From Gautieria morchelliformis (lineage: Eukaryota > Basidiomycota > Agaricomycetes > Gomphales > Gomphaceae), in NCBI GenBank assembly GCA_015179125.1, contig WHVA01000326.1, positions 1 through 64,000 of the forward strand: a stretch of 64,000 nucleotides of DNA. The letters run 5' to 3'. Shown piece by piece: positions 1 to 64,000 of this stretch. The first letter of the stretch is position 1. Each line of letters starts with the position of its first letter. The position numbers and the translations under genes are program-made. The notes under the pieces were generated by a model. That model was not told where the DNA came from. It saw only the letters and a program-made list of their open reading frames with translations, and made no database searches.

Positions 1-560
1 AAACTACTCCTACCAAATGCTCATATGATCTCAGCGAATAGGAAAGAGGCCGTCATGAGTCAGGGTTGGATAGGGGTGCGCAGTCAGGATACAAATAGAT
101 GAAACACATATACAATAGAGGAAGGGAGGAGTGTGAACGTGAAACAACAGGGAGAGAGAGGATAATGGTACCTATGTAAGAAGACACACCTTGAGACCTG
201 CATACATGTTACCCTGCACAGACTCTTGGTCTGCTGGGTTGATCCCACACGATCCATGGGTAGGACGTCCCACAAATGCACTCTGGCCATAGGAACACCC
301 AAAGGGGGTTGAGTCGGGAAGATGATGGGGCCAGTGATGAACCATCATGCCAGGTAAAGGATGTCGATCGTGTTTGATGGCATGCCTACTGGTGAATGAT
401 GTGAGGAGTGAATTATCCTTTGGCAAATTTGGTGAAGCGCAAAAGTAGTGAACATAGAGGTGGAGGGATAGGAAGGGAAAATGGGGGTAACTTGATACGA
501 GAATAAATGGGTCATGACAGCGTTCTTCTGGGTCACCTCCTGCATCTGAGCATTTAATCT
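1..560 (-). repeat. Unclassified repeated ORF family (repeat U), copy 1, truncated by window edge
   Basis: The reverse strand resembles 22,890-23,370 on the forward strand. Both share the peptide pattern H-(W/Y)-PHH-L...YGQ..F...P, the bases CCTGTTGTTTCA followed by GTTCA a little later, and a pyrimidine-rich tract after it. It has no long intact ORF and runs off the left end of the window. I do not recognise the family. It could be a multicopy host gene, now decayed, or part of a mobile element. Confidence 0.4.
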
Positions 561-564
561 CGTG

Positions 565-1358
565 CTATCATTGTCTCATCAACAATGTTTGGACTCGAGC
601 TCTTCCTACTGGTGCTCAAGTACTCCAAGCCTTACTGTTGTTGGGCACTTATCTTTTGGGCTGTTGTTCTTTGTTGGGAACATTGGTTGCTCAACTCCTT
701 GAGCTATGACCTGAGCCTTGACTGCAAGCCTGTCTCGACATCCAATCTGAGTGGGATTCTCTGCCATCTGAGGACAGTAAGACTTTTCTGCCCTTGTCTT
801 TGTCCATGGGCAAAGGGGATCAGGGCGGGGACAGGGTGAGGGTGGTGAGGTCTATGACCTCTCCATCTTCCTGGGCCCTCGGTTCTGAGTCCAGGGTTGC
901 CTCAGCTGTCATGTCGCTGGGCTGCACTGGAGGTTGGGGCCATGAGCTAGAAGCTTGTGTCCATCTTCAGCTGCGTGGAATCATCACCCACGCAGTTGAC
1001 AGTAGAGGAATCTACTGGAGTTTGCCAACAGTGAAAAGCCATCAATGTAACAATCTTTTTCAAGATTGCACAGATTCCACAATTCAACTGTTCACTGGGT
1101 GAACAGCTGCTGGAATTTCAAAAAGTGTAAGAGATATGATCTTAGAACCTTGTATCACAAGGGCAAGTGGAACTTGACCAATATGAGGTATTCCGTGTGC
1201 TACATAGTGACAGTGTAAGGTAAGTTAAGATGAGGAACTGTAGCGCAGTTCCCATGCAAGAACTATACAGTGGATCCACAGGGATCCACTGGCATTATCT
1301 AATGACTCCAGTAGTGTGCATTGCCTTAGGGGCAATGCGGGTAAATAGGGTATTTACA
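565..1358 (-). mobile_element. Gypsy-R fragment: LTR 1126-1358 plus start of internal region
   Basis: This is a fossil LTR retrotransposon fragment. The LTR (233 bp, TGTAAATA...CTTACA on the reverse strand) matches the LTRs at 49,145-49,355 and 51,450-51,665 and the split solo LTR at 15,176-21,518. The internal part (565-1125) matches the leader and first open frame of the same family at 48,200-49,144, with the shared peptide core TA-ATLD-E...ED-E-(V/I)-DLTTL. It is old, truncated and broken in several places. Confidence 0.75.
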
Positions 1359-1462
1359 GCTGTGCCACCCAACTTGTTGACATGACTGAGCTGGAGTCTG
1401 TTGAGCTCTCCCCTACCCAGCTGCTATCATCACACTCCTCAGTCTCACTTGAATCCGCTTTC

Positions 1463-1942
1463 TGTAAGGGCAACCCTGGCTAGTCGTGGAGATCACACTA
1501 CCACACAACTGACAAGGGGAAATCCAAAGTATGTATAAATGAACAGAGCATACAAGAGAGGGGGTTCTCACCTGACAAGGGGAAACCCAAAGAGAAAAGT
1601 CTAAGGACCCCCAATGTCAGCGAGCCCGTATTATACTACGCTGCGCAGCCAGGGACAACGCTTGGCACCCGCCATCAACCCTGCATCCCCCTGACCCTTG
1701 ATCGACCCTTGATGCCACCTATTATGCGAGTCGCTTGATTTCCGACACTGTTCCGGGGCGGAAGTCGGAAATTGGAGTGGAACTGGCAAGGCGAACGGAA
1801 CTGGTGGAAGTTCTCCCAGAAGCGGAATCGTTCCCGAAAGCGGATGCGGAGATGGAATCGGAACCGGAAGCGGAGTCGGAAATGGAGTCGGAACTGGGTG
1901 TGGTGTCGGAACTGGAAATGGAAAACAGGGTGTCCCCTGACA
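1463..1942 (-). mobile_element. Solo LTR of Gypsy-2 family with perfect 5-bp TSD
   Basis: The 480-bp LTR differs by only about 3-4 bases from the two LTRs of the Gypsy-2 element at 52,512-58,732. It is flanked by CTTTC on both sides (1458-1462 and 1943-1947). A solo LTR with intact duplications is the usual product of recombination between the two LTRs of one inserted element. The near identity implies a recent insertion. The open frame across 1722-1955 on the reverse strand is the pol tail that this LTR family carries, not a gene. Confidence 0.95.
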
Positions 1943-2380
1943 CTTTCTCAGTCATAGCACATGAAGGGGGTGTGGTATGTGCATCAATCTTGTCTTGTTG
2001 GTCCTGGTCAGCAGCTGTGCCCTCAGAGGCTTGTAAGGCCCACTAAGTGATCTGAGGGTCAGTGTTTCAAAATAATTTACATAAGGGTGTGTGACATACC
2101 AATTTCATCTCCTTCCTCTCCTTACTTTGCTGGGCAACAACTCAACCCACTTTTGCTTCAGCGCACCGCTGGGTGCACCAGTGTTTGTGAAGTAAGTAGA
2201 CTATGTATTTTATGCATTAGACTGTTTGGCTTTAAAGACAATAGGGATTTGGTCCAATATGGGACCCCCCTGACCTCAGGACTCATGTTTCGTCACTTAG
2301 ACAACCGTTTCCCACTAGCTACCTCTTACATATTATCCTATGCTCAATGGATATAAATGGAAAATAAAAAGAGAAAAAAG
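1943..2380. other. Intergenic, nothing recognised
   Basis: About 440 bases with no supported gene, no recognisable transposon end and no RNA gene. Short open frames occur but have no recognisable domains. Confidence 0.5.
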
Positions 2381-3031
2381 AACCTCCTGCTCAAATCGCT
2401 CCAACGTCTTAATCTGGTCTTCAATGGAGCTAGTATCTTACCTTGCAGATATCTTTGGCAGTAACCTTTGAATCGAAGTCATGGTAGTACCAGACAACCC
2501 TGTCAAAGGGTTGTCTCGCGATAATGTCTTCCAGTCCATCCAAAACTCCTTATCATCATTCTAGGGTATCATATCAGACCACCTGTTGATATGACCTATG
2601 TATATGATCCCATACTTGCCACCATTCGTCGTCACAGTCAGGGTCAGGTTGGCAACCAGCGAATTGACTCCAAAGAGCGCCAATGTCTTTGGCTCGTACT
2701 TCCTCTGTATTGGCTCCATGATAAAGTACGTATATGGATCGCTGTACACAAAGGCTGGCGCTAGCTCCTTGCTACTTGGGATTATTACTTTGCCAAAGCT
2801 GAGTGCGTTCCCTTGGAACTTCCAATAGTCGTCGTCCCAGAGGTCACGGAGAATAACGTGCTTTTTCTCCAGGAGTATGTTGAATACTATTCCTTCAACT
2901 GCTCTTCGATCTCGTCTGGATTGTAGTACGGTACACGCTTTTTCGATATTCCTTGGTGTCCCTTGGGTTTTTGAATATAATGATATGGATGGATCTTGTA
3001 TCATGATATGATGTTGTGCTAGTTTGGCCAA
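2381..3031 (-). pseudogene. Unclassified repeated ORF family (repeat U), copy 2
   Basis: On the reverse strand an open frame of 156 codons (3031-2561) is followed by sequence similar to 23,360-23,560: D-W-K, then TA-K/E-DI-K, then IED-QI and FEQE. A GTAAG donor-like site lies inside the similar part, so introns are possible. The 156-residue frame is rich in aromatic residues and resembles no family I know. The copy abuts the BRAP-like gene head to head, with about 140 bases between its first codon and that gene's start. Whether it is a living gene is unclear; the neighbouring copies suggest a repeated and mostly decayed family. Confidence 0.35.
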
Positions 3032-3172
3032 GCGGAGTCTAGTGGATGCTCCCTCGGACTCTGCGAATCTTTATCTGCCATGAGAGTAAAGCGACCGAGA
3101 CCTGCGGGTGCGTGTGTACGCGTCTATATCACGTGCTTGCAACTCCTGGTGAGTCGTAACTGCCTCCATGAC

Positions 3173-5226
3173 ATGAACTCTTACCGTGTTTGCCTACGCC
3201 TTGTGCAAACTGACAGTCCATTCACCTTCAAGCCTGCATCGTTATTCGAGAACCTCCCTACAAACTTACCCTCAAGATCAAAGAGGACTGATCGTGTGGC
3301 AGCCATCGACTCGTTAGGCGGCAAGACAACCAACGATTGGAGATTTGGACCTATTACCATAGACTGGGTAGATCAATATATGTCTTCCATGGGAACGTCT
3401 GGACTATCACCACAAGAGAAGGATGCGTCCTCTACTACCACACAGCGTCGTGAGTAGGCCAATGATGGTCTTCTTTTGTTCATAAAGCATTCTCAGTGGG
3501 TTTCCATGAAGACGTGAAGTCAGGCACAGCTACCGCACACTTCGTCCAGAAAGCATCACTCCAGACGGGCTCAACACAGCTCCCCGAGGGCACCGTGCAC
3601 ATCTTCAGAGATACCACTTGTTCCGCTGCAGAGGCAGGTGTTTCGTCTGCCGCTCCTGCAGAAGCAGCTTACGATGGCACTACACTTGCGGTACTCGCCG
3701 TTCCATCACACATGACGCCCTCGGATTTCTTGACTTTCGTAGCTCCAGCAGCTGAGAGCATGGCTCACCTCCGAATGATTCGGCAAGTATTTTACAGCAT
3801 AGTCAGTTCCATCCCCTCTGAATCGCACACAGAGACTCTTCACCTAACCGCTCGGTGGTCGTCATCAAGTTTCACACTATCGAGGAAGCCAGGGACTTTG
3901 CCCAGGAATACAATGGGCGTCCTTTCAACGCAATGGAGGTATGTACCCCCAAAATCGGTAAGGATAGTTCCTTACATCGTGAAGCCCGAGATCTGTCACG
4001 TTGTGAGTGTGCTATCTGTCGAAATTGAGGCCAACGATGCTACATCTCTTGCCATTTCTCGCCTTGCCACTGCACAAGGAAGCATGTATGAGCTTCCAAC
4101 ATGCCCGGTTTGCTTGGAACGCATGGATGCAGCAGTAACAGGACTCGTGACAGTGCCATGCTCACACACATTCCACTGTATGTGCCTGAGCAAATGGGGC
4201 GATAGCAGGTGCGTCCAGAGCCTTACGTGCGAGAAGAACTACACGTCAACCAGCTGCGCATTCAGATGTCCCGTTTGCCGATACTCACAGACCCTCCTCT
4301 CCTCTCATCCGTCCAACTCGAACGCACGGCGTAGTGCATTTACTAATCCTGGACCATCCTTGACCGTATGCTTTGACTGTTCATCAACCACTAACCTATG
4401 GATATGCCTTATATGCGGAAACGTCGGTTGTGGACGCTACGGTCGCGCGCACGCACATGCTCATTATGAGCTCACCACACATCTTTATGCTCTGGAGCTC
4501 GAAACCCAGAGAGTGTGGGACTACGCGGGAGACGGATATGTTCACCGCTTAATCCAGAACAAAGCCGATGGAAAGCTTGTGGAATTGCCATCAGCTTCGT
4601 CCATGACCACGGCCGATGGAGTTGGATCGCGGCTAGGCCCAGGTCCGGCAGACGCACTGAATGCCGAGAAAATAGAAGCTATCGGGATTGAGTACTCGTA
4701 CCTGCTGACGTCACAGTTGGATTCCCAACGGGAACATTATGAAGAGCAGAAAGCTCATCTCGAGAAACTCCTTTTGACCGCACGAGATAAAGTTGAGGCT
4801 CTGGAGAAAGAGACAGAGGAACGTATGGAGGTACATCGAATCGAAATGGAGCAACAGAATCGTGAAGAGGAGGCGAGGAGGGTCGAGTTCATTAAGGAGC
4901 GAACCAAGGTAGAGAAAAGAGCAGAGAAGCTGGCCGACATGGCAAGGACATTTGAAAAAGAGCTGAAGGAGGAGCGCGCGGTAAGCGAGGGCCTTTTGAA
5001 GAATCTAAACAAGGTCAAAGAGAGGGCGGATCGTGCCGATCAAGAGCGAGCGCAAATGGATCTGAGAATGAAGGACATGGAAGAACAACTCCGCGACGTT
5101 ATGATATTCCTTGATGCCAAGGATAAAATCCAGAAAGAGGGAGGTATTGAGGAGGCAGTTGGTGGGACAGTGGAACTACCACCCTCTGCACCAGGCAGAG
5201 GGAAGAAAAAGAAGACGAAGAAGTGA
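3173..5226 (+). CDS. ETP1: BRAP2/Etp1-type RING-H2 and UBP-zinc-finger protein (probable E3 ubiquitin ligase)
   Basis: Five exons (3173-3449, 3497-3782, 3833-3938, 3985-4208, 4266-5226) join in frame to 617 residues. The N-terminal part carries the BRAP2 RRM-like domain (TLAVLAVP...VVVIKF). A C3H2C3 RING finger starts at CPVCLERM (about residue 263) and ends at CPVC after the fourth intron. A UBP zinc finger follows (CFDC...CLICGNVGCGRYGRAHAHAH), which in this family binds ubiquitin C-termini. A long charged coiled coil and a Lys-rich C-terminus come next. Relatives are human BRAP/IMP, a Ras-responsive ligase, and yeast Etp1, which acts in ethanol tolerance. The start was chosen at the Met beginning NSYRVCLRL, which fits the family N-terminus; an in-frame Met lies 93 bases upstream. 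Intron 2 has GC-AG ends. The gene is convergent with ARP9. Confidence 0.92.
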
Positions 5227-5332
5227 ACTTTGTAGCATAAATACGCCAGATAAGGTACCGGTTCAGACACAGCTATTTTGCGAGATGCATCACAAAACCT
5301 GCCACCATCGTACAAGCTAGGTACACAAATAT
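5227..5332. terminator. Shared 3' region between convergent genes
   Basis: Only 106 bases separate the stop codons of the ETP1-like (+) and ARP9-like (-) genes. Both 3' ends and poly(A) sites must lie here or overlap the opposite gene. Stretches such as AATAC and ATTTAATA are the only poly(A)-like sequences I see. Confidence 0.5.
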
Positions 5333-7134
5333 TTAATACACGGCAGGAGAGAAGTCTAGTATCGCGCGAGGGCCTTGGGTTGCGTAGTCCGCTTTTGACA
5401 GGTAGTTTTTCGTTATTGGGTCGTTGTATGCAAGCTGCAAATAAGGTTGGTCTGTATTCTGTTAGTGGTGATAGAGGATCGTACCTTGGCAACTATGCTA
5501 GTCCCAAGGAACGACGCCATGCCATCACCTTTATCGCGATAATCACCGAAGTACTCAGGTACTTTCAAGAAATTTACATGTTTGTTGTTCTGGTTGTCAG
5601 TGAGCAGAAAGGGTTGCAATCGTGACTGGAGAGCAGGTGCCAGACCTAACGTCGATTTGTTTGAGAGGCTCAGTTCTTGAATTGATGAATGCGAACCTTT
5701 GACACCGTTTACCATATCCCCCGAAATAAAGACGCCACTCCAAACGAGCCACCTACGGTCAACAGGAAGGGAATTAACAGCCAAATGTACACCCTCCTGC
5801 AGAGGGATAACGTTATCCAGTAACGAGTCTTTAGAGGCTGCGGATAGTGGCCGTAGTAGATTCGGATCGAACAGTGGTTCGCAAAACCGATGTCGTTCCC
5901 GACCAAGGGTGAGTGACTTCCCTCTGAACTCCACGGAGACGAGATCAAGAGCAGCGATTTCTCTTTCTCTCTCCCGCTCAGCCTGCGTCTGCTTGGCGGT
6001 TGCCTTTTTCTTGGTTCCCGCCTCAATAGCTGCCTTCTCCTTGCCAGCAACTAAAAGGGCTGCGATGTTGGTTATACCCTCGTCTTCTTCGGTTTGGGCG
6101 GTTTCCCCATCTGAAGGGACTTTCACCAAGTTATCATGCCAAACCTGCTGCGCGAGCTCTAGAAGCCGAGCAGTTAAGTCTTCATCAGTAAGTGCTCCAC
6201 CTTCCGACAGCGCCGTCACTAAAGATTGATTTGAACGGAGGAGGTTTGCGAGGTAGAGTTCGCAGTCTCTGGTACCGACGGCAATGTTGACTTCGTGGCT
6301 ATGTTGAATGATCGAATCCGTGATGGGTGTAATTGTGGTGCTAGAGTATGAAATGTCGATGACGACGCCATATAAAGCATTGGCAGCGAAGAGTTGCATC
6401 AACGGTCGTTCAACGAGCATAAATCCCGGGACATTGAAACGTTCAAAGAAAAGTTGGGCAAGTAGTTCATGGGTTGCCCGAGAGAAGGATGACGGAACAC
6501 ACAGTGCGACAGGCGACTCATTTTGTTTTCGGCGTAATTGCAGGCGGTTGAAAAGAACGTATTTCCTGACGAAGCCTGAGAAGGTGAAGCACGATATCAA
6601 GAAGTAAATACCTACCATAAGGCTTCGACTTGTGCCCAACTCCGGATGTCGTTGCCCTCTTCCAAAGGCCAATAAATTTCGAGATTATCACCGGCTGCTA
6701 TGGCCTCATCTAGCTGTGCGCCCACGAGGTATTCCGATACTTTCGCTTCGGGTACTGCGGGATGCAGACGGCCAGGACGAATGTACGTAGTGGTGGGTTT
6801 GTTATTGCTAGTTTCCTCCTCCCCGTTCATGGCCAGATCCTCCTCCTTCATGCCAGAGGGCTTTGGTGCGTTTCCATTCTGAAGTCCCGTCGAGAACGCA
6901 TCAGAGAAGCTAATATCACCACCAGGTGTTGAGAGTTTCGATGTTGACGCGTTTTTACGCAACCCGACGCGTGCCGGGAACTCCTACGGTAGCAGTGAGC
7001 AACACAATGAGGCAAGCTCACTAGACACGGACAAGAGAGGGTGCACGAAGGTAGTCACCCAGACCGACGCCTGCTCTGATTGTTCTCCTGCTACTCTCGA
7101 TAACAATCACGCTGGACTCGCGGAAGATGGACAT
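5333..7134 (-). CDS. ARP9: Arp9-like actin-related protein (SWI/SNF- and RSC-type remodeller subunit)
   Basis: Reading the reverse strand, five exons (7134-7033, 6983-6616, 6565-5697, 5645-5485, 5434-5333) join in frame to 533 residues. Introns are 49-51 nt. The N-terminus (I-V-I-E-S-S-R..I-R-A-G-V-G) matches the actin phosphate-1 region as altered in Arp9. The middle has the actin-fold block around LFFERFNVPGFMLVERPL and GVVIDI. A charged insert (about 60 residues, Glu/Lys/Arg-rich) interrupts the fold. The C-terminal block contains VPEYF-(D/E)-YR, FLG-SIVAK and Y-(A/T)-GP. In yeasts Arp9 pairs with Arp7 on the HSA helix of the remodelling ATPase in the nucleus. The class is clear (divergent nuclear actin); Arp9 rather than another Arp is my best judgement. 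It is divergent from lanosterol synthase, with a 513-base shared promoter. Confidence 0.75.
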
Positions 7135-7647
7135 GGTAGCAATCAAACGCAAACGGCGTCTAATGAGCGAAGCCGCGGGCGCCTCGCTCGTCGCACCATT
7201 TTTCCTTCCACCCGCTACCACTCGCGAGCCTCGTAGTAGCCACTACCACCAGATCCTTACATTCCTTTCCGTTCTGTCTGTCCCACCCGGCCACACCGAG
7301 CAACCTATCGCGGTCATTAACGCACTGCTAAACACGACAAAAAAAAAACAAAAAAAGAAAGAAGAAGAAACCACAGCAGAGGGTCGAGCACGAATAGCAT
7401 AATTAACTACGTATACAATAACAGACTAGTACCCAATGAACCGAGACAATTAATAAGCAAAGTGGGCAAAGATGGGAGTAGCCGCCGAGCAGGGTCCCGC
7501 CCACGCGAGCGGCGAACCCCGCTCCGCGCAGCTGGTGAGCTCACCCCACCCCACCTCCCCCCAACACAGCTCTCATCCTAACCCCCTTTGGGTAGTTGAA
7601 GCTGGAAACATATCAACTCCGTATAAGGATAGTTCTCACAATCTGTC
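7135..7647. promoter_or_regulatory. Bidirectional promoter region between ARP9-like and ERG7
   Basis: These 513 bases separate two divergent start codons, so both promoters lie here. Visible features are an A-rich tract (7338-7370), a C-rich tract (about 7535-7567, CCCCACCCCACCTCCCCCC) and a GC-rich stretch at 7475-7530. No perfect TATA box or sterol-response element can be claimed. Confidence 0.5.
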
Positions 7648-10457
7648 ATGGGTCACTCGACCAAGATACCCCTCAACGCGTCTGACAGTACAGACTACTC
7701 GAGATGGCGACTCAAGGCAGACGATAATGGTCGCCATGTCTGGCACTTTTTGCGGTCTGACGAGGAATGCGCCGCCTGGCCACAGTCAACATATGACAAG
7801 TACTGGCTGGGTCTAGACACCGTCAGTGCTGCTTAAAGGATCCACGCACGATGTCTCTCATCGCTGCCTGTAGAATATGCCGGCTCTACCTCCAGCGAGG
7901 GACCCTATGTCGGCAGCACGAAACGGCTTCAAATTTTACAAAGCTCTTCAAGCACCAGATGGCCACTGGACTGGAGAGTATGGCGGGCCTATGTTTCTCA
8001 TTCCAGGCCTGGTGATTGGATCCTACATTGCAGGCATGCCTTTTGAGGAGGCAGAGAGGTATGAAATAATTCGGTATCTCATGAATCTGGCACACCCTGA
8101 GGACGGCGGCTGGGGACTGTGAGTGGTTTGCAACGCGTAAAGCTCGAATGTAAGCAAAGGAATGCTATAGTCACATAGAAGGTCCTTCTACCGTCTTCGG
8201 CACTGCAATGAATTACGTTGCTGCTCGTCTGCTGGGAGCTGATGCAGATCACCCGACTCTCGTCAAGGCCAGGGGCACACTGCACAAATTAGGTTTGTAG
8301 TTCTCTTGCAGTCTGGTCACTGAGGTTCAATTGCCACAGGCGGGGCTACCGGGGTCCCTTCGTGGGGTAAATTTTGGCTTTCTCTTCTGAACGTATATGA
8401 ATGGGAAGGCAACAACCCAATACCTCCAGAGCTCTGGTTCGCATGTGCCATTAATCTACCCTGTAATATAAACCGAAGGTTCACTATGTCAGGTTGCTTC
8501 CTGACTGGATACCAATCCACCCTCACCGCTGGTGGATCCACACACGTCAAGTCTATATCCCGATGAGGTATGATTTTTCTTTTAACTGTATGTATATGCC
8601 ATTAATATACATGTATAATCACAGCTATCTGTATGGGGTTCGCTTTAAAGCCTCAGAAGCCCCAATCATCCTTGCCTTAAGAGAGGTATCCGCCCAATGA
8701 TAGTCTTTACCTAATTTCCGGACTCATCACATACAGGAACTTTACACCCAGGATTATCGTTTGATAGACTGGCCAATGCAGCGAAACAACATCTGCGAAG
8801 TGGATGTTTACGCGCCACATACATCCCTGCTTAATATTCTCAGTTCCGTGCTCAGTTCGTATGAACTGTGCGCATTTCCTCCAGCGCGGCGTCTGGCGTT
8901 GGATCGCGTATACCGTATGATTTGTGAAGAAGACGAAAACACTTCTTATCAAGATCTCGGCCCTGTGAACAAGATGATGAACTTGGTCTGTCGTGCGATT
9001 GTGGAAGGACCTGACAGTGTCGCATACCAAATGCACCAATTGAAACGCAAAGATTTCATGTGGATCGGACCTGAGGGGATGCGGATGTGCGGAACTAACG
9101 GCAGTCAGTTATGGGATATTGTAAATTATTTTCTTGGCATGTGGATCACAATGCTAACTTGATATTAGGCCTTCATATCTCAGGCCTTAGTAGAATCGGG
9201 TATCGCAGAGGAAGAAGAAAACCACGATGCCTGTATCAAAGCCCTTGAATGGCTTGATAACACTCAGATTCAAGAAAATCCTCCGCACTACGAAAGCGCG
9301 TATAGGCACACCACTAAGGGCGCCTGGCCGTTCTCTACCAAAGAACAAGGGTACACTGTCAGCGATTGCACTGGAGAGGGCCTCAAGGCTGTCCTATATC
9401 TGCAAAAACACCTCTCGTACGTCTGTTTTGCCGTTTGACATCCTCACTGGGTTCATGACATACAAGTACAGCTATACGCCATCGCTCGTCTCCGACGAAC
9501 GGCTTTGTGATGCTGTAGATGTCATGTTATCTCTGCAAAATAGCGATGGTGGTTTTGCTAGTTACGAAAAAATCAGAGGACCGGCGTTTTTAGAGTGGAT
9601 CAACCCCGCTGAGGTATTTGGTAAGAACGATACCTTCCTTCTCTTGGTCTAGTTGTGTTACTGATCTGTCATTCAGGTAATATCATGATCGAATACAACT
9701 ATCCCGAGTGCACGACCTCTGTACTTACTGCTCTATCGATTTTCAAGCGTCATTACCCTAGCTATCGCCGGAACGATATTGAGTATGTGTCACCTCGCGT
9801 ATCTGTAGAACTTGATGTCAATAACCTTACCTATGGGACAGGTTGACGACTCGGCGAGCCATAGACTACCTCCACAAGGCGCAACATGCGAATGGCGGCT
9901 GGTTTGGAAATTGGGGCATTTCTTTCACTTACGCCACTATGTTTGCTCTTGAATCCCTCTCCCTTGTCGGAGAAACGTATGAGACGAGTCCTGCTGCGAA
10001 GAAGGCCTGTGAGTTTTTGGTCAGCAAGCAGAGACCGGATGGAGGATGGGGCGAAAGCTACAAAGTCAGACAAGAGTTGCACGCTTGTTTACCCCAGAAC
10101 TGACCCGAAGTTTTTTAGACCTGTGAGGTTGGTGACTGGGTCGAGCATGAGAACACGCAGGTCGTCCAAACTGCATGGGCGACCATGGCGCTCATGTACG
10201 CTAAGTATCCCAAGCGAGGGCCGATAGAAAGCGCAGTAAAGCTCATTATGAGTCGGCAGCTCCCAGTGCGTTCTTCAAATATGCTTGTCCGATGTTTATC
10301 AACCCAACGACATCCGTAGGATGGTTCGTGGGCCCAGGAAGCTATTGAAGGAATCTTCAACAAGACATGCGCTATCGCTTACCCGAATTTCAAGTTCTCC
10401 TTCACTATCTGGGCCCTTGGCAAGGCAGACAAGTATTTGCCAAGTTTGGCGGGGTAG
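7648..10457 (+). CDS. ERG7: Lanosterol synthase (2,3-oxidosqualene cyclase)
   Basis: Thirteen exons (7648-7821, 7874-8118, 8171-8292, 8340-8436, 8493-8567, 8625-8685, 8737-9120, 9169-9416, 9472-9620, 9677-9782, 9842-10064, 10119-10265, 10320-10457) join in frame to 722 residues, the usual length of this family. The enzyme cyclises 2,3-oxidosqualene to lanosterol, the first sterol of the ergosterol pathway, on ER or lipid-droplet membranes. Diagnostic features are QW-type repeats ([33 protein letters not shown]), the block [17 protein letters not shown], and the catalytic aspartate in VSDCTGEG (about Asp452, equivalent to the DCTAE motif). The Ala of DCTAE is Gly here; the acid itself is kept. 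All introns are 47-59 nt with GT-AG ends. It is divergent from ARP9 and followed by the Nudix gene 254 bases downstream. Confidence 0.96.
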
Positions 10458-10711
10458 TTGTTACAGTAAAAATACCATTATTTCTTGAAATCTATGATCG
10501 CTGGCAGCATGTATTCTGAGGCTGGACACCTTACGCCCACTCGCCTCAAACCCTACTAATAACACAAAATTTTATTCCTGGCCATGCCATGTCTGTACAG
10601 TGTGGAAGAGTTCCAAATTTGTGCCCATACATGATCTGCTGCTATTCAATTGGCTACGAAAGTAGTCACAGGGGTATGCGCCCTCTCGCACGAGCAGGCA
10701 ACTTTCCCAAC
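10458..10711. promoter_or_regulatory. Intergenic region, 3' end of ERG7 and promoter of Nudix gene
   Basis: 254 bases between two co-oriented genes. It must hold the ERG7 poly(A) site and the Nudix promoter. An upstream in-frame ATG at 10,676 could extend the Nudix protein by 12 residues. Confidence 0.4.
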
Positions 10712-11617
10712 ATGAAGCCCCCTTCTCCTTCGTCGCCACACCTGTCACTGCACTCACCACTGACGACTGGCAGTATTTCTACCATTCGCTCGCTGTTGAA
10801 AACCGCAAACGACAACGCCCAAGTAACAGGCGCTGACGCCGCAGTGCTTATCCCACTATGCAACGTCGATGGAAAGCCCGGAGTGCTATTTGAAGTGCGT
10901 GGAAAATTGAGGATGCACGGCGGCGAAGTGAGGTGAGTCTAATGTACAAATCGCGATTGATATATGCCAAGGCCTAGTCTTCGTTGATTTCCACTTTGAA
11001 CAGCTTTCCAGGTGGGAAAGTGGACGAGGTGCGCCGCGCTCATTTTCAACAGACCCGATAAGCGAGCCGTGGCTATAGACCGATGAATCCCTTGCAGCCA
11101 CCGCCCTGCGAGAAACTTGGGAGGAACTTGGAATTCTCCCGGAGCAGGTCGAAATCATTGGAGAAGTGGGTCCACAAGAGAAGTCTCTCAGCGGGCTGAG
11201 AGTTCGACCCTTCGTAGTACGCATCATAACACAGTGTCTGGTCGATAGTTGATTCTACTCGTACAGGGATGTATCTCGCCGCTTGGGCTACCTTTGGAAT
11301 CCACAGCTTCGTCAAACCCTCTCGCATCTCTCAGTCTCGCATCTCTCACTCAGTCCCAAATCGAAGTAGCAGATGTTTTTCACTTACCCTTCAGTGAGCT
11401 TGTAAGCCCTTCGCGATTACGGCCTCATATGTTTCGGGATCTACGGCCCTACTGGGCCGTTAACGTTTCAGATAAGGTGAATGGAGCAGAACGCCTGCCA
11501 GTGGTCGAGGAGACTGAGGTTGATGACATCGGTGGTAGGGGGGAGACAGTACTGGAGATTTGGGGACTGACTGGATGGTACCTCTCGTTGTTCATGCGTG
11601 CCTTGGAGGTATGGTAG
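10712..11617 (+). CDS. PCD1: Nudix hydrolase, probable coenzyme A diphosphatase (Pcd1/NUDT7 type)
   Basis: Four exons (10712-10932, 11004-11028, 11079-11216, 11267-11617) join in frame to 244 residues. The NuCoA signature preceding the Nudix box is clear: R-x2-LR-H-GEV-FPGG, followed by D-ES-A-TALRE-WEELGI, whose Glu residues bind metal. Family members cleave CoA and its oxidised or acyl forms to 3',5'-ADP and phosphopantetheine, usually in peroxisomes or mitochondria. The C-terminal half (FHLPFSELVSP, RPYWAV-VSD, WGLTGWYLSL) is the usual fungal extension. No C-terminal SKL-type signal is visible (the protein ends EVW). Exon 2 is only 25 nt and encodes the FPGG turn. The start at 10,712 is preferred; 10,676 is the alternative. 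Confidence 0.88.
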
Positions 11618-11980
11618 TCCCTGCCACAGTGCTGTGTAGATGAACCAGGTGGATTTTATAAATGGTTTTTGTACTTGTCACCTTCGCAAGTCATCTGGCG
11701 GTGTTGGTGCTATTTTTCCCGCTGCATTTACCTCGTGAGCGCTGTTTTCTGCCCTCTATCTTCTTTGTGCACTGTCTGAGCTTGACTATGCCGGACATCG
11801 TTTCAGGGGTATGTTCCTCGCCATGGGGGGTTTGGCGACAAGCCCTTGATCGAGTGAACCGACTGTAAATTCCTCGACGACGCGACGTCATGCATACATG
11901 CATATCTAGGATGTGAAGAATGCGGCGGTTACGATGTCGAAGCTATCACCGTTCTGAGGATATTGATGACAAGAGAGAAT
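11618..11980. other. Downstream region of Nudix gene, nothing recognised
   Basis: An open frame (11,662-11,868 +) has a hydrophobic start but no recognisable domain. I see no supported gene or RNA. Confidence 0.4.
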
Positions 11981-11984
11981 CATC

Positions 11985-12770
11985 ATCTTGGGGCATATAA
12001 GTATGGCGCTTGAGCAGAGAATTCTCTCTGAGGGAATTCACTTGAATTTGCATCTAGTCAGCCTTTTCCTTGCTGCAGAGACATACATCATGCTGTTCTC
12101 AGACGCCGCTGGTCAATCCGTCAACGCGGCATATTTGGCCATGTGTCCCATGTAGGGCACATTGATACATACAATAAATCCGATTTATGTGTTAGTTTCC
12201 AGCATGTGAGTTGAATCTGACCAGAGATCCAGTTAATTAACTCGGTCCAACGACCAAATAAATCCGACAATGTAAACGAATGAGAGTTATGGAATGAATT
12301 GTCTGCGCAAGCCGTCATCTGGACGATCAACGTCAATAAGAAAAACTCCCCATTAATTACAACCTCATTTTTAGAGTGGCACTCATAGCGAATGCCAACG
12401 TACGAGGGTGCTGCATATTTGGCCTCATATATTTCACCATCATGTCCCACACCTTCCTCCGTACCTGGATGCGCTTGACGCAAACATGGTAAGGGCGCAT
12501 AGTAGATGCATGCATATGCGATGTTGAGGCCATACAGTCTGTCCTGCGGCCTGTAAGTATGGCTCATGAGGAGACAGAATTTTCTCTCGCCGAATTCGCT
12601 TGAATCGGCTTCAGCCTACTCTAGACAGATGCCTTCTACCACCATGCTTCTCTCAATATTCCTAACCACTTTATCTTACATTTGACCATCTCGATCTAGC
12701 CTTTGCATCACCAATAGCGTCCAAGGACGGAGATGCTGCTGGTCAATCGGTCGACCGGGCATGGAGCGCG
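11985..12770 (+). repeat. Tandem duplication of a promoter-plus-start segment
   Basis: A segment at about 11,990-12,125 recurs at about 12,545-12,765. Both copies begin with T(A/G)TAAGTATGGC, continue through GAGACAGAAT/GAGCAGAGAAT and the core GAATTC-CTTGAAT, and reach a coding-like stretch DAAGQSV-(N/D)-x-A. The arrangement looks like the 5' end of a small gene duplicated in tandem, with copy 1 truncated. The gene itself is unrecognised. Confidence 0.45.
12121..12567 (-). CDS. Uncharacterised open frame, 148 codons
   Basis: A single open frame that fills most of the space between the two tandem segments. Its first half (YGLNIAYACIYYAPLP) is aromatic-rich. No domain is recognised, and it may be chance or a remnant of an intron-containing gene. 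Confidence 0.2.
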   Translation of the reverse strand: MSHTYRPQDRLYGLNIAYACIYYAPLPCLRQAHPGTEEGVGHDGEIYEAKYAAPSYVGIRYECHSKNEVVINGEFFLLTLIVQMTACADNSFHNSHSFTLSDLFGRWTELINWISGQIQLTCWKLTHKSDLLYVSMCPTWDTWPNMPR

Positions 12771-13028
12771 ATATCCCGGGGGACAGGCCTGGGGAAATAT
12801 GTACCGATTGACTCTTGTCCCCAAGGCCTCATGTGTATGGACGCGTTAGGCCCTACACCTAACATTGTTCATATGGTTGCGTGTCTCGATCATCCCGGTT
12901 CCAAACTTGAGCCACCGGACATACGAATTGGAGTCTACCAAGTTGGTGAAGGGACTTTCCTGAACCCTCCCGAAAATGTCATACTGGTAACACTTGCCAA
13001 ACCTTTAACGTCACTCATCTTGAAGGTA
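12708..13028 (+). pseudogene. Coding-like remnant, unrecognised
   Basis: One frame reads through about 105 codons, from ASKDGDAAGQSV through a Cys-Pro-rich stretch to L-A-K-P-L-T-S-L-I-L-K, and ends at a good donor-like site (AAG|GTACGT). It lacks an obvious start and downstream exons. It may be the second copy of the duplicated gene described for 11,985-12,770. I cannot assign a function. Confidence 0.3.
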
Positions 13029-13756
13029 CGTCCTGCTTTCCCCAATATTGATTCTCACCTAGGGATCTCTCATAATGGCTGTCGCGGATGATGAAGGCTT
13101 GGAGCAAATCATGCTATTGTGGGCTCCCTACATGGCAAAACTGTGAAGATTTGTCAATACAACGCTACCCATCGAGATTGCGAACCCACGCGTACATACA
13201 ACATACAACATAATAAGGGGGGGCATTATTGACTTTACGGTTTGGCATCAGCCTTAACCAAGTTGTAAGGTTCTACTACGCCATCGTGGGCCGGTCAGGG
13301 TTAGTTGAAGAAATAGTGTGGTGGAGCATACGGAAGAACCTAGAGGAAAGTAAGGCGTGTATGTGCAAGGTCGGTCGTCGGTGGCTGATTGACACCGCTC
13401 AAATCCCATCCAAAACCTTTGTGTACAGCTTGATACTCTGCAAGAGGGTATCCCAAGCCGTCGTTACAGAATTGACAGTATTGGTGCAGAAAGGATGTCG
13501 TTTACCGAACCCGCTGCGTTCATTATTGACAGTGGGGCTTCATTATGAGCGATGGGTGGGCCTTAGTCGACTGCACCTCCATCACCTTGACGGATGTCGC
13601 AAAAGGGGCAACAGTGAATTTTAGCACCGTTCGAACTGCACGTAGCTTGCCTTCCTGGTCGTATTTAAGCAATTGGCGAGCTATGGCTGTTGTTGTTCAT
13701 ATTTACGTGCGTTCAGTTATGTGAGAGGACAACGAAGACCTCCGGCTACTCGTTCT
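13029..13756. other. Region without supported gene
   Basis: Scattered coding-like fragments (for example WALVDCTSITLTDVAKGATV near 13,555-13,615) appear in several frames but do not connect into a gene model. It is best read as decayed host coding sequence. Confidence 0.35.
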
Positions 13757-14030
13757 GCCGAAATCAAGCCATCGTTTCCTTGACACTACCTATGTTGTTG
13801 TCACGCCCGAATATGTGGAAGTCCATAGACTTCAGTTCTAAGTCGAGAGAGCCAAGTAAATTACTTGGGGCACATTCAAGATCACATGAATTTGATCACA
13901 CTCTTGAATGTGTTCCCTAGTAACCTACGTGGCTCTTCCGTATTAGAAATCGAAGTCTATGGAAACCTCATTTTTGGGCGTGACGACTACATAGGCGGTG
14001 TGAAGGAAACGATGGGCTTGCTCCTTGCAG
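13757..14030. repeat. Imperfect inverted repeat of about 2 x 135 bp containing a C2-domain-like segment
   Basis: The two arms pair around a centre near 13,893. Bases from GCCATCGTTTCCTTGACACTACCTATG (left) match the complement of CATAGGCGGTGTGAAGGAAACGATGGGC (right), and the pairing continues through CCATAGACTTC, AGAGCCA and ACATTCAAGA. I estimate roughly 80% identity by eye. The right arm reads LEIEVYGNLIFGRDDYIGG, the pattern of the C2-domain strand before VKETM. The left arm encodes a related peptide on the other strand. It is an inverted duplication of part of one gene, and a transcript could fold into a long hairpin. Confidence 0.65.
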
Positions 14031-14566
14031 CAATTTTCCTAATACCCTTATCGACAAACACTTCACCTAGAAGTGGCCTGGACGTTTGGAAGCAGTCCAA
14101 TGTTTTGTCTGTTGTCGATCTCCAGGCGCCAGCACAATAGACAGGGCATATGAGTGCATCTTTCTGGAAACTTTGACCGCACTGATTGCTGCAGGGCGAT
14201 TTCCGGGGCCAGAGTCAATAATAACGGCGGCTTACTACTAGAGAGAAATTTTTGTGGACTTACGGAGTTGCACCCTTGTCATATATGCTGTTGCTCATCG
14301 TTTGCGATGTTCAAGAGGGTAAGCGGATAAGACGACAACGAAGCATTGTCACAGAAACGTGGCAATCATTCGAAGTCTGTCACGGAAATACAATGAAGAC
14401 TTTAGCACGCGATTACTTAGGCACGCCAACGTCTACAAAAGGGTGATGGACGTAATGAGGTCCTCGTCATCCGACTGCACCGTCCGTGTGTTTCTATTGC
14501 TTGTGCGGGACAGCATTTGTCACGCAGGTGGTACTAGACAGCTGTGCATCCGCTTGGCTGCGCGGT
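14031..14566. other. Decayed coding-like region downstream of RPC11
   Basis: It continues from the C2-like segment and lies behind the 3' end of the RPC11 gene. Short frames (14,252-14,446 and 14,359-14,580, +) have no recognisable domains, and I see no supported gene. Confidence 0.3.
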
Positions 14567-15147
14567 TTAATTCTCTCTAGAGTTGTAGCCGCACTTTACA
14601 CAACTGCGAAGCAATATTTAGTGCAAATTCCGTGAGCTCAAAGAGGGAACAGCTACAGGTAGACTGAGTAAAACCAGTTAGTTGGAGAATCAATACGGTA
14701 GTGGTGGGCTCACAGGTGGTCATTGGCTCATCTGCTGACCGTATCTGAAGCTGTCTGTAGTACGCGCGAGTGGAATCACATTTGTCGCATTGCTCTGAAA
14801 CCAACCTGTTATCCGCTGAGAAAATTGGGCGAGATCAACGGCATACTTTCTGCTTGATCGGCGTCTTTCCACATCTCCTCCCCTCCTAGAACGTCGTCCA
14901 CTTCCTTGCGCTTCAGCCGAGTCCGAGAAGTCATCTGCTAGGGCGAGCTCAGCGATACGTCCACCAATAGATGAAACATGTTGACCTGTTTCGATATAGG
15001 AAATTCATATGGACACGTATTGCATGCCCATTTGTTGTAGCCAGTGTCACTAAAACGACCGATATCTGTACGCCTGAAAATCAACCATCAACAGCGTTCT
15101 TACCTTGATATAATCAGAATATTCGCGCAGGTTGGGCAGAACAGCAT
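14567..15147 (-). CDS. RPC11: RNA polymerase III subunit C11 (TFIIS-like cleavage subunit)
   Basis: Reading the reverse strand, six exons (15147-15104, 15049-14986, 14934-14847, 14794-14714, 14663-14657, 14603-14567) join in frame to 106 residues, close to yeast Rpc11 (110) and human POLR3K (108). The N-terminal zinc ribbon has C4, C7, C24 and C27 (FCPTC...WACNTC). The linker contains RKEVDD-LGGEEMWKDADQ. The C-terminal TFIIS-type ribbon has CDKC...C-V-K-C, with the acidic hairpin pair Asp87-Glu88 in QIRSADEPMTT. This subunit drives RNA cleavage by Pol III and is needed for termination and reinitiation. Exon 5 is only 7 nt, giving parts of F-Y-L. Introns are 50-54 nt. The frame is intact, so the gene is probably functional, although its start codon is only 28 bases from a retroelement insertion. 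Confidence 0.93.
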
Positions 15148-15398
15148 TTGACGGGAAGAGTTTACACAGAGCAGGTGTAAATACCGGTAAATACCCTACT
15201 TACCCGCGCCCTTAAGGCAATGTGCGCTGCTGGATAGATTAGGACAAGGAGCTCTCTTGGACCCACACCACCACCTCAACCTACTTTCCCACGGTCCGAA
15301 GGCACGCCTCAATCCTTCAGACTCGTGTGTAGGCCCAAGACAGCTAAGCCCTTTTTCCTCTCGTACACTCGCTGCTACCTCCGTCCACACTCTCACGC

Positions 15399-16895
15399 AT
15401 GCCAGCCAGTCTCAACCCTCCTGGCATCCTGCAATCGCAGGGGATGGGAACCCTAGCGCCCAACCAGGTCATCCCCCCAAGCAGAACCACTCGCTCGCCC
15501 ACGCCGATTCCTGATCCCGGTGACCCCGTCGCCGTATTGAACACCAAGGGGATAAACGAAGGTAATAAAGCTGACATCTCAGCCCTTGCCACCGCCCTCG
15601 AATCCTTCGGAGACTTCAAACGCGGAACCACGTGGAACCTTGGCAAAGAAGGCGCCACTCAGCTGATTGCTATCACCAAACTGCTACGGGAGGCCTCCCG
15701 CTTGTACGGCGACAACAGACTCGCGACAAACAATGACTTACAGAAGGCGGTCTCCGACATCAAAGAAGCTGTAACCGCCGGCCATGGGCAATCCTCCCCG
15801 GCCTCGAACGGGACCTCCTACGCCGCTGCTGCAAAACGCGGTCTGGGGGGAACATCGAATCCAGCGGCACTGCAAAAGCAGAAAATGACTGCTGAGCTTC
15901 AACAAAAACAGATTTTCCTCTCCATGAAAAATGTCGCGAAGGACTCGCACATCGTCAAGTGGGAGCCAGCTGTCGCCACAAGGTATTGTAGTGGAATTAT
16001 AGCTAACTATTTCGAGAGACACCCGGAGGCTTCGCCACCGATGCCACTCTCACTGCGCGGCATCACCAAATCTACGGCTGGCAACATCACGCTGACCTTC
16101 AAAACGGTCGAAGATGCAAATAAGGCCCGTGCGCACGCGGACAAATGGGTCAAGGAGATTGACCCTGCGGCCACCTCACCTCAACGCTCATACGCGGTGG
16201 TGGCGCACAATGTCCCCACCAGCTTCTGGTCTGAAACAGAGGATCTGAAAAGCGCCATTGAAGACCTCGAGAGCGGCAACCTGGACAACACGTCTGACGG
16301 ACATCAAATTGCCAACTTGGCGTGGCTTAGCAGCGCTGAATCCCGCAACAGAACCAATCGCGGCCCTCTTTTGGTCAGCTACAGAACTAAAACAGCCGCC
16401 AATGCAGCCATAGAAAACGGACTGATTTTTGAAGGCGTTCTCTGCAGTGTCAGCATCTACGTCCCACGACCCCCACAGTGTTTCCGGTGCCAGGACTGGG
16501 GCCACCGGGCGACGGGGTGTACCGGGGAGGCACACTGTGGCCGATGCGCCGGGCCCCACTCCACCAATGACCACTCATGCACGCACGAGCACCCTTGCCC
16601 CTCAGGACAGAAATGTAGCACTGATAAACCCAAATGCGCCAACTGCCAAGACGACCACCCTAGCTGGACTCGCACCTGCCCGGCCGCAAAAGCCGCCATT
16701 GAAGCACAAACGATGAAGGATGAGTACGCTACTGGAAAATACGAGGCTTACACCCCTTTTGCTTTCGCAGATATTGACTACACGCCTGGACGCCGCTCTG
16801 CTGCCCAACCCCACTCCCCTTCCCCGCCCCTCGACCTCTCACAACCACAATTCAACTACATACCAGCCACCTCCCCCACCGGTCCTGATGCCTGA
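15399..16895 (+). CDS. LINE ORF1 protein (Gag-like, three zinc knuckles)
   Basis: 498 residues, intact. The N-terminal half is Ser/Pro/Ala-rich. A central RRM-like region (about residues 175-345) contains LRGITKSTAGNITLTF and YAVVAHNVP. It is followed by three Cys-rich knuckles from about residue 361: CFRCQDWGHRATGC, CGRCAGPH...C and CANCQDDHPSWTRTC. Such proteins bind element RNA and form the ribonucleoprotein. Its stop codon overlaps the likely ORF2 start in ATGCCTGA (16,888-16,895). Confidence 0.9.
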   Translation: MPASLNPPGILQSQGMGTLAPNQVIPPSRTTRSPTPIPDPGDPVAVLNTKGINEGNKADISALATALESFGDFKRGTTWNLGKEGATQLIAITKLLREASRLYGDNRLATNNDLQKAVSDIKEAVTAGHGQSSPASNGTSYAAAAKRGLGGTSNPAALQKQKMTAELQQKQIFLSMKNVAKDSHIVKWEPAVATRYCSGIIANYFERHPEASPPMPLSLRGITKSTAGNITLTFKTVEDANKARAHADKWVKEIDPAATSPQRSYAVVAHNVPTSFWSETEDLKSAIEDLESGNLDNTSDGHQIANLAWLSSAESRNRTNRGPLLVSYRTKTAANAAIENGLIFEGVLCSVSIYVPRPPQCFRCQDWGHRATGCTGEAHCGRCAGPHSTNDHSCTHEHPCPSGQKCSTDKPKCANCQDDHPSWTRTCPAAKAAIEAQTMKDEYATGKYEAYTPFAFADIDYTPGRRSAAQPHSPSPPLDLSQPQFNYIPATSPTGPDA

Positions 16896-19800
16896 ACGCT
16901 CGCGACACAAGAGCCTTCGCATAAAACAACAGAATTGCAAACACTCGAAGGACATCACCCTATCCCTCATCAACACAACAAACCCAGAGGATTGGGATCT
17001 CCTACTGATTCAAGAACCATATATCTACCCGAGGTCACGACTCTCCCCAGCCACGCCACACTGGTACATACTGTACCCCGTGCAAGACAACGACGATAAT
17101 GCTTTACCTCGCTCTACTCTCCTTGTCTCCACTCAACTGACGTCGAACTCATTCAGACAGATCCAAATCAAATCACATACCATAACAGCGCTTACTGTCG
17201 CCCACGATGGTGCTGACATCGATATATACAACATCTACAACCCCCCGGACTCTGATACGGCCCTTACGCACCTACAACAATGGTTTGCCACACATCCTAC
17301 ACCAGCCAACTCCTCCACCATTTGGGCAGGCGACTTCAACAAACACAATCCCCTCTGGGCAGGTTCCAACCAGTCGCGACGATGCCGTCTCAGCAACTCG
17401 GACCTTCTCATGCAGCTCCTTGCCGAACAACACATGGAATTGCAGCTACCGTCAGGCACCCCCACCTTTCAATCTGATAGCCACCGCACTTGGACCACCA
17501 TCGACCTCGTCTTCTGCAGCTCCGACCTCACCCACAGGCTCCTCTCCTGCGACATCTCTCACAAGGACCGCATTCCATCCGCCGACCATCTCCCCATCCA
17601 CACCACGCTAGACCTAACGGTCGACAGAAGACAAACCGCCCCAGGACGCAACTTCCGGCAGACCGACTGGAAGGCCTTTAGGGAGAAGCTTGCTGAAGAA
17701 ATCGAGCAGCAAGGGCCCCATGCTGATACACCCCCCTCGACACCGGACCAGCTCGACAAGTATGTAGAACAACTCACACACACGATCCAATCGTGCATCG
17801 ACACGCTGATACCGAGGCTACGCCCCTCCCCATTCTCTAAACGTTGGTGGAACCGGGACCTTGCCCGACTGCGACATGAATACGCCAAGAGAAGTAGAGA
17901 AGAATACCGCTTGCGGTTTACCGCAGGCTGGGGACCTGCGAAGCTAGCGTCGAATGGGGCAAGGAACACGTACACTGCCGCGCTGCGTAAGGCAAAGGCG
18001 GACCACTGGAAGGGATGGATCGAAAAAGCCAACGAGAAGGACATCTGGATTGCCGGAAGATATGCGAAGAACCCCCTTTCAGATGGAGCGCGGTCCCATA
18101 TCCCCACTCTGGTCAGGAGAGGACAGATGGCGAAATCGTGTCGGAATCGCATGCAGATGCTGACAAAGCTGCGATGTTCACAGAACTGTTCTTTTCCCCC
18201 TGACCTCAAAGCCTCCCCGACCTCTCAGATGATATGACTCCACACCCGCCACCACTCAAGTTCATCATGCCGGCGCCACACCAAATCCAAAGGCGAATCA
18301 GCAGGTCTGCGCCCTACAAAGGGCCAGGGGAAGATGGCATTCCTAACATTGTCCTGAAGGAATGTGAACGCTTGCTGATGCCACACCTGCATATTTGTCT
18401 GCAGGCAATCATAAGGCTTAGCTACTTCCCGAAGTGCTGGCGCACTTGGAAGACGATAGTGCTGCGCAAACCTGGCCGACCCGACTACTCCATACCCAAG
18501 GCCTACAGGCCGATTGCGCTCTACAATACAATGGGTAAAATCATCTCTGGCGTGATGACTGACATCACAGTCTATCTCACAATTCGCCACAACCTTCTCC
18601 CACCACACCACTTTGGGGGCCTCCCGGGCAGGACCACCGTCGACTCGCTCCTCCACCTCACCCATCGAGTCAAGGCCGCCTGGTGTAATCACAAAGTCGT
18701 CACGATAATCTTCCTCGACATAGCAAATGCGTTCCCCAACGCGGTGACAGGGCGCCTCCTCAAAAACATGTCGCAGCTGGGATACCCGCTAGAGATCATA
18801 TCATTCTTCGAAGCCATGCTCAGAGACAGGAAGACATCGCTAAGCTTTGATGACTTCTCTTCATCGCTTATTGATATTGACAACGGCATCGGCCAGGGAG
18901 AATCAGCCTCTATGATACTATATCTCATCTATAGCCACGGTCTGGTCGCCATTCCCCAGGGCGACAATGAAGATGGGGGCGCCTATGTCGACGACAACTT
19001 CTTTGTCGCCATCGGAAATACCTTCGAAGAATGCGACGAAGCCCTCAATGACATGCTCGATAAGCAAACTGCGTGGTCAGCGGCCCACAACTCACGCGCT
19101 GAGTTGTCCAAATTCCAATGCTTGAGGCTCACCCGGCGAAGGAATATCATTCGGACTGACTTTGTTCACAGGCAGACTAGACACACCATCAAATGTGTGT
19201 CGGAAGCACGCCTGTTGGGGGTACAGATTGATCAAGAACTTCGCTGGCACCAGCACGTGCAACAAGTGGTGGAAAAATCGGAAAACCTCCTGCTTGCAGT
19301 GAATAGACTCACCAGACCATCCTTGGGCCTACCCGAGCGGCATGTCCGACAACTCTACACCTCCATGGTTTTGCCCAAACTGGAATACGCCCTCCCAGTG
19401 TGGTACACGCCGCCCCACACCAACCCCAGATCGGGCCGCCGGGTGGGATCGGTAGGGCATGCTAAGGCGCTGGAAAAGGTGCAAAGATTGGGCTGTATAG
19501 TGATCACCGGAGCCTACAGATCGACAGCGACTGACGTACTTGAGCTTCATGCCCTGATCCCTCCAGTCCATATACGCCTAGACAACACCTGCCACCGCGA
19601 GGCCCTGCGTCTGGCGACCCTACCAGAACCACACCCCCTGTTCAAAGCAGTCAGGCTCAGTGCAAAGCGACGGCCACGTGCGCACCCCTCTCCGATCCAC
19701 AACCTTCTATGGAGATACAAGATCCGGCCGCACACCATCGAAACGATTGGGCTTACCAGATACCACCCCAATTGGCGTCCTCAGTTCACTGCTAACATAG

Positions 19801-20777
19801 CTAGCAATAAACCAGCGGCGGCGAGCAAAGTCAGGACAAGGATAGATGACGTGCACATCTACTCAGATGGATCGGGCTTCAAAGGCGACATCGGTGCAGC
19901 GGCAGTCATCCCTCAGACCGGCGAAGCACTTCGCTTCAAGCTCGGAAAGGAAACAAAGCACACGGTTTTTGAAGGCGAACTAGTTGGTGTTCTCCTGGCG
20001 CTAGCACTACTGGAGGGGCATCCCAAGGCCAGAACAGCGCTGGTCACTCTCGACAACCAGGCGGCCATCCAGGCACTATAGAACAACCATCCCCAACCAG
20101 CCCAGTACATTTTGGACGAGATCCACGCAGCCATCCGGAGACTGGTACACAGGCGCCGACAGCTGCGCATCCACATAGAGTGGGTCCCTGGTCATGAAGG
20201 TATTGAAGGCAATGAGCTCGCCGACACGCAGGCGAAGAGGGCCTCTGAAGGTGACACATCTGATACTACTGACCTCCCACAGCTCTTGAAGAAACAGCTG
20301 CCTGCGAGCATCATGGCACTAAAAGCACATCGCAAGAAGTCCACCCTACGGCGTTGGCGAAAGGCCTGGTCCTGCTCCCCCCGATTCCAGAGGCTATCCA
20401 AAATTGACTCCACAATGCCCAACCGCAAGGTCCGCAGGATGCTCAGTGCACTGCCGCGCTGTGCCTCGAGCATCGTAGTCCAGCTACGATTAGGTCACGT
20501 ATCCCTCAACTTATTCCTTAAGAAGATAAAGGTGACGGATTCAGCGCTGTGCAAACAATGTCGGCAGCCTGAAACAGTTGTGCACTTCCTTAAATACTGC
20601 AAAAGGTTTGTGGAGCAGCGCAAACGGCTCAGGAACAAAGCCGGCAAGGCAAGCCACTCTATATCACACCTACTAGGAGACCCAAAGATCCTCCCTGCCA
20701 CTCTTCAATACGTCCAGGACACAGCTAGATTTGACAGGTATACTGATGTAGCGACACGCGAGGACAACCCAGACTAA
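16888..20777 (+). pseudogene. LINE ORF2 (AP endonuclease, reverse transcriptase, RNase H)
   Basis: About 1,296 codons. The endonuclease shows QEP, AGDFN-HN-LW, IDLVF and ADHLPI. The reverse transcriptase shows YRPIAL, FGG-PGR-T-DSL, FLDI-NAF, GIGQGES and YVDDNFF as the catalytic box. RNase H shows the motifs SDGS, E-E-V-LLA-L and D-Q-AA (up to 20,078), then WVPGH-G-EGNE-AD. A C-terminal CKQC...H...C motif follows. The best start is ATG 16,888; the frame is open upstream to ATG 16,720 in overlap with ORF1. The copy carries a frameshift near 18.12 kb and in-frame stops at 18,201-18,203 (TGA) and 20,079-20,081 (TAG), the last inside RNase H. Confidence 0.9.
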
Positions 20778-21538
20778 GCCATCCCCCCATAACTCTGCTG
20801 AACAATGCTCACGCTGACCCAGCTCTCACAGAAACCTACCACTTAAACCTCAGCTCTCGCTTACTGCTGAACACCTTCCATGAGGGATTGGCCCTCCCGT
20901 GCCTCCCCGGCCAATTCATATACACCCCAGTCCCTCTGCTACTGCCCCGTCTCCTACACCCTGCCCTTAACCCCCTGACGTATTGCACCATATCATGTAT
21001 GAGCGCCCGCAGATGCACTGGAGATTCGAGGAGTTTCGACCGTCACTGGTCCCCCAGTGACGGGCTCCCTCCGTGGCAAGAGGCATAGACCCAGAGATGC
21101 AACCATCTCCATATATAAAGAAAGAGTGCGGCAGGTTTAGAATCGAGTCTCCAGCCCTGCCCAGGGCCAGGTGCATCTGCGGATACGCAATTTTCACTCC
21201 CATCTCTGACTCACACACTTAGACACATTAGTTCACTCTGTCGTTAGGGATCACTAGTACACTCGTAGATACAGTGCACCATAAGCGCCTTGTGCTTCCA
21301 GCACTATAATTGATATTCTCTCTCTCTCTCTCTGGATAGATTAGCTAATGTCAGTGGACCCCTTTGGATCCACTGTATAGTTCTTGTGTGGGAACCATGC
21401 GGCGGTTCCCCAGATCATCTTACCTTACACTGTCACTACATAGCACATGGAATAACCACATTTTGATCGAGTTCTGCTTGCCCTTGTGATACAAGGTCCT
21501 AAGATCTACTACCTTACAGCAAGGGGGCTTGAAGTTTG

Positions 21539-22487
21539 TAGTGATGGGCACGGCCTGGCTTGGCCTGAAAGCCGTGGCTTTGGCCTGGTTAGCGCTGGCT
21601 TTGGCTTGCAAAATCCTGAGCCAGGCCGTTGGCACTTGGCCTGGCTCGGCTCCAGCTTGGCCTTGGCTTGGGCCATGGCCTGTTGGTGGGGGAATGGATT
21701 GTAGACACAGATATCATTTTTTTGTATGTAGCGCAAAAGAGATTAAAACTCTTCCTTAAAATTCTTCCTCATCGTCAATGATGTCGTTGCAATCACTACC
21801 TGCCCCAGAATCGTCGGAATCATTGATATGATGACGACGCATGGCAAGTGGATGGTATAATAATAACAAGACTATATGACGACAAATCAACTCAGTGTTT
21901 GCACAGTGTCAAACCACTGTTATAGTTACCTATACGACGACAAATCAACTGTAGCATACAGGTGAGCGAAATACAATACGAGGGATTGAATGATGTCTTA
22001 CCTCAGTGTTTGCACGGTGTCAGACCATTGAGGGAGACTTTACATGACAGTAGCTACTTATAATTTCATGAGAACAATAAGACTTGCAATAAAGGGGGAT
22101 AAAAGAATGTCTTGCGACTGTGCAAGACCTAAAACAGTCAATAATGACCTGCTGACTAATCAGGGGCTTCGGGCACTGTGGTTTGCAACTCCAACAGATG
22201 GCAAGTGGGTAGAGAGTAAGGTTTAAGACCACTGTAACTACACTACATATCATAAAAAAGTGTTTATGTACGTGCCAGTATCAGAGCACAGATGTTCTTT
22301 TTGGCGACCGAAGATCCTGGATTTAAGCGCCCGCAGGCCCTGGCTTCCTGGCTTGGCTCTGGCCTGTCAAAAACTGAGCCAGGCCCTGGAGCCGGATGTG
22401 CCAATGGCCTGGGCCTGGTTTGGCTCGGCCTATCGGCGGCTCGGCCTGGCTCGGCAGACAGCCTGGGCCGAGCCGTGCCCATCACTA
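21539..22487. mobile_element. Non-autonomous hAT element with 8-bp TSD
   Basis: 949 bp with 16-bp terminal inverted repeats TAGTGATGGGCACGGC at both ends. GAAGTTTG flanks it on each side (21,531-21,538 and 22,488-22,495), the 8-bp duplication typical of hAT. The subterminal regions are packed with GGCCTGG/GGCTTGG/GGCTCGG motifs. There is no transposase ORF, so it must be mobilised in trans. It lies 20 bases beyond the solo Gypsy-R LTR. Confidence 0.93.
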
Positions 22488-22495
22488 GAAGTTTG

Positions 22496-23615
22496 AGGCT
22501 TGAAGGTCACCAACACTGGCAACACCAGCATGAGGAAGTCAGATGAAAGACTAGACCTATGCCTTTGGCAAGTGACTGTCTCGCAGGGAATCAGTACTTC
22601 TCTTGGTGCTACATGACAAGACAAAAGCTCACCGCACTGTTATGTAGGACGGAGAAGGCTAAGCGCCCTAACCTGGATTTCAGATGTGACAGGACAGATT
22701 GGGAGTTAAAATAGTAATGAAGTTTCAGTTGAACCTAAGAATAACTTTTTCTTTTGTCTTCATACCAGTCCTGTCCATATAATGGCAGGGACTGGTAACC
22801 GACTTGTTAATTGGGGGAAATGTCATGACTTGTTTATTATGACCCAATCCACCCCCATTCAACTAAGCACCTGTTGACATATCTATTTGCCTCATTTGCA
22901 GTTCAATGTGTTCCAAGCACCTTTGCCATTTGCACTATTTGCCATCACTCCCGCCACAAGCCATGACCAGTCACCCCTGACCGATGCCACACCACTATCC
23001 CCATCATCTGTCACCTCTGGGCCCACACTGGTGCTTGTATGGTCAGAAAGTATTTGCGCCATGCCCTGCCTGCCTTTCATGCAGGGTCAAGCCCTTGGGC
23101 CAGGAGGCAGCACAGGTTAGGACACATGCAGGTCCCAAGATATGTTATCCTGATTTGCTCTTTGCCATTCCACTTCCCTGTTGTTTCATGTTCATATCAA
23201 ACAGTTATTTCTATTGTATGTGTGTATTGTCTATTATGTATCTCAGCCCTACACCTCCTGTATCATTCCAACCCCTCATGGCCCCTCTCCATTTGCTGCT
23301 ACCTCACATCTCTTCAGTATAAGTAGTCTGCATTCACATGTATATTCCCTAGTACTACAATGACTTTTGGTCTGACTGGAAGGACATTATTATGACACAA
23401 GCTATAAATGATGTTGCTGAGAATTTCATTCCCTTTGACCCTGAAATCACTGCTGAAGATATCCACAAGGAAAGCTATGACATACATTGTATTGAGGACC
23501 CAATTCAGGGTTTTGAGCAAGAGGAGCAGGAAAGCTGGTCATATTCTCAACACTGTAGCTCAGGACCCTACAAAATTGCATGGCGATCTTGGCATTTTCA
23601 TTTCCAAAGAAGGAC
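22496..23615 (+). pseudogene. Repeat U, copy 3 (interrupted by Gypsy-1)
   Basis: The region from about 22,890 matches copy 1 (1-560) and copy 2 (2381-2545). The coding-like part contains SDWKDI, FIPFDPEITAEDI and GFEQEE. The reading frame that enters Gypsy-1 at 23,615 (GDLGIFISKEG) resumes after it at 31,618 (Y-T-Q-L-Q-DTLLKL-TARLQW) as far as a stop near 31,741. The 5-bp duplication CTGAC (23,616-23,620 and 31,618-31,622) marks the insertion. Function unknown. Confidence 0.55.
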
Positions 23616-23620
23616 CTGAC

Positions 23621-24291
23621 TGTTACAACCGTTCATTTCCGACTTCCGACCCTCAGTTCCGCCATACATTCCGCCTCTCCAATAGTTCCGCCACAACGTT
23701 CCGCCCCTCCGACATTTCCGACATTTCGCCCCTTGTACATTTCCCTTGTTCTTTCGACTCTATTACTCGGACCCACCGGACCCACCTCGCCATCCATCAA
23801 AACCATATATCCGGTCACCCTTGTAGTTCGTTGTCAGATATGTTCTTCCGACCCCTTGTTCTTTGCCATTGTTCTACCTTACCCTGAACCCCCCTTATAG
23901 TCCCATTGTTCCCAATTAGTTAGTTCCCACACATTGTACTCGACTTCCGCTTCCTCCGGAATTTGCTTAGTACAACACCATTACTTGTTGCTCTGCGCTT
24001 TGTATAAAACCCCCTCATGTATGTCTGTTATTCTGCAATCAGATAATCACCTTCGATACTTGATTTCCTTCGCTCCATCTCCTGTTCTTAGCACAGCGAG
24101 TCTAGCAAGATCTCAGTCTCTCGGTCTTCCGCTTTCCGACTCAAGTTCCGACCAAACCTCTGGTCCAGTACTTTCCGACTTCCGGCTCATTTCCGAAATA
24201 CCTAGGACGATAGTTCATTGGGGGCGCAACCTATAAGTTGAAGCCGCTGTCCTTTCCAGTTCCGACTTAGTGGAAATCTCGATACGTAACA
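23621..24291 (+). repeat. Gypsy-1 5' LTR
   Basis: 671 bp, TGTTAC...GTAACA. A TATAAAA box lies at about 24,002-24,008 (TGTATAAAAC), a plausible promoter. I count 16 TTCCG and one CGGAA on this strand. Confidence 0.95.
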
Positions 24292-24324
24292 GTATTATCT
24301 GATTCCCACCCGATAACTATCACT

Positions 24325-25767
24325 ATGCCTCCTCGTACCACAGCTACTTCAGCTCGAGCAGGAGCTGTCGAAGCTCTCTCTTATTTTGGCAATCTTAGAT
24401 CCGCAGCACCAAGGCACGCGGAACCCTCCAACAGCTCTCGTGCCGACGATGAGCTTTCCGATGCTTTTCCGCAACGTTTCGAAGAAGTTCCCGACGCTAA
24501 TCCCGACGACAATCCCGACTACGACGGGAATTCGACGAGTAGCAGCGGCGAACAAACAGCAGCGTCATACCGACGCCCAGCTCCACCACCACCACCTCCA
24601 CCAGGACCACCTCCAGGCGGCCCTCCAGGCGGCCCTCATGGCGGCCCACCCGGCGGTCCCCCAGGCGGTCCTCCCGGCGGTCCTCCACCTCCAATTCCAC
24701 CTCAGATTCCCGCCAACCCAGTTCCGCCCGCGCCAGTTCCGGATCTTGCACAAGCCATCGCCATGCTAGCCGGACAACTCCAGCGCCCGGCCCAAGCACC
24801 ACCACGCCCCAAGACAAAGGTCCGCGAACCAGATCAGTTCGACGGTTCCGACCCCAAGAAGCTCCAGCCATTTCTGGTTCAGCTTCAACTCAATTTCCGT
24901 GATCGTCCCGACGCCTTTCCCGACGACGAACGAAAGGTCAATTATGCCCTTTCCTATCTCCGAGGCACGGCGCTCGACTATTTCGAACCCGCCCTCATGG
25001 ATCCGTTCGCTCTCGTCGACTGGGCCGACGATTACCCCAATTTCATTTCCGAACTCCGCAGCAACTTCGGACCATTTGATATGGAAGCCGATGCGGAGAA
25101 CGAACTCGATAAGCTTCGCATGAAAGACACTCATAAGATAGCTAAATATATCGTCACGTTTCAGCAGCTCGCTCCTCGAGTCCAATGGGGAGAAGCCGCA
25201 CTCCGACGCCAGTTTTACATGGGCTTGCCATCCCGGATCAAGGATGAAATTGCCCGCGTCGGAAAACCCGCCACCCTTACCGACCTCCGCAACCTCGCCC
25301 AATCCATCGATTCGCGCTACTGGGAAAGACACTCCGAGATTGCTCGTGAAACATCCACCCAGAGCAAGAACGACAAGTCTTCCGACAAGAAGTCTGATAA
25401 AGACAAGAAGAAGACCAATTCCGGAAACACCAACTCCGGAAGCAACAACAACAACAACAGTTATGGATCCAACTCCGGCAACCGGAACAACAACAACACC
25501 CCTCGGAACAACCAGGCCTCTGGTTCTAACACCAACGCCCGGAAGAGTACCCCGGATCTTTCCGACAAACTTGGGAAAGACGGGAAACTAACCCCTGTAG
25601 AACGCCAGCGTCGCATGGACAACAACCTTTGCCTCTTCTGCGGCAAAGGAGGTCACGTCGCTCGCGACTGCACTCGCGCTTCCGCCTCCGCTGCTAAGGC
25701 CAAAGGCCGCGCAGCAAAGACGGAAGAGAAGTCCGAAGCGGTTCCCGCTGCGGATTCAAAAAAATAG
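24325..25767 (+). CDS. Gypsy-1 Gag
   Basis: 480 residues. A long Pro-Gly-rich tract sits near residues 85-135, followed by the retrotransposon Gag core (F-G-D-P-K-LQPFL...R-T-ALDYF) and a zinc knuckle CLFCGKGGHVARDC near the C-terminus. Asn/Ser-rich low complexity lies between core and knuckle. It forms the intracellular particle in this family. Confidence 0.93.
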   Translation: MPPRTTATSARAGAVEALSYFGNLRSAAPRHAEPSNSSRADDELSDAFPQRFEEVPDANPDDNPDYDGNSTSSSGEQTAASYRRPAPPPPPPPGPPPGGPPGGPHGGPPGGPPGGPPGGPPPPIPPQIPANPVPPAPVPDLAQAIAMLAGQLQRPAQAPPRPKTKVREPDQFDGSDPKKLQPFLVQLQLNFRDRPDAFPDDERKVNYALSYLRGTALDYFEPALMDPFALVDWADDYPNFISELRSNFGPFDMEADAENELDKLRMKDTHKIAKYIVTFQQLAPRVQWGEAALRRQFYMGLPSRIKDEIARVGKPATLTDLRNLAQSIDSRYWERHSEIARETSTQSKNDKSSDKKSDKDKKKTNSGNTNSGSNNNNNSYGSNSGNRNNNNTPRNNQASGSNTNARKSTPDLSDKLGKDGKLTPVERQRRMDNNLCLFCGKGGHVARDCTRASASAAKAKGRAAKTEEKSEAVPAADSKK

Positions 25768-25921
25768 TCAGCAGTCCTCCAGCCTCCGCACGAGCTGAGG
25801 GCTGTGTTGACCCCATTCGTGCGACAAACGAGGTTAAACTCAACGCATCCGCTCTTTCGTCCCCGACTCTCTCTCTGTTCCGCTCACTTCCGACACCATT
25901 TCCGCACCCCCGTTTACAGCA

Positions 25922-28900
25922 TTGGTCGACTCCGGTTCGACTCATTGTTTCCTCGATTCCGACTTTGTTTTGAAACATAAACTTCCGACCCGCAACATTC
26001 CGACTATTCCGCTCCGCCTTTTCGACGGGTCTTCCAACACGGGAGTTTCCCAAGTTGTGGATCTGTCTATCCGTTTCGCTACTGGGGACAACCATGAAGT
26101 TACGTTTTACGTTACTCCGCTAGATGCTAGCTGTTCCGTTGTACTAGGACACAATTGGCTCACCCGATATAATCCGTCGATTAACTGGGCATTGGGTCAA
26201 ATACAGTTCCGTACCCCGGATCAACTTCCGTCTATTCCGACGTCTTCTGCAAAGATGGCTCAGGCCTCTTCCGCAACTCCGCTCGTGGATTCAGTTCCGC
26301 ACTCCGGTCCCGCTTTAGCACCTCCGCCCCTCGAAGCTCCTCGAATTGCGCTCGTTTCCGCCATCGCTTTCCGCGTATTGCAACGGCAAGATGATACGAC
26401 CGTTTTCCAGCTTCACCTCTCCGATTCGGCTTCAGTCAAGGCTCGTTCCGCCTCGACTTCCGCTCCGGTCGACATGAGCTCAGTTCCGGAAGAATATCGG
26501 GACTTCCCGGACGTGTTCAATAAGGCCAAAGCCGACAAACCTGCTGAACATCGACCTTACGATCTGAAGATAGAATTGGAAGAAGGAGCATCTCCGCCCC
26601 TTGGCCCGATCTACTCTCTTTCGCAAAGTGAACTCCTAACTCTCCGAGAGTTCGTCGATGAACATCTCAACATGGGCTTTATCCGCCCTTCGCTGTCTCC
26701 GCACGGCGCTCCGGTCCTCTTCGTCAAGAAGAAGGATGGATCTTTCCGCCTCTGCGTCGATTTCCGCGGACTCAATGCCCTCACTAAAAAGGACAAATAT
26801 CCGCTTCCGCGCATTTCCGATTTACTCGACACTCCCCACAGGGCGAAGATCTACACCAAAATTGACCTACGGCACGCTTATCACCTTGTCCGCATCCGGG
26901 AAGGTGACGAGTGGAAAACCACTTTCCGCACCCGCTACGGCGCTTTTGAGTGGGTTGTCATGCCTTTTGGTCTAACCAATGCTCCCGCCGCTTTTCAGCG
27001 ATTCATGAACGACGTATTTTCCGACCTCCTCGACGTATGCGTTTTAGTCTACATTGACGACATCCTCATCTATTCCGACACACCGGAAAAACATCGAGAA
27101 CATGTCCGCGAAGTACTCCGCCGTCTACGCAAACACCATCTCTACGCAAAAGCAGAGAAATGCGAATGGCATCGCGACACGGTCGAATACCTCGGCTACA
27201 TCCTCTCTCCAACAGGTCTTACCATGGCAGAGGACAAGGTCAAGGCAATTCAAGAATGGCCGGAACCCCGACGTGTTAAGGATGTGCAGTCTTTCCTTGG
27301 CTTCGCCAACTTTTACCGACGTTTCATTTATAATTTTTCCGACATTACTGTTCCGCTCACGCGTCTCACCAGGAAGGGTGCCCCATGGAATTTCACACCG
27401 GAATGCCGCTCCGCATTTGAAGCTCTCAAATCGGCCTTCACCACGGCTCCCATACTCGGTTTCTGGATTCCTGATGCCCAACTTGTACTCGAAACTGACG
27501 CTTCTGACTACGCGCTAGCCGCCATTCTTTCCATCATTTCACCCACGACGGAGAAATTCATCCGATCGCCTTTCATTCCCGCACCTTTTCCGCCCCGGAA
27601 CTCAACTACGACGTCCACGATAAGGAACTACTTGCGATTTTCGAAGCCTTCAAAATCTGGAGACATTACCTCGAAGGTCCAACTTATCCGATCGACGTTG
27701 TAACGGATCATAAGAACCTTGAGTATTTTGCAACCACTAAGATTTTGACTCGCCGTCAAGTCCGCTGGTCTGAATACCTCTCACAGTTCAACATGGTGAT
27801 CCGTTTCCGCCCCGGAAAGCTCGGAGCAAAACCCGACGCACTCACTAGACGTTGGGACGTCTACCCAAAAGAGGGAAGCAGCGACTATGCCAGCGTTAAT
27901 CCGCACAATTTCCGCCCAGTATTCTCTACTGAGCAACTGGCATCGTCCCTGCGTGCCACAGCATTGCAGTTTCCGCTACTCCGCGCCTCAATTATTATGG
28001 ACACCGAGTCTCTCCATTCCGACATCCGTTCCGCACTCCGTTCCGACCCCACCTCCGCAACCCACCTCGATGACCCCACCAGTCCTGGATGGTCCCTCGA
28101 TTCCGACGGATTTCTCCGGTACAAGTCCCGTATTTACGTTCCGGACACCAACGATCTACGACTTCGCGTGCTCCAGCAAAGCCACGATCATCCGCTCTCA
28201 GGACACCAAGGCCAGAACAAGACCCTCGACATAATCCGACGCACCTATACTTGGCCTCTCCTCCGCACGATGGTCCAAGACTACTGCAAGTCATGCACCA
28301 CCTGTATGCGAGCCAAGCCTCAACGTCACAAACCCTACGGCCTCCTGAAGCAACTTCCGATCCCGGATCAACCCTGGAATTCGATATCCATGGATTTCAT
28401 TGAGAAACTTCCTAAGTCATCCGGCTATGATACCATTCTAGTGATCGTTGACCGCCTTACAAAGCAGTCCATCTTTATTCCGACCTACGACACCATAACT
28501 TCCGCCCAGCTCGCACAGCTCTTTGTGCTCCACGTCTTTTCCAAGCACGGAATCCCTTCCCATGTCACTTCCGACCGTGGATCCGAATTCGTGTCCTCCT
28601 TTTTCCGCACACTCGGCAAGGCTCTCGACATGAAGCTCCACTTCACTTCCGGTTATCACCCCGAAGGAGACGGACAAACGGAACGTACTAATCAGACCCT
28701 TGAGCAGTATCTCCGCGTCTATTGCAACTACCAACATAGCAATTGGTCCGACCTTCTTCCGCTCGCGGAATTTGCCTACAACAACGCGCCTTCCGCTACC
28801 ACCGGAATTTCACCCTTTTATGCCAACAAGGGCTACCACCCGAATCTCGCCATCCACCCTGAACGCGACCTCGCCTCTGCAAGAGCCCGAGATTTCGTTG

Positions 28901-29469
28901 TGGAACTTGACGACCTTCACCAGCACCTCCGAGAGAACATTACCGCTGCCCAGAAGAGATACCAAACTTCCGCTGATCGGAAACGCCTTCTGCAACCGGC
29001 ATTCGAGATAGGCGACAAAGCCTTTGTCAAAGCGGAAAACTTCCGCACCACTCGCCCCTCGAAGAAGCTCTCTGAGAAATACCTCGGCCCTTACGAGATC
29101 ATCGCTAAGGCCGGCAGTCGTTCTTTCACCCTCAGACTTCCTGACAATATGCGCGCAGTACATCCGGTATTCCATGTCTCCATGCTTGAACCCGCAGTTC
29201 CGAATACAATTCCGAATCGAGAACAACCTCCGCCTCCGCCAGTCGTCATCGACGGAGAACCGGAATATGAGATTTCGGAAATTCTCAACTCCAAGCTCGA
29301 CAGAAGATACCGCTGCCAACTCCAGTACCTAGTCAAGTGGGCAGGCTATGAAAACACTGACGAAGAGACTTCGTGGATTTCCGCCACGGAACTTGACCAC
29401 GCCTCTGACCTCGTCTCTGATTTCCACAAGTCATATCCTGACAAGCCTGGCCCCATTTCCACGCCCTAG
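25922..29469 (+). pseudogene. Gypsy-1 Pol region (protease, RT, RNase H, integrase, chromodomain)
   Basis: Recognisable in order: aspartic protease (LVDSGSTHCF), reverse transcriptase (LCVDFRGLNALT, MPFGLTNAPAAFQ, VYIDDILIYS), RNase H (LETDASDYAL), integrase zinc-binding and catalytic core (H-P-G-H...C-TC, MDFIEKLP, TSDRGSEF, HPEGDGQTER), and a C-terminal chromodomain (YLVKWAGYEN-DEETSW). The chromodomain places it among chromoviruses, which target heterochromatin. It is a fossil with about one break. Confidence 0.93.
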
Positions 29470-29598
29470 TCATTTCCGACCTCATTTCCGACGCCCATTG
29501 ATTCTTACAGTTCTCAAGTCATTTGTCAAAATCCGATTAATTTCCCGTTACTCTATTTTCCGACACTTCAAGAAACTATCTACAAGTCCTTGATACCC

Positions 29599-30823
29599 CT
29601 ACTCCTCCCCCATTGTCTCCGCCTCGACCTCTTTTTCCGCTTCCGGCGCTTTCTCCGCCTCCCCTACCTCGACACTCACCAACTCCATTTCCACCCTTTC
29701 CCTCGTTTCCGCCCCCCCGCTCGGACCCGCTTCCTCCCCAATTCCCTGCTCCCGCAGCCGCGCATCCATTCGGTCCCGGACCAGATCATTCCGCCACCGC
29801 ATTTCCCGCGTCAACTGCTGCAGGACTGTAGACATGACAGTCATCTGGTTCTGAATTGACAGAACCTGATGCTGCTGAACCTCTGCCATGTCGACCATGA
29901 TATCCCGGATTTCGCGTTGCTGTTCCCGCATGGCCCTCAGCGACCCGGCAATGTCAAGGAGCGGAGAAGCCATGGTGAACCGGTTCAACACCGCCTGTGC
30001 CGACTTTCCGGTCACCGGAAAGGATTCCTCGGCCCTCCCTCCGCTCGGTCCCGGTTCCGCCTTCGGATTTGACTCCTCAACCTTCTGTTTCTTTCGCTCC
30101 AGCCTCGAAGCGCACCCGTCCACAACGCAGCGCCTTTTCCTGTCACGGCACTGGTCGCACGACGTTTCCCGTGGATTGCTCGACCACGTGCAATCCACCC
30201 CCTTAGACTTGCATGGGTCACAAGGGGCCTTTTCCTCTTCGCCGTCCCGAGTTTTCCGCTTCTTAGTCGCGGGATTTTCCGGCCCCAGTTCACGGAGTTC
30301 TAACATCCGACTCAACTTCTCCTTTCGAGCCTTCTGGAATGCGTCCGCTCGAGTTTTCCGTTCCGCCACAAGGTTCACCGGGGTCGCAATCTCCTTTTGC
30401 TTCCCTTTTCCTTCCGGAGTCGGTGTACTTTCCGCCGAACCTTCCGAGTCTGACTCTGACTCGTCCTGAACATGATTCTGGAAGAACTCTAGTTAATTTC
30501 AAGATCATTTCCGCCGGACATTTCCCACTCACCTGATCCCTTTCCGCTTTCTCCGCAGCCGCTTTCTCTGCAGCAGCCTTGTCCGCAGCAGCCTTCCGTG
30601 CCGCGTTCCGTTTCCGTTTTTCTTCACGAACGCGCTCCTCCTCGCGGCGTTCGCGCTCTTTCCTCTCCTGCTCCTTCCGCTCCTTCTCCCGACGTTCTTT
30701 CTCTTTCCGCGCAGCTTCCTCAGCCTCGCGTTTCTCGGCCATTTCCTTTTGCGCGAGCATATCAGCGAAGTGCTGTTTCATCTCCGCGCTGGACATCTTA
30801 GAGAAATCTACTGGGGCACTCAT
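29599..30823 (-). CDS. Gypsy-1 antisense accessory gene: coiled coil plus GAL4-type Zn2Cys6 cluster
   Basis: It lies wholly inside Gypsy-1, between the chromodomain and the 3' LTR, on the strand opposite to pol. Two coding blocks (30,823-30,533 and 30,477-29,599) are separated by a 55-nt stretch with GT-AG ends and keep frame, giving about 389 residues. The first block is extremely Glu/Arg/Lys/Ala-rich, a likely coiled coil. The second has a cluster C-x2-C-x6-C-x10-C-x2-C-x6-C (30,222-30,127, including CDPCKSKGVDC and CDQCRDRKRRC), the spacing of fungal GAL4-type binuclear zinc domains. A helical stretch rich in Met/Gln/Arg and an acidic tail follow. It is not a known retrotransposon protein to me. 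A DNA-binding or regulatory role is inferred from the cluster only. Confidence 0.7.
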
Positions 30824-30945
30824 GATGGAATAGGGAGAAGACGCGTTTGTCTTTCAGCCTATATTTCAAACTCCGACGCGTTTGTTCACAGGTCACGTGA
30901 TTCCGACTTGTGGTCTCGCAGGGCTCGACCTTAGAAGGGAGATAC

Positions 30946-31617
30946 TGTTACAACCGTTCATTTCCGACTTCCGACCCTCAGTTCCGCCATACATTCCGCC
31001 TCTCCAATAGTTCCGCCACAACGTTCCGCCCCTCCGACATTTCCGACATTTCGCCCCTTGTACATTTCCCTTGTTCTTTCGACTCTATTACTCGGACCCA
31101 CCGGACCCACCTCGCCATCCATCAAAACCATATATCCGGTCACCCTTGTAGTTCGTTGTCAGATATGTTCTTCCGACCCCTTGTTCTTTGCCATTGTTCT
31201 ACCTTACCCTGAACCCCCCTTATAGTCCCATTGTTCCCAATTAGTTAGTTCCCACACATTGTACTCGACTTCCGCTTCCTCCGGAATTTGCTTAGTACAA
31301 CACCATTACTTGTTGCTCTGCGCTTTGTATAAAACCCCCCTCATGTATGTCTGTTATTCTGAAATCAGATAATCACCTTCGATACTTGATTTCCTTCGCT
31401 CCATCTCCTGTTCTTAGCACAGCGAGTCTAGCAAGATCTCAGTCTCTCGGTCTTCCGCTTTCCGACTCAAGTTCCGACCAAACCTCTGGTCCAGTACTTT
31501 CCGACTTCCGGCTCATTTCCGAAATACCTAGGACGATAGTTCATTGGGGGCGCAACCTATAAGTTGAAGCCGCTGTCCTTTCCAGTTCCGACTTAGTGGA
31601 AATCTCGATACGTAACA
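30946..31617 (+). repeat. Gypsy-1 3' LTR
   Basis: 672 bp, differing from the 5' LTR by one base and one extra C in a C-run. It is followed by the duplicated CTGAC. Confidence 0.95.
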
Positions 31618-31745
31618 CTGACCCAAAATACACGCAGCTACAGGATACCCTCCTGAAGCTCCAGACTGCGAGATTGCAATGGAATGATTTGTTCACTACA
31701 ATTTGGCTGTTTAACCAGCACACATTTGATGTTGGACATTAGTAA

Positions 31746-33330
31746 CTTGGGTCCCTCTAAAGAACAGGTATGTGATCATCATATGTTGCACCTATTGATG
31801 TTTATGAGTGGCATGCCTGCTTGTGAATTATATACTGGGATAGGGAAGCTGTAAGGGCAACTCTCTCTAGATAGAGGAACTCATGTGGCTTGGCAGAGGA
31901 GGGTCCAAAGAACATGAATAGGGGCAATCTACATGACATATCACCTTGCAGAGGGAGGGTCCAAAGAGGAGGACCTCCACTGCCAGCACACTACCTTGCA
32001 CCCCTGATTGAAGTCAGGGCCACATGCTCCACTCCTGACACAAGTCCAAACCTCTATGGCACTCACCTAACATGCACAACTCAACCCATGACCTTGGTGC
32101 CATTTCAGGATAATTGTTGAAGCTGAAGGCTCAGGAACTTGGCTCTGCCCCGAATGTGTTAAGGTTGGACCTGGACCTTGGGTCAGGACCAAAGCCAAGA
32201 CCAGAAATATCCTCAGGATGGGGTTCCCCTGATAGAATCACACATCATCATTGGGATTGTGTCAGGGATGTGTCAGGGGAACCATCATCACACTGTGTCA
32301 TGATTGCAGCCCAGTGTGATGTGTGATCAAGGCCTCCAAGCCTCTCCTAGCCTTTGGCATCCTTCTGCCTTGTGTTGAGGTCATTCCCTTCCTGTTCTGA
32401 CCATCTCTGACAGCATTCCTTTCTTATCTGTCTGGTTCCTGTTACAACTGGTGTGATCACTTATGTAATTTGGGAATTAAGCAATTGAGAGTAGATCACC
32501 AGGCTCATATAGTTATAGCTGGCACAGGGGTTCCTTAGAGTTTTCTCTTTGGATCCCCCTTCACCAGTTACCTTTGTGTCATGTATATAGTTCTCTATCT
32601 TACTTTGGATCCCCTTCACCAGTTCACCACTTGAGTGTAGAGTGTCTGCCTAGGTTGCCCTTATAGGTTGCCCTTTTCTAGTTCCAACTCAGTTCTAAGT
32701 TCCACTCCTTCTTCCATTTCTGCTTCTCTACCTCCACTTCACTTCTGCAGTTCCACTTTCAGAGCATTGTCAGAAGTGAAGCGACTTCTGTAGTACATGA
32801 CCTCAAGGGTTGGTCAAGGGTTGGGGATGCCAGGGGAGGGCAGGGTTGGTGGTGAGTGCTGGGTGATGGCCCTGGATATGGTCCAGTGCAGTATAATATG
32901 GGCTCACTAGCAGTGGGGCTCCTTAGACCTTTCTCTTTGGATATCCCCTCTGTCGGGTGAGATTCCCCCCCTTACTGTATATTTCCTTATTTATGTATAC
33001 TTTGGCTCCTCTGTCAGTGTGTTATAGATGCTGAGATAGGTCCCTGAGTATCTCAACTTCTAGCACCAGAAGCACCCATCACAGACCACTGTAAACCCCT
33101 GTAGGTAGATGATTCCCATTCCTGAGGATTGTACAGTAGCAGAGGAAAACCCAGAATAATATATTGTTCTTTGGCTTGCTGCTCACACTTAACAATGCAC
33201 TCATGTTGTCTGCTTCATATCTCCACAATCTGCATCGATAATCCAGCTTCCCTGACACAATCCATGCCTACAGCATGACTGTGTGATCCTCACTACTAGC
33301 AAGGGTTGCCCTTACAGCTTGGTGCCTACC
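31746..33330. repeat. Degenerate LTR debris (TGTAAGGG-type family)
   Basis: At least three decayed copies of an LTR family related to that of Gypsy-2 are recognisable: 31,850-32,040 (reverse), then overlapping copies within about 32,490-33,316 (forward, ending GGGTTGCCCTTACA). Shared landmarks are CAGGTGAGAAT/GGATCC-AAAGAG, CTAAGGA-CCC and GGGCTCACT-GCAGTG. They are much older than Gypsy-2, with no clean target duplications and no gene between. Confidence 0.6.
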
Positions 33331-33359
33331 AGGGGGTCCTTGATGGTCCACCTAACAAT

Positions 33360-33850
33360 GCCAAAAGTGTCCAAAAGTTCCTTGAAGACAATTTATGTGT
33401 CCCAGGAGATCACATCTACAAACTTCTTGATGGTGAGGTGACCTGAGAGAGTCAGTACAACATCTTCCTCCAATTCATTGTTGATCTTCTCATTAAACAC
33501 AATATCATGAGAGTTAAGCATCCACTTATTTGAGCTTGCAATATAGAATCAGATGGTGTTATTCGTGGTGTCAGATGTTACATCTGTTGTGCTATCAGGC
33601 AAGTTAGGAGGGTCACCTGCAACAGCAGTGCTCACAGAAGGTGTCATTTCTTTCTTCTCTTTTTCTTTGCCCTTCACTTTTCCCTTTCTATTGCCTGCCC
33701 CCTTTCTTCTCAAGACAAGCTGTGCACCTTGCAGCAGCAATCATTTTCCCAGTTCCCAGTACCACTGCAGTAAGTACACTTATCCTTCCCATCATTTGCC
33801 TTCACATGTATGGTGTTTGCACTTGGCTGTGATCCATGACCTGCCTAATA
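33360..33850 (-). mobile_element. Copia Gag/protease fragment
   Basis: The reverse strand resembles the Copia copy at 50,500-51,200. Shared blocks are a Lys/Glu-rich stretch (KGK-KEKEK-EM-PSVSTA), a D-x-T-(S/T)-D-T/A-N-(N/D) stretch and the zinc-knuckle region. It is a short, broken fossil. Confidence 0.6.
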
Positions 33851-33854
33851 GATG

Positions 33855-35494
33855 ATGATTGGATCACCTGGTCCAATCTGAGTATTATCCAAGAGATGAG
33901 TGTTCCAGCTGTTTGATGATCTACCACATCCCTGGTGAGAACAACACTATTGCCAATGCCCTTTCTCACCATCTTTTTGCTCACCTCCAATGTACCCACC
34001 CATCGATGGGATTCCTCCCTTACATGCCTCCTCCCACACTGGATGAGGTGTTGCACCAATGAACCTTTACCAATCACGCACCAAGCAACCTCAGCATGAT
34101 GTCTGGTCACCCAAAGAACTAATTTGCATGGGTTCTTACATCCTCACTCACACTCTAGCCACCTCCACTTCTTTAACATACTCCTCTGCCCTGCATTCTT
34201 ATATCTCTTTTTGCAAAAGCCATGGATTTGACACCAAGCCTACTGAAGAAACACTTAGCTTTTACACTGTCTACATGTCCTATCACATTCAACCCTCCTC
34301 TGTCACCTCTTATCTATCAGTTTTAGGAATAATATCAGATATATCAGAATAAATATATTCTGATAGCTCAGGGAGTGGGTATCCTTCATGCACCCCTGTG
34401 CACAATGTATGCACGAACTGACTAAGCCCTGTGGAGCAAGCGTGTCACCAGTCGGAGTAGGTCATGTGACTGAGTCAAGGAGGAAATAGATGATAACAGA
34501 GGAACAAAGGGTCCAAAGCGTTCGATTTTGGAACATTATAGTGTAGCCAGTTATAATAGACTCTCAACAAAGAATTAGAGAAAACTATCAAGAATTAAGC
34601 TCTGTAGCTATCAAACAAGACTACAGTGACTTCAGGGGGTGAACAGCAATTTCTGGATTGTTCTGGATGTTTTTTTCGTACATTTGTGGCAGCTACTTAT
34701 ACTAAAATAGTAGTGACTACCAGTGTTCAAGATAGTGAGTGAATGGGTCAGGATAATATGGAAAATGCTCCACAGGCTGCATACAGCTGTGGGGCAGGAA
34801 CAATGATGGGGATACTTGTCCTACTGACAAGTATCTAAGATGGGACATTGGAGCAGTATACAAAGCCCCTTTCAACATGAAATATAGTTTGTAATCAGTG
34901 GAGCTGGTCAGGGGAATATAATAGAAAAGAATCTTGTGTCTCCTGTGCTGTGTGCCTATAGCAGCCTTGGCAAGGCATTTGCCATCTCTGTACCTCTCTC
35001 CTGAGGTAGCTATTCAGTACGTCCATAGATAGGACTATGTACTGTGATTTCCATCATTTATGATGTCCCTGTATGGTACTATTAGTCCCATAGCAATTTA
35101 TTCTTCTGACCAGGGCCCAGGTGCCTGCTTTCCAGTGCAAGCACTGCTACTGGTGCATGGATGATCTCTCCCAGGTAGTTAGCTCAATTAGACGATTGTT
35201 AGACCTTAGAATAGTGTGATATAACTATCCCATTTATTCTAACAATCAGGAATCCAGAACCAATTCAAAGTCTACTTTCCCAACGTTCACAGAGCCCGTG
35301 CTTCCTCCCTCATCTCCAAAACTTTGCACAGCTGCAAATGCATTTGTGGCTCAGCAGTCGAGCACAAAACCCAACTAGATCCCACACACATGCAGCTCCT
35401 TGTACAAACATATGGACCCTCTAACCTCCATGATGACTGCCTCTTCTTAGTGCAGGTCACCTCCAGCTTCACCACACTCAACAGCCTCAGAATT
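33855..35494 (+). mobile_element. DIRS-like element fragment (RNase H end and tyrosine recombinase) split by a solo LTR
   Basis: The first part has the RNase H tail (IPGENNTIANALS), then a tyrosine-recombinase N-terminal domain (TSLTYSSALHSYISFCKSHGF, LSFYTVYMSYHI). A solo LTR occupies 34,321-35,244, and homology to the recombinase resumes at 35,245 (NQFKVYFPNVHRAR, TLHSCKCICG). DIRS-type retrotransposons use this recombinase in place of an integrase. The fragment is truncated and broken. Confidence 0.65.
34321..35244 (-). mobile_element. Solo LTR (TGTTAGAATAAATG family) with perfect 5-bp TSD
   Basis: 924 bp, reading TGTTAGAATAAATGGG from 35,244 downward. ATCAG lies on both sides (34,316-34,320 and 35,245-35,249). 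The same LTR, about 935 bp, occurs in the other orientation at 40,295-41,229. It inserted into the tyrosine-recombinase gene of a DIRS-like element. The two copies differ at many sites, suggesting old insertions. Confidence 0.88.
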
Positions 35495-36010
35495 TAGCCC
35501 AAGGGACGTACCACCTGCCAGCGACAGCACCCCCCAACCTCATTCTAATCTCCCCACTCCAGTGCATGTCTGCCTTGGGATCTCGCACCCTTAGCCCAGG
35601 TTGACACTGCATGCACGTCTGAAACATTTCAATTAATAGCTCGGAAGGTGCATAGGAATCGGAATGATACCACTCACCTCCAAGCCATCGGCAGCACCTC
35701 CAGTAGCCACCACAATGGGGCCAGGCAGAGCTGGTTATACATTGGACAGGGTGCATCCATGAGGTCTTCCTGTTCCTCAGAAAGGGGATGGATGGATGCC
35801 ATTGGGCTGGAAGTAGTTGGGGTGTCTATCAGGGGAGCCTGAGGAGGCTCATGTGGATGGAACACTGAAGGAGGATGTGGCTTAACAGCTGGGTACAGTG
35901 TCTCTAGGTTGAGTCCTATTGCAGCCAAGAGAGCCCGGCGGAAAAGGATCCCTGTGTTGGCACAAAAGCACTGGCAGATTATCCAGTGGAGAGGGATGTG
36001 CATGAGGTTG
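35495..36010 (-). pseudogene. DUF2235 (Tle1-like alpha/beta-hydrolase) fragment
   Basis: The reverse strand resembles the large Agaricomycete DUF2235 family: H-I-P-L-x-W-I-x-x-CF-xNTGI-F, then LYPAVKPHPP, then PLSEEQEDL-DA-CP-YNQL, and WW-LEVLP at the end of one block, with a donor-like GTGAG after it. Only a C-terminal portion is present. It is a broken, probably host-derived fossil. Confidence 0.5.
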
Positions 36011-36639
36011 TGCCTGCTGGCGCCTGCCCATTAATCTTTGGAGCAAATACAACCTGTCCCCTTCTAGCTGAATATATGATGTTGTTCATTGCTAGTCGGA
36101 TGGGTATGTGATAGTGTGCATAGTTACAAAGCCAGTGGCAATGTAGGGTCATATGGCTAGTGGCCCCCATGTCTGTATTCCAGCACAGGGTAGCGTTACT
36201 GCTGGGGGAAAATGGGGACGACGACTGTAGATTTGCATTTGGGATGGCCCAACAGGCAAGTTGCCCTATTCATGTGATGTATCACTTGAGTGCTGCTCCA
36301 CACAATTGAATCATACCATTAATCCTTGGTGTCACTTGAAGCTTTACCTAAACTCAACCCAAGGTCCCCCAGAAGCCTGGTGGGAAATGATGCTTTGAGG
36401 GTGGCATGGTGTATTTCATTTTGGGGCCTATGCAAAGGCCAAAGGGTATGCATGCCTGTGACTGGATATATAAACGCCTGAAGGCTGGTGTATGTGAAAT
36501 CCTAGGCTTAATTTGTCAAATTTATCTGGCAAGTTGACCAGACAACTCAGACCTAACCAATGCACCACTCTACCTCCTCTGGGCTATTTCACCCCAGTCC
36601 ACAGCAGAGCAGATGCCCCTGTTATATTATGGAGGGGAG
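36011..36639. other. Repeat-rich spacer, nothing recognised
   Basis: Short frames only. It may contain the decayed upstream part of the DUF2235 fragment on the reverse strand. I see no other gene or element end. Confidence 0.35.
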
Positions 36640-37310
36640 TGTCTAGCCTCATTCTAGCATGTCCCAAGGTATGGACTCGCGCATATGCGAGTCATTGACC
36701 CTGGACCCATTAGATGTGCATGTGACATCATTCGCACGCGCATCTTGCTGGCCCCTTTAACCCTGAGCCGGCTTCCAGGGCCACTCAAGGCACTGATCCG
36801 AGATGGAGCGCCTCCTGCGCTCCATCATTCCTGAATGATATATTAGCTCCACAGTAATATAGAATGAGCTCCACAGTTCAAGACACTAGTACCTAATAGG
36901 TACATACTCCTGCACCGATGCATATATCATGCACCGGCGGCATCTGCTTGCTCCACAAGCATCTTTCATACCATAGCTTCGTTCCAAGCTAGTTAAATAG
37001 CTAGGAAACATGTATAGAGCTTTAGGCAGTAAGAAACTCCATTTGTGCTATTGTAGTTGGCTGTATTGAAGCCACAGTTCTTGTTGTTTTGGCCCCAGAC
37101 TCGCTTTAGCCCTTAATTGGTGCTTGAATCTATTTCTCCTTAGTTCCCTTCACCCCTCATCATATATGTATGCAGTAGCTCGCGCCGTGACTTACAACAG
37201 ATTCAAAGTCTCAGTCTTACCAGAGCTTAACTGGCTATTATGTTTGCCATGCACCCCAAGCATGACATTCATAAATTCAGGGAGATCCGGCCCAAGCTCG
37301 GGTGGGATAA

Positions 37311-38066
37311 TTGGGTCTCTTGGAAACACGAACTACTAGCTACTGCTCGGGATTGAGGCCTCTATGCCATATAACCAGCACTGATATGATTCCAGAAGCT
37401 ACGAACCCTGCGTGCACCGTGACGGCCGGTGTACCGCACATAGGGATGGTGCCGCTCACACAATTACTTGATGAGCGGAATGACAGAAATAATTCGTCTT
37501 ACAACCAGATTTTATTATGCATTTCATCCGAACTACAGACAGCTCTTGATGATACAGACCAGGCGAAGGACGCCTGGGGCATACTCATCCGGAAATTCAA
37601 GTCCACTGATCCTAGCAAGATCAGTATTGTCAGGACTCGATATGAGAACCACCACATGGCAGAGGGGGAGTCTGTGGTGATGTACCTCACTATTATGAAG
37701 GAATACAGGACACAGCTGAAGAAAATGGGAGAAATCATTGCAGATTCTACTCACAGTGCAACAGTACTCAGAAACATCCCAGAATCCTGGAGAGCCATCG
37801 CCTCTACTATTAGAATGATCACCAGGATCCCTGAAGAGATTGAGGAATGGCTGGAGGGACATGAAGCTGATCTGAACTCACTTATACTGTCAGATCAGAT
37901 GGCCGCTGTATTCATCGCGAAAGCGAGGCCACACAATTCCCCTCAGCCTAGATCCCATAGAATCTCACAGAATCCTCAACACTCCAATAGCTCACAGATA
38001 TCTGATGATTTGGGACTGCATTTCTCATGCAACAACTGCAGGAGAGGAGGACATTTGATGGCTTGA
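37311..38066 (+). pseudogene. Copia-3 Gag
   Basis: A UBN2/Copia-type Gag core is recognisable (AKDAWGILIRKFKSTDPSKI, RTRYENHHMAEGESV-MYLT-MKEYR-QL--MGE, RNIPESWR-IA-TIRM) followed by a knuckle-like CNNC--GGH. It is a fossil, broken, and continues in a decayed form to about 38,440. Confidence 0.8.
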
Positions 38067-38449
38067 TGTTATGCACCCGGCGGTGCACTCGAGAACTATA
38101 AATGTCAGATGAACAGACCTGGACTCTATGGTACTGTCATTCAACCTTATCATCAGCATTCTGAACCACAGAATGAGAAACTCTCACCTGATGCCGCCAG
38201 CTTTGAAAGAATCATGTCTGCACGCATCATCGAACCCCCACACTCCTTGACACTCACACGCAACAGAAACGCAATTCCACATGGTCCCAAGCTCCCAAAG
38301 CCCTATGCATGCATTGAATCACATGGGACTAGTGAGATGATGAAGAAGAAAATTGAAGAAGAACTACCTCTGGCACCACATACACCGTATGTGGATGTCC
38401 TGCTGTTCGCTGACATCGACTGCGCTACTGTGCCATAGGAATTGAGAGC

Positions 38450-39560
38450 CACTGTGATATCAGTATGGGATATAACTGATAAGCTGCTCTTTAAACCATT
38501 CAAATGAGAATTGCGACTTACTGCAATCAAAACTCACGAGAAACCAAGCGGCTTTTGATGTGCAAAGATAACTGTACTCCTCACCATCATAACTGCCATC
38601 ATCACTCTCATACTCGCTCAAATGACCTGGAACCCCTTCGACACTATCAAAAGCATTAGGGGATGAGTCCAAGACCAGTGGGATTGATTTCCAGCTGCAT
38701 TCTTGAATGGAGATCACACCAGCCCTCTGATACATTCGACTCTAACCACCTTGCATGTACCTATGGAGCTACTCACCGGCATTTGTTTTGAAACACAGGA
38801 TGGACAGGGGCTCAACTGCTCATCTATAGACTAGTCTCACACACAAAGCAAGAAATATCTTCCGCGAAATTAGGCTGGAAGAGGTTGCCGCCCCACAAGC
38901 AAGGAATTACAGCAGCCACCCAAAAAGCCCACTGCCGGTGGACCGATCTTCAACTTTCACATTGCAAAGCTGCTGTGTGTATCTATAAGTTGTTTAATGT
39001 ACCTACCCCTTTACTCATAATCTTGGATAGTTTGCAGCTTGCTGCACTTACATATGAATGCAACACTCAACCTGTCAACTTTGCGGTTGCCATAGCACAA
39101 GTGCATGTTAGCTCTCCCTCTTCCAGCATGAATGATGCGAGCACCAGTGGCGCTGCAGTGAATGATGAGTTACACAACAAGTGTCTTCTGATCACTTCAA
39201 ATCCATTGCAACTATCACATTTGATGTGCTGGCTCCAGGATCATGCTATTCACCGTTTCTGTGGAAAATTTCATCTCGCTTATTCTGTGGCCTCTGAGTT
39301 GAATACATGTGACTTGGCATTTGCGGCTCTTTTCTGGGATCCTTCATCCACTTGGATTACCTTAACTTTTAAAGGGACGTCTCCAACAGAATTCAATGGT
39401 GAGTACCATATTGTGCTATTCTCTAGTCGTCATCTGAGGCTGAGAAACATCCATAGACTGGATTACAGATTTTAATTATCAGCCAGTTGACACCGGCTTG
39501 GAATTGCCTGGATTCGGCACAGGTGTGCATCGTTGTCATCATAGCTGCGGCATTATAAAA
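38450..39560. other. Interior of Copia-3, unassigned
   Basis: A forward frame of 196 codons (38,885-39,475) and a reverse acidic frame (38,735-38,460) are open, but I recognise neither. They may be captured or decayed sequence inside the old element. Confidence 0.3.
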
Positions 39561-39599
39561 GACGTATTATCTAGTGCATGGTATTGATGTCTCTGCTTC

Positions 39600-39990
39600 G
39601 CAAATATACATCTCATTTTTGGTGGCAGACCCTCCCCCTCTTCATCAATCTGCTGAAGAGAGTTTTGCTCAGGATCCACATCCGGATCCTCGTCATCATT
39701 ATTGTGCCTTGCGGCCCCTGTCCATATGCCAGATCTGAGTCAGGGGCACTCCGCCTTCTTGTGGCCAGTTTGGCCACAGTCAAAGCATGTAGTGCTGCTT
39801 TGATTACTGCTGGGTTGATCATTATATTGATTTGTTGATTTCAGCAGTGGGGTCAGCTTCAGTGAGGTCCCTGATGCTTGAGGCTGTTTGGCCTCAGGGG
39901 GTCATCCAGTTTGGGCTGGGCATGGGGGTGGAGGGCGTTGAGACACCCCACTCCTCAGGAACAGGATAGGCCTGCTCAGGCCTGTCTGCA
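39600..39990 (-). mobile_element. Gypsy-R gag fragment
   Basis: The reverse strand matches 46,640-46,960 of the Gypsy-R element, around the LFSRLMKRGRV/LHQIDEEGEG region and the zinc-knuckle region (CFDCGQ-type). It is short, old and broken. Confidence 0.65.
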
Positions 39991-40294
39991 TTACCAGTAG
40001 AACAACATTTATATCACCCCATTGAGCACCCCATCATTTTTTCATATCCAGTCATTGATGCCCGTTTGAACCCTGCATCTCCTGCATACCCTGTACAGAT
40101 ATTCAATCATATGATCCATAATGGCTCGGATCATGCTGCCCAATCTCAGGGTAGGACCCCTGATCTATTTTCAAGCCAGGGAATGAGTTACCACTCAATT
40201 CCCATCCCCGGAAAGCCTCCGGACATTTATTTTTTGGGAAAGTGTGTTCCCCACACTCAAATTATTTCTTGTGGGACACAAACTTGCAGGGGTG

Positions 40295-41229
40295 TGTTAG
40301 AATAAATGGGATAGTTATATCACACACTATTCTAAGGTCTAACAATCGTCTAATTGAGCTAACTACCTGGGAGAGATCATCCATGCACCAGTAGCAGTGC
40401 TTGCACTGGAAAGCAGGCACCTGGGCCCTGGTCAGAAGAATAAATTGCTATGGGACTAATAGTACCATACAGGGACATCATAAATGATGGAAATCACAGT
40501 ACATAGTCCTATCTATGGACGTACTGAATAGCTACCTCAGGAGAGAGGTACAGAGATGGCAAATGCCTTGCCAAGGCTGCTGTAGGCACACAGCACAGGA
40601 GACACAAGATTCTTTTCTATTATATTCCCCTGACCAGCTCCACTGATTACAAACTATATTTTATGTTGAAAGGGGCTTTGTATACTGCTCCAATGTCCCA
40701 TCTTAGATACTTGTCAGTAGGACAAGTATCCCCATCATTGTTCCTGCCCCACAGCTGTATGCAGCCTGTGGAGCATTTTCCATATTATCCTGACCCATTC
40801 ACTCACTATCTTGAACACTGGTAGTCACTACTATTTTAGTATAAGTAGCTACCACAAATTTACGAACAAAAAAAAAAAACATCTAGAACAATCCAGAAAT
40901 TGCTGTTTCACCCCCTGAAGTCACTGTAGTCTTGTTTGATAGCTACAGAGCTTAATTCTTGATAGTTTTCTCTAATTCTTTGTTGAGAGTCTATTATAAC
41001 TGGCTACACTATACTGTTCCAAAAGTGAACGCTTTGGACCCTTTGTTCCTCTGTTATCATCTATTTCCTCCTTGACTCAGTCATGTGACCTACTCTGACT
41101 GGTGACGCGCTCGCTCCACAGGGCTTAGTCAGTTCGTGCATACATCATGCACAGGGGTGCATGAAGGATACCCACTCCCTGAGCTATCAGAATATATTTA
41201 TTCTGATATATCTGATATTATTCCCAACA
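40295..41229 (+). mobile_element. LTR of the TGTTAGAATAAATG family, inverted relative to 34,321-35,244
   Basis: 935 bp, TGTTAGAATAA...TTATTCCCAACA. A purine-rich stretch (TTGCAGGGGTG) precedes it, so it may be the 3' LTR of an element whose body lies to the left. Flanks do not form a target duplication. It contains an A-run at about 40,868-40,880. Confidence 0.8.
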
Positions 41230-42212
41230 GATTAAAAGTCTCATGGACTCCACTCGAGCTGGCATCCATTCGACCACAGTCGACATCACGCACTGCAGGC
41301 TCTACGTACATACGGATGAATGATCTTTCACTAATCATTCATCAGGCATCGACGGATCATCAACCCCATTGAAGAGGTACATTCCTTCGATTCCTGATCA
41401 TCCCCCCTGTCTGTGGATCAGGCTGGACACCATAGGACTTGCAGGGGTACATTATGCACCATGCTACTGTATTCCTGACACCAGGTCCAACGTTGTGTGC
41501 GACGTGTTAGGAAGCATGCTTGCCACCATCGACGCCGGGCACATACACACGCCGGAAAGCTCATTCAAGGAGAGCTGACCATTCTACAGGCCTGTCAGGC
41601 CTCGTGCTCATCGCTAGGGACTGTCAAGAAGCCCTTACATCTTTCTGGATGGTGCATAGACACCATTCACTTCCCCATCACCATCTATGAGATCACCTGT
41701 GCTCCAGCTCATTCCAGGGCAGCGCAGACGACGCCACCCACTTCAAGGGGTGTATACACATCTCTGGGAGGCAACAAGAGGCCCCCAGACCCCTTCTTTT
41801 GACGTGTAAGCCGGCTGTCCACGCAGCTTGCACTGTCTTGTGATTCTGACTTGCACTGGGCATGCCACCCTGCTCTGGCATCTCACCGCTCCACATTGAT
41901 CTCCACATTGACGCTGGCCTCCTGGCCGTTCATTTTTCACGTCGTTTCCATCGTCATTTCACCCAGAATTGTTTTTCCCATCGAATTCTATTATTACAGG
42001 TGTCTGATGATTCTTTAGGGAATTTACAGGGCAGATTTCAATCTGGAGGATCTGTTTCTTTACACACTGATGTCCCTGGTGTTCCTTATCACAATGCGGC
42101 CATCACTGCCGCCTTCGCCATCATTTTAGCTCCCCACCTACTTCTTCATTGACCCATCCATTTGTTGCAAGCATTTCTGTCCCCCAGAGGGTACATCAAG
42201 CTTGAAGGGGTG
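41230..42212. other. Interior of Copia-3 before the 3' LTR, unassigned
   Basis: About 980 bases with no recognisable domain. Short forward frames have no family match by eye. The last 30 bases form the likely polypurine tract of Copia-3. Confidence 0.35.
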
Positions 42213-42767
42213 TGTCTAGCCTCATTCTAGCACGTCCCAAGGTATGGACTCGCGCATACGCGAGTCATTGACCCTGGACCCATTAGATGTGCATGTGACA
42301 TCATTCGCATGTGCATCTTGCTGGCCCCTTTAACCCTGAGCTGGGTTCCGGGGCCACTCAAGACACTGATCCGAGATGGAGTGCCTCCTGCGCTCCATCG
42401 TTCCTGAATGATATATTAGCTCCACAGTAATGTAGAATGAGCTCCACAGTTTAATGCACTAGTACCTAATATGTACATACTCCTGCACTGGTGCATATAT
42501 CATGCACCGGCAGCATCTGCTTGCTCCACAAGCATCTTTCGTAGCATAGCTTCGTTCCAAGCTAGTTAATAGGAAACATGTATAGAACTTTAGGCAGTAA
42601 GAAACTCCATTTGTGCTATTGTAGCTGGCTGTATTAAAGCCACAGTTCTTGTTGTTTTGGCCCCAGACTCGCTTCAGCTCTTAATTGGTGCTTGAATCTA
42701 TTTCTCCTTAGTTCCCTTCACCCCTCATCATATAGGTACACAGTAGCTCATGCCGTGACTTACAACA

Positions 42768-43582
42768 GCCCTAACTGCTCGATGCTGGCATGTGCCAATC
42801 TAATTGGCTGCAGTATTTGTTTCTTCTACTTCTCTTCCACCCCCTTCACTCTTACTTCCTTGACATTCCCAGGAGTTCCTCACCCATTTCTCTTTGGATC
42901 TCCTTCATAGGTTTGTCTGTGTTTCACAGACTGTGTGAGGTTTCCCTTACAGCTACCAGTAAGCTCATGATATACTACACTCAGCTGAAGTCAGGGCCAT
43001 TGCTTGATACTTACCAGTGACCCTGCCCTCCCCTTACTTGCCCAAATCCTGCCTGACCCTAGATGCCATGTATTACATGGACTGCCTTGCTTCTGGTGTT
43101 GTTCCAAAATCTGAAAGCAGAAGTGCAGATGTGGAGCAGAAGTGGCAAGGTAATCAGAACCAATGAAAATGCTTCCAGGAGCAAAAGGTGGAACTAGAAG
43201 CAGAGTGAGCAGACCTGGGAGCTGTCCAGTTCCAACACCACTCCATGTTCTGCTTGCTCTGCTCCCAACTTGCAAGGGCAACTCCACCACCCCATGGAAT
43301 ATCACACATGGCCTAGGTAGAGGGAGTCCAAAGAGTATTCCACTATATGAAAGCAGCTCGGTGGGTTGTGGGCACACTGCTGACAAATAATATTATGTAA
43401 AAACTAGGTCAGCCACGAGCAATGAACGCTGCGCAGCGGTCACGCGACCCGTTCGCGCATGGTCCATGCACAATGCGTGCAGGCGGTATAAAGACTGGGC
43501 AACCGCTCAGTTCACCTCCCTTGCATCTCTTGCTTACCTTGCGCTACTGGGGCTGTCTGTCTGGCTGTGGGCTCCTGCTATG
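42768..43582. repeat. Degenerate LTR debris (TGTAAGGG-type)
   Basis: A forward fragment ends at 42,951 (TTTCCCTTACA), and a reverse-type fragment follows with the landmarks GAAGTCAGGGCCATTGCT, ACCCTGCCCTCCCC and TGCTTCTG-TGTTGTTCC. A TATAAAGACTGGG stretch at about 43,490 may be a promoter remnant of another element. No gene is seen. Confidence 0.5.
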
Positions 43583-44053
43583 TGTTAAGAACGTAAATCG
43601 TACTTAAGACTCAACCCGAGGGCCGAGCCGAGGTAATTGAAGTTCAGGAACAGAGGGCTTGGCTTCAACTTTGTAGGTTGCGCCCACTACAGTGTTCCGC
43701 CCTAATTTCGGGAAACAGATTCGGAGACGGGTTCGGCTGGAAGCCGAGGTTCAGAAATGAGGATCAGACAGAGGAGCGGAAGATACGAGGAATCTAAGTC
43801 GATATCAGAACTGAGGAATTAGCGTACATGACGGGGGGTTTATATACTAATTTGCAAGGAATGGCAAGATGGCATCAATGCCCGTATCGAGCAGGAAGCA
43901 GGGCTGACAGACGATCATCAGAAATGGAGCAGGACTATCTAGGAATGGGGAATCAGGGTGAATGATGAACCGATAGGGAACCCGAGTTAAGCCCGAAGGT
44001 TCCCGAGCAAGAACCCGAGGCCTCGGGTCTGGACTCCGGAATGGGTCTTAACA
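43583..44053 (-). mobile_element. Solo LTR related to Gypsy-1/3, perfect 5-bp TSD
   Basis: 471 bp with perfect terminal inverted repeats TGTTAAGA...TCTTAACA, flanked by CTATG on both sides (43,578-43,582 and 44,054-44,058). Its TTGTAGGTTGCGCCC block resembles the complement of the GGGCGCAACCTATAA block of the Gypsy-1 LTR, so it is probably a Gypsy chromovirus LTR in reverse orientation. Confidence 0.9.
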
Positions 44054-45140
44054 CTATGGCTCTTTTGCTTGCTCTGGCTCTGGTGCTGGCTTCCTTCTTT
44101 TGGTAGGTACAATGTATGTTTTATCCTTTGCCTTTTTTGTTTGCTTTTTTGTTTGCTTTTTTGTTTGCTTTTTTTAATTTATTTTTTCCTCAATTTTTTT
44201 TTGCAAATAGATATCAATGAATAGCCTTTTTTTCTTTGGTTTTTTTTATGTATTTAAACATATGTATTTTATTTTGTTTTTTCCTAAATTTTTTTGCAAA
44301 TAGATATTGATCAATTTGCCAGACACTGCTAAACAAAGTTACTATTTTAATATATGTATATTTTTTTGCAATTTTTTCGAAAATGGACAGCGCAGCTGTG
44401 AGCAACAATGCTCCTCACAGTGTTCACAGTCACGTGACCTCCTCGACCAATTTGTCAGGGATGCGAGTGGCACAGCTGGCCCAAACCGCTCTCACCGGTT
44501 CATGCCGGTCTGCCGGTTCCAGCGCTCAAAGCTGCACTGCGCTGGCAGAACGCTGCGCAGCTGCTTCTGCGCATGCTCTCAACCCACCACTACCCTCCTC
44601 TCCTCTTTTCCCACCAGCTCTAGATAGACAATATAAATTGTGTGAGAGTGAAATAGATAGCCTATATAGTGTAGAGGACAAAAGATCTCTTCCCAGGGAG
44701 ATCTCTGCTTTGAACCATTGGGGTTGACCTCTTCAGTGGGGCAGCTTTTTCTCTGCTAAGGAGCCAGGTAGTCATCCCAGGATGCCTTAGAGGGAGCCAC
44801 AATTGCATTGCAGTTCTCTTAGTGTTGACTTGCACTACAAAGGCTGGGAATGATAAAGGTGAAAGACCAGGAATGCTGCACAACCGATCATTCCTCTCTC
44901 TGGTGTCTCTTGCTTTAGCTGGCTGTACTAGGGCTCTCTCTGGCTGTTTCTTGCTTTGGCTGGTGTCTCTGGCTGTGTCTTGCTTTGGCTGGCTTTCTGT
45001 GGCAGGGTTTCTCTTGGTAGGTAATATCTCTGTTTTATCCAATGTCCGACATTTATTTTATGAACATGAACCACAACATTGGGATATCATGCTGCTGTAT
45101 GCTTATTAAACACATCAGGATCCAATAACACCCCGCTGTA
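44054..45140. other. T-rich and simple-repeat spacer
   Basis: It holds tandem TTTTTTGTTTGC units (44,130-44,180), a long T-rich stretch to about 44,385, and imperfect CTTTGGCTGG/CTCTGGCTG repeats (44,910-45,005). A frame at 44,383-44,727 is Ser/Ala-rich without known domains. No gene is supported. Confidence 0.5.
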
Positions 45141-45149
45141 CTCCCCAAG

Positions 45150-45934
45150 ACAGCAGAATATCCTGGCAGAGAGGGAACCAAAGTGAATACAACACTAGAT
45201 AAATGAAGTGGGCCTCACCTGGCAGAGAGGGATCCAAAGAGGAAAAGCTAAGGATACTCTCTGCAAGTGAACTAACTATATACATTGCAGTGACCAGACA
45301 TCCCTGACCATGGCCAGGGCCATTGCTTAGTACTCACCAATGACCCTGCCCTCCCCTGACCTCCCCAACCCCAGACTGATGCTGGATGCTGCATACTATG
45401 TGAGCTGCTTCACCTCCAACATTGTTCCAAAGGCAGAAGCAGAGTTGGGAGCAGATCAAGCAGAACTTGGAGCAGAGTCAGAACTGTAGAAGGGATGTCC
45501 CTGGACAATAAGGAGTCAGAGAGAAATAAAAGAAAATTAAGGGAACTGAGAGTGATCCCCTGACACAAGTCTGCTTCCACTTTCAGAAGCACTTTTGCTC
45601 ACTTTGCCACTTCTGCACTTCCACCTTCAGAACAGTGTTGGAAGTGAAGCAGCTCACATAGTACATGGCATCCAGGTTATTCAGGGTCAGGGAGGCTAGG
45701 GGAGTGCAGGGTTGCTGGTGAGTACAGAGCAATGGCCCTGGCTGGCTGTGGACCAGCATAGTGTGATATGGGCTCACTGGCAGTGGGGGTCCTTAGACGT
45801 TTCTCCTCAGATCTCCCTGTGTCAGGTGAGAATCCCTTCTCTTGTATATTCTGCTTAGTTATGTATATACCTTGGATTTCCCCTCTGTCAGCTTGTGTGG
45901 TAGTGTGATCTCCACAGCTAGGGTTGCCCTTACA
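45150..45934. repeat. Two opposed degenerate LTRs (TGTAAGGG-type)
   Basis: A reverse-type copy (about 45,160-45,500) faces a forward copy (45,561-45,934, ending GGGTTGCCCTTACA). Both share GGCCATTGCT, CACC-ACCCTGC-CTCCCC and CTCACATAGTA/ACTATGTGAG with the copies at 32.5-33.3 kb. They are old. Confidence 0.6.
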
Positions 45935-46272
45935 CTGACAGCCATGCTTCGGTGCCCGGGTGATCCTGCTCACCCGTGGCCCCTTGTCCTCATTCATCAA
46001 TCCGTCGTCGTCGAACGAGACCTTGCCCGTGGGGATCACTTTGTTCCGCTTGCGGATCGTCCCTGGGCTCGAGAAGTCCAGGGTTATGCCGAATCTCCTT
46101 AGGAACGGTGTCCCTAAGATCGCGTCGTAAGATTCGACGTTTGCTACGTCGAAATATTCATCGTATGTCTCAGGACCAAACTTGATGGTCGTGTTTGTTC
46201 CATAGTTGATTGTGGAACGGCTGCCTATGCAGGCTAGCTGCAGCACGATTGGTTGCTCCAGGGAGAATGTCT

Positions 46273-47751
46273 TCAACCCTGTAGCTCACGTGAATTCGGG
46301 GGATAGCAGTGTACCCCTTCGCTGCCGCTATCTAGCAGGCAGTGGGCTTTTACGCCGTTTATCTCCCAGTACCCCGATAGGGTACGGTTCTCACTGCGCG
46401 GGCGCATTGGGCGCGTCCTCTGTTTGCTTCGGTGGTGATACACCAGCTCGGCCGCCTTGTCTGGCGTGACCGACGTGCGTGCCGCCATGACCTTCGTGGC
46501 GGTTTCGTCCTCCAGCGCGAATCTGATTGCGCTGGACCTGTAGGTGGTGTCTTCCACCTCTTCGTCCCATTCATAGTATTGGGACGGCTCTGGGTCCCAC
46601 TCTTCAGTGGGCGCATCTCCGTTGTCCGGAGTGTCGTTGGGTTGGGGATCACCCTCCCCCTCTTCATCAATTTGATGGAGAGAGTTTTGACCGAGATCCG
46701 TCTCTGGATCTTCGGTTTCCTCTTTGTGCCTCGCGGCCGCTGTCCTGATACCGGACTTAAGCCGGGGGCATTCTGCCCTCTTGTGGCCAGGTTGGCCGCA
46801 TTCGAAGCACGTGGTGCTGGGCCGATCGTTAGGTCGGCCTGACGCTTTCGCCGGTGGGGCGGGTCGTGGGGACGACCCTGATGCTTGAGGCTGTTTAGCT
46901 TCAGGTGGGCGTCCAGCTTGTGCTGGGCGTGGGGGCGGTGGTCGTTGTGCCGCTCCACTTCTCGAAAACAGGCTGGGCCTGGTCAGGCCTGTTTGTGTCA
47001 ACGGCTTGCTCCCTGTGAGCCAGGCAGCGCTTGCCGTTGCTGCTGCGCTTTCTGCGCGGCGCATCCCCATGTTGTATCGGATCATCCGGGCCGTCTCGAA
47101 GAGTTGCACTATTGAGCTGCTCTCGGCATTATAGCCCTTTTTGAGGACCTCGTTGCGCAGCGCTGATACGAACCATCTCCGGAACGTGTACTCGTCTGGC
47201 GGTTGTATCATACGTGCCACGTATTTTGTGAGCTCGTTCAGCATCTCCTGAATGGTTTTCATGCCCTGCATGACCACGTCGAATTTATTCGATGCGTGAT
47301 GGTACGTCAGTGTGTGCAGGAACCTTTTTTGAAGGCCTTGCATCACGGTTTCTAGCGTCCAGTTGCGGACCTGGCGATCGAAGTGTTCAACGTTTCGAAG
47401 GAACCACTCCTGGGCTTCGCCGGTGAGGCGAGTGCCCACATAGCCGACCTGCATGTCGATGCTGGTTGGCCCTAGGAGGCAATTAATTTTCAGCCATCGT
47501 AGGATGGCTGCCACGAAGATTTCAAACTCTTCGAGGTCAGTTCCCCTGGCATATGGCTCGGGATGAGCCAATTTCACGCCGGCTTTCGCTAGCACAGACT
47601 TCTCCGGGTCTGTGTCTGTGGCGTCTGCTAACGCCACGTGGATCATCCGTGTGATCCCGTCGTACGGCTCCATTGGTACGACGTCGGCCTGGTCAGGGAT
47701 TCCCTGGCCTTCTGTTGGGGCCATGGATCGCTCGCGTGGCTGTGACGCCAC
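46273..47751 (-). CDS. Gypsy-R Gag
   Basis: About 490 residues. The Gag core includes GTRLTGEAQEWFLRNVEHF and MKTIQEMLNELTKYVARM. A zinc knuckle CFECGQPGHKRAEC follows a Pro-rich linker. A long acidic segment and the first protease strand (VKAHCLLDSGSEG) end the frame. Fossil. Confidence 0.85.
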   Translation of the reverse strand: MASQPRERSMAPTEGQGIPDQADVVPMEPYDGITRMIHVALADATDTDPEKSVLAKAGVKLAHPEPYARGTDLEEFEIFVAAILRWLKINCLLGPTSIDMQVGYVGTRLTGEAQEWFLRNVEHFDRQVRNWTLETVMQGLQKRFLHTLTYHHASNKFDVVMQGMKTIQEMLNELTKYVARMIQPPDEYTFRRWFVSALRNEVLKKGYNAESSSIVQLFETARMIRYNMGMRRAESAAATASAAWLTGSKPLTQTGLTRPSLFSRSGAAQRPPPPRPAQAGRPPEAKQPQASGSSPRPAPPAKASGRPNDRPSTTCFECGQPGHKRAECPRLKSGIRTAAARHKEETEDPETDLGQNSLHQIDEEGEGDPQPNDTPDNGDAPTEEWDPEPSQYYEWDEEVEDTTYRSSAIRFALEDETATKVMAARTSVTPDKAAELVYHHRSKQRTRPMRPRSENRTLSGYWEINGVKAHCLLDSGSEGVHCYPPNSRELQG

Positions 47752-47764
47752 ACGGGGCAGGCTG

Positions 47765-48847
47765 TTATATGCCCTGACAGGCCCCGGGCCTGAATCGGGC
47801 TCGGGATCGGGAGCATTTTGTGCTCTCGGTTCCGGGGGCGTTTTGTGCCTGGTGTCCCCGGTCAGTCCCGCGTTGCGGATCCGCAGCCTGCTGTGCGACC
47901 TGTACGGCTCGCGTGAGCTGCTCGTCGGGCAGCTGAGCGGTGTGGCTGTGGGCCACTGGTTCTTCAGTGTTCTTCGCTAGTAGCTCAAGGGCCCGTGTAT
48001 GGCGGCACATGGCTGCGGCTTCTTTATGCTGCCAGTGTGCGACTTCAAGCTCTAAGCTCTCGGTCGTCGTTTCAGAGTCAGGCTCTGAGGCAACCTGTTC
48101 CCTGACGATCTGTTGGATTGTCTTGCGGCTGTCCGTTGCGGCAGCCGGTTGCTCTTGCAGTTCATTCCTGAACCTTACATCCTGTTCGACCGGGACGGCT
48201 GGCGGTGGCATTCACTGCTTGTCCCGCTCCTTTCTGTGCGGGTCTTCCACGTCATGGCCGCGTTCGTTGGCTGTGGACTGTCGTGAGCTCGGACGTGCTG
48301 TGTCGCGTTCCCCGCGTGGGCGGAGGGCCTTCTGGACGTCCTCCAGTGTGGCTGCATCTTGCAGCCTGATCTCCTCCGCCTGGTGGAGTTCCTTGCCGAT
48401 TGCCATTAGGGTGGAGGCGGTGTTGTCAAGCTGCGATGCCAACTGATCATGCTTGTGGCGCGTCAGCGTGCTTCGGTGCAGCGCAGCCTGCACCTGCTTG
48501 TTCAGGGCCTCTGCCATCTCGTGGTCGATGGCGTGAGCTCTCGAGCTCTTGCAACAGGAGCTCGAGTATTCCGAGCCCTGACCATCGTCTGGGGCTCGTC
48601 TTTTTTGCCGTTGTCCCCCTTCAGGGACGATTGTCGTTGCTCTACTTCGTGAGCGTCGGTTCAAGTCGTGGCTTCGTGCCCGCCTCAACGTTGATGCTCT
48701 GCCGTCTGACAGCGGTGAGACTTCTCTGCCCTTTCCCTTGTCTCTGGGTAGAGGGGAATGGGGGGGCGGCACCGGCTGGTTGCCCGGCGTCGTCTCTTCC
48801 TCGGCCACACTCGACGAGACGTGGTCGGGGTTTTCCTCGTCATCCAC
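47765..48847 (-). CDS. Gypsy-R upstream frame(s) (ORF0), helical, charged
   Basis: Two abutting open frames lie between LTR and gag. The first (48,847-48,212) has an acidic/Ser-Pro N-terminus, a basic RSRSRA stretch and a long helical region (HEMAEALNKQVQAALHRSTL and onward) likely to form a coiled coil. The second (48,211-47,765) is also helical, Gln/Glu-rich. The related copy at 51,804-52,511 keeps the same N-terminal part. Function unknown; part of a fossil. Confidence 0.65.
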
Positions 48848-49355
48848 TGGGGGGATGAGGGTGGTGAGATCTACGATCTCTCTGTCTTCTATCGTCCTGG
48901 ACTCTTGGTCCAGGGTAGCGTCAGCTGTCGTGTCGCTGGGCTGCGCCTGGGGCGTGGACCTCGAGCTCGTCGCTCGTGTCCATCTTCAACTGCGTGGAAT
49001 CATCATGCTCGCAGCCGACAGTAGAGGGTCTACTGGAGGGTCTCAACGATGTTTAGTCGTAGACGCAGCGATCTTTTTCAAGATTGCTTCGAATCCACAA
49101 TTGGTTGGTCACGTGGCGATCAACCGCAGGATAGTTCAAAAAGGTGTAAAGATGTTGATCTTAAGCCTTGGTCACAAGGGCACACAGAACTTGACCAATA
49201 TGTGGTATTCTGATGCTACGTAGTGACAGTATAGGAGTAAGATGCGATGGGAACCGCTGGCCGGTTCCCACGCATAAACTATACAGTGGGTCCCTAAGGG
49301 GCCCACTGGGGTTATGTAATAACTATTGTACATGTAGATACATAGGTTATTTACA

Positions 49356-49618
49356 TTGTCATTGCTTGCAGCAATGACACAGACATTGTTGTTGTTGTCA
49401 TTGTCTGGCAACGTCACATTTTGGCAAGGTTCCTTGGCGGAGCCTTTGTTCATGGCCACTGATTCTATTGTTTGCGGCCCCGTTTTCTCCACGAGGCGAG
49501 TTGATCGCCTCGTAGCTGCTGTATGCAGCTCCATGTATCGATCGGTGGGCATTAGCTCACCATCCAGGTCTAGTCATGCGTCTGCATTGACACAGATGTG
49601 CTCCAGGTGATTGTCATT
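49356..49618. other. Short spacer, Copia-like linker remnant on reverse strand
   Basis: The reverse strand has an open stretch with RRSTRLVEKTG, reminiscent of a Copia integrase-RT linker. Too little remains for a firm call. Confidence 0.3.
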
Positions 49619-51449
49619 GTTGTAAATCCGAGTGACTGATCACCGAGTCTGCATTACCCTCTCTTTTTACAGTTAGTATTACTCAGCAACTAGTATAGAT
49701 GCATAATACTTGTACGACGGGGCTTCAGACACTTCTCTGACGCCATCTAGGTTCTAAACTGCCTGTAGAGGTTATGGGCCCTGCTCCCTGAAAAACCTAA
49801 CCTAATCGTCGATGCAAAAAATGTATCACAGTCACAACAAGCCGGCCACACCATGGCTGACACAACAACCTCGAAGCTCCTGTCAACCATCGAAAAGTTC
49901 GACGGGACAAACTGGGAAACATGGGCCTTTTCACTAAAAGCCACTATCATGTTTATCGACACCCTGCGCATCGCTGAGGGTCAAGAATCAACACCTTCCC
50001 TGAGCATGCCACCAACAGACGATGAACACAAGCGACTCAAGGACTGTGAGAAGCAATCTCACCAGGGTCTCTCCTTGCTGTTAGTATCTGTTAAGCCCTG
50101 GGTTCAACAATCTCTCAATATGGTGAAAACTCTAGAACAGAACTGGAGTAACTTAGAAATGACCTATGGCACGAGGACCGGTCTCAATCTATGGGTTGAC
50201 TACCGTAGATATACGACCATGATGTTCTCACACAACACTCAACTCACGCAACAGATCGACAAGATGTCCGAGTTGAGAAACCATATCATTGCCGCAGGTC
50301 TAGCCATCAGCGACCCTCTTCACCCCCTCAACGTGCTCCAAGCCTTACCCGCATCCTACAAGATCGCACAACAGACCATACTTGCCACCATCACCAACTT
50401 CTCAAAAATCAACTGGGCGAACATGCAGAGCCGAATCCTGTCCGAAGAACTTCAACAGGGAGCTCAACTGAACGTGAATGCCATCCGCGTGAAGTCAAAT
50501 ACCGGCAAGGACAAGTGCAACTATTGCGGGGGCACCGGACACTGGGAAAAAGACTGCCAGCACAAGGCGCATGGCTTGTCTCGAGAAGAGGCGCAGTCTG
50601 AGAGAAAGAAAGGGGCCGGTGATAGAAAGGGCAAAAGAAAAGCAAAAGAAAAGGAGAAAGAGGAAATGGCACCCTCTGTAAGCACTGCAATCGCAGACAA
50701 CTCCCCAGGCTCATCAGATACTACACCCCTTGTAACCTCCGACGCTGCAAATGACAGCATTTCCTTCTATATCGTGAGTGCACACAAGTGGATGCTCGAC
50801 TCGGGCTGCACTGATCCTATAACACATGACATAGCCAACTATTCGATGTATCGAACACTCCCGACACCATGCATGGTATACCTAGCTGACAAAAAGAAAG
50901 GCATACCTTACATTGGCATCAGCACAGTCATAACATGAACGAGAGTGAGTGGAACGGAGAAAAAGATCCAGCTCCAGAACGTACTTCATGCCCCAGACAT
51001 CAATGGTCGGTTCATCTCGATCCTCAAAATAGAAGAAAAGGGAATAGCTGTCACTTTTGAGGGCCCAAGAATAAACCTCAGCAAGAATGGGGTACAGTAC
51101 GTGGAAGGCCAGCTTACTGGGCAGCATTATTGGCTCACACTAAGCTGCGCAACACCATCCATCCACTCAGCGCAAATGAATGTCCCTTAAGACATCCTCC
51201 ATGCTCGCCTCGGTCACCTTTCTTGGTCATCCTTGAAACAAATCAACGACCAAATTGACCCAAACTCGCGACATGCACTATCGACGTGCGAAGGCTGTTA
51301 GGGAAGTCCACAAGGAGGAAATTCAAATCCTTGACTCACTGCCACACTCAACCCTTCTAATTAGTCCACATGGACCTCACAGGCCCCATGTGAACACATT
51401 CCATCCAGGGCCATAGCTACCACTACGAGCTGGTAGATGACTACACACA
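49619..51449 (+). mobile_element. Copia-4: 5' half of a Copia element
   Basis: A possible short 5' LTR (about 49,619-49,768) is followed by GGTTATGGGCCC (49,770-49,781), which matches the Copia primer-binding site that pairs with an internal part of initiator tRNA-Met. Gag follows (49,853-50,938), with FDGTNWETWAFSLKATIMF and a knuckle CNYCGGTGHWEKDC, then protease (WMLDSGCTDPIT) and the gag-pre-integrase region (51,000-51,300). It ends in the first integrase strand where a Gypsy-R LTR starts at 51,450. Broken and truncated fossil. Confidence 0.8.
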
Positions 51450-52511
51450 TGTAAATAACCCGTGTATCTACATGTACAATAGTTATTTACATAATCCCAG
51501 TGGGCCCCTTAGGGACCCACTGTATAGTTTATGCGTGGGAACCGGCCAGCGGTCCCCATCGCATCTTACTCTTACCTGTCACTACATAGCATTCAGAATA
51601 CCACTCATTGGTCAAGTTCTGTAGTGCCCTTGTGATACAAGGTCTTGAGATCGACATCCTTTACACCTTTTTGAACTATCCTGCGGTTGATCACCACGTG
51701 ACCAACCGATAGTGGATTCGAAGCAATCTTGAGAAAGATCGCTGCGTCGACGACTAAATATCATTGAGACCCTCCAGTAGACCTTCTACTGTCAGCTGAG
51801 AGCATGATGATTCCACGCAGTCGAAGACGGACACGAGTGACGAGCTCGAGGTCCACGCCCCAGGCGCAGCCCAGCGACACGACAGCTGACGCTACCCTGG
51901 ACCAAGAGTCCAGGACGATAGAAGACAGAGAGATCGTAGATCTCACCACCCTCATCCCCCCAGTGGAGGACGAGGAAAACCCCGACCACGTCTCGTCGAG
52001 CGTGGCCGAGGAAGAGACGACGCCGGGAAACCAGCCGGTGCCGCCCCCCCATTCCCCTCTACCCAGAGACAAAGGAAAGGGCAGAGAAGTCTCGCCGTCG
52101 TCAGATGGTAGAGCATCAACGTCGAGGCGGGCACAAAGCCACAACTCGAACCGACGCTCACGAAGTAGAGCGACAACGATCGTCCCTGAAGGGGGGACGA
52201 CGGCAAAAAAGACGAGCCCCAGACGATGGTCAGGACTCAGAATACTCGAGCTCCTGTTGCAAGAGCTCGAGGGCTCACGCCATCGACCACGAGATGGCAG
52301 AGGCTCTGAACAAACAGGTGCAGGCTGTGCTGCACCGAAGCACGCTGACGCGCCACAAGCACGATCAGCTAGCATCGCAGCTTGACAACGCCGCCGTCGC
52401 CCTAATGGCAATCGGCAAGGAACTCCACCAGGCGGAGGAGATCAGGCTGCAAGATGCAGCCATGCTGGAGGACGTCCAGAAGGCCCTCTGCCCACGCGGG
52501 GAACGCGACAC
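51450..52511 (+). mobile_element. Gypsy-R second copy: LTR 51,450-51,665 plus leader and ORF0, truncated
   Basis: It matches 48,290-49,355 in inverted orientation: LTR (216 bp), leader with the CCTGCGGTTGATC block, then ORF0 from about 51,804. It stops abruptly at 52,511, where the Gypsy-2 LTR begins. Truncated fossil. Confidence 0.85.
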
Positions 52512-52991
52512 TGTAAGGGCAACCCTGGCTAGTCGTGGAGATCACACTACCACACAACTGACAAGGGGAAATCCAAAGTATGTATAAATGAACAGAGCAT
52601 ACAAGAGAGGGGGTTCTCACCTGACAAGGGGAAATCCAAAGAGAAAAGTCTAAGGACCCCCAATGTCAGCGAGCCCGTATTATACTACGCTGCGCAGCCA
52701 GGGACAACACTTGGCACCCGCCATCAACCCTGCATCCCCCTGACCCTTGATCGACCCTTGATGCCACCTATTATGCGAGTCACTTGATTTCCGACACTGT
52801 TCCGGGGCGGAAGTCGGAAATTGGAGTGGAACTGGCAAGGCGAACGGAACTGGTGGAAGTTCTCCCAGAAGCGGAATCGTTCCCGAAAGCGGATGCGGAG
52901 ATGGAATCGGAACCGGAAGCGGAGTCGGAAATGGAGTCGGAACTGGGTGTGGTGTCGGAACTGGAAATGGAAAACAGGGTGTCCCCTGACA
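52512..52991 (-). repeat. Gypsy-2 LTR (3' in element sense)
   Basis: 480 bp; carries the Ser/Asp/Thr-rich C-terminal tail of the pol frame on the reverse strand. Confidence 0.95.
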
Positions 52992-55900
52992 TCACCCCCC
53001 CTCTAGCGTGCTGCGTCCTCGAAGCACGGGACACAAGGGATTGAAATGCCAGCGAGCGGATTCGGCGAGGGGCACCTGGATGTGTCCTATAGAACTCCCG
53101 GAGTTTGTCAGGAGCGGAAACATCTTGCTCCGGGACCCAAGAATTCTCCTCGTACCCATACCCTTCCCATTTCACGAGGAATTGGAGTCGTCCTCGCACA
53201 AACCGGCTGTCCAGGATCCGTTCCACCACGTAGTGCTCTTCCCCATCTACAATTTCTGGCGGAGGTGGCGGATGAGCCTTCCGATGTGGAATTGGGTCCT
53301 CAAGCATAGGGAGTAACTTCACCACGTTGAAGACGGGGTGGAGGCGGGACATGGACATCGGAAGTCGGAGGCGGTATGCATTCCGTCCAACCCTCCGCGT
53401 CACTGTGAAGGGCCCAAGGTAGCGGTGGGCAAGCTTCTGCGAAGGGCGTGTGGTGCGGATGTCACTTGCATCTAGGTACACCTTGTCTCCAACTTGGTAC
53501 TCTGGGGCAGGAACCCGGCGTCGGTTGTAGTACCTTGCCATGTCATCCTTGGCCTTCGCAAGGGCCGACTTGGCTTCTGAAAGGGTGGAGTCCATGCGGT
53601 CTCGGAACTCGTTGACCGTCTCGAGTCGGGACTCAGCCTGGCGTGGTTCGAAGCCCATCCGCGGGTGTCGTCCGGAGTCAAGCATGAAGGGAGTCTGTTG
53701 TGTGGCGGAATGGACATGGTTGTTGTATTGGAATTCCGCCAGCGGAAGTAACTCATCCCAGTCATCCTGCCTCTCATTGACAAAGAGGCGGAGATATTGC
53801 TCTAACTCCTGATTGACCCGTCCCGTCTGTCCGTCACCCTGCGGATGGTACGCTGTGGTGGTAGCCAGCTTTATGCCGAGCAGGCGGTAGAGCTCCCGAG
53901 TCAGTTCCGCGACAAACTGCGGACCTCGGTCGGAAACAACTTGCTTCGGGAGCCCATGCAACTTCCAGACATGTGCAAGGAACAGGCGGGCCGCTCCGAG
54001 GGCTGTGATCGTCGTGTGCGTCGGAATGAAGTGGGACACCTTGCTCACCGAATCCACGACGTTCATGATCGCGTCGTAGCCATGAGACTCTGGGAGTTCA
54101 ACGATGAAGTCGACACTGATGGTGTCCCAGCGGGATTCGGGAATCGGGAGCGGAACAAGTTCTCCGACGGGCGGACGTCGTTGCGCTTTGGTTCGGAGAC
54201 AAAGGTCACACGTCTTCACGTACTGTCCGATGTAGCGGGACATCTGAGGCCACCAGTAATTCCGAGCCACTAACTCCAGCGTCTTCCACCTGCCAGCATG
54301 CCCAGCGACCCGTGTGTCATGGTGCTGGGACACGATGCGACGGCGGAGGTCCGCCCCACCCGGAACATAGACCTTGCCTCTGAAGTGGAGCAGTCCATCA
54401 TGTTCCGACCATTCCGCTGCCCGTACAGACCGTGAGTGCCCTTTCCGGAGTTCCTCCACTGCCTTCACCACCGACTCCTCCTTCTCTCCATTCCGGTACT
54501 GCCTCCGGATATCCCGGAGCATTTCCGCTTCCGCCCCAACTGCAGTTACTCCTTCTAGGGCACGGATTGCAAAGAGACTTGGGCGGAGCAGTGTCATATC
54601 CGCGTTGTCTCCACTTCCGCTTCCGTGATCCGCGCGCGGGATAGGGCATCGGGCTTGCCCATGGTGCGGCCGGGGCGGTGGTGGAGCATGAAGTCAAACC
54701 GGGACAGGTGTAGGGACCACCGTGCTTGTCGTCGGTTCAGCTTCTTAGATGCGGAAATACTCGAGGTTCTTGTGGTCTGTCCAGATCTCAAAAGGGCATA
54801 GAGCACCCTCGAGGAAGTGTCGCCACTCCTCCAGCGCTCGGATGATTGCCAGCATCTCCTTGTCATGGATCTCATAGTTCCGCTCGACCGGACTAAGGCT
54901 CTTAGAGAAGAAGGCAATCGGATGCCACCCCCCACCATCTTCCGATGACTGCTGTGACAAGACCGCTCCGGTAGCTGCGTCGGAAGAATCCGCCTCGACT
55001 CGATAAGGGCGAGAGTCGTCGGGAAAGATCAGGACCGGGGCGGAAGTGATCAGCTCCTTGAGTTTGTCAAAGGAAGTCTGTTCCGGCTCTCCCCACCGCC
55101 ATCCAACCTCCTTCTTGGTGAGGTCGAAGAGGGCACGGGCGTGGCAGGAGAAGTCCTTGATGAACCGCCGGTAGAAATTGACAAACCCAATGAAGGACTG
55201 GACCTCCTTCTTGTTTCGCGGCACGGGCCAATCCGATACACCGGAAACCTTGACTGGGTCCATTTCCACCTTTCCTTCCGATACAATCACCCCAAGATAC
55301 TCTATCCGCGTCCGCTCAAATTCGCACTTTTCCGGCTTGAGACACAGGTTGTACTCCCGGAGCCGTTCCAGCACTCTCCGCACGACTTCCCGATGTTCGG
55401 ACATTGTTTTCGTGAAAATGAGGATGTCATCGAGGTAGACGCAGACAACCCCTTCTGCTATCATGTCACGGAAAATGTCATTCATCATCGTCTGGAATGT
55501 GGCGGGACTGTTGGTGAGGCCAAAGAACATGACCTGTGGCTCAAAGAGTCCTCGATTGGTGCGGAATGCGGCCTTCCACTCGTCTCCCTCCGGATCCGGA
55601 CATTGTTGAAGCCCCAGCGGACATCCAGCTTAGTGAAGTACCTCGCCCCGCGGAGTTGTGTGATCAATTCGGAAATGAGTGGAATGGGGTACCGGTTCTT
55701 GATTGTGATCGCATTCAAGGCCCGGTAGTCCTGCACAAGTCTGAGCGAGCCATCCTTCTTCTTGATGAAGAACACCGGAGATGCCATGGGTGACTTGGAG
55801 GGGCGGATCCTCCCTGTACGGAGGTTTTCCGCAAGGAACGCATCGAGCTCTACCTGCTCCTTGGGTGACAGCGGGTAGACCTTGCAGTTGGTGGGCTTTG

Positions 55901-56893
55901 ACCCAGGCTCCAACTCGATGGCGTGGTCCCACAGCTTCCGTGGAGGCAGGGTATCAAACGACTCCTTGGAAAAGACGTCCTCGAACTCCGCAGGTACTCC
56001 GGAATTTCCGCCTCACTCTATCATGCCTCTTGAGGCTTCAGCAAGGCGTTGCGAAATATTTCCGGTGGCACGGATGTGTTCCGCTTCCGGCGGAAGGTTT
56101 ACGTACAGCAAGCGCTCCCCTTCCGCCAGAATGTCTTCCGGGCCGAGTCGGATGACGTCGGAATCGGAATTCGGAAGTGGGATCCGGTTCAAATTCCGCT
56201 TCCGAGTCTTCTTCTGCAAGCAGTGGATGGGGGCCAGAACGACATGTCTGTATGAGCCGTTCAGTCTTCCGCTGCTCCTGGCGCTCCTTCCGCACTTCCG
56301 ACCGGCACATGTGACAGTTGGCTGGACATCGACTCATCAGTACCTTCCGAGTCTGCCAATTGATCTCCGGGTTGTGCTCTGAAGCCAGGTAAACCCGAGG
56401 ATGATGTCTGCTTCCCCAGGCTGGTGACTGCAAAGGAAGTGCGTTCTGAGTGTCCATCGTAGCGGAGAATTGTGTCTACTATCTCCGTGATGGACCCTGC
56501 CTCATTGGGGCTTCCATCCACATTGAACACCGGGATTGCACGTTGCAACTTCCGCGTGGTCAGTCGGTTCCGTTCCACATAGTCCCGGTCCATAAACTGA
56601 CCAGTGGCCACGCAATCGACAAGGGCGGGTCCGGATTTGACTTCCGCCGTATCTGTCGTCTGGATCTCCACCTTAATGACTAGTGACTTGGGGCCAGGGG
56701 TGGCAGCCACAACATAGCGCTTCGGAAGGCATCTCTCCCAAGGGCGGATGCGGGATGGATGGGGTGTCAGATTTGGTTTTTGTGTGACTTTATCCGGTGG
56801 GTCTGTACGAAGTGAGGGGAGTGGGGGCTTTTCATTCTCTACTTCAAGACAGGCAAACCGGTTATGTACAGGCAGCAGGGGCACACATCTCAC
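52780..56893 (-). pseudogene. Gypsy-2 Pol region
   Basis: Protease to chromodomain as listed for the element, followed by about 70 residues of low-complexity Ser/Asp/Thr/Ala encoded within the LTR. Not one open frame; fossil with a few breaks. Confidence 0.88.
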
Positions 56894-58263
56894 CCGCTGC
56901 GTGTCACAAAATCCGATGCATCTTCCGCTTCCGGTAGACCATGTTCCGCATTTTCGGAAAGCTCTTCCGCAGTGGGCACTCCGTTTATGTCTGCAAGCGC
57001 GAGGAACTCTGGAAGGATCTCGAGTTTCTCTTCTGTGGTCATAAGCCGGATATCAAAGGCTTGGGGGCACTCGCGAGCGTAGTGGCCTGGTTGTCGGCAG
57101 CGGAAGCAGGTGATAGTTCCGTGGCCTTTTCCGCGCATGCGGTCAACATCCATCGGGGCAGGGCCACTCTTCGAGGGAGGAGGGCTATGGTTCCTAATAG
57201 GAGCAGGCGGAGCAAGCATCGGAAATAATTTCCGTGTGGGAATGAATGCGCTTCCGGGTTTTGGCACAGGTTGAGTAGGACGAGCGGAACTGCGTGTCGT
57301 GTTCCGACTCGTCTCCACGAAGGCCTCATTTGCCTCCCTGTTCCGAGAAACCTTCTGTGCAGCTTGGTACCACCCTTCTGGGTCATCAAAATCCGGAGCT
57401 CCATCCCCAAGCAGCGCAACTTGGTTCTGGAGCGTCGGATCAAGTCCTCGTCGGAATTTGATGACGATCGTCTTGTCGTCGTCATATTCCGCAAGGTCGA
57501 TGAGCTCCTGGAAGCGATCGATGTAGTCATCGACCGGATCTTTGGCCTGGTACCAGCTCGTCCCCTCGAGCTTTGTAAGGGCTGTGAGCTGCTCGTTTTT
57601 CGGGCAGAACTGGTCGGAAAATGTTTTCTCGAACGCGTCCCAGTCCCGGAAGTAGTTCCCCTTGCCCTTTGCTTCATGTCGGATCACCTTGTTTGCAAAA
57701 CGGGCTGCGCGGTCCGATTTGAAAAAGGACAACGTCCAGTGAATCCGAGCCTGGTCGTTCGGAAAGAGGTCTCCGACAATTGCGAAGTAGATGCTGCATG
57801 TGTTGAAGAATGCGCGTCCCTTCTCCCGATCTCCGTCAAAGTCCGCCGGAGTTGCGGGTTTGACCTTTGCTAACTTCGCGGACATCCTCTTTTCCGCTAG
57901 TTCCGCTTTTCCGAAATCCAGATCATCCAGCATTTCATTTCCACCACCTTGTGGAATATCTAACTTAGCCAAAATCGCTTGTAAGGCTGTTTCAATCGCG
58001 TCGGTCCTCATCCGGTTCCGCGTCAATTCCTCCTCCATATTCCGAAGACGATCGTCCGGATCCATGTTGGAAGGAGAAATATGGGACGGGATTTCCGGGG
58101 TTGGGAGCTCGACGTAAGAAGAGGGGCTGTCGTACGCTGTATGTGCGGAAGAGGTTGCGATCTCCGAGTCGCTGTCTCCGATTCCAAACGCACCTATGGC
58201 GAATGCAACGCACAGTACGACCGCCGGTCCTCTAGGGGAGAGACTTTTCTGCTGTAAGGGCAA
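56890..58263 (-). CDS. Gypsy-2 Gag
   Basis: About 457 codons. It has an N-terminal coiled-coil segment (RLRNMEEELTRNRMR), the Gag core (FDGDREKGRAFFNTC, AARFANKVI, TALTKLEGTSWYQA--PVDDYIDRFQELI) and a zinc knuckle CFRCRQPGHYAREC. The frame opens just inside the 5' LTR edge; the Met at about 58,065 is a plausible start. Confidence 0.88.
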   Translation of the reverse strand: MPLQQKSLSPRGPAVVLCVAFAIGAFGIGDSDSEIATSSAHTAYDSPSSYVELPTPEIPSHISPSNMDPDDRLRNMEEELTRNRMRTDAIETALQAILAKLDIPQGGGNEMLDDLDFGKAELAEKRMSAKLAKVKPATPADFDGDREKGRAFFNTCSIYFAIVGDLFPNDQARIHWTLSFFKSDRAARFANKVIRHEAKGKGNYFRDWDAFEKTFSDQFCPKNEQLTALTKLEGTSWYQAKDPVDDYIDRFQELIDLAEYDDDKTIVIKFRRGLDPTLQNQVALLGDGAPDFDDPEGWYQAAQKVSRNREANEAFVETSRNTTRSSARPTQPVPKPGSAFIPTRKLFPMLAPPAPIRNHSPPPSKSGPAPMDVDRMRGKGHGTITCFRCRQPGHYARECPQAFDIRLMTTEEKLEILPEFLALADINGVPTAEELSENAEHGLPEAEDASDFVTRSG

Positions 58264-58732
58264 CCCTGGCTAGTCGTGGAGATCACACTACCACACAACT
58301 GACAAGGGGAAATCCAAAGTATGTATAAATGAACAGAGCATACAAGAGAGGGGGTTCTCACCTGACAAGGGGAAATCCAAAGAGAAAAGTCTAAGGACCC
58401 CCAATGTCAGCGAGCCCGTATTATACTACGCTGCGCAGCCAGGGACAACGCTTGGCACCCGCCATCAACCCTGCATCCCCCTGACCCTTGATCGACCCTT
58501 GATGCCACCTATTATGCGAGTCGCTTGATTTCCGACACTGTTCCGGGGCGGAAGTCGGAAATTGGAGTGGAACTGGCAAGGCGAACGGAACTGGTGGAAG
58601 TTCTCCCAGAAGCGGAATCGTTCTCGAAAGCGGATGCGGAGATGGAATCGGAACCGGAAGCGGGGTCGGAAGTGGAGTCGGAACTGGGTGTGGTGTCGGA
58701 ACTGGAAATGGAAAACAGGGTGTCCCCTGACA
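58253..58732 (-). repeat. Gypsy-2 LTR (5' in element sense)
   Basis: 480 bp; directly abuts Gypsy-3 sequence at 58,733 without a matching duplication. Confidence 0.95.
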
Positions 58733-59928
58733 GACGATGCCCGGAAAGCGAAGGAAGCCGAGGAGGAAAGGGAGTGGCTATGCAAGGCGAAAGCTGAGGA
58801 GGAGCATAAGGCACGAGAAGCCGAGGAAGAAGCGAGGAGGACCTGGGAAGCCGAAGAACAGGCTCGGGAGGCCGAGAAGAAGGCCCAAGAGGAGGAGGCC
58901 AAGAAAGCCGAGGTAGCTACCCATGCTCATCCAAGACAACATCTTGATGGTATGATTAAGGAGTTTTGGGAGCGACAAGCCTCGGTTAGCCAAGAAATTT
59001 GGATACCATCGCCTGAGTTAGTGGTGGTGGATTCGGCTGCCGTGAAGGCTCGCATCTTGATGTCGATGCAAGCTCGGGAGCGGAATCAAGTGAAGGCGAA
59101 ACCGAAGGCAACGGGGGTGAAGAAACGGAAGGTGGCGGAGGAGGAGTCGGAAGAGGAAGAAGTGAGTTTTCCGTGATGACTCGGTTCGGCTACTGACTTG
59201 TGATTAGGAATTCCCTTGCGACAACTGCGACCGGCGAAGAGTCCCTTGCATACAGGGGACCAACATGGCGTGCTGAGATTGTAATGCACGCAAGGTCCAC
59301 TGCAGCTTTACCGAGGGCAAACGGAAGCATAGGGTCAGGGCCAGGACTGAGGTACCGGCAGCAAAGACACTGAGGTCAACTCCAATGAAGCCGACGGGTG
59401 CCAAACCGTTGGTTGAAATAAAAACGGGTCCTTCAGGGTCGGGATCCGGAAACGGATCTGGATTGCCCACCGAGGCCGGGCGGCCCAAGTTGATGGGCCT
59501 TTCCGGGGATCAGGCCTTGGCGGCCATTCGGGAGCTTCTGGCTCAACAAAATGCTCTTTTCGAGCGGATGCATGACAGGCTCCAGGGAATACTGGAGTTT
59601 TCCGAGAGAATGCATCGGCAAAACACTCGCCTTAGCAAGCGGGTTCAATGGTGGACGGGTGTGGCTGAAGAAGCCGGAGTTTGGGGTTCGGGTTCGGGTG
59701 CGGATTGGGAAGGGTTCGGGTTCGTGGGGGGATTGGGTTCGGGAAGTGGGGACAAGGGAAAGGAGAAGGAAGATCAGGGAGAGAGCGGGGACGGATACGG
59801 GATCGGGATCGGGATCAGGACATGGGGATGAGGATGCGGATAATGCGAGGGAAGGGGGTTCGGATGTGGAGTCGGGAAATGAAGATGGGATGGATGCGGA
59901 CGGGGATGCAACTATGAAAGAGGATTAG
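58733..59928 (+). pseudogene. Gypsy-3 antisense accessory gene: coiled coil plus Zn2Cys6-type cluster
   Basis: It occupies the same place and orientation relative to pol as the Gypsy-1 accessory gene, with the same order: Glu/Ala/Lys-rich coiled-coil-like region (58,740-58,915), linker, short intron-like gap with GT-AG ends near 59.2 kb, cysteine cluster C-x2-C-x6-C...C-x2-C-x6-C (59,217-59,303), Ser/Gly spacer, helical region (ALAAIRELLAQQNALFERMH), then a Gly/Asp-rich acidic tail. The 5' end is cut off by Gypsy-2. Broken fossil copy. The amino-acid sequences differ greatly from Gypsy-1 outside the cluster. Confidence 0.65.
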
Positions 59929-61192
59929 AATAATAATGTTTGTTTCGGAAAATGTGAATTTTTTTTCTTGGTGTTTTTTGTCTGGGGTTTGGAATCGGAA
60001 ACGGGAGTGATAGATGAACAGGGAATGAGTGGACCGATGTGGGGCCGAGAACTACAAGCATGAATATTCGGCAAGGCGGCCGAGATAGAACATAGCAAAA
60101 GAGTGTTTGTGTCTAACTAAGAAAGTGACCATATAATGAGTGAAAGGAAATGGGGAGCCGAAGCTTGGGTTCAAGGAACCCATGGTCCAGGCTTGGCAGG
60201 GTAGGCTGAGTGGAAGTCAGTCACGATCTCGGATGCATGGCCGAGTTCGGTCACGAGGACCCATGACGTCTCCTCCTCGGTACCTTCATAACCAGCCCAA
60301 TGGACAAGGTACAGGAGGTTACAAGGTCTACGGCGTCGGTTGATCTTGGAATCAAGGATCTCGGAAATCTCGTACTTGGTCTCACCGTCGATCTCGACTG
60401 GAGGCGGTGGAGACTGAACCTGGTTCGGAATGAGGTTTGGGGTCGTGGGTTTGAGCATTGAGACATGGAAGACTGGGTGGACTGCCCGAAGGCTGTCCGG
60501 AAGCCACAATATGTATGCTTGGGATCTGGCCTGGCCGATGCTCTCGAAGGGGCCAAGGTACTTTTCAGCCAACTGCTTCGAGGGCCGGGTTGTCTGGAAG
60601 AACTGCGCTTTTACAAACGCTAAGGATCCAATCGCGAACTCGGGGGTGGGAGCACGACACGTGTCAGCTGAGACCTGGTACTGAGATTGAGCGGATTTGA
60701 TTTGCTCTTTCAAGGCAGCGTGAAGCTGGTCAAGGTCGACTGCGAGGTCTCGGGCCTGAGAGGAAGTGAGGTCCCATTCAGGGTGAACTGTCAAGTTCGG
60801 GTTGTAGCCTTTGTTGGCAAAGAACGGCGAAATGCCAGTGGTGGCGCTGGGAGCATTATTGTATGCAAACTCGGCAAGCGGGAGCAACTCGGACCAATTG
60901 TCTTGTTGGTAGTTGCAATATACCCGGAGATATTGTTCGAGAGTTTGGTTTACATGTTCAGTTTGACCATCGTCTTCGGGGTGATATCTGGAGGTAAAAT
61001 GTAAGTTCATGTTGAGAGCTTTGCCGAGGGAATGGAAAAAGTGGGATGCAAATTCCGAACCTTGGTCCGATCTCACATGGCTTGGGACACCGTGCTTTGA
61101 GAACACATGCAAGACAAACAGGCAGGCTAGGTCGGCGGAAGTGATCATGTCGTACATTGGAATGAAGATGCTCTGCTTGGTTAGGCGGCAGA

Positions 61193-61684
61193 TGTTAGCA
61201 ACTAGGGGCTATGGCAGGGAAGGTTCAGTAGAGTTCTTAGAAAGCTAGAATCTAGAATCAAATGTACTCTCTCAGTGAATTTATTGTCACTGATGTATTA
61301 ATACAATACCTAGAATCAAATATACTACATGATTTTCAGTCAACATGTTATGAAAATACAAAGAATACTACTCGCCTCTCTCAGTGAATTTATTGTCACT
61401 GAGAGAGGAGTACAATCCTGTCTCAGAAGGCATATACGTGCACCCGGCCCTTTAGCGCCCAAGGGCTCGCGAGTCGAAGTCATTTCAAACTCCGCTGGGT
61501 GCCGCCTGTGAAAATAGGAATAACAGAATGAAATGGAGAGATAGAGAGTGACTGGAAAATTTCGAAAATAATCAGAGAAATAGATGCATGGTACAAGAAC
61601 AATGTGAGAAAGAATTGGAACACCATACAGTAAATCGAACATATTATGCTTGATTTTGGTGCAGGAGCATAAATGCACCCAACA
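61193..61684. mobile_element. Solo LTR inside Gypsy-3 integrase, perfect 5-bp TSD
   Basis: 492 bp, TGTTAGCAAC...CACCCAACA, flanked by GCAGA on both sides (61,188-61,192 and 61,685-61,689). It contains an internal repeat of CTCTCTCAGTGAATTTATTGTCACTGA (about 61,270 and 61,376). Superfamily uncertain (Copia or Gypsy). It inserted after Gypsy-3. Confidence 0.9.
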
Positions 61685-63308
61685 GCAGACTACCACGAGG
61701 ATCGCAGTGAATCCCGAGGATGCCGGCAACTGCTCAATGAAATCCATGGAGATGGAATTCCAAGGTTTTTCGGGTATCAGGAGCTGCTTGAGAGTGCCAT
61801 AGGGCCGGTGATGCTGTGACTTTGAACGGGAGCAAGTGGTACAAGACTTGCAGAAGTCGATGATGAAAGACCGAATTGCAGGCCAGGTGTATTCCCGGCA
61901 GATTAGAGCAAGGGTCTTGTTTTGGCCGAAATGTCCCGAGAGTACGTAGTCGTGTTTGTACTGAAGTACTCGGAGCCGGAGATTGTCGGCATCAGGAACG
62001 TATATGCGGCCGTCGTGGCATAGGAAGCCATCGTCGGTTTGCGTCCATCTCGGGTCGGAAGGATCACCGAGATGCCGGCAGGCAACAGGGTCGGATGTCA
62101 GGTTGGCTAAGATGTTGGCATGAAGCTTCTCGGAGTCCATCATAGTGCTTGCTCGGAGAATGGGTGCAAGCAGGTATGTTGCCTGGAGTGATTCCGATAA
62201 TTGTTGGTTTGTGAAAATCGGTCGGAAGTTTTGCGAGTTGACTGAGCCGTAGTCATTACCTCCCTCTTTAAGGTAGATGTCCCATCATCTAGTTAAAGCG
62301 TTGGGTTTTGTACCGAGCTTTCCGGGACAGAACTGAATAATGAGGTTAAATTGAGAGAGGAATTCAGACCAGCGGGCTTGTCGTCGGGTTAGCAACTTAG
62401 TGGTGGAAAAATACTCCAAGCTTTTGTGATCAGTGACAACGTCGATAGGGGAGCCGGAGCCCTCCAAGTAATGTCTCCAACGTTGAAATGCTTCAAAGAT
62501 TGCCAGTAGCTCTTTATCGTGGACATCGTAATTTAGTTCGGCACCGGAAAATGTTCGAGAGTGGAAAGTGACAGGATGAAGTTCGCCTGTGTCATCAAAC
62601 AGAGACAGGATCACGCTGAGGGCATAATCCGAGGTGTCAGTTTCCACGACCATAGGTCGGTCGGGAACCCAGTGTGACAGGATCGGAGCCAAAGTGAAAG
62701 CCTCCTTGAGGTAATTGAAGGAGTTTCGGCACTCTTCGGTAAATGCCCATGGGGTGCCTTTTCGGGTAAGCCGGGTGAGGGGAACAGTGATGTCGGAATA
62801 ATTGAAAATAAAGCGGCGGTAAAAATTGGTGAAGCCAAGGAAGGATTGTATGTCTTTGACCTTCCGAGGTTCAGGCCAATCGCGGATTGTTTGGACTTTG
62901 TCTCGGACATGGTAAATCCATCAGTAGAGAGCATATACCCGAGGAATTCCACAGAATCACGGTGCCATTCACATTTATTGGGTTTGGCGTAGAGACCATG
63001 TTTCTGAAGACGCCGCAATACTTCACGGACGTGTTCCGTATGTTTGACCGGGTCATCGGAGTAGATGAGTATGTCATCAAGGTACACGACAACGCATACA
63101 TTAAGCATATCTCCGAAGACGTCATTCATGAAACGTTGAAAGACCGCAGGACCATTGGTAAGACCGAACGGCATGACCAGCCATTCGAAAGAGCCGTAAC
63201 GGGTCCAGAAAGCTGTTTTCCACTCATCGCCTTCGGCAACTCAGACTAGATGGAATGCGTGCTGAAAGTCGATTTTTGTATAGATCCGAGCCTTTCGGGG
63301 CGCATGTT

Positions 63309-64000
63309 TTGGAACCCGTTGAACTAAATGTAAAACTGTGGTGTTAAACACAATTCTAAAGTTCAATCAGAGATTTGACTTTACAAGCACACGCAAGCTT
63401 CGAAACTATTTTAATGGAGAACCCAATTAAGAAATTATACTCCGGTGAACAATCAGAATCAGTATTGGTACAGGAAGTGTAGCAATAGAGATTTAACTGA
63501 ACACGTGTAGTTCTTAGATTGTGCAATACTTTGTGAGGTCAAAGAATGTTATTAGGCGTCCAAGGGTCCAGATACTTTAAGGGGGAAAGCTACCTAGAGT
63601 CTTAGGACCACGGGTTGAGTGAATTAAAGACAACAATAATCCCCAAGACGTGAAAAGATAGTTCTGCACTTGAACTCTTCCTCAGTTCAAGTATGTCACT
63701 ATTCTCGTGGCTTTTCTGGTTTTCCAACTCAACAAACGTAGGATATTAACTCACTTACCCTGAGTTAGGTTAATATCTGCAGTGCGTTGATTGATCAAGA
63801 AAGATCAATTACTCAAAAGGCTATTAACCCACTTAACTCAGAGTTAAGTTAATAAACTATTGCGTGAATTGAATAACTAATAACCAAGTCTATTAGATCA
63901 CTGCTCAGAGTGGCGTCTAATGGTACAGGATTACTAATCAGTTACTCTTAGTAATGTTGCTGTTCGCAGCGCGATTATTCAGAGCCTGCTGCAATTAAAA
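63309..64000. other. AT-rich sequence, probably another element running off the window
   Basis: Gypsy-3 homology stops near 63,308. What follows has no ORF of note. It contains short inverted repeats (TTAACTCACTTACCCTGAGTTAGGTTAA near 63,748; AACCCACTTAACTCAGAGTTAAGTTAA near 63,826; GATTGATC-AAGAAA-GATCAATTA near 63,788). It may begin as an LTR (TGTAAAACTG at 63,331), but the other end is outside. Confidence 0.4.

What the first reader, a model, noticed from the sequence alone, without database searches (positions are those of the whole stretch)
29599..30823. Antisense accessory gene with a GAL4-type six-cysteine cluster inside a young chromovirus
Seen: between the chromodomain and the 3' LTR of Gypsy-1, on the opposite strand, lies an open coding region of about 390 codons in two blocks with a short GT-AG gap. 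It encodes a coiled-coil-like region and C-x2-C-x6-C-x10-C-x2-C-x6-C. Known: this spacing matches fungal Zn2Cys6 (GAL4) domains; Ty3/Gypsy elements normally encode only Gag and Pol. Inference: an element-borne, separately transcribed regulator, perhaps acting on the element's own LTR or on host silencing. I know of no described family for it.
Basis: partly seen in the sequence, partly recalled or inferred. Interest (0 to 1): 0.88.

Follow-up and report, generated by a model that had tools for sequence, protein, structure and literature searches.

The report
Antisense zinc-cluster gene swapped between retrotransposons
A young fungal retrotransposon carries, on its opposite strand, a selectively maintained gene for a zinc-cluster protein, and otherwise near-identical copies in the same genome carry very different versions of that one gene, as if it were an exchangeable regulator cassette.

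Summary
An antisense gene of 389 codons (exon 1 30823-30533, 55-nt GT-AG intron, exon 2 30477-29599) lies between chromodomain and 3' LTR of a very young Ty3/Gypsy chromovirus. Pfam Zn_clus matches 13 of 13 exon-2 proteins but passes its cut-off in one; in this lineage the two cluster halves are swapped.

Unexpected: the gene is a cassette. Elements with 96-99% identical 3' pol and 97-98% identical LTR carry antisense alleles only 26-69% identical to this one, with breakpoints just after the pol stop and just upstream of the antisense ATG. Among 78 elements with 98% or more identical integrase ends there are at least five allele types. The backbone is also packed with TTCCG (116 observed, 19 expected), beyond codon choice.

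Best reading: an element-encoded DNA-binding regulator, like Arabidopsis VANC in logic, whose alleles are exchanged. Expression and DNA binding are inferred. Against the motif link: another Gypsy without such a gene has the same motif.

The parts
23621..24291 (+). 5' LTR of Gypsy-1 (671 nt, TGTTAC...GTAACA)
24325..25767 (+). gag (Retrotrans_gag / Ty3_capsid, zinc knuckle)
   Evidence: Pfam
25838..29469 (+). pol in two overlapping frames (25838-27703 and 27508-29469): protease, RT, RNase H, integrase, SH3, chromodomain; stop at 29467-29469
29599..30477 (-). antisense gene exon 2 with the six-cysteine cluster and a long predicted helix
30136..30231 (-). approximate place of the six-cysteine cluster CDPCKSKGVDCTWSSNPRETSCDQCRDRKRRC
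30478..30532 (-). 55-nt intron, GTGAGT...CAG
   Evidence: ends kept, inside diverged in distant copies
30533..30823 (-). antisense gene exon 1 (97 codons, charged coiled-coil-like region), ATG at 30823
30824..30945 (-). candidate antisense promoter and leader between the ATG and the 3' LTR: CACGTGA in 11 of 13 aligned copies, ATAGG in 13 of 13; two ACGCGT boxes intact in only 3 and 6 of 13
   Evidence: alignment; promoter activity inferred
29470..30868 (.). exchangeable cassette: sharp loss of identity after 29470-29493, identity back between 30856 and 30869
30946..31617 (+). 3' LTR (672 nt); 16 TTCCG on the sense strand, 1 on the other
58733..59928 (+). broken relative: antisense gene of Gypsy-2 (Gypsy-2 itself on the - strand), with intron-like 59162-59207 and a six-cysteine cluster holding a stop; cut by the nested Gypsy-4

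Best explanation
Gypsy-1 carries a third gene, read from the opposite strand as a spliced mRNA, whose product is a nuclear zinc-cluster protein: charged N-terminal region, six-cysteine DNA-binding domain, basic linker, long dimerisation helix, acidic tail. Most likely it works in trans on the element's own DNA, through the CGGAA/TTCCG sites that fill LTRs and genes, keeping copies open to transcription (an anti-silencing or activating factor, VANC-like in logic). It is inherited as a cassette, antisense transcription unit with its leader, that recombines between element lineages during reverse transcription; rare alleles seem favoured, so many divergent alleles now sit on one young backbone. 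Shown: gene, intron and frame conservation, purifying selection, invariant cysteines, cassette exchange, motif enrichment beyond codon choice. Inferred: expression, zinc and DNA binding, TTCCG as its site, anti-silencing, the recombination route, rare-allele advantage.
For: dN/dS 0.12-0.23 in 45 of 45 pairs. Six cysteines invariant in 10 of 10 proteins from three lineages, 20-66% identical to the first. Zn_clus hit in 13 of 13 exon-2 proteins scanned, best hit in 12 of 13. Helix 176-248, pLDDT 81-96 per ten-residue block over 181-250. Mosaic elements: pol 3' and LTR near-identical, cassette 52-75% identical in nucleotides. Synonymous divergence of exon 2 against pol 3': 0.99/0.135, 1.31/0.058, 1.09/0.038 in swapped copies, 0.10/0.09 and 0.21/0.175 in two unswapped copies, so the gene is not simply mutating faster. 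TTCCG 116 against 19.2 expected; under 300 synonymous codon permutations the top 5-mer in gag (11 against 3.0), pol-a (27 against 8.9) and pol-b (22 against 6.8); not enriched in LINE, Copia, Gypsy-5 or two host genes. Precedent: VANC21 sites are dense and in the same orientation in its own element (PMC5735166, section 8).
Against: No transcript, binding or chromatin data. Gypsy-4, without an antisense gene, has the same motif enrichment on both strands. LTR TTCCG sites are kept more than other CpG 5-mers (133 of 185 against 621 of 1105, p 5e-5) but no more than all other 5-mers (4671 of 6843, p 0.34). In the antisense gene itself the motif is raised but not the top word (19 against 9.9). The window copy is below the Pfam cut-off; no solved structure matched with E below 0.05; the cluster model is poor (pLDDT 60). 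One type-A copy (L006) has exon-2 dS 0.084 against pol dS 0.013. Alleles share the LTR, so allele-specific DNA targets are not obvious.
Confidence: 0.45

Rival explanations
1. The antisense transcription unit is a self-limiting or incompatibility locus: antisense mRNA (or a self-interfering protein) from resident copies restrains elements with the same cassette, and swapping the cassette escapes it, as copy-number alleles do in plasmids or Ty1.
For: Exchange is confined to the antisense unit while gag is 97-100% and LTR 97-98% identical; at least five allele types on one backbone, none dominant (20 A, 24 C, 11 D of 78); divergence largely synonymous except in allele F. Ty1 copy control is allele-specific and its gag was replaced by recombination (PMC7055915, abstract).
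Against: No RNA data; the protein is strongly conserved, which an RNA-only role would not need; copies with internal deletions of the cassette have spread on identical backbones.
Confidence: 0.2
2. The protein helps the element in another nuclear step (integration targeting beside the chromodomain, genomic RNA export or packaging, with UUCCG as an RNA signal).
For: TTCCG is strongly skewed to the sense strand (116 against 26), also in coding sequence in all three frames.
Against: In Gypsy-4 the motif is on both strands; zinc clusters of this spacing are, from recall, DNA-binding domains.
Confidence: 0.15
3. The TTCCG enrichment answers a host factor or mutational process and has nothing to do with the antisense gene, which regulates something else.
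For: Gypsy-4 has the motif without the gene; the Gypsy-2 and Gypsy-3 lineages have the gene type without TTCCG as top word.
Against: In those lineages other CGG-containing words are raised (CTCGG/CCGAG, TCGGC/TTCGG), weakly under codon control. LINE, Copia, Gypsy-5 and two host genes show no enrichment.
Confidence: 0.3
4. A chance or decaying antisense ORF.
For: Some copies carry stops or deletions.
Against: dN/dS, codon-position pattern, intron and cysteine conservation.
Confidence: 0.01

Closest known systems
Antisense additional ORFs between pol and 3' LTR of plant Gypsy elements (Grande gene23, RIRE2, Retand TRP28)
   Same: Place, orientation and conservation in a Gypsy lineage; Retand's TRP28 is predicted to bind DNA (PMC11963269, passages); Grande's has its own promoter (PMC7264820, passages)
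   Different: Fungal chromovirus, six-cysteine cluster, no TRP28 match at E up to 1, allele exchange on one backbone
VANC anti-silencing proteins of Arabidopsis VANDAL transposons
   Same: Possible logic: element-encoded protein, element-specific short motif at high density and in one orientation (PMC5735166, abstract and section 8)
   Different: DNA transposon; VANC21 motif mainly non-coding and element-specific, whereas TTCCG is also in coding regions and shared by Gypsy-4; no binding shown here
Fungal Zn2Cys6 (GAL4-type) transcription factors, Pfam PF00172
   Same: Six-cysteine spacing, basic residues inside the cluster, following long helix
   Different: Sub-threshold score in 12 of 13 proteins; halves swapped in the Gypsy-1 lineage; carried by a retrotransposon
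Ty1 copy number control (p22, canonical Ty1 and Ty1')
   Same: Self-encoded control with allele replacement by recombination (PMC7055915, abstract)
   Different: Sense-strand, Gag-derived restriction factor

Membership tests
Ty3/Gypsy chromovirus (host element) | LTRs with TSD, Gag, PR-RT-RNaseH-IN order, C-terminal chromodomain | tested here: met
Fungal Zn2Cys6 (PF00172) | C-x2-C-x6-C-x5-12-C-x2-C-x6-8-C (spacing recalled) | tested here: met
   x10 in Gypsy-1 type, x7 in Gypsy-2/-3 types
Fungal Zn2Cys6 (PF00172) | Score above the Pfam gathering cut-off | tested here: inconclusive
   window copy 13.7 of 21 (not met); 1 of 13 proteins above (L044, 22.1). None of 17 genome-wide matches is at an antisense position listed
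Fungal Zn2Cys6 (PF00172) | Basic CxxCRxxKxxC half first | tested here: not met
   swapped order scores higher in 5 of 5 Gypsy-1-type clusters; same order higher in 6 of 6 Gypsy-2/-3-type clusters; yardstick only 5 host clusters
Fungal Zn2Cys6 (PF00172) | Binds two zinc ions and CGG-type DNA as a dimer | not testable with these tools
   only a predicted long helix
Plant antisense aORF (aORF-3R) | Conserved antisense ORF between pol and 3' LTR | tested here: met
   67 of 132 antisense matches have the pol end on the opposite strand on the right side, both lists capped; no same-strand neighbour
Plant Retand TRP28 (PF04195) | TRP28 domain | tested here: not met
   no match at E up to 1 in 13 exon-2 proteins
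VANC-type anti-silencing system | Element-wide enriched short motif | tested here: met
VANC-type anti-silencing system | Motif restricted to the element that encodes the protein | tested here: not met
   Gypsy-4 shares it
VANC-type anti-silencing system | Protein binds the motif and causes loss of methylation | not testable with these tools
   no chromatin or binding data held

The most novel reading that the evidence does not exclude
The antisense transcription unit is an immunity-type locus of a retrotransposon: its RNA and/or protein recognises copies with the same allele, and active lineages escape by swapping the whole unit, so one 8-kb backbone circulates with many 'serotypes' of a zinc-cluster regulator, the retroelement counterpart of plasmid incompatibility groups or heteroimmune phages.
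Probability: 0.2. Interest if true: 0.92.

Novelty: new variant of a known kind. Interest (0 to 1): 0.75.

Why it matters
Antisense accessory genes of LTR retrotransposons have been known for decades without a function. Here one has a recognisable domain type, clear purifying selection, a candidate target motif spread through the element, and natural allele swaps on a constant backbone, in effect a ready-made comparison. Matching each copy's allele with its methylation, small RNAs and expression would test directly whether such genes counter silencing or limit their own element.

Tried and rejected
Rejected: a chance ORF. Rejected: faster mutation of the region as the cause of divergence, because in two unswapped type-A copies exon-2 dS is close to pol dS (L018 0.101/0.092, L030 0.208/0.175); a third, L006, is 0.084/0.013 and does not fit cleanly. 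Rejected: assembly error, because each main allele recurs on many contigs. Weakened: conserved ACGCGT boxes in the antisense promoter; the alignment shows them intact in only 3 and 6 of 13 copies. Weakened: conservation of LTR motif sites. Led nowhere: PDB sequence searches (none; best E 0.067, HIV matrix, taken as chance); NCBIfam (nothing meaningful); structure of the cluster (pLDDT 60); no fold search was run, since the models are weak. The best Pfam hit of the window copy was DNA_Packaging (E 0.031, below cut-off), taken as chance. Full old Gypsy-2 and Gypsy-3 elements were too decayed for a firm motif test. Not compared: RT of the swapped elements; relatives in other fungi (none held); expression.

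Full report
Observation. The reported gene is there. On the minus strand, exon 1 (30823-30533, 97 codons) and exon 2 (30477-29599, 292 codons and stop) are separated by a 55-nt intron GTGAGT...CAG. It lies between the chromodomain end (pol stop 29467-29469) and the 3' LTR (30946-31617) of a chromovirus whose LTRs differ by one substitution and one indel and which is flanked by CTGAC on both sides. Pfam finds Gag, protease, RT, RNase H, integrase, SH3 and Chromo.

It is a gene. The window's genome (G000, 122 Mb, 1113 contigs) holds 132 scored matches to exon 2, 63-100% identical; the first look had 721 candidates, so this is a lower bound. I fetched 44 of them. 37 of 44 keep a GTGAG[T/C] donor, an acceptor 53-57 nt on and an exon 2 open beyond 270 codons; in distant copies the intron ends are kept while the inside has changed. 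Among ten such copies all 45 pairs have dN/dS of 0.12-0.23; codon positions differ by 0.168, 0.122 and 0.362 over nine copies. A second Gypsy in the window (Gypsy-2, minus strand) has the same arrangement in a broken copy: exon-1 remnant, intron-like stretch, six-cysteine cluster, helical region on the plus strand. Its relatives number 150 scored matches, 33-88% identical apart from itself, and fall into two further lineages. In an alignment of ten exon-2 proteins from the three lineages, 20-66% identical to the first, all six cysteines are invariant.

The domain. Zn_clus (PF00172) is hit in 13 of 13 exon-2 proteins scanned, the best hit in 12, but passes the curated cut-off in one (L044, 22.1 against 21); the window copy scores 13.7. 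A genome-wide Zn_clus search gave 17 matches, none at an antisense position listed, so by the Pfam criterion these are outliers. Comparison with five clusters from those 17 matches (five of eleven fetched showed the spacing) suggests why: in the Gypsy-1 lineage the half like the host first half (CxxCRxxKxxC) is the second, and swapped order scores higher in 5 of 5; in Gypsy-2 and Gypsy-3 types the usual order scores higher in 6 of 6. A single-sequence model shows one confident long helix, 176-248, with the rest poor; the cluster alone did not fold with confidence.

The cassette. Some elements whose 3' pol is nearly identical to Gypsy-1 carry a very different antisense gene. Sliding identity in C862, C500, C131 and C14 is mostly 95-100% in pol, falls to 59-87% across the antisense gene, and returns to 92-100% in the LTR. 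The changes are sharp: after 29470-29493, just past the pol stop, and between 30856 and 30869, just upstream of the antisense ATG. LTR identity is 97-98% in C862, C500, C131, C14, C193 and C309 (two of them aligned in part); one further copy, C374, gave 62% and was not resolved. C309 (L074) is extreme: integrase end 99% identical in protein, LTR 97%, antisense protein 26% identical (tblastn E 2.5e-20) yet with the same exon-1 start and cluster. Of 78 elements with an integrase end 98% or more identical, 20 carry type A (the window's), 24 type C, 11 type D, 7 types B/E, 1 D-like, 1 other, 14 none in my capped lists. I examined seven of those 14: three have type A with different internal deletions, two are type C variants, one is type F, one is rearranged. 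Gag of 18 listed elements with non-A alleles is 97-100% identical, but that list holds only the 89 best of 3095 candidates and so favours similar gag. Synonymous divergence makes the point: exon 2 against pol 3' is 0.986/0.135 (C500), 1.311/0.058 (C862), 1.087/0.038 (C131), whereas unswapped L018 and L030 give 0.101/0.092 and 0.208/0.175; L006 gives 0.084/0.013. So whole alleles have been exchanged between lineages, most simply by template switching in reverse transcription (inference).

The motif. TTCCG occurs 116 times on the sense strand of Gypsy-1 against 19.2 expected from dinucleotides, and 26 times on the other strand; 16 against 1 in each LTR. Permuting synonymous codons 300 times, it is the top 5-mer in gag (11 against 3.0), pol-a (27 against 8.9) and pol-b (22 against 6.8); CGGAA is also raised in pol-b (11 against 2.7). 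In the antisense gene it is raised but fifth (19 against 9.9). LINE, Copia gag, Gypsy-5 gag and two host genes show no such excess. Against a simple link to the antisense protein, Gypsy-4 in the same window, which has no room for an antisense gene, is enriched on both strands. In the other two antisense-bearing lineages other CGG words stand out (CTCGG/CCGAG; TCGGC/TTCGG), firmly only in part. Distant LTRs keep TTCCG more than other CpG words but not more than all words.

Reading. A protein under this constraint, with an invariant metal-cluster signature, basic flanks, a long helix and an acidic tail, encoded by an element full of a CGG-containing word, is most simply a regulator acting on the element's own DNA. 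The closest functional model is VANC, whose sites are dense and in one orientation in its own element (PMC5735166, section 8 read). The closest structural precedents are plant antisense ORFs such as Retand's TRP28 (PMC11963269, passages) and Grande gene23 (PMC7264820, passages). The allele exchange resembles Ty1, where gag that sets copy-number control was replaced by recombination (PMC7055915, abstract). Because exchange stops at the borders of the antisense transcription unit, an RNA- or protein-based incompatibility locus is a live alternative. None of expression, binding or silencing could be tested here.

Novelty. Six searches of the paper library showed no fungal antisense zinc-cluster gene in an LTR element in their listings; the library lacks most subscription papers, so this is weak. 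I rate it a new variant of a known kind.

Noticed in passing
window 52511-58732 (- strand): Gypsy-4, a compact element nested in the Gypsy-2 antisense gene, LTRs 481 nt at 99%; 150 of 150 scored integrase matches are 99-100% identical (4027 candidates), a recent burst. TTCCG and CGGAA enriched beyond codon choice although it has no antisense gene; possibly a user of Gypsy-1's regulator.
   Followed up: partly
L046-L050 and L051-L057: Two other antisense-bearing Gypsy lineages, each with its own over-represented CGG-containing words (CTCGG/CCGAG; TCGGC/TTCGG).
   Followed up: partly
window 30824-30945 and relatives: Block between antisense ATG and 3' LTR with CACGTGA in 11 of 13 and ATAGG in 13 of 13 copies.
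   Followed up: partly
window 23621-31617: Distances between TTCCG sites peak at 12 nt (12 pairs) and 7 nt (6 pairs), suggesting paired sites; coding-frame effects not excluded.
   Followed up: no
L063, L072, L076: Elements with different internal deletions of the antisense gene on near-identical backbones, which may rely on the protein of other copies.
   Followed up: partly
exon 2 C-terminus, all ten proteins: A short acidic C-terminal end with invariant Thr-Met.
   Followed up: no
window 48300-49319 and 51487-52511: Inverted copies of 537, 320 and 88 nt at 95-97% around a 2-kb stretch.
   Followed up: no
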